This document shows positions 1 through 35,077 of a stretch of DNA of 35,077 bases, one piece after another; position 1 is the stretch's first letter; every line of letters starts with the position of its first letter. The translations under genes were made by a program, and so were the position numbers. The notes beneath the pieces are model-generated. The model saw only the letters and a list, made by a program, of their open reading frames with translations, made no database searches and was not told the DNA's origin. The stretch is from the IMG/VR virus record IMGVR_UViG_3300042924_003201, positions 1 through 35,077 of that record. The stretch is one strand, 5' to 3'. Source of the stretch: a virus.

Positions 1-2
1 AG

Positions 3-116
3 GTCGAAGTGATCGGACGCGTGAGCGCGGAGGAGATCTTGGAGCAGTACCCGAACCTTGTGCAGGATCAGCGTGATATCGTGGCAACATTCACCTTCCA
101 ACCACAAGGGGCATGA
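3..116 (+). CDS. C-terminal end of a cut gene, function unknown
   Basis: An open frame enters from the left edge and ends with TGA at 114-116, overlapping the ATG of the exonuclease gene as ATGA. About 37 residues remain, including EEILEQYPNL and the C-terminus FQPQGA. The helix around EEILEQYPNL loosely recalls DUF433-type proteins, but the fragment is too short for assignment. A partner of a YqaJ exonuclease in this position is often a single-strand annealing protein (RecT, Erf). Nothing visible here proves that. The coupling to the next gene supports it being real coding sequence. Confidence 0.6.
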   Translation, partial: VEVIGRVSAEEILEQYPNLVQDQRDIVATFTFQPQGA

Positions 117-892
117 TAAGCGCGATCACAGCACAAGACGCAGCGTGGAAGCACACGAGGCTGGGCAAGTTCACGGCATCCACGATCGGGCAGTTGATGA
201 CATCGCCACGCAGCAAGGCGCAACGCGATGCAGGTGGGTGGTCAGAGACAGCGATGAAGTTGATCAAGACCAAGGCCATCGAACGATTGACAGGTCAGTA
301 CATCAAAGGGAGCGAAGTCGAAGCGATGCGGCGTGGGCTGCTGCTGGAACCTGCTGCTTTGTACCTACTGAACAAGCATTGGCGGAATGTTGACATCACA
401 ACGTGGCAGGAGTACAACGATTACATCGGTGCGACACCCGATGGACTTGTTGACCAAGGCACAGCGACGATGGATCTCAAGTGTCCGATGAACGCGGCAG
501 ATGTATTGCTGTTCCAGGACGAAGTACAAGACGGCAGTTGGGAATCGCTGCTGGCGTGGGACAAGGACTATGCGTGGCAGATCATGACGCAGAGCCTGTG
601 TTGTGAAGTGTCTACGTGTTGGCTGGTGTACTTCACCGACAGACTTTCGATCCGCAAGTTTGAGGATGGTGAACGTGATGAAGTGCAGAGCCTGATCGAC
701 CTGCGCGCAGAACAGCACAGCCAGGAATCGTTGTACCCTTGGTCGTACACGTTCGATAGCGATGGCTACTACTACGCGGCCAAGCGTTTCGAGCGCACCG
801 ATGAGATCAGCATCCAACTGCTGTCCACGTTGGCAAGGGCGAACGAAGAATGTGATCGGCAGGTCGAACGACTCAAAGCGATGATCGCATGA
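113..892 (+). CDS. YqaJ/lambda-exo family recombination exonuclease
   Basis: This 259-aa protein is a phage 5'-3' exonuclease of the YqaJ viral recombinase family (PD-(D/E)XK fold). Such enzymes resect double-stranded DNA ends so that an annealing protein can recombine them. Visible signatures are the N-terminal RLGKFTASTIG segment, Glu79 in GLLLEP, the ATPDG motif with Asp110, and DLKCP with Asp121 and Lys123 as the metal and catalytic pair. A Gln-rich YAWQIMTQ helix at 153-160 matches the family's QxxxQ helix. The second acidic residue is Asp where most relatives have Glu. Length is normal for the family. It starts by ATGA overlap with the cut upstream gene and overlaps the next gene the same way, so it lies in a recombination operon. 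Confidence 0.88.
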   Translation: MISAITAQDAAWKHTRLGKFTASTIGQLMTSPRSKAQRDAGGWSETAMKLIKTKAIERLTGQYIKGSEVEAMRRGLLLEPAALYLLNKHWRNVDITTWQEYNDYIGATPDGLVDQGTATMDLKCPMNAADVLLFQDEVQDGSWESLLAWDKDYAWQIMTQSLCCEVSTCWLVYFTDRLSIRKFEDGERDEVQSLIDLRAEQHSQESLYPWSYTFDSDGYYYAAKRFERTDEISIQLLSTLARANEECDRQVERLKAMIA

Positions 893-1302
893 GCAGCGTT
901 ATCACCATACGAAGCAAGTGGCGTGACGCTGCGTGGTCACCGGAGCAGGGATCACCGCTGAACCCGATCTACACCTATTCGTTGAACGGGGAGTGGCATA
1001 CCTTGCCTGACGAAGAGAAGCAAGCAGGTGAGCGCGTTGGATGTCAGACGTTCATCGAATACGCGCAGACACCAACAATCTACCAGCAGGGAACAGGTGG
1101 ATGGGAGATGTTCGATGGTAGGCCAGGTGCTGTGGAATTGATGGATCTGAACGGAGACACGCACTACAGCAAGGCCGAAGACATCGCGATGATTCAACTG
1201 CGGAAGCAGGGCCACACCTTCGCGACCATCGCGAAGCAGTTGCGACGAAACATTGGTGGTGTCACAAGTCGATATCGCAGGATCAGAAAGTTCTATCTTT
1301 GA
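889..1302 (+). CDS. Small protein with C-terminal helix-turn-helix
   Basis: This 137-aa protein is coupled to the exonuclease gene through ATGA. The N-terminal 90 residues are unassigned. The last ~45 residues form a likely DNA-binding helix-turn-helix: an acidic lead-in (KAEDIAMIQL), then GHTFATIAKQL, then a basic recognition helix and tail (GGVTSRYRRIRK). This resembles Myb/SANT or GcrA-like trihelical modules. A role in transcription or recombination is inferred from position only. The stop codon is embedded in a TATCTTTG box at 1294-1301. Confidence 0.65.
   Translation: MSSVITIRSKWRDAAWSPEQGSPLNPIYTYSLNGEWHTLPDEEKQAGERVGCQTFIEYAQTPTIYQQGTGGWEMFDGRPGAVELMDLNGDTHYSKAEDIAMIQLRKQGHTFATIAKQLRRNIGGVTSRYRRIRKFYL
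1294..1301 (+). promoter_or_regulatory. Possible -7 box TATCTTTG
   Basis: TATCTTTG overlaps the stop codon of the HTH gene and precedes the 115-nt gap before the replication initiator. It matches the Bacteroidota TAnnTTTG -7 element and the three strong promoters near 33-34 kb. No TTG lies at the expected 19-21 nt upstream, so only half of the promoter is supported. Confidence 0.35.
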
Positions 1303-1417
1303 CGCGACACCGAGTGTCCGCTGGTGACAGACAGCGATGATTGAGACGAACACATATCCCCAACCCGAACGCAGGTGCTGTCACACCTGTCAGTAGGGAA
1401 GGGGATTTTTTTTTGCA
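1303..1417 (+). promoter_or_regulatory. Structured leader of the initiator gene
   Basis: This 115-nt non-coding gap holds three elements. A small hairpin GACAC/GTGTC lies just after the upstream stop. A 6-bp hairpin (CAGGTG 1372-1377 with CACCTG 1384-1389) follows. Then come a purine tract AGGGAAGGGG and nine T residues (1406-1414) placed only 3 nt before the ATG. The purine tract is one of the few SD-like sequences in the window. The arrangement suggests control of initiator expression, but this is inference. Confidence 0.4.
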
Positions 1418-2224
1418 ATGACACGCGATGGCTACATACGCATTCACCGATCCATGCTGGATTGGGAATGGTACAGCGACGAAGCTGTGAAGGCGTTGTT
1501 CCTGCACCTGTTGCTGTCGGTGAATTGGAAGGCAGGGAAATGGCGTGGGCAAGATGTCGAACCTGGCACGTTGATCTGTTCGATGGAAGGGCTGGCAGAT
1601 GCGATGGGCTGGACAAGGGCAAAGCTGCGACACACAATGTCCAAGTTGAAAAAGACCGGAGAAATCGAGACCACAACAACCAACCATTGGACTGCTGTAA
1701 CCCTTGTCAATTGGGCGAAGTATCAACTTCACGACCAACAGAACAGCCAACAACGCAGCCAACCAGCAGCCAACCAACAGCCAACCAACAGCCAACCAAC
1801 AGCCACAATAGAAGAAAGGAAGAAAGAAAGAAGGGAAGAAAGTGTTGCGCGTTCGCGCACATCCACCAAGTGGACGAAGGACGAATTCACAGCAGAGTGC
1901 AAGCGCGTCTGCGAAGAAGACCCGAACAGGCTACCGATGGCAGAGCGCAAACCATTCTTTGACTATTGGACAGAGGCAGACGCACAAGGCAAGATGCGAT
2001 TCAACGGAGAGCGTTACTTCGATGTCGGTCGCAGGATGGATACCTGGAAGAGACGAAGCGCAAAGAATACCTTTGAACAGCAACCTGCGGACAAGATGCA
2101 GGAGCAGAAAAGAATCCGGCTGGAGATCGAAGCGAAGTACGGCATCGAACCTGGCGGAGCAATCACGAAGGACATGGTGCCGCGTGAGCAATGGGCGATC
2201 ATGGGCATGGACAAAATGATCTAA
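1418..2224 (+). CDS. Replication initiator, DnaD/lambda-O-like
   Basis: This 268-aa protein has the layout of a phage replication initiator or helicase-loading protein. The N-terminal ~105 residues look like a winged helix: GYIRIHRSML, then PGTLICSMEGLADAMGW, then a recognition helix and a beta wing. A low-complexity linker follows, first Q/P/T/N-rich and then Lys/Glu-rich. The C-terminal ~75 residues include FFDYWTEA, GKMRFNGERYFD and RRMDTWKRR, a pattern found at the ends of DnaT/DnaD-related phage proteins. The next gene, 2 nt away, encodes a DnaB-like helicase, so the pair resembles lambda O and P. The linker-coding DNA consists of 11-bp direct repeats followed by a polypurine run, which suggests that the origin lies inside the gene. 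The start at 1418 is chosen because the wing domain begins immediately after it. Confidence 0.72.
   Translation: MTRDGYIRIHRSMLDWEWYSDEAVKALFLHLLLSVNWKAGKWRGQDVEPGTLICSMEGLADAMGWTRAKLRHTMSKLKKTGEIETTTTNHWTAVTLVNWAKYQLHDQQNSQQRSQPAANQQPTNSQPTATIEERKKERREESVARSRTSTKWTKDEFTAECKRVCEEDPNRLPMAERKPFFDYWTEADAQGKMRFNGERYFDVGRRMDTWKRRSAKNTFEQQPADKMQEQKRIRLEIEAKYGIEPGGAITKDMVPREQWAIMGMDKMI
1756..1805 (+). repeat. 11-bp iteron-like direct repeats (4.5 copies)
   Basis: The unit CAGCCAACCAA occurs as 1756-1766 (last base G), 1767-1777, 1778-1788, 1789-1799 and a partial copy at 1800-1805. Three copies are exact and one has a single change. The 11-bp period is close to one turn of DNA, so all copies face the same side of the helix. 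They lie within the initiator gene, as the iterons of lambda ori lie within O. Because 11 is not a multiple of 3, gain or loss of one copy would shift the reading frame. Confidence 0.8.
1810..1842 (+). other. 33-nt polypurine tract, candidate unwinding element
   Basis: From 1810 to 1842 the + strand contains only A and G, with A predominating (units such as GAAGAAAGGA). It starts 5 nt after the 11-bp repeats. In lambda ori the iterons are likewise followed by an A-rich, purine-skewed segment that melts first. Function as an origin is inferred from this arrangement. Confidence 0.5.
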
Positions 2225-2226
2225 CG

Positions 2227-3516
2227 ATGGAACTAATACCGAAGGACGTTGAACAGATCGTGATGGGGCAGATCCTGCTTGATCACAAGGTCATGGCTAC
2301 AGCAGCGCAGCTACTGCGTGCCGAACATTTCGGTGACGACGAATGCCGCGATGCATACGAAGCCTGTTTGTCCGTGTGGCGTAGTGGCAGCGCAGTTGAC
2401 CTGCTGACCATTGCTGTCCACCTGCAACGTGAGCAGAGCGCAGGGATCAGCGAAACGATGGCACGGATGGTTGGATGGACGATGCGTGTGAGCGCGCCGA
2501 GGAACTTCGATGCACACGCAAGGATCATCCGCGAATGCTTTGCGTCACGCATCCTGCGCGATGCTGGTGAACAACTTGTGCGCGGAACGATCGAAGGGAA
2601 GGAATACACCGAACTGATCGCACCTGCGACACGGGCATTGGCACAGGCAGCGATGGCCGAGGACAAGCCGGACGTGAATGCAGGGACACGGGCGTTTGAA
2701 TTGATGAACAGCAGCGACAAGCCTGTGCCGACTTACTTGCAGATCGCTGGGCTGGATTCGTTGGTATGGATCCTGCCTGGCAACGTGGTGGCGATTCGCG
2801 CCGATGCAGGTGTGGGCAAGACAGCGTTCGTGCTTTCGGTGGTGATGAACCTGATGCCAAGGATCAAACCTTGGTTCGTCTCGTTGGAGATGCCAGCAGA
2901 CGAACTGATCAAGCGCGCGCTCTGTCAGATCGCACAGGTGGACATCGAATCAGTCATGGTGGATCGAATGACTGCCAAGGAACGGGAGCGGCTGGCACAG
3001 GCAGCGTCAACCTACGCGCACATCCTTGGCACGTTGGAGATCGATGACACGGGCAGCATGACCATCGATGAATTCGCGGCCAAGGCAGAACACCGCGTGA
3101 AGAACGGGGCAGGTCTGATCGTGGTGGACTACGCACAACTGATGTCCGCAGATCGCAAGCTGTACAGCAACAAGGTGCAGGAACTTGAAGCAATATCGAT
3201 GGGCATCCGATCAACAGCGCGAAGGTTGAACGTGCCTGTGCTGTGCATCGTTCACGTCAACAAGCAGGGCGAGGATCACGGCACAATCCAATTCGAGAAA
3301 GACGCACACGTTCGGATGCACCTGTCACGCGATGGCGATCACATGACCATTGACGTGCTTAAGAATCGAAACGGGAGGCCAGGCAAGATTACCACACCAT
3401 GCGTGATGCGATACGGCATCGTTGGCCGGACACATCCACCAAGCTGGGCGTACACGCCAAGCGAAGACACATTCAACATTGACCTTCACCCTGACAAGAA
3501 CCACACACCATTCTAA
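2227..3516 (+). CDS. DnaB-like replicative helicase
   Basis: This is a 429-aa helicase. The N-terminal DnaB domain (residues ~5-100, with IVMGQILLD and AVDLLTIAVHL) is followed by a RecA-like motor. Walker A is ADAGVGKTA (192-200), with Ala where the first Gly of the P-loop is usual, and Lys198-Thr199 intact. Walker B is LIVVDYAQLM, with Asp301. The sensor-like VLCIVHVNKQ and the terminal MRYG segment fit the DnaB C-domain. The enzyme should form a hexamer that unwinds the phage replication fork. The ATG at 2227 is preferred over an in-frame upstream ATG at 2191, because 2227 follows the initiator stop by 2 nt and the DnaB fold starts there. No primase is seen in the window, so host primase is probably used. 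Confidence 0.88.
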   Translation: MELIPKDVEQIVMGQILLDHKVMATAAQLLRAEHFGDDECRDAYEACLSVWRSGSAVDLLTIAVHLQREQSAGISETMARMVGWTMRVSAPRNFDAHARIIRECFASRILRDAGEQLVRGTIEGKEYTELIAPATRALAQAAMAEDKPDVNAGTRAFELMNSSDKPVPTYLQIAGLDSLVWILPGNVVAIRADAGVGKTAFVLSVVMNLMPRIKPWFVSLEMPADELIKRALCQIAQVDIESVMVDRMTAKERERLAQAASTYAHILGTLEIDDTGSMTIDEFAAKAEHRVKNGAGLIVVDYAQLMSADRKLYSNKVQELEAISMGIRSTARRLNVPVLCIVHVNKQGEDHGTIQFEKDAHVRMHLSRDGDHMTIDVLKNRNGRPGKITTPCVMRYGIVGRTHPPSWAYTPSEDTFNIDLHPDKNHTPF

Positions 3517-3528
3517 AAACACACACAC

Positions 3529-3960
3529 ATGAAACACGTTGCAGTAGCAGCAGCCATCCTGCTTACACAGATGGCACACGGACAAGTACAGGCGTTCCTT
3601 GAATCCTTCGGGCAAGCGACCACCACAGACGCGACGAACGACAACGCGTTCTATCTGTGGGAGGGAGATGCGATCAAGACATTCCGTACCAGCATCGTCG
3701 GCACCAGCGACTGCTTGAACACCTGGTCAACCCTGCTTGTGATGGCGAAGGAGAAGCATACCTATGTTGGAAGGACGCGCAAGGATGTGATTAAGCCGAG
3801 TAGCGTGGAATCGCTAACGGATTACGAAGCATTGAGCATTGCGCTGCGACTTGATCAGGCATCGGTCAACGTCACGGATATGTTCATCGCTGATGGTGAC
3901 ACAATCAAGCTTTGCTTGAAGATGAAGAAGGATGGAAACTCTGTAGTGGTGCTGGACTAA
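3529..3960 (+). CDS. Secreted or periplasmic protein, unknown
   Basis: This 143-aa protein begins with a short basic n-region and a hydrophobic stretch (VAVAAAILLTQM). AHG/Q follows, a plausible signal-peptidase cleavage near residue 18. The remainder is soluble and polar, with no motif I recognise. Its ATG follows an A/C leader (AAAAACACACACAC) with no SD sequence, like the early genes near the right end. The next gene overlaps its stop by one base. A cell-envelope or superinfection role is conceivable, but nothing in the sequence establishes it. Confidence 0.6.
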   Translation: MKHVAVAAAILLTQMAHGQVQAFLESFGQATTTDATNDNAFYLWEGDAIKTFRTSIVGTSDCLNTWSTLLVMAKEKHTYVGRTRKDVIKPSSVESLTDYEALSIALRLDQASVNVTDMFIADGDTIKLCLKMKKDGNSVVVLD

Positions 3961-4205
3961 TGGGCCTACGCAAGCAACTGAATGACGCTGTGCAGCAGAG
4001 GATGCGCGCGATCAAGAACGGCTACAGCAAGCGTCAGGACACATCACGATTGAACGTGGCATTGATCCGAGCGCAGCAGTTCCTGCACAGCTATCCTGTC
4101 GCAAAGGATGAACGCGTGAAGCAATGGTGCAAGGATCACGCGGACGATGTGACCTTGATCGTGATGGGAGCGCACACCGAACGACTAAAGAAGCTGTTGC
4201 TATGA
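3960..4205 (+). CDS. Small basic protein, unknown
   Basis: This 81-aa protein is rich in Arg and Lys (RMRAIKNGYSKRQ) and predicted mostly helical. The ATG at 3960 shares its A with the TAA of the upstream gene, and the stop overlaps the next ATG as ATGA. That coupling fixes the start; an in-frame ATG at 3912 would lie inside the upstream gene. No family is recognised. Confidence 0.55.
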   Translation: MGLRKQLNDAVQQRMRAIKNGYSKRQDTSRLNVALIRAQQFLHSYPVAKDERVKQWCKDHADDVTLIVMGAHTERLKKLLL

Positions 4206-4672
4206 AAAAAGGATGGACGCAGATGCCATCGGGAAGATGGGTTACAACGATTGCCACCAAATACGGATGGGCTACCTGTCATGCGTGGCAGGGTGGGCAA
4301 TGGGAAGTAAGCAGAGGGGGCAAGCAAATTGCAAGCGGAGCAAGATGGTCGGGACGCATTGAAGAATGCATGGAATACGCGGAGAAGTGGGTACGCAACT
4401 TGAACCTGCGCGAAAACACATGGGTGGTTGATGACCATCTTGACATCAATGATAAACTTGCAATGCACGAAGCGGCCCGCGCCAAGGATGCGGAGTTGAT
4501 CCAGCGGCTGGTGGATGCTCTGAATCGTCTGGTTTACTTGGAACTATGTAACTCTGAAGGCCTTTCATCAGGTGCTCCAACATCAATGGATTGGCAACAG
4601 GCCTTTGACAAAGCGCAACAGCAAATTGATGCCGCCGCCGCCGCAGGATTCAAACCTTCTGATCAGTCATGA
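4202..4672 (+). CDS. Hypothetical protein
   Basis: This 156-aa protein has a Trp-rich N-terminal half: GWTQMPSGRW, YGWATCHAWQGGQWEV and a further GARWSGRIEE. The pattern resembles a small beta-sheet domain. The C-terminal half is helical (residues ~90-150) and contains an Ala run encoded by repeated GCC codons, followed by GFKPSDQS. It is coupled by ATGA at both ends. Function is unknown. Confidence 0.55.
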   Translation: MKKGWTQMPSGRWVTTIATKYGWATCHAWQGGQWEVSRGGKQIASGARWSGRIEECMEYAEKWVRNLNLRENTWVVDDHLDINDKLAMHEAARAKDAELIQRLVDALNRLVYLELCNSEGLSSGAPTSMDWQQAFDKAQQQIDAAAAAGFKPSDQS

Positions 4673-4830
4673 CTGAAGCATACAAGCAGGGCAGGGATGC
4701 CGGAAGAAAGTACAAGTACAGCAAGTTCGACATGAAGAAGCTGAACCCGTACAAGGCTGGCACCATCGAAGCGCAGGAGTGGGATCGTGGATTCAATCAC
4801 GGTGTGTACGCGAACAACTATGACGATTAA
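4669..4830 (+). CDS. RMF/CrpP-like 53-aa protein
   Basis: This short gene has ATG at 4669, overlapping the upstream stop, and TAA at 4828-4830. The 53 residues carry the spacing of the ribosome modulation factor/CrpP fold: an early AYKQGRDAG helix, a central NPY, and EWDRGFNHG at the end. The matching RMF pattern is GYxAG, then CPY, then WxxGW. RMF binds ribosomes and causes dimerisation into inactive 100S particles. Related plasmid and phage proteins have been linked to antibiotic modification (CrpP) or have no known role. A role in host ribosome control is inferred from the motif only. It is translationally linked to its neighbours and overlaps the NinG-like gene by 11 nt. Confidence 0.62.
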   Translation: MTEAYKQGRDAGRKYKYSKFDMKKLNPYKAGTIEAQEWDRGFNHGVYANNYDD

Positions 4831-5239
4831 GACGAAGACCTATTGGCGCGGCCAGGCTGACAAGTGGTTCAGCGAATTCATCCGACTGCGTGACAGCGAC
4901 GATGAAGGAATCGCCACGTGCATCACCAGCGGAAGGCGGATGCATTGGCGTGACCTGGACTGCGGCCACTACGTGAGCAGGGCGAAGCAGTCAACGCGAT
5001 ACGATGAACGCAACTGCCACGCGCAGAGCAAGGGCCACAACAGATTCCAGGGTGGACATTTCGCAGAGCATGGCCTACGCATTGATGAACTATACGGGCA
5101 GGGGACAGCAGCGGAGTTGGTGAAGAAAGGTCTGATGCGATGTTCACGAACGATCTACGATTTCAAGTACCTGGCCGAGACCTACAAGGCCAAGGTGATG
5201 CAGATCAAAGCGGAGCAACCAAACAAGTACACACGATGA
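4820..5239 (+). CDS. NinG (Rap)-like recombination protein
   Basis: This 139-aa protein matches the lambda NinG pattern: CITSGR, then DCGHYVSRAKQSTRYDERNCH, then a basic helical C-terminus. NinG/Rap is a structure-specific DNA-binding nuclease that acts on recombination intermediates. Most homologues have a final CxxCN zinc pair; here the corresponding segment reads NCHAQSKGHN, so one cysteine is missing. The start at 4820 is taken because the conserved YWRGQADKWFSEFIRLRD begins soon after it. The gene overlaps the RMF-like gene and couples to the nuclease gene downstream. Confidence 0.72.
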   Translation: MTIKTKTYWRGQADKWFSEFIRLRDSDDEGIATCITSGRRMHWRDLDCGHYVSRAKQSTRYDERNCHAQSKGHNRFQGGHFAEHGLRIDELYGQGTAAELVKKGLMRCSRTIYDFKYLAETYKAKVMQIKAEQPNKYTR

Positions 5240-5712
5240 GAGTGATCCTAACAGACGGAGAGATCGAAGTATGCCGCATGATCGGGCAGATGCGTGACAA
5301 GAACAACACGCAGTTCAACCACAGCAAGGTCAGCAACAAGACGCAGGAGCAGCAGACCTTCGAAGGAGTGATCGGGGAAGTGGCGTTCTGCAAGGCGATG
5401 AACGTCTGCCCCGACCTTTCCACAGAGCCGAGGAAGAACGGATACGATTGCGTGTTCAACGAACGCAGGGTGGATGTGAAGGCTACCAGCGTTGCGAATG
5501 GCAACCTATTGCTGCCGGAGTGGAAGGACAATCCCGATATCGATATCTACGTGCTTGCAATCCTTCATCCGTTCCACGTGGAACTTGTGGGCTGGGCATT
5601 CAAGACAGACCTTGTGCAGCCGGAGAACCTAAAGGACTACGGCTACGGGCCAACGTATTCGATGAGCCAAGCGCAACTGCGGAAGTTCAAGCAAGATCTG
5701 AAGGTCGCATGA
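5236..5712 (+). CDS. PD-(D/E)XK-like nuclease
   Basis: This 158-aa protein has features of a restriction-endonuclease-like fold. A helix containing Glu (TFEGVIGEVAFCKAM) is followed by a strand with Asp (YDCVF). RVDVKAT follows, with the Asp-x-Lys catalytic pair, and then core strands (IDIYVLAIL). A role as a Holliday-junction resolvase or DNA-processing nuclease beside NinG is plausible, and so is degradation of host DNA. Coupled ATGA junctions on both sides place it in the same operon. Family-level identification rests on motif order only. Confidence 0.6.
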   Translation: MRVILTDGEIEVCRMIGQMRDKNNTQFNHSKVSNKTQEQQTFEGVIGEVAFCKAMNVCPDLSTEPRKNGYDCVFNERRVDVKATSVANGNLLLPEWKDNPDIDIYVLAILHPFHVELVGWAFKTDLVQPENLKDYGYGPTYSMSQAQLRKFKQDLKVA

Positions 5713-6350
5713 GGCTGCTGCTGAAATACCCTACACGCGCACGGCCAGCGCAGTTCGTGGAGACCTTGAACGAATACGTGTTCAAGCTGGACAGACCTGA
5801 CCTGTGCGAAGTGATCATCAGTTGCGACATCGACGATGTGACCATGACGCAGTATTCACACATGACCGCAATCCACTACGGCAGGAACAAGACCAAGGTG
5901 CAAGCGATCAACGCGGACATGGACAAGGCGCGCACGCAATGGGACATCGTTCTCCTGGTGAGCGACGATATGATGCCACAGGTGCAAGGCTACGATACGA
6001 AGATCAGGGAGGCTTTCGCGCAGAACTATCCCGACACCGATGGCGAGTTGTGGCTGTACGATGGAAGACAGACGCGCATCAACACGATACAATGCCTGGG
6101 GCGCAAGCGATACGAACACCTTGGATACATCTACCATCCGGCCTACACAAGCCTGGGGTGTGACAATGAAGCAACGGACGTTGGGCTACGGGACGGAAAG
6201 CTGACCTTTGTGCAGGAGTGCATCATCAAGAACGAGTCACCGGATTGGGGAGGGAACCAGCAGGGGGATGATCTGTACCGCAGGAACAACAGGTACTATC
6301 ATAGCGACAGGAGGATCTACGAACAGCGCAAACGAAAGGGATTCACATGA
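5709..6350 (+). CDS. GT-A type glycosyltransferase-like protein
   Basis: This 213-aa protein begins with a strand (MRLLLKYPTR), as many phage nucleotide-sugar transferases do. It continues with an AINADMDKA segment and the acidic metal-binding motif LLVSDDMMP (Asp-Asp in place of DxD). These features fit family-2-like GT-A enzymes, which transfer a sugar from a nucleotide donor. It is the first of four linked genes for glycan synthesis or modification. The acceptor could be phage DNA, virion protein or host surface polysaccharide; the sequence does not say. Confidence 0.62.
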   Translation: MRLLLKYPTRARPAQFVETLNEYVFKLDRPDLCEVIISCDIDDVTMTQYSHMTAIHYGRNKTKVQAINADMDKARTQWDIVLLVSDDMMPQVQGYDTKIREAFAQNYPDTDGELWLYDGRQTRINTIQCLGRKRYEHLGYIYHPAYTSLGCDNEATDVGLRDGKLTFVQECIIKNESPDWGGNQQGDDLYRRNNRYYHSDRRIYEQRKRKGFT

Positions 6351-6946
6351 GATCGCAGAACAACGAAGAAGCGTTGGTGAAGCAGTACTTCCGTGAACGG
6401 ACAGGCACGTTCATCGACATCGGTGCGAACGATGGCATCACGCTATCGAACACCTATGCAGCAGCACAACGTGGATGGAAGGGCGTGATGGTGGAACCTT
6501 CACCATCGGTCTTCGACAAGCTGGTGAGCAACCTGCAAGGATTGGACGTGACCTGCATCCAAGCAGCCATCAGCGACAGGCAAGGCACGTACACGTTCTA
6601 CGATTCGGGGGAACATCTGAAGCAAGGGGACAAGGCGTTGTTGTCCACGTTGCAGATCACACACACCGCGATGTGGGACTGCACGTTCGTTCCTGTGGAA
6701 GTGCGCGTGATCACCTTTCAAGCATTGATGAGGGAAGCGAACATCACACGCGCAGAACTGATCAGCATCGATGCAGAGGGAGTTGATATGCAGATCCTCA
6801 AACAGATCGACCTGGATGCGATCGGATGCGAGATGTTGATAATCGAACACGAACACGCCAACGAGAACGAGATGCGGAACTATTGCCGCTCCTTCGGGAT
6901 GCAGCAGTACGCAAGGAACCATCAGAACTTGATCATGGTGCGATGA
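6347..6946 (+). CDS. FkbM-family methyltransferase
   Basis: This 199-aa SAM-dependent O-methyltransferase shows the family's hallmark motif I, TFIDIGANDG (residues ~22-31). The acidic post-I strand VMVEPSP binds SAM ribose, and ISIDAEGVDMQIL is the FkbM motif IV region. FkbM proteins usually methylate sugar hydroxyls or polyketide glycans. Its position between two glycosyltransferases suggests that it caps a sugar made by the same cassette. Overlaps of 4 nt with both neighbours support co-translation. Confidence 0.85.
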   Translation: MRSQNNEEALVKQYFRERTGTFIDIGANDGITLSNTYAAAQRGWKGVMVEPSPSVFDKLVSNLQGLDVTCIQAAISDRQGTYTFYDSGEHLKQGDKALLSTLQITHTAMWDCTFVPVEVRVITFQALMREANITRAELISIDAEGVDMQILKQIDLDAIGCEMLIIEHEHANENEMRNYCRSFGMQQYARNHQNLIMVR

Positions 6947-7524
6947 TGCTGTCTATACTGATTGCCACGATACCTGGCAGAGAGTCAATGTTTGCAAGGC
7001 TGATGTCGCACCTGTGGCGGCAGTCTGTTGGTCTGCCTGTTGAGATCATCTACGATGGGAGCGCAAAGGATGTGATGAGCATCGGCGCGAAGCGACAGCG
7101 ATTGATTGAATCTGCACAGGGCAGGTACGTGGTCTTCATTGATGACGATGACTGGGTGCCTGATACCTACGTGGAGGACATCCTTGAAGCGACCATTACC
7201 CTGCCGGACTGCATTGGATTCAAGGTCGAAGTGAACGGCATGGGCCGCAGGAAGTACGCAAGCGCATCGAACAGGTGGGAGCGATGGGGGGAGAAGCAGG
7301 AGGGATTCGATTACGTCCGAACCATCTATCACAAGAACCCTGTTCTCCGCGAACACGCGTTGAAGATCGGCTACCAGGATATGCGTTTCGCAGAGGATCA
7401 CGATTACAGCGACAGGCTGAAGGCATCGGGCCTGTTGAAGAAGGAAGCGTATCTTGACAAGGTGCTGTACATCTACAGGTACAAGCACGAACCCATCAAC
7501 AAGAAGTTTGGCATCAAGCGATGA
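6943..7524 (+). CDS. GT2 family glycosyltransferase
   Basis: This 193-aa protein opens with the GT2 strand LSILIATIPGRE and contains the donor and metal site VVFIDDDDW (an extended DxD) near residues 64-72. The later FAEDHDYSDRL resembles the catalytic ED acceptor-side motif of GT2 enzymes. The length is that of a minimal GT-A domain without membrane segments, so it is probably cytosolic. ATG 6943 is preferred because it makes a 4-nt overlap; ATG 6946 is the alternative and differs by one residue. Confidence 0.82.
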   Translation: MMLSILIATIPGRESMFARLMSHLWRQSVGLPVEIIYDGSAKDVMSIGAKRQRLIESAQGRYVVFIDDDDWVPDTYVEDILEATITLPDCIGFKVEVNGMGRRKYASASNRWERWGEKQEGFDYVRTIYHKNPVLREHALKIGYQDMRFAEDHDYSDRLKASGLLKKEAYLDKVLYIYRYKHEPINKKFGIKR

Positions 7525-8252
7525 TCGTCACAACAGGAACAGGTCTGACATCGTGCCTATCAGTAAGGCTGCACGATGCACACACCTTCGCCAGGTATCA
7601 CGGCTATTGGCCGACACATATCGACAGCAGCAAGCAGTTCGACATCTACAAAGCCAACCCATCAGAGCGCATCGATACCCTGCTGCTGGGAGAATACAGG
7701 CAGCCAACCATACAGCCTACTGCCTACGATCACGGATGGCAGTACGCGTGGTATGATCAGATCGATCTGCACAACCTTTCGCGCATCGCGCTGGATGTCT
7801 GCCGACCATCGAACAACGTGCTTGCCAAGGCAGCGGAGTACCGCAACAACATCGGCGATGCGACCTGCGTGATTTATCGGGGGAACGACAAGGCAAAGGA
7901 GATCGCGCCTGTTGACTATCAGTCCGTGATCGAAGCTGCCGCATTCATCGGTGGGCCATTCTTCGTGCAGACCGACGAACAGGAATTCCTTGAAGCATTC
8001 CTCAAGTCACACCCGAACACGGGCTATACGGATGAACTACCGAGGATCAAGCGTAACCATGACAGGTACGTCATGGGATCAGATCGCAGTAACTTCGCGT
8101 TGAAGTTCAACGCAATGCTGTGGGCGTTGGGCCAAGCAAAGAAGCTGCTGGTGACCACAGGGAACACGGGCATATGGCCTGTGATCTATCGTGGACACAC
8201 CAGCAATGTGTGGCAGTTGCACGGAACACATCAGACCTGGAAGAAACTATGA
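7521..8252 (+). CDS. Fucosyltransferase-like (NodZ/GT23-type) protein
   Basis: This 243-aa protein has VIYRGNDKAKE (around residues 116-126), which matches the GDP-binding (H/Y)-R-x-x-DK motif of alpha-1,6-fucosyltransferases and NodZ. PFFVQTDEQEFLEAF follows, equivalent to their VFLATDD segment. A C-terminal KLLVTTGNTGIWP segment fits the terminal motif of that GT-B fold. It may transfer fucose or a related deoxyhexose from a GDP donor. Recognition is by motif only, so another GT-B family is possible. It closes the four-gene glycan cassette. Confidence 0.58.
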   Translation: MIVTTGTGLTSCLSVRLHDAHTFARYHGYWPTHIDSSKQFDIYKANPSERIDTLLLGEYRQPTIQPTAYDHGWQYAWYDQIDLHNLSRIALDVCRPSNNVLAKAAEYRNNIGDATCVIYRGNDKAKEIAPVDYQSVIEAAAFIGGPFFVQTDEQEFLEAFLKSHPNTGYTDELPRIKRNHDRYVMGSDRSNFALKFNAMLWALGQAKKLLVTTGNTGIWPVIYRGHTSNVWQLHGTHQTWKKL

Positions 8253-8416
8253 AATACGTGACACGAACCCTGTCGATAATCATTGCTTTGATCGGGCTGC
8301 TGTTGCTGCTACCTGCCATACCATTCATCGGTGCCGCTGGCATCTTCCTGGTGCTGGCCGCTGGCATCGCATCGATCAACAAACCCAAGAAGACCAATGC
8401 CGATCCCGAAGCGTGA
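8249..8416 (+). CDS. Small membrane protein
   Basis: This 55-aa protein has two hydrophobic segments (LSIIIALIGLLLLLPAIPF and AAGIFLVLAAGIASI) and a short basic/polar tail. Its start overlaps the glycosyltransferase stop as ATGA, and its 3' end overlaps the next gene by 20 nt. It could be an accessory envelope protein. No family assignment is possible. Confidence 0.6.
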   Translation: MKYVTRTLSIIIALIGLLLLLPAIPFIGAAGIFLVLAAGIASINKPKKTNADPEA

Positions 8417-8837
8417 GCGCAACGAAACGCCTGACGCGTTCATCAAACGCTGCATGGAGGATCCCACGATGGTGGATGAATACCCTTTGAACCAGCGTTA
8501 CGCGATCTGCGCGGACAACGTGTACGAATCCGATGAGACCTTCGATGATTACCCACAGGCAGCGACACGGAACGCACAACGCGCTCTGAAGTACAGGAAG
8601 GAGAGCGGCAACCCAAAGGACTGCGGCACACCTGTTGGGTGGGCGAGGGCAAGCCAACTTGCGAATCGCGAACCCATCAGTCTACAGACCATCAAACGCA
8701 TGGCTGCATTCACACGGCACAAACAGAACAGCGATGTACCCTACGAGGAAGGATGCGGTGGCCTGATGTGGGACGCATGGGGGGGGGACGAAGGAATCGA
8801 ATGGGCTATTGAGAAGGTCGCAATACTTCGCAAATGA
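8397..8837 (+). CDS. Phage accessory protein with GWARA...RMAAF...WGGD pattern
   Basis: This 146-aa protein has two phage-typical stretches. The N-terminus has AFIKRCMEDPTMVDEYP and QRYAIC, as in the start of many head-maturation polyproteins. The second half has an ARNAQRAL-like helix, GTPVGWARASQLANREPIS, TIKRMAAFTRH and WDAWGGDEGIEWA, a module seen in phage structural or protease-associated proteins. Its exact role is not known to me. A run of nine G residues at 8779-8787 encodes the Gly-Gly of AWGGD. The start at 8397 is chosen because it begins the conserved N-terminus; it overlaps the upstream gene by 20 nt. Confidence 0.6.
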   Translation: MPIPKRERNETPDAFIKRCMEDPTMVDEYPLNQRYAICADNVYESDETFDDYPQAATRNAQRALKYRKESGNPKDCGTPVGWARASQLANREPISLQTIKRMAAFTRHKQNSDVPYEEGCGGLMWDAWGGDEGIEWAIEKVAILRK

Positions 8838-9298
8838 AAGTACCAACAAGCAAGCTGAAGCCGAACCCGTCGAACCCAAGAATACTTCGCGACGAGAAGT
8901 TCCTCAAGCTGAAGGCAAGTATTGAATCGTTCCCCGATATGCTGAACAAGCGACCTATCGTGGCCGTGACCGACACCGATGGGAAGTACATGGTGCTGGG
9001 GGGCAATATGCGGCTGCGTGCCTGTCAAGATCTGAAGCTGAAGGAAGTGCCAATCATCCTGGCCGACGAATGGACTGAGGAACAGCGCAGGGAGTTCATC
9101 ATCAAAGACAACGTGGGCTATGGCGAATGGGATTGGGATCAACTTGCGAACGAGTGGGATGCAGTAGATCTTGATGCGTGGGGGCTGGACATTCCCAAGG
9201 TTCCGGACTTTGAACCTGTGGGTATGGAAGATCAGCCAAGGCTTGACGAAAAGACACCTATCGAATGTCCGAAGTGCGGCCATGAGTTCACCCGATAA
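8834..9298 (+). CDS. ParB-domain protein with C-terminal zinc-knuckle
   Basis: This 154-aa protein starts with a ParB/sulfiredoxin N-terminal fold: LKPNPSNPRI, then VLGGNMRLRA (residues ~54-63, the nucleotide-binding box), then a VPIILADEWTEEQRREFIIKDN segment. Phage proteins of this type often accompany DNA-modification enzymes. The C-terminus is CPKCGHEF (Cys145, Cys148, His150), half of a zinc ribbon. The gene overlaps the Mom-like gene by 17 nt, so the zinc-knuckle codons sit on the mom start. In phage Mu the zinc protein Com overlaps mom and activates its translation. A Com-like role here is speculation. Confidence 0.75.
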   Translation: MKVPTSKLKPNPSNPRILRDEKFLKLKASIESFPDMLNKRPIVAVTDTDGKYMVLGGNMRLRACQDLKLKEVPIILADEWTEEQRREFIIKDNVGYGEWDWDQLANEWDAVDLDAWGLDIPKVPDFEPVGMEDQPRLDEKTPIECPKCGHEFTR

Positions 9299-9992
9299 GC
9301 CCGTCCTGAAGGTGGCACCATGCAGCCATGAAGCGGCAAAGTATGCCGTGGAGAATTGGCATTATAGCAAATGCATGCCAGGTGCGAAAAAAGTGCTTTT
9401 GATAGGTGTGTGGGAAGATGAAAAATATATAGGAGTTGTGATTTTTTCGCCTGGTGCTACTGCATCACTTGGATCACCCTATGGGCTAAATCAGTTTCAA
9501 TGCACCGAACTTGTCAGAATTGCATTAAACAGACATCGAACACCCGTCAGTAAGATTGTGAGAATCGCATTAATGTTCTTGAAAAAGACATCACCAGGTA
9601 TAAAGTTAGTGGTGAGTTTTGCAGATCCATATCGCAATCATATTGGAGCCGTATATCAAGCCGGAAATTGGATTTATACAGGAGAAAGCGCAGCTACTAA
9701 AGTTTGGGAAGTAGACAACAGAATCATACATCCGAGGACATTAGGAGCATCTGATTTTAAGAAAGGCAGGAAAAAGCAATTACCGACGGGTGCCAAGTCT
9801 GTTATAATGCCAGGCAAGCATCGCTATCTTTACCCACTTGATGAAGCAATGAAGCGCAAGGTTGAACCCTTGCGCAAGCCATATCCAAAACGCGCCGGAA
9901 GTTCATTGGTTGAACACTCCGAATCCATCGGAGAGGAAGGCGGTTCGATTCCGACCGCGGCGCTCAAAGAAACAGCCAACGAACAGCCGTGA
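9282..9992 (+). CDS. Mom-like DNA adenine modification protein
   Basis: This 236-aa protein resembles Mom, the GNAT-fold enzyme that converts adenine in phage Mu DNA to a methylcarbamoyl form and so blocks restriction. Matching features are ENWHYSKCMP (24-33), LLIGVWEDEKYIGVVIF, SPYGLNQFQCTELVRIAL, RTPVSKIVRIAL, LVVSFADPYRNHIGAVYQAGN and the closing RKPYPKR. The ATG at 9282 lies just before this core and overlaps the ParB gene by 17 nt. From 9361 to 9780 a hand count gives 167 G+C in 420 bases (40%), far below the flanks, so the gene looks recently acquired. Residues ~204-228 are encoded by a tRNA-like sequence and may be a by-product of that element. The stop overlaps the GTG start of the putative small terminase. 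Confidence 0.82.
   Translation: MSSPDKPVLKVAPCSHEAAKYAVENWHYSKCMPGAKKVLLIGVWEDEKYIGVVIFSPGATASLGSPYGLNQFQCTELVRIALNRHRTPVSKIVRIALMFLKKTSPGIKLVVSFADPYRNHIGAVYQAGNWIYTGESAATKVWEVDNRIIHPRTLGASDFKKGRKKQLPTGAKSVIMPGKHRYLYPLDEAMKRKVEPLRKPYPKRAGSSLVEHSESIGEEGGSIPTAALKETANEQP
9892..9964 (+). ncRNA. tRNA-like element inside the mom 3' end
   Basis: The 73 nt fold as a tRNA cloverleaf. Acceptor GCGCCG (9892-9897) pairs with CGGCGC (9958-9963). The D-arm is GTTC/GAAC (9901-9904, 9912-9915) with loop ATTGGTT holding the G18G19 pair. The anticodon arm CTCCG/CGGAG (9917-9921, 9929-9933) has a 7-nt loop AATCCAT. The variable loop has 5 nt, and the T-arm GGCGG...CCGACC carries the canonical loop TTCGATT (9944-9950). 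It departs from a working tRNA in three ways: no T33, an extra A in the T-stem 3' strand, and a G-G mismatch closing the acceptor. The formal anticodon would be UCC. The reading frame runs through without a stop. It is either a decayed tRNA or a tRNA mimic. Confidence 0.6.
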
Positions 9993-10303
9993 AGAAGCCT
10001 AATCCAATACGGGGCAACAAGCCGTTCCCGAAAGGTGTTTCCGGCAACCCGAAAGGCAGACCCAAGAAGCTGCCGCAAATCGATGTGCTGCTGGCCGATG
10101 TGCTTGGTGAAGAGAACAGCGATGGCATCGAAGCAGCCAAGATCATTCTGATGGCGTTGCGGAAGAAGGCTGCACAAGGTGACGTGCGTGCTGCTGAACT
10201 GCTGCTGGACAGAGCCTACGGCAAGGCAAAGCAACAGATGGATGTCACAAGCGGTGGCAACCCTGTGCCGATACCGCAGATCATCATGCCGAAGGATGAA
10301 TGA
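9989..10303 (+). CDS. Putative terminase small subunit (DUF5681-like N-terminus)
   Basis: This 104-aa protein starts with GTG, overlapping the mom stop as GTGA. The N-terminus has the phage motif FPKGVSGNPKGRPKK (DUF5681-like, basic). A helical segment follows with IEAAKIILMALRKKAAQGD and AAELLLDRAYGK, a common small-terminase or packaging-protein signature. It directly precedes the large terminase, coupled by ATGA, which supports a role in recognising the phage packaging site. No clear HTH is visible, so the name rests on motif and position. Confidence 0.62.
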   Translation: MKKPNPIRGNKPFPKGVSGNPKGRPKKLPQIDVLLADVLGEENSDGIEAAKIILMALRKKAAQGDVRAAELLLDRAYGKAKQQMDVTSGGNPVPIPQIIMPKDE

Positions 10304-11679
10304 TCAAACTATCGGTAAAGCAAAAGCAAGCGTGGACGCTGCTTGACAGGCCGGACATCATCGAAGTTTTCGCAGGTGGTGGGGCAGGTGGGGGCAAGTC
10401 CTACCTTGGATGTCTGCGGCAGATCTACCGAAGGACAGCATATCCTGGCACGCGTGGATTCATCGGGCGTGAAGACTTCACGGCGATGCGCGATTCCACG
10501 ATGAAGACCTACTTTCAGATCTTGTCCGAGTTGGGCTACAAGTCGATTGAACACTACACCTACAACGGGCAGGAGCATTCAGTCTATTGGAAGAACGGCA
10601 CAGCGGATTGGCCTGGCAGCGAACAGCACTTCCGGTACATGAGGCATATGCCGAGCGATCCGGACTACAACAGATTTGGATCGACGGAATACACAGATGC
10701 GTTCATCGATGAGGCACCCGAAGTTGATGCGCGTGCCTGTCAGGTATTGCTATCACGATTGCGTTACGGACACAGCAAGTACAACATCACGCCGGAGATC
10801 CTGTACACAGGGAACCCAGGCGAAAGCTGGATCAAGGATCAGTTCGTGCTTGATCATAACGGAGACCTTGTGACGCTGCCGAAGCACAGAGGGCGTGTGC
10901 TGTTCACCATTCGCGACAACCCTGACGCAACCTTGCGTGAGCAGTACATCAGCACTCTGATGCACCTTGACCACTACGATCGCGCACGTCTGTTGGATGG
11001 CGATTGGTCTGCACGACCGAAGGCAGAGCGTCCGTTCGCGTTCGCGTTCGATCGCAGGAAGCACGTTCGTCCGTTCATGCTTGACAATAGACTGCCCGTG
11101 ATCATCGGCATCGATTTCAACGTGGATCCGTTCTGTGCGTTGGTCTGCCAGGAGCAGGGCAATACGTTCGGCATCGCGCATGAGATCGACATCAAAGGTG
11201 GCAGCATCGAAGAGATGGTGGAGCGGATCACCGCCATCGCGCCGAACATCATGTACCATCAGTACACAGGTGACCATACGGGAACGGCTCGCAGGATACA
11301 GATGCGTTCGACGGCATCGATGTGGGACGATTTCATGCTGGCGATCCGAGCGCGTGAATCGCAACTGAAGCTGCCAGCGAACCCGACACACAAAGAGAGC
11401 AGAGAGCAGGTGGCCTACGTTCACCACCACCATCCCGACTTCCGCATTGACCCAAGCTGCACAGGTCTGATCTATGACCTTGAGAGCGTGGAAGTGGATG
11501 CTGACCTGCACATCATTAAGAGCGATCGGAGCAAGGCGAACCAACGTGCTGACAAGTTGGACGTGATGCGATACGTGGTGAACACGTACCTTTGGAAGTG
11601 GATTCAAACCCATCGCAAGACCCATGCTTTGCAGCGCACAAGCAACAGCGTACCCTCTGCGTCTATGCGCGGAAGATGA
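10300..11679 (+). CDS. terL: Terminase large subunit
   Basis: This 459-aa protein is the ATP-driven DNA packaging motor and nuclease. Walker A is GGGAGGGKS (26-34). Walker B is TDAFIDEAPE, with Asp137 and the catalytic Glu138. A coupling-type motif ILYTGNPG follows at ~167. The C-terminal RNase H-like nuclease begins with VIIGIDFNVDP, whose Asp near 271 would bind metal. A GDHTG segment and a late Asp in KLDVMRYVV complete the triad. Length is typical. It should cut concatemeric DNA and pump it through the portal. The next gene overlaps its end by 56 nt. Confidence 0.95.
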   Translation: MIKLSVKQKQAWTLLDRPDIIEVFAGGGAGGGKSYLGCLRQIYRRTAYPGTRGFIGREDFTAMRDSTMKTYFQILSELGYKSIEHYTYNGQEHSVYWKNGTADWPGSEQHFRYMRHMPSDPDYNRFGSTEYTDAFIDEAPEVDARACQVLLSRLRYGHSKYNITPEILYTGNPGESWIKDQFVLDHNGDLVTLPKHRGRVLFTIRDNPDATLREQYISTLMHLDHYDRARLLDGDWSARPKAERPFAFAFDRRKHVRPFMLDNRLPVIIGIDFNVDPFCALVCQEQGNTFGIAHEIDIKGGSIEEMVERITAIAPNIMYHQYTGDHTGTARRIQMRSTASMWDDFMLAIRARESQLKLPANPTHKESREQVAYVHHHHPDFRIDPSCTGLIYDLESVEVDADLHIIKSDRSKANQRADKLDVMRYVVNTYLWKWIQTHRKTHALQRTSNSVPSASMRGR

Positions 11680-12013
11680 CGCACGCATCTACATCGGGCA
11701 GTCAGACTGCATCAACCTGGTAGTGCAGTTCACGAACCTTGCCACAGGTCGCATCATTCACATCGATGCACAGGTGGATGGCGATGATCATTACATCTTC
11801 GCGTCTGACCTTGACATCGTGCAGTACCACACGTATGCGGTGCAACTGCTGAACCTTGGTGCGCCTGTGCCGTTCACACCTTACGTCATGGAAGGCTGCG
11901 ACATCGAACCTGCAACGGAGCAGTACAATCACGTGCTGGTGAACTTCATGGGCATCCTTGTGCCGAACAGCAGCTACTATTCCAGCACCGACCAATGGTT
12001 GATCACGTACTGA
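11624..12013 (+). CDS. Hypothetical structural protein
   Basis: This 129-aa protein overlaps the terminase end by 56 nt; no ATG or GTG occurs closer in frame. After ~20 residues that may be dispensable it becomes strand-rich: ARIYIGQSDCINLVVQF, GRIIHIDAQ and HYIFASDLDIVQ, ending WLITY. The beta content and position suggest a virion or connector component, but no family is recognised. The next gene overlaps its last 19 nt. Confidence 0.55.
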   Translation: MLCSAQATAYPLRLCAEDDARIYIGQSDCINLVVQFTNLATGRIIHIDAQVDGDDHYIFASDLDIVQYHTYAVQLLNLGAPVPFTPYVMEGCDIEPATEQYNHVLVNFMGILVPNSSYYSSTDQWLITY

Positions 12014-12261
12014 TAGTGGCGATCATGGCGATGGTCGCACAAGGTGCGTACGCGTCACAGCAGGAGGGCATGATCCTTCACCTGCTGACGAAGGTGTGGG
12101 GCTACCTGCCGACCTACCTGCACAAGCCTACGTTCACCTGCCCGATCTGCATGGTCAGCGTGTGGGGAGTTCCGACAGCGTTGGTGCTTGGTGCCGAACC
12201 AATGCTACTGCCGATCTACCTGCTGGCATCTGCTGGCATCAATTCCATCGTGAACCAATGA
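11995..12261 (+). CDS. Small membrane protein with CPICM motif
   Basis: This 88-aa protein has a hydrophobic N-terminus (VLIVAIMAMVAQGAY), a central FTCPICMVSVWG and a C-terminal hydrophobic helix (PIYLLASAGINSIV). A CPxC followed by WG near a membrane helix recalls DUF1360-like small membrane proteins. It is not an obvious virion part although it sits between terminase and tail genes. Its stop overlaps the tail chaperone start. Confidence 0.6.
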   Translation: MVDHVLIVAIMAMVAQGAYASQQEGMILHLLTKVWGYLPTYLHKPTFTCPICMVSVWGVPTALVLGAEPMLLPIYLLASAGINSIVNQ

Positions 12262-12893
12262 TCGGTGCCATCCTGTTCAAGCTGTTCGGCAAGCAACTGC
12301 ACAGCTACCTGGATTCGCAGAAGTTGCGACCCAAGGGCTTTGATGGCATGAAGCTGGCCTACACGTGGCAGGGCGTGAAGTACTACACGTGGGAAGACCT
12401 TGCGGACTTTCCTGCCATCCGGCAAAAGCACGTGGAGCGATGCAACAGGATGATTGATGCTGGCATCGGGCAGAAGACATTGGACGATCTATGCACATTG
12501 ATCGAAGGTCACATCATCGAAGCGGTGAAGACCAATAAGCAGGACGAACGGCAGAAGCGATTGGTGAAGGCGGCACAGGCTGTTGGTGAATTACGCAACA
12601 GGCCGAAGGAAGTGATACCCGAAGAGATTGCATACGACCTGTGCGCTGTATTCGTCGCACGTGAAGACGAAGACCCACGCATCTTTGATGCCACTATTCA
12701 CACGGAGAAGATCAACGTGTTAAGGTCTGCTGGGAGAGCGGGCCAGGATTTTTTTACCAGCGCGCCGTTGTGGCGCAAGCTGTACGGCTTATCGCTCACT
12801 ACCGAGACCGCGTTCGACCAATTATTGATGAATTGGACGCTGGCACGAATCCGGATGAAGGCAGTTCTACAGATGCACACCGCGAAGCAGTAA
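12258..12893 (+). CDS. Tail assembly chaperone, short form (gpG-like)
   Basis: This 211-aa, mainly helical protein lies two genes before the tape measure, the position of lambda G. It has no sequence motif that I recognise. The naming rests on position, on the overlapping -1 frame ORF that runs into the tape measure start, and on the slippery run with hairpin. In many siphophages G and G-T chaperone the tape measure while tail tube subunits assemble. The hydrophobic start MIGAILFKLFGKQLH is unusual but does not look like a signal peptide. Confidence 0.65.
   Translation: MIGAILFKLFGKQLHSYLDSQKLRPKGFDGMKLAYTWQGVKYYTWEDLADFPAIRQKHVERCNRMIDAGIGQKTLDDLCTLIEGHIIEAVKTNKQDERQKRLVKAAQAVGELRNRPKEVIPEEIAYDLCAVFVAREDEDPRIFDATIHTEKINVLRSAGRAGQDFFTSAPLWRKLYGLSLTTETAFDQLLMNWTLARIRMKAVLQMHTAKQ
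12749..12781 (+). promoter_or_regulatory. -1 ribosomal frameshift signal
   Basis: T TTT TTT occupies 12749-12755 in the X_XXY_YYZ phase of the upstream gene (GAT TTT TTT ACC). Six nt later a hairpin can form: GCGCC (12762-12766) with GGCGC (12772-12776) around a GTTGT loop. It is extended by AGC (12759-12761) with GCT (12779-12781) across a 2-nt bulge. Slippery site, spacing and stem match a classic -1 programmed frameshift. Confidence 0.72.
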
Positions 12894-13078
12894 GGGCGAT
12901 GAAAGCGTTCGATGACTTCACGTTCATGATTGCAGGTGGAGACGTTGAACGCGTAGGTGTGTTGGAGCGTGGGCCGATGCGTGTGTATTGGAAGGTGGCC
13001 GAGCATCACCTTCGTCAGCTATTAGCGGAGAAGAAACGACAGGACAGGGCCAACAAAAAGACACGACATGGCAGATGA
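12755..13078 (+). CDS. Tail assembly chaperone, frameshift extension (T-like)
   Basis: After slippage at 12755 the -1 frame is open to TGA at 13078. It adds 107 residues to the first 166 of the upstream gene, giving a 273-aa fusion. The T-like part is helical and charged (VRLIAHYRDRVRPIIDEL, VYWKVAEHHLRQLLAEKKR) and contains a typical FDDFTFMIAGG segment. A GTG at 12770 could in principle start it independently, but that position lies inside the hairpin and has no RBS. The end overlaps the tape measure gene by 11 nt, as expected for this module. Confidence 0.68.
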   Translation, partial: YQRAVVAQAVRLIAHYRDRVRPIIDELDAGTNPDEGSSTDAHREAVRAMKAFDDFTFMIAGGDVERVGVLERGPMRVYWKVAEHHLRQLLAEKKRQDRANKKTRHGR

Positions 13079-15656
13079 ACAGGTAATCATCACGCGATTC
13101 ACGTCAGACCTATCGTCGTTCGAAGCTGGCGTGAAAGAGTACACCGACCTGATGAACCAGGCGGAAGGTGCTGCGAAGAAGTTGGATGGCACGGAGCAAA
13201 AGCTGAACACCACTACGGGCAGTCTTGCGGACAAGTTCGATGCGGCAGCAGAGAGCGCAAAGCAAGCAGCGGACAGCACAACGCAACTTGCGGACAAGAC
13301 CAAGCAAAGCACAAGCATCTTCGATCGCGCAGGGCAGAGCATCAAGCAGTTTGGCACCAACGTAGTTCAGAGCATCAGCAACGCTGGCAAGTCGCTGACA
13401 TCGTTCAAGGGATTGAGCGGTGGGATCGGCAACATCTTCAAGGGAGTTGGCACAGCAGGTACGGCAGCGTTCGGTCAGATCAAGCAGAGCATCTTCGGAG
13501 TTGTTCAGTCGATACCTGGCATCGGTGGCATCGCAACTGCACTTGGGCCTGTGGGCATTGCCGCTGCTGCCGTAGGTGCTGGCCTGTTCAAGGTGATCAC
13601 GAACCTTGACGCTGGCAAAACTGCTGTCGAGGGATTGGGCATCGGTGCAGGTGTGGTGTTTGACAAGTTGACCGGAACCCTTGCGAAAGTTGGTGGGTTG
13701 ATCAGTGATGTGTTCGGCGCAATTGCCGCGCCATTCGAGAAAGCAAATCAAGCAGTATCGGATCTGTTCGGCAGTTTGACGGAGAAGTTCCCGATCATTG
13801 GCGAAGTGTTCGATGCGATATCGAGCGGTGTGGAGTTCGTGATTAACAACCTGACACCGCTTGGCGCGTTGTTCGAATCCTTCTCATTCGGTCAGGACAT
13901 CGCGAACCAACTTGATCAGTTGCAGGAATCGCAGTTGGGCGTGAATGAAGCTGTCGCAGCAAACGAAACGCTGCTGGCAAAGAACGTGGCACAGCTACGC
14001 AACACCAACCTGACTGCGGAGGAGCGGCTGAAGATCGCCGATGACATCACACGAATTGAGGAGGAGAACCTGAAGCTGAAGCAGGATCAACTGCGGACTG
14101 AATTGGGAATCCTACAGGCACAAGCAGCACAGCAAAAGTTGGACAAGGGCGAAGTTGATGATGCGCTGAACAAACAGATCAGCGACTTGAAGGTCGCACT
14201 TTCCAACGCAGAGACAGAGAGCGTTCGTTTGACGGAGAAGGTAGCTGTGCGAAGGGAAGGCATCGTCGCACAGGAAGAGGCACGCAAGAAAGCCATCCGC
14301 GACAAGGCAGAGGCTGATCGGCAGAAGGCTGCGGAGAAAGCAGCAGCGGCAAGGGAGAAGCGTGAACAGGAGGAAGCGAAACGAGCAGAGCAACGCGTGC
14401 AAGCGCAAGCGAAGTTGGATGATTTGCTGAACCAATTGGCGGACGAACAACTTGCACGAACGCAGACCGAAGCGGAGAAGGAAGTGACCGCAACGGAGAA
14501 GAAGTACGAAGACCTGGAGAAGGTCGCACGTGAGGGCATCGAGAAGCTGCGTGAAGTATCGCCACCAGGTGCAGAGGCTGCGATCGCGCAACAGGAAGCG
14601 AACATTTTGGTACAGATCGCGAAGGCAAAGGAGGAAGAACTTGCGGAGATCCGGAGGAAGGCTGCGGAGGATCTTGCGAAGGAACGTGAAGAGGGCAGGG
14701 AGAAGCTGCGGAAGCAACTGCTGGATGAGACCGAAGCGCAGCGTGAAGCGATCTTGGAGCGATTCGATGAAGACGTTGCGCTGGCCGAGAAGTCGATTGA
14801 GGATCAGGCAGAGCGCGACGAAGTGATCCGCAAGCTGCGCGAGAAAGCGGAGAAAGACCTGACCGGAGTGATCAGTACAGCAGAGGAAGAGCGACTTGAA
14901 TTGGAACGGGCTGCTGCGGAGGAACGCAACCGCAGGGAACAGGAACGCATAGACATCCTTAAGAACGCGTCAGCAGATGCGTTGGGCATCTTGATCCAAA
15001 GTGCCGCAGAAGGTGAAGCATTAAGCCAAGAAAGCAGCAAGGCGTTGCTGTTGCTGATGCTGGACACGCTGGAGAAGATCATGCTTGCACAAGCGTTCCA
15101 AGCGCAAGCAATGGTCACAGGCGCGCCCACACCGGACAACATCGCAACGGGTGGTATCAGCGGTACCATCAAAGGCATCGCGATGTTCGCACTGATCAAA
15201 GGTCTATTCTCTGCCGTGAAGGGGATCTTGACTGCGAACTACACAGGCGATCCGTTCGTGGGCGGTGATGGCAGCAGACCGATGTGGAGTGGTCGCGATG
15301 GATTCCTGCGGAGGCTGGACTACGGCGAACGCGTGGTCACGGGCAAGACGAATGCCAAGTACTTCGATGAGATGCAAGCGATGGAAGACGGCAGGTGGGA
15401 CAGCTACCTGGACAACAACTACATCTTGCCAGCAATCGAAGCGTTGCGGTACAATGACGATGAACGCGCCGTGAAGTTCGTGCAGAGTGATATGGGACAA
15501 CGCATGGCTGCATCGATCACGCTGCCGAGGATGTTCGACAAGAACATTGTTCAGACGCAGATGCAGGTAAGCAAGCAGCAGCGCAGGACGAATGAACTGC
15601 TGGAAGCAATGGTTCACAACACGCGGCCACGCGCAATCAACAAACGCTACTACTGA
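13068..15656 (+). CDS. Tail tape measure protein
   Basis: This 862-aa protein has the usual tape measure architecture. An N-terminal helical region is rich in Ala, Ser, Gln and Lys. A hydrophobic Gly/Ala segment covers residues ~115-180 (GGIATALGPVGIAAAAVGAG). A long charged coiled coil covers ~290-640 (repeated EKAAAAREKREQEEAKRAEQ type). A hydrophobic helical region follows at ~660-725. The C-terminal ~130 residues contain GYGERV-like DYGERVVTGK and YFDEMQAME. At about 1.5 angstroms per residue the tail would be near 130 nm, a rough inference. The gene follows the frameshifting chaperone pair, as in lambda and related siphophages. Confidence 0.88.
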   Translation: MADEQVIITRFTSDLSSFEAGVKEYTDLMNQAEGAAKKLDGTEQKLNTTTGSLADKFDAAAESAKQAADSTTQLADKTKQSTSIFDRAGQSIKQFGTNVVQSISNAGKSLTSFKGLSGGIGNIFKGVGTAGTAAFGQIKQSIFGVVQSIPGIGGIATALGPVGIAAAAVGAGLFKVITNLDAGKTAVEGLGIGAGVVFDKLTGTLAKVGGLISDVFGAIAAPFEKANQAVSDLFGSLTEKFPIIGEVFDAISSGVEFVINNLTPLGALFESFSFGQDIANQLDQLQESQLGVNEAVAANETLLAKNVAQLRNTNLTAEERLKIADDITRIEEENLKLKQDQLRTELGILQAQAAQQKLDKGEVDDALNKQISDLKVALSNAETESVRLTEKVAVRREGIVAQEEARKKAIRDKAEADRQKAAEKAAAAREKREQEEAKRAEQRVQAQAKLDDLLNQLADEQLARTQTEAEKEVTATEKKYEDLEKVAREGIEKLREVSPPGAEAAIAQQEANILVQIAKAKEEELAEIRRKAAEDLAKEREEGREKLRKQLLDETEAQREAILERFDEDVALAEKSIEDQAERDEVIRKLREKAEKDLTGVISTAEEERLELERAAAEERNRREQERIDILKNASADALGILIQSAAEGEALSQESSKALLLLMLDTLEKIMLAQAFQAQAMVTGAPTPDNIATGGISGTIKGIAMFALIKGLFSAVKGILTANYTGDPFVGGDGSRPMWSGRDGFLRRLDYGERVVTGKTNAKYFDEMQAMEDGRWDSYLDNNYILPAIEALRYNDDERAVKFVQSDMGQRMAASITLPRMFDKNIVQTQMQVSKQQRRTNELLEAMVHNTRPRAINKRYY

Positions 15657-17614
15657 TGGACGGCATCATCCGCCACTACATCAACGGCACGCAGGTGGAA
15701 GAACCTGTGGGCTGGAAGGACTTTGAAGAGGAACTTGACCGCGATGTGAGTGAACGTATCATCGCTGTGAAGTACAACACCGACCTGACCTTCACGGGGC
15801 AGGGATACGATGTGCTGCGTGGCCTGTACGAGCGCGATGGATTCTGTTCGATCATCACCTACCAGGCACGACAGGAGTGCGGTGATAGCATCAACACGGC
15901 AGCGCAAGGTGTGATCATCCTTGCCGATGCGGAGTGGAACCTAACGCGTTGTGAAGTGGTGGTGCCTGTGGTTGACGATGCGTTGGGCGCGAAAATCATG
16001 AACAACCTGGAAGTGCCTGTCAGTCCTTTGGCGAACCTGTCGAAGAATGGCATAAGCATCACAGCAATCACGCCGTTCAACTTGATCATTCGAAGAACAG
16101 ACGTTGTCGGCAATTACGCCAACACACGTGAAGTATACCAATGGTTTGATGCGATACAACACGCAGTCGCGTACATCAGCGATGGTGAAGTAAGCGTGGT
16201 GAGTGATTGGCATTCTGCGTTGGGCGATGATGAGCAGTACTGCTTGGTTGATGGCTATATGCTACGCACGTTCACGAACACGCCACGCCGAGTGAGTTGG
16301 ACGTTCAAGGATCTGTTCTTCAATATGGCTGGCAGGTACAACCTGTGGATGGCAGCAGAGCGCGACAGCAACGGCAACCCACGCATCCGCATCGAACCCG
16401 AAGGCTATTGGTATGCATCGGCTGGGCAGGTGCAGGAGTTGGACATTCAAGATCTTGTGCGAAGCATTGATCTGAACAGGCTGTATTCACGCGTGGAGAT
16501 CGGCAGCGAGGAACACATCTTTGATGTTGATCCAGCAAGTGAGTTCACGCAAAGCATTCCGTTGGAGCAGCAAGGGCCGGAGAGTTACAACTTCGAAGGC
16601 GTGTGCAACACAGATGCTACGCTGGATCTGAAGTTCGATTTCGTCAGCGACAGCAACGTGATGATAGACGTGCTGGTAAATGGCGCAGATGACTACGATG
16701 AAAAGATCTTCATTATTCAGTACAGCATTCCGCCATTGGTAGCAAACCCTATCACAACGGAATGGGTGCAGAGTCAATTGGCGAAAGGCTACAATCCTGC
16801 AATCATCAACGGCGAGATCTTGCAGCGATACTACTTGTCCAGCGCAGTAGGCAGCAACATAGCACCGCCACCTGTTCCATCATTCGACTTCACCAACACG
16901 AACGGGCCAGGTGTGACATTGGGACTTGGTGCAACAAGTGCATGGACAGCGTTACCGATATCGGACTTCACGGCTGCGTCAGTTGGGTACTACCTGTTCC
17001 AAATATTCACGCCGTGGAACATCATCGCACAGGCACCATATCGTGCAGGTGAGGGCGCAAACTTTTACGTTGGCATCCGCATTCAAGGTAAGGTCGAACG
17101 ATTCGATTCATCGAACGTGTTGATCGACACCGAAATCAGAACTGCCCCTGTGCCGTACCAATGGTCTGCTATTGTTGGTGGAAGTTACACGGGATTCTTT
17201 CCCATTGAATATGCGACCATCCTGAACGCTGGCGATTACATCCGCGTCAGCTATCGATTTGAGACGGACGCATCGTATGTGTACGAAGGGCCAGGATTCG
17301 GGCCGGAGAATTATTCACCGAGCGTGACCGCAGTTGCCCGTTCATCGTCGGGATGGGCATTGATATTCAGCGATGCAGGTGGATACGTTGAAGGCATCGG
17401 TAAACCGCCAGTCATCGTGTACAAGTTCGATCGCCACGTTGACCTTTCGACGTGGCTATCTTTGACGCAGAACCCACGCAGAGCGATGGCGATATCACAC
17501 ACACCGAGCGTGCTTGACACGGGCTGGGTGCTGAACGCGAAGCGCAACGTGGCAACGGGCGAGTGCCAATGGGAAGTGATGTGTTTCCCGCCACAAACCA
17601 ATGAACTGCCATGA
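15656..17614 (+). CDS. Tail hub/distal tail-type structural protein
   Basis: This 652-aa protein directly follows the tape measure (TGATG overlap), the usual place for distal tail and hub proteins. The first ~150 residues (YINGTQVEEPVGWKDFEEEL; VKYNTDLTFTGQGYDVL) look like a baseplate-hub beta-domain start common in Bacteroidota phages. Residues ~150-330 keep a mixed alpha/beta pattern with repeated aromatic strands. The last ~250 residues form a beta-rich module, perhaps binding glycans or other tail proteins. No enzymatic motif is evident. Confidence 0.65.
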   Translation: MDGIIRHYINGTQVEEPVGWKDFEEELDRDVSERIIAVKYNTDLTFTGQGYDVLRGLYERDGFCSIITYQARQECGDSINTAAQGVIILADAEWNLTRCEVVVPVVDDALGAKIMNNLEVPVSPLANLSKNGISITAITPFNLIIRRTDVVGNYANTREVYQWFDAIQHAVAYISDGEVSVVSDWHSALGDDEQYCLVDGYMLRTFTNTPRRVSWTFKDLFFNMAGRYNLWMAAERDSNGNPRIRIEPEGYWYASAGQVQELDIQDLVRSIDLNRLYSRVEIGSEEHIFDVDPASEFTQSIPLEQQGPESYNFEGVCNTDATLDLKFDFVSDSNVMIDVLVNGADDYDEKIFIIQYSIPPLVANPITTEWVQSQLAKGYNPAIINGEILQRYYLSSAVGSNIAPPPVPSFDFTNTNGPGVTLGLGATSAWTALPISDFTAASVGYYLFQIFTPWNIIAQAPYRAGEGANFYVGIRIQGKVERFDSSNVLIDTEIRTAPVPYQWSAIVGGSYTGFFPIEYATILNAGDYIRVSYRFETDASYVYEGPGFGPENYSPSVTAVARSSSGWALIFSDAGGYVEGIGKPPVIVYKFDRHVDLSTWLSLTQNPRRAMAISHTPSVLDTGWVLNAKRNVATGECQWEVMCFPPQTNELP

Positions 17615-18813
17615 GCCTGATCGCGATACCGAATCAACCTGTGAACCTGGTGGGCAGCAACATCAAAGGCTGCGTGTGCGATCCGTTGGTGCCGATGACA
17701 TTGATTGGTGCCGACGATGATCTGAAGGTGGTGTTCAAAGCCTATGCGTGCAGGTCTGAAGAGAACCTGATCGACAACCCGTTCTTCTTTACGGGCTGGC
17801 GGCTGGGTGGCACGTGGCAGCTTGCAGAGGACGGAGCGTGTGCAAGCGCGACTGCGTTCCAATCCTTCTTGACCTACCTGTTCGCGTTCCCTTCGGTCGG
17901 CCAGCGATACGAACTACGCATCTTCTTCACGTTCGTGGATGGAACGATACGTGTTCAATGCGGTGGATGGAACACGGAGATCACACAGGCAGGGCAGTAC
18001 GTGTTCACGTTCGAAGCGACGAACACCACAGGGTTGAGCATCGTGGCGTTGGAGAACAGCGCGTGCTGCATTTCATCCAACGTGCAATGGTACTTGGCGA
18101 ACAACACGTTCGTCGTAAACTGCTACGACCAGCAGGGCAACGTGGTGTTCAACACGGACTATACCAACGACCCATCGTTCTTCACGCTGGAGGAAGAATA
18201 CGTGACGCTGACAATGCCTATCGCTGCGTCTGTTCTGTCCGGCTGCTTTCGCATTGAGATCGAGGACTGCGACAACACGCTGACATCGCAGCAGTACTTC
18301 CAGATCATCGACAACACGGACTGCACGTTGCTGGTGAGCGCGTGCAACGATTACGATTCATTGGGTTTCCCTGCATCGTTCAGGGCAGAACTGCGCGTGC
18401 AGGGCAAGGTTGTTCGTCCGAAGTGGGAGTACGATGTGAGCGAAGAACGTAGGAGCAATGGCAGACACCTGCGACACTACGCGGACAGGCAGACGAAGTA
18501 CGATCTGTTCATTGATCTGCAGAACGAATACGCGATGCCGTTCGTTGCTGCGCTGCCTGTGTTCGATCACGTGTACATCGATCAGGCCGAATACATCGTG
18601 GACGCAGATGAGTTTGAACCCATCTACGATGACGTGTTCGACGGCACGGGTGGAGTGCAGCTGACCATTCGACCGAAGCAGGAATTGTTCCGCAACGTCA
18701 TGTGTGCGGAGGAAGGGCCAGGCTGCACGCCGAAGCCGATACAACTTGGACAGCTACAGCGCAGCGACCTTGACGTGCTGCTGCAAACAGGAGACAAGAT
18801 CAAGCTGCACTAA
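17611..18813 (+). CDS. Tail-tip protein with jelly-roll-like module
   Basis: This 400-aa protein contains, at residues ~50-175, the opening NLIDNPFFFTGWRLGGTWQL and alternating strands typical of a carbohydrate-binding-like jelly roll. The rest is beta-rich with many cysteines, ending in a domain holding RVQGKVVRPKWEYDVSEERR. Position after the hub protein suggests a tail-tip or receptor-contact protein. Glycan binding is inferred only from the fold-like pattern. Confidence 0.6.
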   Translation: MSLIAIPNQPVNLVGSNIKGCVCDPLVPMTLIGADDDLKVVFKAYACRSEENLIDNPFFFTGWRLGGTWQLAEDGACASATAFQSFLTYLFAFPSVGQRYELRIFFTFVDGTIRVQCGGWNTEITQAGQYVFTFEATNTTGLSIVALENSACCISSNVQWYLANNTFVVNCYDQQGNVVFNTDYTNDPSFFTLEEEYVTLTMPIAASVLSGCFRIEIEDCDNTLTSQQYFQIIDNTDCTLLVSACNDYDSLGFPASFRAELRVQGKVVRPKWEYDVSEERRSNGRHLRHYADRQTKYDLFIDLQNEYAMPFVAALPVFDHVYIDQAEYIVDADEFEPIYDDVFDGTGGVQLTIRPKQELFRNVMCAEEGPGCTPKPIQLGQLQRSDLDVLLQTGDKIKLH

Positions 18814-18824
18814 CACAAACAAAG

Positions 18825-19316
18825 ATGCCAAACAAGTCGATCAATCAAATGCCATCGCTGCTGTCATTGCAGGATGGTGACCTGCTGTACGCGGTGCGTT
18901 CAAGCACGGACTACAAGGTGGATGCAGCCACGTTCGCAGGACGTGTGCAAGCCTTTGAAACATTGATTCCAAGTGCCGATGTATTGACCATCGGCAACAC
19001 GCCTGTGAATGTGGTTCCCGCGCCTACGGCAACGCAGGTGATCGTGCCGCTGATGGTGTTCTTTCGGTACGAGTCCGGAACAACTGACTACATCAGCACC
19101 GGAGACCTGGTGTTGATCAACGCTGGATCCAGCGCAACGTATGGAACCGCCATTGGAATGGGATCAACAGCAGGAGACGGAAGCACCATGACCATGACAG
19201 GCGATCTGCTTGATGCTGGTGCAGGTCTGTTCCTGTCCACAAGTGACGTTGCTGACCCGACCACAGGCGATTACGATTTGCGGATTACCATTTACTACAC
19301 GATCGCCAATGCCTGA
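18825..19316 (+). CDS. Small tail protein A
   Basis: This 163-aa protein has an N-terminal INQMPSLLSLQDGDLLYAVR followed by YKVDAATFAG, a short attachment-like motif typical of the start of phage tail appendage proteins. The remainder is beta-rich and low in charge. The next gene shares the motif, so the two are probably paralogues. The ATG follows an A/C-rich leader (AACACAAACAAAG) with no SD sequence. Confidence 0.6.
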   Translation: MPNKSINQMPSLLSLQDGDLLYAVRSSTDYKVDAATFAGRVQAFETLIPSADVLTIGNTPVNVVPAPTATQVIVPLMVFFRYESGTTDYISTGDLVLINAGSSATYGTAIGMGSTAGDGSTMTMTGDLLDAGAGLFLSTSDVADPTTGDYDLRITIYYTIANA

Positions 19317-19782
19317 TCAATACATCGAAGACCTGCCCGATGGTGGGGACTTGCAGCCTACTGACCTGCTGTACGTGCAGCGCAACATCGGTGGGCAATG
19401 GTATGATTTCAACATCGAAGCTGGCGCGGTGAATGCCACGCCTGTGCAGGTGCATCATGCTGTGTACACCGAAGCGGATGTGGTGGGATCAGACATACTG
19501 ATGTTCACACCAGCGGCAGGTGAAGTGGCTGTGTTCCTTGACGCGTTCGTGAAGCTGGACACGCCAATACCAACAGGTCTTACAGAAACGATACAGATCG
19601 GATCGGTGCCTGATCAGTTGACCTGTACATTCAAGAACAACCTGACAACGCAGTACCTGTCGTTCGCAACTGCGGCAGCGGATTGCTTGCAGTCACAAGC
19701 TGCGATTGAAGTTGGAACGAACATCGCTGCCATCAACTTCACCTTGACAATCACAACGCGATACGTGTTGGTGAGCGTTTGA
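19309..19782 (+). CDS. Small tail protein B, paralogue of A
   Basis: This 157-aa protein begins YIEDLPDGGDLQPTDLLYVQR, matching the N-terminal motif of the upstream protein, and continues beta-rich (AVFLDAFVKLD; FTLTITTRYVLVSV). It overlaps the upstream gene by 8 nt; the in-frame ATG at 19309 fits the conserved N-terminus. The two proteins may form a trimeric tip or adaptor with different C-terminal barrels. The partner is unknown. Confidence 0.58.
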   Translation: MPDQYIEDLPDGGDLQPTDLLYVQRNIGGQWYDFNIEAGAVNATPVQVHHAVYTEADVVGSDILMFTPAAGEVAVFLDAFVKLDTPIPTGLTETIQIGSVPDQLTCTFKNNLTTQYLSFATAAADCLQSQAAIEVGTNIAAINFTLTITTRYVLVSV

Positions 19783-19783
19783 T

Positions 19784-19791
19784 TACCTTTG
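19784..19791 (+). promoter_or_regulatory. Possible -7 box TACCTTTG
   Basis: TACCTTTG fits TAnnTTTG and lies right after the stop of the upstream tail gene, at the start of a 58-nt gap before a likely abundant structural protein. The same TACCTTTG precedes the major capsid gene. A TTG exists upstream but with a spacing of only 13 nt, so support is partial. Confidence 0.45.
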
Positions 19792-19840
19792 TAGGAGTTC
19801 GTCGTTCCGCCCGTTTCGCACCAAGGGGCAGATAATCCAG

Positions 19841-20422
19841 GTGCCAAACCCAAACCTGACTAACGTCATGGCGATTAACGACTGCCCCAAACCTTACTAC
19901 TGCTACGACTACGAAGCATATCCGGCGCAGAGTGGGTGCGACACGAAGGAGTACTACCTGTCAGGCATCAGCGCAATTGGCCTGTTGTCCTGCGGTACCG
20001 AACTTGTTGACCCATCCGATGCGGAGGAAGTGCAAGGACTGATCGACAGCGGTGATCTGATCATCATCAGCGGCATCAAAGCTGGATTCGATGACGCATC
20101 ACCGATCACCATCGATCCTGTTACTGCGTGTGGAACTACCATCACAATCAACGCTGACCGCAGCGTATCCTTTGAGGATGCCAAGGTGAGCAAGGAAGTT
20201 GTGGAGTGGTACAACACGATCAAGTCACAGCGATTCGGTGGCGCGCTGCTGTACGAGTGCGCGGAGAACCGCGTCAGCTACGTCACGCAATACGTCACGA
20301 TGACTGCGAACCGCGCTGGTGGAAACACCAACAGCGAAGCGCAGCGCATCGCTGGCACGATTGCTTGGCGTTCGCAGGACGATCCCGTTCCCTATGATGC
20401 ACCTGGCAACATCTTCGGATGA
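19841..20422 (+). CDS. Putative major tail tube protein
   Basis: This 193-aa protein ends with GTIAWRSQDDPVPYDAPGNIF, close to the C-termini of many tail tube subunits. It contains two compact beta regions around PITIDPVTACGTTITINA and VSYVTQYVTMTANRAGG. It has its own 5' gap with a -7-like box, like the capsid gene, as expected for a highly made virion protein. GTG 19841 is the longest start and ATG 19868 (MAINDCPKPYY) is a good alternative. The identity is inferred from size, ending and context, not from a recognised domain. Confidence 0.45.
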   Translation: MPNPNLTNVMAINDCPKPYYCYDYEAYPAQSGCDTKEYYLSGISAIGLLSCGTELVDPSDAEEVQGLIDSGDLIIISGIKAGFDDASPITIDPVTACGTTITINADRSVSFEDAKVSKEVVEWYNTIKSQRFGGALLYECAENRVSYVTQYVTMTANRAGGNTNSEAQRIAGTIAWRSQDDPVPYDAPGNIFG

Positions 20423-21303
20423 TTGATCAAGTGAACAACGAAGAGGCAACAGGCAGGGGGAAAGCCCCTGCCATTGCCATCTTTGCGTATGGTCGAAGGG
20501 GCTACGCACAGGCTGCGGAGAACCTTGCGTTGACCTTGCGTGAGCATTCACCGAACGTGCCTGTACACCTGTGGGCTGGTGAAGGTCTGCGCGTCGATCA
20601 TGCGTTGTTCACGAAGGTGCATAAGCTGGATGCAAGCTGGTATGCGGAGGGGCCAGGAACGCTGAAGGTGAACGTGTACGAGATCCTGCCGAAGGGCGAT
20701 TGGCTGTACATGGATGCGGATTCGTTGGTGATTGCTGACATCGCTCCACACCTGGAAGCATTGAGGCAGTATGACTTCGCCATCGAAGTGAAGGGCAAGG
20801 GCGGTGAACACGATGTGATCGACTACACGCCGTGGGCCACGAACGCGACGATCAAGCGTGTGTGTGAGTTGAAGGACGATGCCACGTACTATGGTGTGCA
20901 GAGTTCGTGGATATGGATTCGCAAGCCATCGAAGAAGGTGGCACAGATATACAAGATTGCATCGCAGGTACAATATCAACCGAGTGATCTGAAGGAACCT
21001 TGGGGCAATGACATTCCCGACGAACTGCGTTTGGCGAGTGCGCTGTCAAGCATTAAGATAGAACTGCCGGAATACCGAATGTCGTTCTACGGACAGGGCC
21101 ATGAATACAAGGGGCTGGCGGATGTCGCAAAGCATCTGCCCATCGTTTGTCTGTATGGTGACCTGCGTCAGCATCGGTTGATCAAGTCAACATGGTTCGA
21201 TGCGTACGATCGCTACGTTAGAACCTTGTACAAGAAGCACGGAAGGCAAATGTGGTACAACCTGCACAGCGTGATGCAGGACAAATACGTGAACAAAAAA
21301 TGA
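20419..21303 (+). CDS. GT8-like glycosyltransferase
   Basis: This 294-aa protein has the pattern of GT8/GT-A sugar transferases. The first strand is AIAIFAYGRRGYAQAAENLA, followed by VPVHLWAG, LPKGDWLYMDADSLV with the metal-binding DAD (residues ~97-100), and an acceptor-side GVQSSWIWIRK segment. It lies inside the structural operon between the putative tail tube and the portal, away from the first glycan cassette. That position suggests it may glycosylate virion proteins. It is coupled to both neighbours. Confidence 0.68.
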   Translation: MIDQVNNEEATGRGKAPAIAIFAYGRRGYAQAAENLALTLREHSPNVPVHLWAGEGLRVDHALFTKVHKLDASWYAEGPGTLKVNVYEILPKGDWLYMDADSLVIADIAPHLEALRQYDFAIEVKGKGGEHDVIDYTPWATNATIKRVCELKDDATYYGVQSSWIWIRKPSKKVAQIYKIASQVQYQPSDLKEPWGNDIPDELRLASALSSIKIELPEYRMSFYGQGHEYKGLADVAKHLPIVCLYGDLRQHRLIKSTWFDAYDRYVRTLYKKHGRQMWYNLHSVMQDKYVNKK

Positions 21304-21383
21304 AGTGCTGCGGAAGACCCAAGACGAAGCCGAAGTCGAACCTTGCATTGGTCTTCGGGCCTGTGCATGAGACCATCGGGTGA
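21300..21383 (+). CDS. 27-residue peptide, possible linker gene
   Basis: ATG 21300 overlaps the glycosyltransferase stop and TGA 21381-21383 overlaps the portal start (TGATG). The peptide is basic with two adjacent cysteines (MKCCGRPKTKPK) and ends GPVHETIG. Perfect coupling on both sides supports translation. It may be a true microprotein or simply keep ribosomes moving between the two genes. Confidence 0.45.
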   Translation: MKCCGRPKTKPKSNLALVFGPVHETIG

Positions 21384-23713
21384 TGCTTACCGAGGAGCAG
21401 ATCAACCGCATCGTATCTGACTTCGCAGACAAAGCGCGAAGCTGGTACGTTGATGGAACCTTTCGCGAATACGGGAGGAACGGCACAGGTGCGCGGAGGA
21501 ATACCAAGTGGCCGGAGTTTTGGCCTGGGTACAACAAGGCTGTGCGACAGCGCGATGAACTACGCGTTCACATTGAGAGCGGCAGTTTCCCTGCACATCT
21601 GATCCACGATCGATCACCGAATCAGACGCAAGCGGAGTTCGACTATGTGCGGAACAACTTCAAGCAGGTAACGATACCGCACTATGTCGATTTCGAGAAC
21701 ATGATCATCGGTGCATTGCATCAGAGCAACTGGACGTTTGAGTTCGGCCCTGCTGCTGGTGATGACACAGATCTGTTCTCGTTCAAGACCTACATCAACA
21801 CGCGCATCGATCAGTTCGATTCGCTGTCCGATTGGATGAAGCATATGCTGCCGAAGATCAAGACCCTTGATCCGATGGGCGTGGTGTGCGTGATGCCAAA
21901 GAAGGTCGCTGCTGTCGAAGGAACGACAGACGATGGCGAAGTGGCAATGGTGATCGATCCCGATGTGTTGATCGATCCGCAGCCGATCTACTTTCCCGTG
22001 GAGCAAGTCGTGGGGAAGGAAGACGGCAGGTGGTACTTGCTTGTGACCAATGAACGCAGCGTGGTGAGCAAGGCCGGAAAGGATGTGCGCGAAGGCATGG
22101 TGCTGTGGCTGGTGGACGATATGAACTGCTGGCGCGTGGAGCAGTACGGCAAGGCGCATGACCTATCCTTCCAGGTCAGTCTGCATTTCGCGCACGGATG
22201 TGGCTACGTTCCCGCCGAGCCGCTGAAGGGCAGACCCGTGATCGAGAATGGTGCGGTGATGTACGAATCGTACTACCTGCCAGCGAAGGATCTGTTCGAC
22301 CTGGTGCTGTTGGATTCGATGAACCTGTTCATGATCAAGAGCAACAGCGTGTACCCGATGCGCGTCATGCTTGGTCACGAATGCGATTACCAGGACATCA
22401 GCGCAGGGCAGCATTGCATTGGTGGCACGTTGCACAGGCAAGGTGACGAAGGTCTGATGGCGATGGGCAAGTGTCCATCGTGCAAAGGCACAGGCGTTGC
22501 GGCAAGGCTGGGGCCAGCAGGTGTACTGTTCGTGAAGGAACAGAGCGCACGCGAAGGTGGACAGCAGGTGAAGGTGCAAGACGCAATGACGTTCGTTGAA
22601 CCTACTGCGACCACACCGACGATACTGCGCGAGGAGATCCGATCAAACACCGCAGAGGGAAGAAGGATGCTGCACCTGCACAGTGACATCAGCATCAGCG
22701 GTGGCAGCGCAGAGACAGCGACACAAGTTGGCGTTGGCGTGAAGGCACGTGCCAACTTCATTGCACCGATCGCATCGCAGATCTTCGCGACCATTGACTT
22801 CGTGGCGAAGACAATCGCGATCGAACGCTACGGCACGGCAGAGGAATACTACACCATCATTCCTGCAACGCAGTACGACCTGCGGACTGAAGCCGACTAC
22901 CTGGCGTTGTTGGGCGAGGCCATGCAGAAAGGTCTGCCACCTGCTGCGATCGAAGAAGTGCTGCGTGGATACTTCAACATCCGTTACGCAAGCGATCCCT
23001 ATATGCAGGAAGCGATGTCTGTAATCGTGCAAGCAGATCGATTGGTCGCGGCCAATTGGCAGCAGATCGCAGCGATGCAGGGCAAAGGGGAAGTGAAGGC
23101 GTGGGAAGTGGCATTGCATCAACAGGCGTTGGGCCTGTATGATAGACTGATGCAAGACCCTGCGTTCCGCACGCTGGACATCTTCGCGAAGTCTGACGCG
23201 ATGCGGCAGTATGCAATGCAGCAGTTCGCTGCTGAAGTGGGTGCGATGAATGTGCCTGTGTTGCGTCCTGCACAAGCGATGGCACAGAGCATCGTGGAAG
23301 AGACGGAGAACGGCAGGGAAGAACGCGACGAAGAGATGATCGAAGGCGTGATCGAAATACTGCGCGGCATCGGTGACATGGACAACAGGCAGCGCAGCGC
23401 AGAGGAACGTCTTGCAGACTTCGCGGCACAGGGCGTGGAAGTGGATCGCGAAGAGTTCCTGCGGAAGGTGATGGAAACAACAATCACAACAACGATGAAT
23501 GTACCCGAAGAGAACGTGGCGAACACCGCATTGAACGGAGCGCAGGTGCAATCCCTTGTGCAGATCATCAACCAAGTTGGATTGGGTGTGATCACGCAGC
23601 AGACAGCGAAGCCGCTCATTGAAGCAGCGTTCCCTGGCATTGCTGAAAGGACGATTGATGAAATGCTGGCTGGCGTGCAACGACTGACACCGGAGCAAGC
23701 GCAGCAGGTATGA
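21383..23713 (+). CDS. Portal protein
   Basis: This 776-aa protein, upstream of the MuF-like and scaffold genes, has the portal layout. The N-terminal portion includes WPGYNKAVRQRDELRVHIESG. A mixed wing/stem region contains PIYFPVEQVV and a clip-like DLFDLVLLDSMNLFMIKSNSVYP. ETATQVGVGVKARANFIAPIAS follows, a common portal crown signature, then a long helical barrel rich in Gln. It should form the dodecameric ring at the capsid vertex. An unusual insertion carries CDYQDISAGQHC and CPSCKGTG, resembling a zinc-binding knuckle. ATG 21383 is preferred; GTG 21380 is possible. Confidence 0.82.
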   Translation: MLTEEQINRIVSDFADKARSWYVDGTFREYGRNGTGARRNTKWPEFWPGYNKAVRQRDELRVHIESGSFPAHLIHDRSPNQTQAEFDYVRNNFKQVTIPHYVDFENMIIGALHQSNWTFEFGPAAGDDTDLFSFKTYINTRIDQFDSLSDWMKHMLPKIKTLDPMGVVCVMPKKVAAVEGTTDDGEVAMVIDPDVLIDPQPIYFPVEQVVGKEDGRWYLLVTNERSVVSKAGKDVREGMVLWLVDDMNCWRVEQYGKAHDLSFQVSLHFAHGCGYVPAEPLKGRPVIENGAVMYESYYLPAKDLFDLVLLDSMNLFMIKSNSVYPMRVMLGHECDYQDISAGQHCIGGTLHRQGDEGLMAMGKCPSCKGTGVAARLGPAGVLFVKEQSAREGGQQVKVQDAMTFVEPTATTPTILREEIRSNTAEGRRMLHLHSDISISGGSAETATQVGVGVKARANFIAPIASQIFATIDFVAKTIAIERYGTAEEYYTIIPATQYDLRTEADYLALLGEAMQKGLPPAAIEEVLRGYFNIRYASDPYMQEAMSVIVQADRLVAANWQQIAAMQGKGEVKAWEVALHQQALGLYDRLMQDPAFRTLDIFAKSDAMRQYAMQQFAAEVGAMNVPVLRPAQAMAQSIVEETENGREERDEEMIEGVIEILRGIGDMDNRQRSAEERLADFAAQGVEVDREEFLRKVMETTITTTMNVPEENVANTALNGAQVQSLVQIINQVGLGVITQQTAKPLIEAAFPGIAERTIDEMLAGVQRLTPEQAQQV

Positions 23714-24573
23714 CCTTCCTTGAATTTCTGAAAGGCCAAGCGGAGGCAGACGCAGGTGTGCTGAAGCTGCTTGAAGAAATGGCATCGTTGCAGGGACGAA
23801 CTGCGACACGCATCGGTACTATCCTTGCTGACCTTGACATCCGCAATGGCAACCTTGTGGCGAGTGAAGCCAACATCGCCAAGCTGTCGCAGGTCATGGC
23901 CGATATTGAAACGGACTTCGTTGATCCGCAATGGCGCGATGCTGTGCGTGAATACGTGAAGACGTTCGATGTGTTGGACGCGAACACAACAGCGTGGGTT
24001 GGGCAGATCGGAAGTATTGACAAGGGACTGATGAAAGCGTTGCGAACGCAGTACAAGCAGATCAGTGCCGAGTATCTGCTGAACGCACAATCATTTTCGC
24101 AGACGCTGCTGAACCCGATCGCACAGGAAGTCGGTGCGTACATCGCAACGGGCAGTAGATACAGCGACCTTGTGAAGGCTGTATCACAAATCGTGACGGG
24201 GGGAGATACCAGCGATGGCGCGATACTTGGCAACGCACGAACAGCGGTGAACGATCTTGTGAGTGTGTATGAAAGGACGGCAACGAACATCGCATCGGAA
24301 CAGGTCGGTGCTGTGTTCTTTCTTTACCAAGGGAGGCCAATTAAAAGCACACGTCCGTTCTGTCGTGAGCGCGCCAACAAGTATTACCACAAAGAGGAAA
24401 TCGCAAGCTGGGCCAGCGAGGATTGGCAGGGCAAGACCGAAGGCACGAACAGCACGACGATATTCAGCTACCTTGGTGGGTACAACTGCCGACACGTTCT
24501 TGTTCCTGTTAGGCAGAGCGAAGTTGCTGCCGATGATCTTGCAAGGATGCGGCAGAAAGGCTTGATTACGTAG
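23710..24573 (+). CDS. Phage Mu F-like head morphogenesis protein
   Basis: This 287-aa protein carries the MuF domain in its C-terminal third: STRPFCRERANKYYHKEEI, then ASEDWQGKTEG, then GYNCRHVLVPV. Such proteins join the head interior or neck and are sometimes injected. The N-terminal two-thirds is helical. Overlap of 4 nt with the portal gene fits the portal-MuF pairing seen in many phages. Confidence 0.8.
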   Translation: MTFLEFLKGQAEADAGVLKLLEEMASLQGRTATRIGTILADLDIRNGNLVASEANIAKLSQVMADIETDFVDPQWRDAVREYVKTFDVLDANTTAWVGQIGSIDKGLMKALRTQYKQISAEYLLNAQSFSQTLLNPIAQEVGAYIATGSRYSDLVKAVSQIVTGGDTSDGAILGNARTAVNDLVSVYERTATNIASEQVGAVFFLYQGRPIKSTRPFCRERANKYYHKEEIASWASEDWQGKTEGTNSTTIFSYLGGYNCRHVLVPVRQSEVAADDLARMRQKGLIT

Positions 24574-24575
24574 CG

Positions 24576-24583
24576 TATCTTTG
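24576..24583 (+). promoter_or_regulatory. Possible -7 box TATCTTTG
   Basis: The exact TATCTTTG of the strong promoters lies just after the MuF stop codon and only 4 nt before the next ATG. A transcript started here would be almost leaderless. No TTG at 19-21 nt upstream was seen, so this is a weak call. Confidence 0.35.
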
Positions 24584-24587
24584 ATCC

Positions 24588-24821
24588 ATGAGTACCAAAG
24601 AAAAGATGGTCAGGTATCGCCTACCAGGTGATAAGCTGATCCGGAGCTGCCCCGAAAGGCTGACGCGTACAACGGGATTCAAGATTCAAGGTGGCGTGGT
24701 GTTGCAGGACGTGCAGCCAATCGCATTGCCGAAGATCGAGGAGACCTACGTTGAAGATGAGATTGATGAAGCACCTGTGCATGAAGTGAAGCGGCGTGGA
24801 CGCAAACCCAAACAAGCATAA
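24588..24821 (+). CDS. Small protein with AT-hook-like tail
   Basis: This 77-aa protein has a basic start (MVRYRLPGDKLIRSCPERL), a short beta region and an acidic segment (EETYVEDEIDEAP). It ends KRRGRKPKQA, an AT-hook-like RGRKPK that may bind DNA or RNA. It is located between the MuF and scaffold genes and is probably a capsid-associated component. No family is recognised. Confidence 0.58.
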   Translation: MSTKEKMVRYRLPGDKLIRSCPERLTRTTGFKIQGGVVLQDVQPIALPKIEETYVEDEIDEAPVHEVKRRGRKPKQA

Positions 24822-24824
24822 GCC

Positions 24825-25649
24825 ATGCCTATCAAACCCGAAGACGCATTGGAAGTAATGGACTTCGATCTGTCGAAGTTCGACAGCGTAGATGATTTCC
24901 GCAGCGCAGTTGAACGCAAGTGGGTGTCACGCGACACGGCTCACAACGACAAAGAAGTGAGCGGCAAAATCATCGGCAAGTTCAACCGCGTGTTCCGCAC
25001 GAAGCTGGGCAAGATCGGCAACGCGATCGGTGTTGACGTTGATGATAGCTTGGAACCTTTGGATGTTCTTGATCAGTTCGTTCCTGCGATCACCAGCAAG
25101 GTCGGTGAAGTTGATGCGTGGAAGAAGAAAGCAGAGACCGCAGTCGCAGACGATGTGGTGAAGGAATGGCAGAGCAAGCTGAAGGGAGCGGAGAAGGAAC
25201 GTGAGACGTTCAAGCAACAGGCTGTGGAATGGCAGGAGAAGTACAACGCACTTGACACCGAAGTGAAGACCACCAAGCGGAAGAGTGTGATCGATCGCGA
25301 GTGGGAACAAGCGTTGTCAGGCGTTGCGTTTCATCCTGGTGTGGACGATCTCAAGAAGCGTGGATTCATCAGCGCAGCGAAGGAGCGATACAAGATCGAC
25401 CTTGACGATGAGTTGAAGCCGAAGCTGGTGGATCAAAGCGGCAACCCGATAAAGCATCCGAAGTGGGCAGGTGAACTGCTGTCGCTGCAAGATGCCGTGA
25501 AAGAAATGGCGAAGGAGTTCAAGCTGTTGCAGGACAATCCCCATGCTGGCAAGCCTGTGGCGCAACCATTCCAACCGCGACCAATACAACAGGCTGCACC
25601 GCCTGTGCAAGGTGCTATTCGCGCGCCGCGTAGATTCGGCCAGCGATAG
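24825..25649 (+). CDS. Capsid scaffold-type protein
   Basis: This 274-aa protein is acidic and Lys-rich with a central coiled coil (~residues 85-150: WQSKLKGAEKERETFKQQA) and no catalytic motif. The end is Pro/Gln-rich and basic (APRRFGQR), as scaffold C-termini that contact capsid proteins often are. It comes immediately before the terminator and the major capsid gene, the usual scaffold position. A (GT)8 run begins at its stop codon. Confidence 0.68.
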   Translation: MPIKPEDALEVMDFDLSKFDSVDDFRSAVERKWVSRDTAHNDKEVSGKIIGKFNRVFRTKLGKIGNAIGVDVDDSLEPLDVLDQFVPAITSKVGEVDAWKKKAETAVADDVVKEWQSKLKGAEKERETFKQQAVEWQEKYNALDTEVKTTKRKSVIDREWEQALSGVAFHPGVDDLKKRGFISAAKERYKIDLDDELKPKLVDQSGNPIKHPKWAGELLSLQDAVKEMAKEFKLLQDNPHAGKPVAQPFQPRPIQQAAPPVQGAIRAPRRFGQR

Positions 25650-25664
25650 TGTGTGTGTGTGTGT
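25649..25664 (+). repeat. (GT)8 microsatellite
   Basis: Eight GT units begin at the last base of the scaffold stop codon. The run is followed by AAAGGA and a strong terminator. It is the complement of the (AC)n motif found in several gene leaders of this phage. Confidence 0.85.
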
Positions 25665-25671
25665 AAAGGAG

Positions 25672-25703
25672 ATCGCCCTGCTAACGTGGGGCGATTTTCT
25701 TTT
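25672..25703 (+). terminator. Rho-independent terminator
   Basis: ATCGCCC (25672-25678) pairs with GGGCGAT (25689-25695) over a 10-nt loop, followed by TTTTCTTTT. It separates the portal-scaffold unit from the capsid gene. A TACCTTTG box overlaps its end, so a new transcript probably starts there. Confidence 0.75.
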
Positions 25704-25710
25704 ACCTTTG
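25703..25710 (+). promoter_or_regulatory. Possible capsid promoter -7 box TACCTTTG
   Basis: TACCTTTG follows the terminator and precedes the capsid ATG by ~110 nt. It fits TAnnTTTG, but the -33 TTG is not at the expected distance. The independent 5' region suits a very highly expressed gene. The leader also contains a small CCCG/CGGG hairpin near 25732-25743. Confidence 0.5.
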
Positions 25711-25820
25711 TTCCGACGAACTTCATTGCTCCCGACCTTGCGGGAAGAGAATAGCAAGGGATTGGGCATCATGGCTGCGCCCCGCTAATAGCAGCCACGT
25801 GAACCTTCAATCCTTTCGCA

Positions 25821-26885
25821 ATGAGTTACAACACCGGAAATTTGATCGAGTGCCAAACGCTACAAGCAGCACTTGAAGAAGTATGGCAGGTATCGCCTGT
25901 CAATGAAATGATGCCGCTGGAAGATGTGCTGACCAGCGCAGAAAACCAGCGTGGTATCACGCAACTGATCCTGCCTGGCAACGGCAAGAAGCGCAGCGTC
26001 GAAGTGACCTATTCACCGCGTCTGACTGAAGACCTGGTGGAAGAGAACGTAGACAATCCGCGTTGCACCACCGAAGCCAAGTACGGCAACCTGTCTACCA
26101 CCTATTCGATGCCTGATCAGAACCTTGGCTATGCCGAGCAGATCAGCAACGCGGATATGCGGAACACCTGCCTTGGCCCGAACAGCGCGTGGATCCTTTC
26201 GCGCATCACCGCCATCGCAGATGTGCTGGAGCGCAAGGTCGCAACCCAACACGCACAGGAGTTCGCTCTGCTGGCAGGTACTTGGGGCAGCGGCATCTTC
26301 GCCACGGGCAACGCAGCCGGACAGGTGAACACGTCTGACGAATACGTGTGGGCCACGCGTTACAGCGATGACAAGGTGAACCCCGAAGCATGGGGCCAAC
26401 TCTCCATCGCACGCATGAAGGCTGGCCTTGGTGACACCATCGGTTTCGGTGGTACTACCGCATGGTCGTACCTGAACGCATCGATGGCTGGCTGCTGCGG
26501 ACAGGACGGCGTGAACCTGATGGACGCGATGAACCGATTCGGAATGTCCTACGCCTACGACAAGCGTCTTGAAGCTGCGCTGGGATCCGATGACAAGTTC
26601 ATGGTGTACCGCCTTGGTAGCGTGCAGCCTCTGTTCTATGTGGAGAACCCTTGGCTGGAAGGTGTCGCTCCTGGTGTGATCGGTAGCAACTACACGCACA
26701 CCAGCATCTTCGGCCCCCGTACCGGAATGCCGATGGATCTCACGATCAGCGACAACTGCGGTGTGGTGACCTTGGCTGTTGCCGTCAGCACGAAGTTGAT
26801 CGCTGTTCCGAACGATCAGTTCTTCAGCGGTGATGAGTACTTCGGCATCAATGGTGTTGCCAAGGTGTTGATCACAAACCCTTAA
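25821..26885 (+). CDS. Major capsid protein
   Basis: This 354-aa protein follows the scaffold gene and has the size and texture of an HK97-fold capsid subunit. The N-terminal arm has LQAALEEVWQVSPVNEMMPLEDV and a spine-like helix near TAIADVLERKVATQHAQEF. A mixed P-domain follows, and then a C-terminal beta region (CGVVTLAVAVSTKLIAVPNDQFF). Codon use looks more uniform and C-ending than its neighbours, as in highly made proteins. The last sense codons form A_AAC_CCT before TAA, a possible -1 slippery site that would extend the protein by 28 residues. Confidence 0.82.
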   Translation: MSYNTGNLIECQTLQAALEEVWQVSPVNEMMPLEDVLTSAENQRGITQLILPGNGKKRSVEVTYSPRLTEDLVEENVDNPRCTTEAKYGNLSTTYSMPDQNLGYAEQISNADMRNTCLGPNSAWILSRITAIADVLERKVATQHAQEFALLAGTWGSGIFATGNAAGQVNTSDEYVWATRYSDDKVNPEAWGQLSIARMKAGLGDTIGFGGTTAWSYLNASMAGCCGQDGVNLMDAMNRFGMSYAYDKRLEAALGSDDKFMVYRLGSVQPLFYVENPWLEGVAPGVIGSNYTHTSIFGPRTGMPMDLTISDNCGVVTLAVAVSTKLIAVPNDQFFSGDEYFGINGVAKVLITNP

Positions 26886-26968
26886 GCAGCTACCTGGTGC
26901 AAGGTGACGGAGCGTTGAACGACTTCGTGCTGCTCCAAGATCAGGGCAGGATCACCTTACATCAGTAG
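26876..26968 (+). other. Possible -1 frameshift extension of the capsid protein
   Basis: The heptamer A AAC CCT (26876-26882) is in X_XXY_YYZ phase just before the capsid stop. After a -1 slip the frame is open for 28 codons from TTA at 26882 to TAG at 26966-26968. The extension reads LVQGDGALNDFVLLQDQ in its middle. T7 makes a minor extended capsid protein in a similar way. No downstream pseudoknot was identified, and the region could equally be a remnant of an older C-terminus. Confidence 0.35.
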
Positions 26969-26983
26969 CAGCGACCATGCAAC

Positions 26984-27006
26984 GGCAGGGAGAAATGCTC
27001 CCTGCC
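26984..27006 (+). terminator. Perfect hairpin downstream of the capsid gene
   Basis: GGCAGGGAG (26984-26992) pairs with CTCCCTGCC (26998-27006) over AAATG, nine uninterrupted base pairs. No T-run follows, so termination is uncertain. It could be an attenuator, an mRNA 3'-end stabiliser or a processing site that keeps capsid mRNA abundant. Confidence 0.5.
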
Positions 27007-27028
27007 AATGCATACAAATCAAATCACG

Positions 27029-28030
27029 ATGCCAAGCTGTTTGGATTCACTGATCGGCCAGGACAACGGATGCACATCGACTGATGGTCGGCTGTATCTG
27101 AAGGACATTGGCATCACGGACAAGTTCATCGCAGGTCTGCTTGCGAAGCACAACGAAGGCATCGATGATTGGATGGCGGAGCGACGAAGGATCGCAACGC
27201 AGTACGTTGTGCAGGATGTCGTGCATAACATCAATGGTTCGTTCAAGGCAAGCACGTTGATCGACAATGCACGGCTGGGTGTGTGGCCGGATGTGGAGAG
27301 TCTTGCGAGTGCAGAGACGGGCTACGAGAATGGCATCATGATCGAAGTGTGTTCACCAGCATCGAACACGAAGATCAACATCACAGGTATCGAGTTCTAT
27401 GGCGAGACCACAGGTGTGGTGACCGCGACGATATATGACCTTACTGACGGCAGCGTGATCGCAACGCTGACCGCTAATGCAGTAGCCGGACAGATCTGCT
27501 ACTTCGAGGATGTTGATGTGGTCGTGCAGAACCTACGCGCCAAACGCAGGATCTTCATCACCACAGATCAGACATCGTTCTACAAGGCACAGATGAGCGC
27601 AGGATGTGCAAGCTGCAAGCCTACCTGTTACAAGCGTGGCAACGGACTGCTGGAAGCGAACAGCGTTCGATTCGTTGACACCGACAAGAAGATCTACATG
27701 AATAGGACAAGCGCACCTAACACGGGTGGCCTGTCTGTGATCGTGAGTGTAAGCTGCGATCATCTTGCGTTCCTGTGCGAGATCAAATCGCAGATGGCGT
27801 TGCCGTTGCTGTATTGCTTGGGCAGGGAGATCCACACCACAGCGTTGTACAATTGGGATCGCTGGGGCATTCAGAATCTACGCAAGGAAGATGTGGAAGC
27901 AAGGCGCGATGAACTTGAAGCGTTGTACGCGAAGTTCATGGCTGGCCTAATCAAGAACATACAGGTGCCGAGTGATGTGCATTGCTACGTGTGCGACAAG
28001 CAGGTCTATCCTGGTGTGATACTGCCATGA
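27029..28030 (+). CDS. Structural protein after the capsid gene, neck-type
   Basis: This 333-aa protein has a central beta module (~100-165: GIEFYGETTGVVTATIYDL), then a Cys-rich patch (CASCKPTCYKRG) and a C-terminal helix with Cys residues (VHCYVCDKQ). It lies after the capsid gene and before the tail completion genes, so it may join the neck or decorate the head. ATG 27029 is preferred to 27008, because 27008 begins one base after the 9-bp hairpin. No specific family is recognised. Confidence 0.6.
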   Translation: MPSCLDSLIGQDNGCTSTDGRLYLKDIGITDKFIAGLLAKHNEGIDDWMAERRRIATQYVVQDVVHNINGSFKASTLIDNARLGVWPDVESLASAETGYENGIMIEVCSPASNTKINITGIEFYGETTGVVTATIYDLTDGSVIATLTANAVAGQICYFEDVDVVVQNLRAKRRIFITTDQTSFYKAQMSAGCASCKPTCYKRGNGLLEANSVRFVDTDKKIYMNRTSAPNTGGLSVIVSVSCDHLAFLCEIKSQMALPLLYCLGREIHTTALYNWDRWGIQNLRKEDVEARRDELEALYAKFMAGLIKNIQVPSDVHCYVCDKQVYPGVILP

Positions 28031-28581
28031 TGGAAGGCCAAGACGAAGCGAAGAAGTACGTGAACGATCAACTGCAAAAGTTGATCACAGGACGATCCAT
28101 CTACTTCGCGGCCAAAGAAACGCAGGTGCAAGTAGCGAACCGCGTGTTCGGTGAGGGCAAGCTGACCAACGGCAGCGCGTTGAAGTACAACGAGGACTAC
28201 GAGTTGTGGGCGTACCAACCGCCATCACCGAAGAAGGTCACAGGCAAAGGCAAGCCGTACAAGTTGTGGAAGCGCACGCCACCGAAGGATGCGAAGGGCA
28301 GGGCAGCGACGATCAAAGGTGGTTGGTATCCGAGTTACTTGGCCTACAAGCAACAGCAGGGCAGAGCAGATACACCATTTGAATTGACGGGCAGACTTCG
28401 CAAGGCGTACCTGTCTGATGTCAGTCTGAAAGAGACGGGGCCGATGGAAGCGTTGATCGTGCTGACAGGCGAGAACGCTGCGAAGTACGAAGGGCTGACC
28501 GATACGAAAGGCGCGTTCCTGCAATTGAGCAAGGACGAACTGAAGTACTTCAACGAACGGCTGAACGCATTGACGCAATGA
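28027..28581 (+). CDS. Neck/tail-completion type protein (gp10-like)
   Basis: This 184-aa protein has a helical start, a YNEDYELWAYQPPSPKK region and a C-terminal FELTGRLRKAYLSDV segment. That resembles HK97 gp10-like tail completion proteins, where (L/F)xxTGxLxxSxxxxV is common. It overlaps the upstream and downstream genes by 4 nt. Position before the tail-terminator-like gene fits the head-tail joining module. Confidence 0.58.
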   Translation: MMEGQDEAKKYVNDQLQKLITGRSIYFAAKETQVQVANRVFGEGKLTNGSALKYNEDYELWAYQPPSPKKVTGKGKPYKLWKRTPPKDAKGRAATIKGGWYPSYLAYKQQQGRADTPFELTGRLRKAYLSDVSLKETGPMEALIVLTGENAAKYEGLTDTKGAFLQLSKDELKYFNERLNALTQ

Positions 28582-30779
28582 TCCAGCAGATACTTCAAGC
28601 GATTGACGCAGCGGCAGCGCAACATCTGCCTGTTGCTGTGCGACATCTGTTGGCAGAGCAGCAGCCTACGGGCAATGGCATTGCGCCACACATCTACGTT
28701 GGCAACGGCAATTGGAATCAGATCGCAAACGACAACGCTGGCACGTTCAGCTATTGGCGTTTGCTTTCTCCGATACGTGAGCAAGAAGTTGATGCACCAG
28801 GATGCTTTGATGCATTCCAAGCGACCTACAATCTGCGTCTTGTTGCGATGATCGATCGCGACATCTGCGGTGATGTGTTGGATGCGACACGTGCAGCGGC
28901 AACGGCGATACGCAACACCGACGATGATCTGCGTGCTGCGTTGAAGTTGATGCTCGTGGACTTCGCCACGGGCAGCGTTGAAGTGCAGAGCGCACGCGTG
29001 TACCAACAGGAGTTCGGTGGCACGTTGGACGTGAACCCGAACAAAGCGTTGGTGGCGATCGATGTGAGCGTGAGCGTCACAGGCAAGTCCGCGTGCTTTG
29101 AACCATGCCTACCAGCAACGGACTTCTTGTGTGCGTTGATCGAAGCGAAGACGTGGGCGAAGATCAAGGCGTGCATGACTGAAGGGCAGGTGGCCGATGC
29201 GATTGCTGACCTGTGTGACGATGCACCATGCGATCCTTTGAGCATCGCTATCAACAGCGAGGACGGAGTGATCGTGGTGAACGATCCTTGCGGTGCGAAC
29301 GTGAGCATCGCAGTAACGCAGGGTGGCGTTGAAGTTGGAAGCTGGGATGGCACAGCGTGGATCGTGCCGGAGTGCGAAGACGCGCAAGTGACCTTCGATG
29401 GTCTGCCTGTCCTGACGATACCATGCGGTGACACGGGCAACCTTGACTGCGGAACCAACATCGAATCAGCACACGTCACGCTGGGCGGATCTGCAGAGAA
29501 CGGCATCTACTACATCAGCGGCACAGCGGGAGGAAAGACGCGCTACGAGAAGAACGCGACACACGCGTTTGAATACAGCGGCACGCGGTGGGAGTTGATC
29601 AGACCTGGCAGCGACCATCAAGCTGCGTTGGGCAACGAGACATATCCTTGGCTGGCGGATTGGACAGGCACGGGCATCGCTGTGGACGAAGGCACGATCG
29701 GTCAATACTGCGGAGGCAATGTTGAGCCATGTGCCGACCTTACGTTGCAGGTGAATGGCAGCGCGTACACGACCATTGCGAACCCGTGTGGGGCAACTGC
29801 CAGCGTGGACGTACACGACAGCAACGGCAATGATGTTGGTTCGCTGGTGAGCGGCGCGTGGGTGGTGGCGGCACCTGCTAACGTGCTGCGAGAGTACACA
29901 ACAGGTGGGACGTGGAACAAGCCCACCGACCCGTCCTTCAAGGGCGTGTGGGTATTCGCTGCTGGTGGCGGTGGTGCAGGTGGTGGCGGTGGTGTGTCAA
30001 CGACAGTCTATGGCGGTGGCGGTGGCGGTGGCGGTGCTGTTGTGCGACTATGGATTCCTGCCGCATCGCTGGGGCTGACGGAGACCTACGCCATCGGGGC
30101 AGGTGGTGCTGGCGTAGCAACGGGCACCGGCGGTGTTGGTGGTGCAACATTATTCGGCTTACACGTCGAAGCAAAAGGTGGTATGGGCGGCATTGGAGGA
30201 GGGACAACAAACCCAGTACAAAGGGCTGGCGGTGACGCATTGCTATGCACACCTTTGAGCGGATCGGCAATAAGTGGCGCACCGGGTGGACGTGGTAGGC
30301 GTGAGACAACTGCCACAATACCGCTGGCGGGGAGTGCTGTGATCGCAAGCGTGTTGACTCTTGGTGGTGGATCAACGACATCACCAATAGCTGCTGGCGG
30401 TGCTGGTGGTGGAGCTGGTGGTGGGTGGAGCAACAGCACGGGCACAGGGACGGCGGGTGGCGATGGTGGTGGATGCTACCAAGGCGGCAGTCTGACCACA
30501 GGCGGTGCTGGTGGTGCTGTGGGCGGAAGCAATGGCACCGCTGGCGTGAGCGACATTTATCTCGACCCATTTTTGGGCATCGTGACTACCACGATCGGCC
30601 TCGGCACAGGTGGTGGTGGTGGTGGTGGAGCATCAGGCGCAACGGCTGGTGGCACAGGCGCAGCAGGTGGACGTGCAGCAGGTGGTGGTGGTGGTGGCAG
30701 CACGCAGACAGGCACACGCGGCGCATCGGGCGCGGGCGGCAACGGGTTCCTTCTGGTCTACGAAGTCTACGCAATATGA
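28578..30779 (+). CDS. Tail-terminator-like domain fused to a glycine-rich adhesin
   Basis: This 733-aa protein has three parts. Residues 1-175 resemble a tail terminator or minor tail protein (helical start, NPNKALVAIDVSVSVTG strand). Residues ~225-450 contain two related beta repeats, NDPCGANVSIAV and ANPCGATASVDV, each followed by VGS and AWVV. The last ~270 residues are glycine-rich, with long Gly runs separated by short hydrophobic patches, and close GNGFLLVYEVY. That is the pattern of polyglycine-II sandwich adhesins (T4-like S16 gp38 type). The tip would contact the host receptor. Joining a tail-end domain to an adhesin in one chain is unusual. Confidence 0.65.
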   Translation: MIQQILQAIDAAAAQHLPVAVRHLLAEQQPTGNGIAPHIYVGNGNWNQIANDNAGTFSYWRLLSPIREQEVDAPGCFDAFQATYNLRLVAMIDRDICGDVLDATRAAATAIRNTDDDLRAALKLMLVDFATGSVEVQSARVYQQEFGGTLDVNPNKALVAIDVSVSVTGKSACFEPCLPATDFLCALIEAKTWAKIKACMTEGQVADAIADLCDDAPCDPLSIAINSEDGVIVVNDPCGANVSIAVTQGGVEVGSWDGTAWIVPECEDAQVTFDGLPVLTIPCGDTGNLDCGTNIESAHVTLGGSAENGIYYISGTAGGKTRYEKNATHAFEYSGTRWELIRPGSDHQAALGNETYPWLADWTGTGIAVDEGTIGQYCGGNVEPCADLTLQVNGSAYTTIANPCGATASVDVHDSNGNDVGSLVSGAWVVAAPANVLREYTTGGTWNKPTDPSFKGVWVFAAGGGGAGGGGGVSTTVYGGGGGGGGAVVRLWIPAASLGLTETYAIGAGGAGVATGTGGVGGATLFGLHVEAKGGMGGIGGGTTNPVQRAGGDALLCTPLSGSAISGAPGGRGRRETTATIPLAGSAVIASVLTLGGGSTTSPIAAGGAGGGAGGGWSNSTGTGTAGGDGGGCYQGGSLTTGGAGGAVGGSNGTAGVSDIYLDPFLGIVTTTIGLGTGGGGGGGASGATAGGTGAAGGRAAGGGGGGSTQTGTRGASGAGGNGFLLVYEVYAI

Positions 30780-30955
30780 ACAGAGTCTGTGTCATAAGGG
30801 GCGGCATCGTGCATAACATCATCGTGCTTGACCTTGCCGAGCTGCCGACCTACATCTATCCAGGCACGTACGATCTGCTGGTGCCTGACGAAGACGAAGA
30901 CAGGGCCATCGGTGACACCTACGACGTTAACACCGGAACATTCAGCAAACCATGA
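30776..30955 (+). CDS. Small tail-fibre associated protein
   Basis: This 59-aa protein starts VCVIRGGIVHNIIVL and ends AIGDTYDVNTGTFSKP. The latter resembles the short IGDxYD...TGxFxxP signature found at the start of phage fibre-assembly or tip proteins. It immediately follows the adhesin gene by ATGA overlap, so a chaperone or capping role for the adhesin is plausible. Confidence 0.6.
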   Translation: MNRVCVIRGGIVHNIIVLDLAELPTYIYPGTYDLLVPDEDEDRAIGDTYDVNTGTFSKP

Positions 30956-31080
30956 GCGCAATCGCATGGATCATCTACGGAGCATTCTTCCTGTGGCGAT
31001 ACATCGTGGACAGGAACGACCAGCGCGAACGCGACGAGATCAAAGAACGTCTGACGCAAATCGAAAACAAGCTGCGATGA
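30952..31080 (+). CDS. 42-aa membrane-anchored coiled-coil protein
   Basis: This short gene has ATG at 30952 and TGA at 31078-31080, overlapping both neighbours. It has one transmembrane helix (IAWIIYGAFFLWRYIV) and then a charged helix (DQRERDEIKERLTQIENKL) suited to coiled-coil pairing. Lying before the holin, it may be a holin partner, antiholin or lysis regulator. The topology resembles small XhlA-type proteins. Confidence 0.58.
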   Translation: MSAIAWIIYGAFFLWRYIVDRNDQRERDEIKERLTQIENKLR

Positions 31081-31541
31081 AAGACCTGATCCGCGATGTG
31101 ATAGGCGGCACACCTGCTGAAGTTGGAGCGAAGATCTTGGTGAGCGCGTTGGTCGTGTTGTGGGGCAACCTGCAAGTGATCGGCATGAGCATCTTCCTCT
31201 ACTTCGTGTTGCTTGTGATCGATGCGTTCATGGGCGCGAACGTGGCGATGCGGCAAGGCGTGAAGTTCAGCGTGAAGCACTTCACCTTGGGGCCGCTGAA
31301 GAAGTTCGCGCTGACAGCAGCGATGCTGTTCGTTGCGTCTATTGTTGACACGATGATTCCTGATGTGACGTGGATACCTGACACGCCATTGTTCATCGCA
31401 GTCGCATCGTTCGTTGGATTGACTGCGCTGCTGGATGTGGCGCGCAAGTATGGTGTGCTGACAGGGAGCAAGTTGATCAAGTGGCTGGAGAAGAAGTTAG
31501 GCGGATACATAGACACAGACGATGAGCGAGTGGACGTATAG
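31077..31541 (+). CDS. Phage holin
   Basis: This 154-aa protein has three or four hydrophobic segments (KILVSALVVLWGNL, ISIFLYFVLLVIDAF-like, FALTAAMLFVASIV and IAVASFVGLTALLDVA). Its tail is basic. The pattern and length fit the TcdE/phage_holin_4 family, with the LVIDAF(M)G segment typical of that family. It should form membrane lesions at the end of infection. It overlaps the lysis enzyme gene by 20 nt. Confidence 0.8.
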   Translation: MKDLIRDVIGGTPAEVGAKILVSALVVLWGNLQVIGMSIFLYFVLLVIDAFMGANVAMRQGVKFSVKHFTLGPLKKFALTAAMLFVASIVDTMIPDVTWIPDTPLFIAVASFVGLTALLDVARKYGVLTGSKLIKWLEKKLGGYIDTDDERVDV

Positions 31542-31893
31542 CCAAGGCACGGGGCAGTTGACTGATCCGGATGGACGCGTGGTAGCCGTTGGCTACAGCG
31601 GACACGGGGCAGGAAGGAACAACTGCGAGATGCAGAACGTCAAAGGTGTCGGGCCGATACCGCAGGGCTTTTGGGTGATGGGCAGTCCATACAATTCGAA
31701 GAAGGTCGGGCCATTCGCGATACCGCTGAAGCCTGTGCCTGGTACGAACACGTTCGGTCGTTCCGCATTCTTGATCCACGGGGACAATCAGAAGGGCGAT
31801 CGCAGCGCATCGAATGGATGCATCATTGTTTCGCGTGCTGTGCGTAACTTGGTGGTGGATAGCGGAGTGAAAGTTCTCCGCGTAATACCATAA
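31522..31893 (+). CDS. Tlde1/L,D-transpeptidase-like lysis enzyme
   Basis: This 123-aa protein has the Tlde1-type (DUF2778) L,D-transpeptidase signature. GPFAIPLKPVPGTNTFGRSAF is followed by FLIHGDN with His86, and then by SASNGCIIVSRAVRNL with the catalytic Cys100. These enzymes cut or exchange peptide stems of peptidoglycan. It overlaps the holin gene and is followed by spanin-like genes, so it is the best candidate for the phage endolysin, in place of a lysozyme. It has no signal peptide, so export would depend on the holin. Confidence 0.8.
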   Translation: MSEWTYSQGTGQLTDPDGRVVAVGYSGHGAGRNNCEMQNVKGVGPIPQGFWVMGSPYNSKKVGPFAIPLKPVPGTNTFGRSAFLIHGDNQKGDRSASNGCIIVSRAVRNLVVDSGVKVLRVIP

Positions 31894-31896
31894 GCG

Positions 31897-32067
31897 ATGG
31901 CATCGAAGCAAGACAAGGTGGTGATCTACCAAAGCAAGAAGGTGAAAGGGCAATGGGGCTGGCGTGTGATCGCTGCCAACGGCAAGCGCATTGCGATCAG
32001 CGGAGAGTTGTACAAGAACAAGGCGCACGCTGCGAAGATGGCGAAGCGTCTATTCCCTGACCTGTGA
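31897..32067 (+). CDS. YegP-like (DUF1508) small protein
   Basis: This 56-aa protein has ATG at 31897 and TGA at 32065-32067. WGWRVIAANGKRIAISGELYKNK is the DUF1508/YegP repeat, normally found in two copies, here single. The function of the family is unknown; a link to stress has been suggested for bacterial members. It sits between the lysis enzyme and the spanin and couples to the spanin start. Confidence 0.75.
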   Translation: MASKQDKVVIYQSKKVKGQWGWRVIAANGKRIAISGELYKNKAHAAKMAKRLFPDL

Positions 32068-32507
32068 TGAGGATCGCGCTGCTGTTGTTGGTGGTACTGC
32101 TGACATCATGCAGCGCGGAGCGAAGGCTGCAACGGCTGCTGGACAAGCATCCGGAGTTGTCACGTGTGGACACCTTGGTGGTACACGACACGATTGTGCT
32201 GCCAGGTGACACGCTGTTCAAATTCATACCGCTGCGAACGCGTGACACGATACGCGTGGAGAATGAACGGCAGGTAATCGAAGTGGTACGTGTACCAACG
32301 GGAAGCATCTGCGACACAGCGGAGATCAAGCTGCGCGTGATGGGAGTGATCAAGCCGGACACGATCTACCGCGAAGTGCAGGTGCCTGTTGATCGCATCG
32401 TGCCATGCCCGAACGAACGCGTGAGTGAATGGTGGCGCACAGCAGCGATGCTGCTTGGCGTGCTTGTGATCGCGTTGATACTGATGAGACCAATCCAACG
32501 ACCATGA
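32067..32507 (+). CDS. Single-molecule spanin (u-spanin) candidate
   Basis: This 146-aa protein has a lipoprotein signal (RIALLLLVVLLTSC, lipobox LTSC with Cys15) and a C-terminal transmembrane segment (AAMLLGVLVIALILM, ~126-140). The intervening ~105 residues are strand-rich and charged. An outer-membrane lipid anchor plus an inner-membrane anchor is the architecture of u-spanins such as T1 gp11, which fuse the two membranes in the last step of lysis. ATG 32067 shares its A with the upstream stop; GTG 32064 is an alternative. The family match is by topology and position only. Confidence 0.7.
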   Translation: MRIALLLLVVLLTSCSAERRLQRLLDKHPELSRVDTLVVHDTIVLPGDTLFKFIPLRTRDTIRVENERQVIEVVRVPTGSICDTAEIKLRVMGVIKPDTIYREVQVPVDRIVPCPNERVSEWWRTAAMLLGVLVIALILMRPIQRP

Positions 32508-32701
32508 CCTTTGTTGAATACATAACGCAGCCAAGTGGATTCGGCAAGACGCGCTGGCCTGTGGCGATCATGATCCATCTATTCGGTGCGATGGCAGTCT
32601 ACTACACGTACAAGCAATCGTGGTGGGCGTTGCTGGGCCTTGCTCCTGTAGTGCTGCTGTGGTACGGCACGTACATGAACTACACCAAGCGATGGGTGTG
32701 A
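32504..32701 (+). CDS. Small membrane protein
   Basis: This 65-aa protein has two hydrophobic segments (VAIMIHLFGAMAVYYTY and ALLGLAPVVLLWYGTYM) and a basic end. It is coupled by ATGA to the spanin gene. A lysis accessory or envelope role is plausible. No family is recognised. Confidence 0.58.
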   Translation: MTFVEYITQPSGFGKTRWPVAIMIHLFGAMAVYYTYKQSWWALLGLAPVVLLWYGTYMNYTKRWV

Positions 32702-33063
32702 GCGTGTTGGTCTGCGTGATTATTGCCGTGTGGTGTGCGGAGTACGATGCGGCAAGGATTATCCAAGGCAAGGTGATCCATCACAGGCTGTGGTGGACGA
32801 TACGTGCTGTGGTAGTGGCCGTGACCTGCATCGGTAGTGGTGTGCCGTTGATGGCGATCGGATGCGCTGGCCTGTTCTCCGCTTTGTTCAGATGGGAACT
32901 GAACACGCTACGTGGGCTGGCGTGGTGGTACATCAGTACGTCGAACCTGTACGATCGGGCGTGGATCAAAATCGGTGGCAGCGTCAAGGCAGGTGGCATC
33001 GCAGCCACGTGCGCGGAGTATAGTGTATTCCTGGGCGTGGTGGTGTACTATCTGATGCGTTAG
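32692..33063 (+). CDS. Membrane protein
   Basis: This 123-aa protein overlaps the upstream gene by 10 nt and contains about three hydrophobic segments (SVLVCVIIAVWCAEY, AVVVAVTCIGSGVPLMAIGC and YSVFLGVVVYYLM). It closes the late, rightward lysis unit. The next transcript begins at a strong promoter just after its stop. Function is unknown. Confidence 0.58.
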   Translation: MGVSVLVCVIIAVWCAEYDAARIIQGKVIHHRLWWTIRAVVVAVTCIGSGVPLMAIGCAGLFSALFRWELNTLRGLAWWYISTSNLYDRAWIKIGGSVKAGGIAATCAEYSVFLGVVVYYLMR

Positions 33064-33070
33064 GGTGATT

Positions 33071-33121
33071 TGTTAAAATATGTTAACGCTATTGACAATA
33101 GCGAAACTGCTCCTATCTTTG
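33071..33121 (+). promoter_or_regulatory. Early promoter P1 with operator
   Basis: The -33 TTG (33092-33094) and -7 TATCTTTG (33114-33121) are separated by exactly 19 nt. The TTG lies inside a perfect palindrome, GCTATTG-A-CAATAGC (33088-33102). A TGTTAAA box starts 17 nt before the palindrome, and here it is followed by a second GTTAAC. The same three elements with identical spacing recur at P2 and P3. Confidence 0.85.
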
Positions 33122-33143
33122 GCATCACAAACACACAGAAGCC

Positions 33144-33422
33144 ATGCGCGAAGTCAACGAAACCCAAGCAGCAAAGGAGTGGAGCAAGATCGAAGTGATC
33201 CTGACGGAGCAGGAAGAAATGCTCATCGCACAGGACTTCGCCAAGGATCGCGCAAAGTACATCGCGTGCTGGCTGCTGAACATAAATGGAGCGGCACAGG
33301 TCAAGAAGGAATACGCGATCTACCGCGCACAGGTCATTAGCTGGAGGCAGGAGCGCATTTGGAAGGAGCGCACCGGAGCGCGATACGATATGCATCGTGG
33401 TCAGTACCTGGCGCACATCTGA
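33144..33422 (+). CDS. Small early protein, unknown
   Basis: This 92-aa protein is highly charged and helical (EVILTEQEEMLIAQDF; YIACWLLNINGAA; RAQVISWRQERIWKERTG). It is transcribed from P1 with a ~20-nt A/C-rich leader and no SD sequence. It is followed by a terminator, so it is probably a single-gene transcript. The size and position suggest an early host-takeover protein. No family is recognised. Confidence 0.6.
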   Translation: MREVNETQAAKEWSKIEVILTEQEEMLIAQDFAKDRAKYIACWLLNINGAAQVKKEYAIYRAQVISWRQERIWKERTGARYDMHRGQYLAHI

Positions 33423-33430
33423 ACCGAACC

Positions 33431-33465
33431 GCCCCCTGGCAACGGGCTGGGGGGCAAATGTTAAA
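33431..33465 (+). terminator. Rho-independent terminator before P2
   Basis: GCCCCC (33431-33436) pairs with GGGGGC (33450-33455), and the stem continues inward through TGGC/GCTG with wobbles. AAATGTTAAATTTT follows. It separates the P1 gene from P2. Confidence 0.6.
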
Positions 33466-33509
33466 TTTTCACGGGGCTATTGACAATAGCGTAAAGACAC
33501 CTATCTTTG
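33459..33509 (+). promoter_or_regulatory. Early promoter P2 with operator
   Basis: TGTTAAA begins at 33459, the palindrome GCTATTGACAATAGC spans 33476-33490 and TATCTTTG spans 33502-33509. The 17-nt and 19-nt spacings match P1. The upstream box reads TGTTAAATTTTCA, the same as in P3. Confidence 0.87.
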
Positions 33510-33542
33510 GGCCATCACAAACAACGAAACACACCACACGCC

Positions 33543-34019
33543 ATGACCACCTACACACACGAACGCTTCGGAACCGGAACCATCATTGGCACCGAAGGCA
33601 CCTGCACCATCATCGACTTCGGCGGCGAGTATGGAATCAAGCGCATGGTCACCGCTCTGCTGACACCAAGGGCAGAGGCTGACGCAGCCTACGCTGCAAA
33701 GAAGCTGGCAGCAGCAGCAGCGAAGCAGCGCAAGAACCTGCGCGATCGCGCAGAGATGGCGAAGGAGAACAGCAAGGATCGGCTGACGAAGGTGAAGGAG
33801 GCGATCCTGTCTATGCCGTACTATCGCCAAGGCGAATTGTACACCAGCGTGATGGAGATCGTGCTGGCCGTTAGGATGGAGACGAAAGGCTTTGCCGCTG
33901 ACGTTGCTGCCAGCGTGGAGAAGTACGGCAAAGTGAGCGAGAAGCAAGCCTATGTGATCGCCAAGGCTTTCTGCGACAGCAACCTTGTGGTGAATGAAGG
34001 TATCTACGCTGGCATCTGA
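33543..34019 (+). CDS. Early protein with SH3/Tudor-like N-terminus
   Basis: This 158-aa protein starts HERFGTGTIIGTEGTCTIIDFGGEYGIKRMV, the pattern of small SH3/Tudor-like modules (DUF3553-type) that bind nucleic acid or RNA polymerase. An Ala/Lys-rich helix and a C-terminal helical domain follow. The in-frame ATG at 33543 follows the A/C leader of P2; the ORF can be extended upstream to 33507 but that is before the likely transcript start. Function is unknown. Confidence 0.62.
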   Translation: MTTYTHERFGTGTIIGTEGTCTIIDFGGEYGIKRMVTALLTPRAEADAAYAAKKLAAAAAKQRKNLRDRAEMAKENSKDRLTKVKEAILSMPYYRQGELYTSVMEIVLAVRMETKGFAADVAASVEKYGKVSEKQAYVIAKAFCDSNLVVNEGIYAGI

Positions 34020-34021
34020 AT

Positions 34022-34072
34022 TGTTAAATTTTCATCCTGCTATTGACAATACCGAAAAGACACCTATCTTTG
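34022..34072 (+). promoter_or_regulatory. Early promoter P3 with operator
   Basis: TGTTAAA begins at 34022, the palindrome is GCTATTGACAATACC (34039-34053, one mismatch) and TATCTTTG spans 34065-34072. Spacing equals P1 and P2. The mismatch suggests a weaker operator. No terminator is seen between the upstream gene and P3. Confidence 0.85.
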
Positions 34073-34101
34073 GCAAACAATCAACGAAACACACACACGC
34101 C

Positions 34102-34371
34102 ATGAGCCACACCACCACCACCACCAAGGCCACGATGACCACCAACATTGTTCGTCCGAGCCGCGTTGGCGAAGACATCGCCAATAGCATGATGAGCAAG
34201 GTCAATTGGAAGCTGCCCACAGAGGCGTTGACCTTTGGGCCATCCGTACACCACCTGCTCCTGGAAGCGGCAGACGCGCTGGACTTCTTTCTTGGGGGCC
34301 ACGAAGTGAAGTGGGATGGTGATACTGCCACGCTGTCCAGCAAGGGCTACTACCACTACATCGGGGCGTAG
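34102..34371 (+). CDS. Small early protein, unknown
   Basis: This 89-aa protein begins with a Thr-rich stretch (MSHTTTTTKATMTT), continues with GEDIANSMMSKVNWKLP, and ends KGYYHYIGA. It is expressed from P3 with an A/C leader. The ATG at 34102 is the first after that leader. No motif is recognised. Confidence 0.58.
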   Translation: MSHTTTTTKATMTTNIVRPSRVGEDIANSMMSKVNWKLPTEALTFGPSVHHLLLEAADALDFFLGGHEVKWDGDTATLSSKGYYHYIGA

Positions 34372-34454
34372 TCGAAACAGGCGATGCCCGTCTGCCGCAC
34401 CTGACCAAGCGGCACTGATGAGACAGGTCGAACAAACCCAAACACACACAGACA

Positions 34455-34856
34455 ATGGAATACGGAACCTACATCTTGATCGGCAGCACGAACCCATACT
34501 TGGCACAGCGCAACGGCTGGTGCAGTACCACCATCGCGATGCGCGCTGAATACGGGCAGCGTGGATTGGTCGAAGGACTGATGCAGCACTACTGCGTTGG
34601 CGAGAGCGACAATTACATCGTAAATGAGAATGGCGATGTCGTACACGCCGACACCGAGGAGATCATCCTGCAGAAAGATGCGTTGGCATACGAGCATGAT
34701 GGCAAGGTGTACGAGTTCGTGGCGATCGAAGACCTGGATGAAGAACAGGCCAAGGCCACGCTGCGCGATAGCGTGCTGTTCGACGAACACGACAGGGAGA
34801 CCATCTATTCGATCTACCCTGACCTGGCACCTGTGGTCGAAGCCGACGAAGAGTGA
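34455..34856 (+). CDS. Acidic early protein, unknown
   Basis: This 133-aa protein is rich in Glu and Asp (EDLDEEQAKATL; VVEADEE at the end). It has a beta-rich start (YGTYILIGSTNPYL) and a domain around VVHADTEEIILQKDALAYEH. It follows an 83-nt gap with no promoter that I can recognise; the last 20 nt are an A/C-rich leader (CAAACCCAAACACACACAG). It may be transcribed from P3. Strongly acidic small phage proteins are sometimes DNA mimics, but nothing shows that here. Confidence 0.58.
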   Translation: MEYGTYILIGSTNPYLAQRNGWCSTTIAMRAEYGQRGLVEGLMQHYCVGESDNYIVNENGDVVHADTEEIILQKDALAYEHDGKVYEFVAIEDLDEEQAKATLRDSVLFDEHDRETIYSIYPDLAPVVEADEE

Positions 34857-34880
34857 TCATCAACACACACACACACACCA

Positions 34881-35077
34881 ATGGAACGCAAACGATACTA
34901 CCTGGTGGCACAGACCACCTACGACAGGGCCAAGAACCATCCGCGATTTATGGGCCGCACACGGATCATCGATGGGGCATTCGATGGGACGAAGGAACAG
35001 GCCAGCATGATGCTCGCGTGCCACCTGATGAGCAGAGCGGAATGCTACGTGTGGAGCGACGATAATAGGGATGTGCT
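34881..35077 (+). CDS. Gene cut by the right edge, unknown
   Basis: An ATG at 34881, after an (AC)n leader, opens a frame that leaves the window after 65 codons. It begins MERKRYYLVAQTTYDRAKN, and RFMGRTRIIDG and CHLMSRAECYVW are visible. It is basic and not recognised. The frame does not join the cut gene at the left edge if the ends are simply abutted. Confidence 0.6.
   Translation, partial: MERKRYYLVAQTTYDRAKNHPRFMGRTRIIDGAFDGTKEQASMMLACHLMSRAECYVWSDDNRDV

Follow-up and report, generated by a model that had tools for sequence, protein, structure and literature searches.

A glycine tRNA-like RNA element linked to phage mom genes and its predicted part in DNA modification

We describe a tRNA-like RNA element that is tightly linked, in several arrangements, to the mom genes of phages, that retains the glycine identity set, and whose fold is under selection. 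It was found in the window, which is the whole 35,077-nt stretch of viral DNA analyzed here. Sequence comparisons suggest that the element is probably a dedicated glycyl-tRNA, excluded from the ribosome, that feeds the Mom enzyme. To our knowledge, how Mom modifies DNA chemically, and where its glycinamide-like group comes from, is a long-standing question.

Results

By direct reading and by parsing, 73 nt on the plus strand of the window form a tRNA cloverleaf (Table 1). The preliminary description had already recognized its arms, the GG of the D-loop, and the UUCGAUU T-loop, along with three departures from a working tRNA (A33 in place of U33, an extra T-stem base, which is the bulged A, and a G-G pair in the acceptor), and our direct parse bore out all of these. 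The G-G pair is the single mismatch of the acceptor, and U73 is followed by CAA rather than by an encoded CCA. The UUC of the T-loop is kept, unlike in most relatives. When set against a translation-competent tRNA, the element has the cloverleaf with acceptor, anticodon, and T arms. It lacks the combination of U33 with U54-U55-C56 (A33 in the window; U33 and U55 in a minority of relatives) and that of a regular five-pair T-stem with a D-arm (a bulged A in the window, which keeps its D-arm; many relatives are D-armless).

ARAGORN made no tRNA call at the element, and the best Rfam match in the window was tRNA-Sec (RF01852) at 21.6 bits, under the gathering score of 47. Folding of the element alone was modest (z = −2.8). 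A covariance model built from other mom-linked elements, as the preliminary description had proposed, was trained on 55 of the 96 distinct elements described below, all from other contigs, with the window left out; it matched the element at 59.4 bits (E = 3.8e-14) as its sole hit in 35 kb.

The mom frame runs from an ATG at 9282 through the element to a TGA at 9990–9992, and the conserved Mom core ends at PYPKR, where the first letters of the element begin. This agrees with the earlier reading that the frame stays open right after PYPK and that the element ends 24 nt before the start of the small terminase gene, whose GTG (9989) overlaps the mom stop. The proposed Mom-like identity also held, as the product matched Pfam PF25680 (Mom) at 9e-45 and 153 bits, well above the cut-off of 27.1, and PHROG 1384 (Mom-like) at 4e-52. 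A profile of the window Mom's clade matched the crystal structure of Mu Mom (8bv8) at 4e-45, and an AlphaFold model of the window Mom (pLDDT 87.6) was closest to 8bv8 (TM 0.74–0.77), then to GNAT acetyltransferases. The nearest Mom to that of the window is in contig L001, where the element is of the short form. A gene with a ParB-N domain lies directly 5′ of mom in the window and also in several relatives.

Table 1. Coordinates of the RNA element, its arms, and the neighboring genes in the window
Feature	Position	Strand	Basis or remark
Glycine tRNA-like RNA element, full-length class with D-arm	9892..9964	+	R1 covariance model 59.4 bits, E=3.8e-14; parse
Acceptor 5′ strand GCGCCGG; G1, C2, G3 conserved	9892..9898	+	pairs with 9957–9963
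D-arm GUUC-AUUGGUU-GAAC, GG in loop	9901..9915	+	parse; arm absent in almost half of distinct relatives
Anticodon arm CUCCG-AAUCCAU-CGGAG	9917..9933	+	anticodon UCC (Gly) at 9924–9926; A33, not U33
T-arm GGCGG-UUCGAUU-CCG(A)CC	9939..9956	+	bulged A at 9954, conserved (59/63 relatives)
Acceptor 3′ strand GCGGCGC, then discriminator U73 (9964) and CAA	9957..9967	+	parse
mom-like gene (Mom family, GNAT fold)	9282..9992	+	frame read through RNA element; core ends at PYPKR (~9896)
ParB-N domain gene, directly upstream, overlaps mom	8834..9298	+	PF02195 6e-8
Gene taken as small terminase	9989..10303	+	position in front of large terminase gene

To gauge how tightly the element and mom go together, we scanned viral contigs with a Mom query. 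The scan yielded 80 mom loci, and in every one the core was followed immediately by an element. The query contained the translated tail, a possible source of bias in this count, so the scan was repeated with core residues only. The covariance model then matched 80 of 80 loci, once per locus and directly behind mom. The preliminary description had suspected that translated tRNA-like tails might be common in mom-like loci, and they proved far more general than it had guessed. In bacterial genomes, 15 of 20 mom loci carried an element.

We also searched the same collection in reverse, with a DNA pattern built only from letters of the RNA element (acceptor ends, AAG, anticodon CC, and T-arm) and holding no mom sequence. 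A Mom match stood just upstream on the same strand in 104 of the 114 contigs read. Five of the remaining ten had a divergent Mom-like ORF overlapping or following the element (L094, L155, L156, L184, and L194), and those of L094 and L156 matched PF25680. Among the others, several were cut by contig ends, L124 has a DruA gene, and L153 has no mom within its 761 nt upstream. In contig L075, of 2,277 bases, the same element stands at both ends (19–92 and 2175–2248), which probably reflects a direct terminal repeat in the assembly.

The association extends to the clade of Mu Mom relatives, where an element accompanies mom in 25 of 26 loci and the remaining locus is cut by a contig end; the Mom of L172 is 32% identical to that of Mu. 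In a third, more divergent Mom clade, all seven loci have the element, 5′ of mom.

The position and strand of the element vary. It lies 5′ of mom in the sense direction in L300–L306, L312, and L314, and 3′ of mom in antisense in L313 and L328–L330; of these, L312, L314, L313, and L328–L330 fall within the clade of Mu Mom relatives. It lies behind the mom stop in L084, L226, and L333. In the last of these, the isolated Psychrobacter phage vB_PmaS_Y8A, the interval between mom and the terminase gene holds a tandem pair of D-armless elements (L333:2153–2293); the paper on this phage used tRNAscan-SE and reported no tRNA genes (PMC10434257). In Microbacterium phage Dropshot, whose mom has no sense element, the gene is followed directly by a normal-looking tRNA-Gly(CCC) in antisense (L081:2151–2225, minus strand), and in Salinibacter phage B2_17 the element is already annotated as tRNA-Gly. 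A terminase gene follows the element in the window and many relatives, and other genes do so in Arthrobacter phages. Because the element can stand 5′ of mom, in antisense, or in tandem, it is neither a fixed cis-signal nor a decayed relic.

The RNA fold of the element is under selection. Among the 96 distinct elements from the RNA-pattern scan, acceptor pairs 4–7, which the search pattern left free, were paired in every one, with many pair types and many two-sided changes. The anticodon stem was 93% paired compared with 60% for shuffled partners, and the first three D pairs were 92% paired compared with 78%. Overall, our pair counter found 96.5% of cells paired, against 76.6% with shuffled and 35–46% with slid partners, and 243 cells had changed on both sides, against 72. 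A MAFFT alignment that mixed full with short forms misaligned the anticodon arms and was left out of these counts. The preliminary description had named a lack of covariation and of related elements as what would speak against its tRNA-like element; instead, stem covariation is strong and relatives are present at all 80 viral loci of the core-only scan.

Translation through the element is incidental. The mom frame crosses the element in 58 of the 63 distinct elements behind mom, stops inside it in four, and stops before it in one. Across the element classes three frames are used, with no conserved peptide. On these grounds the translated tail was rejected as a protein domain, and a function for it is not supported. 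In the window, the read-through stop overlaps the next start, and compact gene packing explains the read-through.

The element has retained its glycine identity set. Bacterial GlyRS recognizes G1-C72, C2-G71, U73, C35, and C36 as glycine identity elements. G1-C72, C2-G71, and U73 occur in 63 of 63 distinct elements behind mom, and G3-C70 occurs in 60. The anticodon is NCC throughout the distinct elements; a few loops misparsed by our script are NCC by hand reading. The window element holds all five GlyRS features, which scarcely vary among relatives, and for elements beside mom the amino acid named by ARAGORN was always glycine. This spelling of glycine by anticodon and acceptor is the key feature that the preliminary description had missed. 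The exception to U73 is in the elements of L303–L306 (~1122–1502, 5′ of divergent mom), which have A73 and may point to hosts with a different GlyRS preference. CCA is encoded in 47 of the 63 elements behind mom and in 57 of the 96 in the RNA-pattern set. Encoded CCA tends to match the style of the host's tRNA genes (11 of 14 cases with a known host genome, P = 0.05, where genome bins may misplace phage contigs), an agreement that is suggestive only.

Features used in translation were retained far less often. U33 is kept in only 29 of 96 elements and U55 in only 30, whereas a bulged A interrupts the T-stem in 59 of 63 relatives. A D-arm is impossible by length (64–67 nt) in 29 of 63 elements, and A34 is common. 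Some copies look canonical, such as L081 (CCC, antisense) and L226 (UCC). On a 67-row Mom tree, the element switches between the full and the D-armless form at least seven times on branches with good support, so the D-arm appears to have been lost repeatedly, or elements exchanged, across the tree.

Not every Mom has an element nearby. None of 14 Mu loci has one near mom, and none was found beside mom in Mu-like JD024 or in the sampled Mom loci of Salmonella, Proteus, Listeria, Aeromonas, Klebsiella, Corynebacterium, Synechococcus, Polaribacter, and Enterococcus. Six closer relatives also lack it, namely phiEf11 and the five element-less loci from bacterial genomes (Amycolatopsis, two Actinokineospora, Crossiella, and one Rhodobacteraceae). 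The element is therefore not obligatory for every Mom, and Mu and several distant Mom clades may use host tRNA-Gly instead. The CoA pyrophosphate loop [QR]xxGx[GA] was absent from all 84 Mom cores examined (residues 60–110).

Discussion

Mu Mom converts adenine to N6-carbamoylmethyladenine, a glycinamide adduct, and the product is known for Mu only. If the element is the dedicated glycyl-tRNA that we consider probable, it would be cut from the mom transcript by host RNase P and 3′ trimming, with CCA added where it is not encoded. Host GlyRS would then load it with glycine, reading G1-C72, C2-G71, U73, and C35-C36, and the absent U33 and U55, the bulged T-stem, and the frequent loss of the D-arm would bar it from EF-Tu and the ribosome. 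Mom, which has a GNAT fold without the usual CoA-binding loop, would move the glycyl group to the N6 of adenine in phage DNA. The resulting N6-glycyl adduct would be an isomer of the Mu product, and its free amine could attack C6 via a five-membered ring, an intramolecular rearrangement that would yield exactly the N6-carbamoylmethyl (glycinamide) product of Mu. More tentatively, we think it quite possible that all Moms, including that of Mu, depend on an aminoacyl-tRNA, with glycine acylated onto adenine N6 and then rearranged, and that some phages supply a private glycyl-tRNA barred from translation while others draw on that of the host.

The element could instead be a tRNA-like control element acting in cis, which would bind GlyRS, RNase P, or a processing enzyme and thereby tune mom or the downstream gene. 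In Mu, too much Mom is toxic; at most loci the element covers part of the 3′ end of mom, usually with the frame reading through, and cleavage would take away the mom stop codon. However, other loci have the element 5′ of mom, in antisense downstream, behind the mom stop, or in tandem, and a control element would have no need of a conserved U73 or a frequently encoded CCA, so we consider this explanation unlikely. We give less weight still to a phage tRNA-Gly that sits beside mom by chance and serves translation, or counters tRNA-cutting defenses as a decoy or a resistant tRNA. Phages do often carry tRNAs, and the canonical-looking copies in L081 and L226 would suit such a role. Yet U33 and U55 are lost in two thirds of elements and the D-arm in almost half, and A34 is common, which leaves them unfit for decoding, and the amino acid is always glycine and the neighbor almost always mom.

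Two further ideas from the preliminary description fared worst. A captured tRNA in decay, for example from an old integration site, would fit with most copies no longer being called by ARAGORN, but the covariation is strong, the identity letters are invariant, and the supposed marks of decay (non-U33 and the bulged T-stem) recur in many divergent lineages, making this extremely improbable. We see just as little chance of a packaging or structural signal adjoining the terminase genes. The terminase gene does follow in the window and many relatives, but the Arthrobacter phages break this pattern, the element also lies 5′ of mom or in antisense, and it tracks mom rather than terminase. The description had also raised a tRNA mimic that recruits a tRNA-binding enzyme, and this comes close to our preferred reading of a glycine-acceptor RNA.

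The closest known parallel is the staphylococcal non-proteinogenic tRNA-Gly, which Fem transferases, also of GNAT fold, use to build cell-wall peptide bridges; it sets a precedent for enzymes of this fold using a charged tRNA as their amino-acid source. Both RNAs have a UCC-type anticodon and weakened EF-Tu and ribosome features; the staphylococcal one accepts glycine and is consumed by GNAT-fold transferases, as we predict for the element. What sets the element apart is that phages encode it, that it is joined to a DNA-modifying enzyme's gene, and that it is non-U33, often D-armless, and bulged in the T-stem, and the acceptor for its glycine would be a DNA adenine. It shares the acceptor identity set, U73, NCC anticodon, and cloverleaf with bacterial tRNA-Gly but, as a class, lacks U33, U55, the regular T-stem, and often the D-arm, and is mostly missed by ARAGORN. 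Its similarity to tRNA-Sec is a weak one of cloverleaf, at a score below gathering; the anticodon is NCC rather than UCA and the acceptor is short. The tRNA-like structures of plant viruses are chargeable tRNA mimics at the 3′ ends of RNA genomes. The element, whose charging is predicted, would likewise be a chargeable mimic in viral RNA, but it is internal, gene-linked, and found in DNA phages. The Mom of Mu is of the same family (PF25680) and fold as that of the window but is encoded without the RNA element, and the only donor named for it in the literature that we read is glycyl-CoA, which a jumbo-phage paper proposes as an assumption, with no tRNA (PMC7824862).

We found no Rfam family for the element and no paper linking Mom to a tRNA in a search that left preprints and most subscription journals outside. 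As far as the literature was searched, the pairing of element and Mom appears new, though prior work may exist. If our reading is right, the conserved glycine-accepting RNA gives a direct and testable answer to the question of the Mom donor. We know of no RNA cofactor or aminoacyl-tRNA in DNA base modification so far, and the element would be the first of each. With the element, a class of tRNA-like RNAs emerges, part of them D-armless, that standard finders miss, as in phage Y8A.

One element hints that other defense-related proteins may work like Mom. In the phage contig L124, a gene of the DruA family (Druantia, PF14236; 5227–6366) carries the element in its 3′ end (6275–6350). Homology between Mom and DruA was not supported, with a profile comparison probability of 0.2%. 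The L124 element is nearly identical to the one behind mom in L172, and a gene swap beside a kept RNA is possible.
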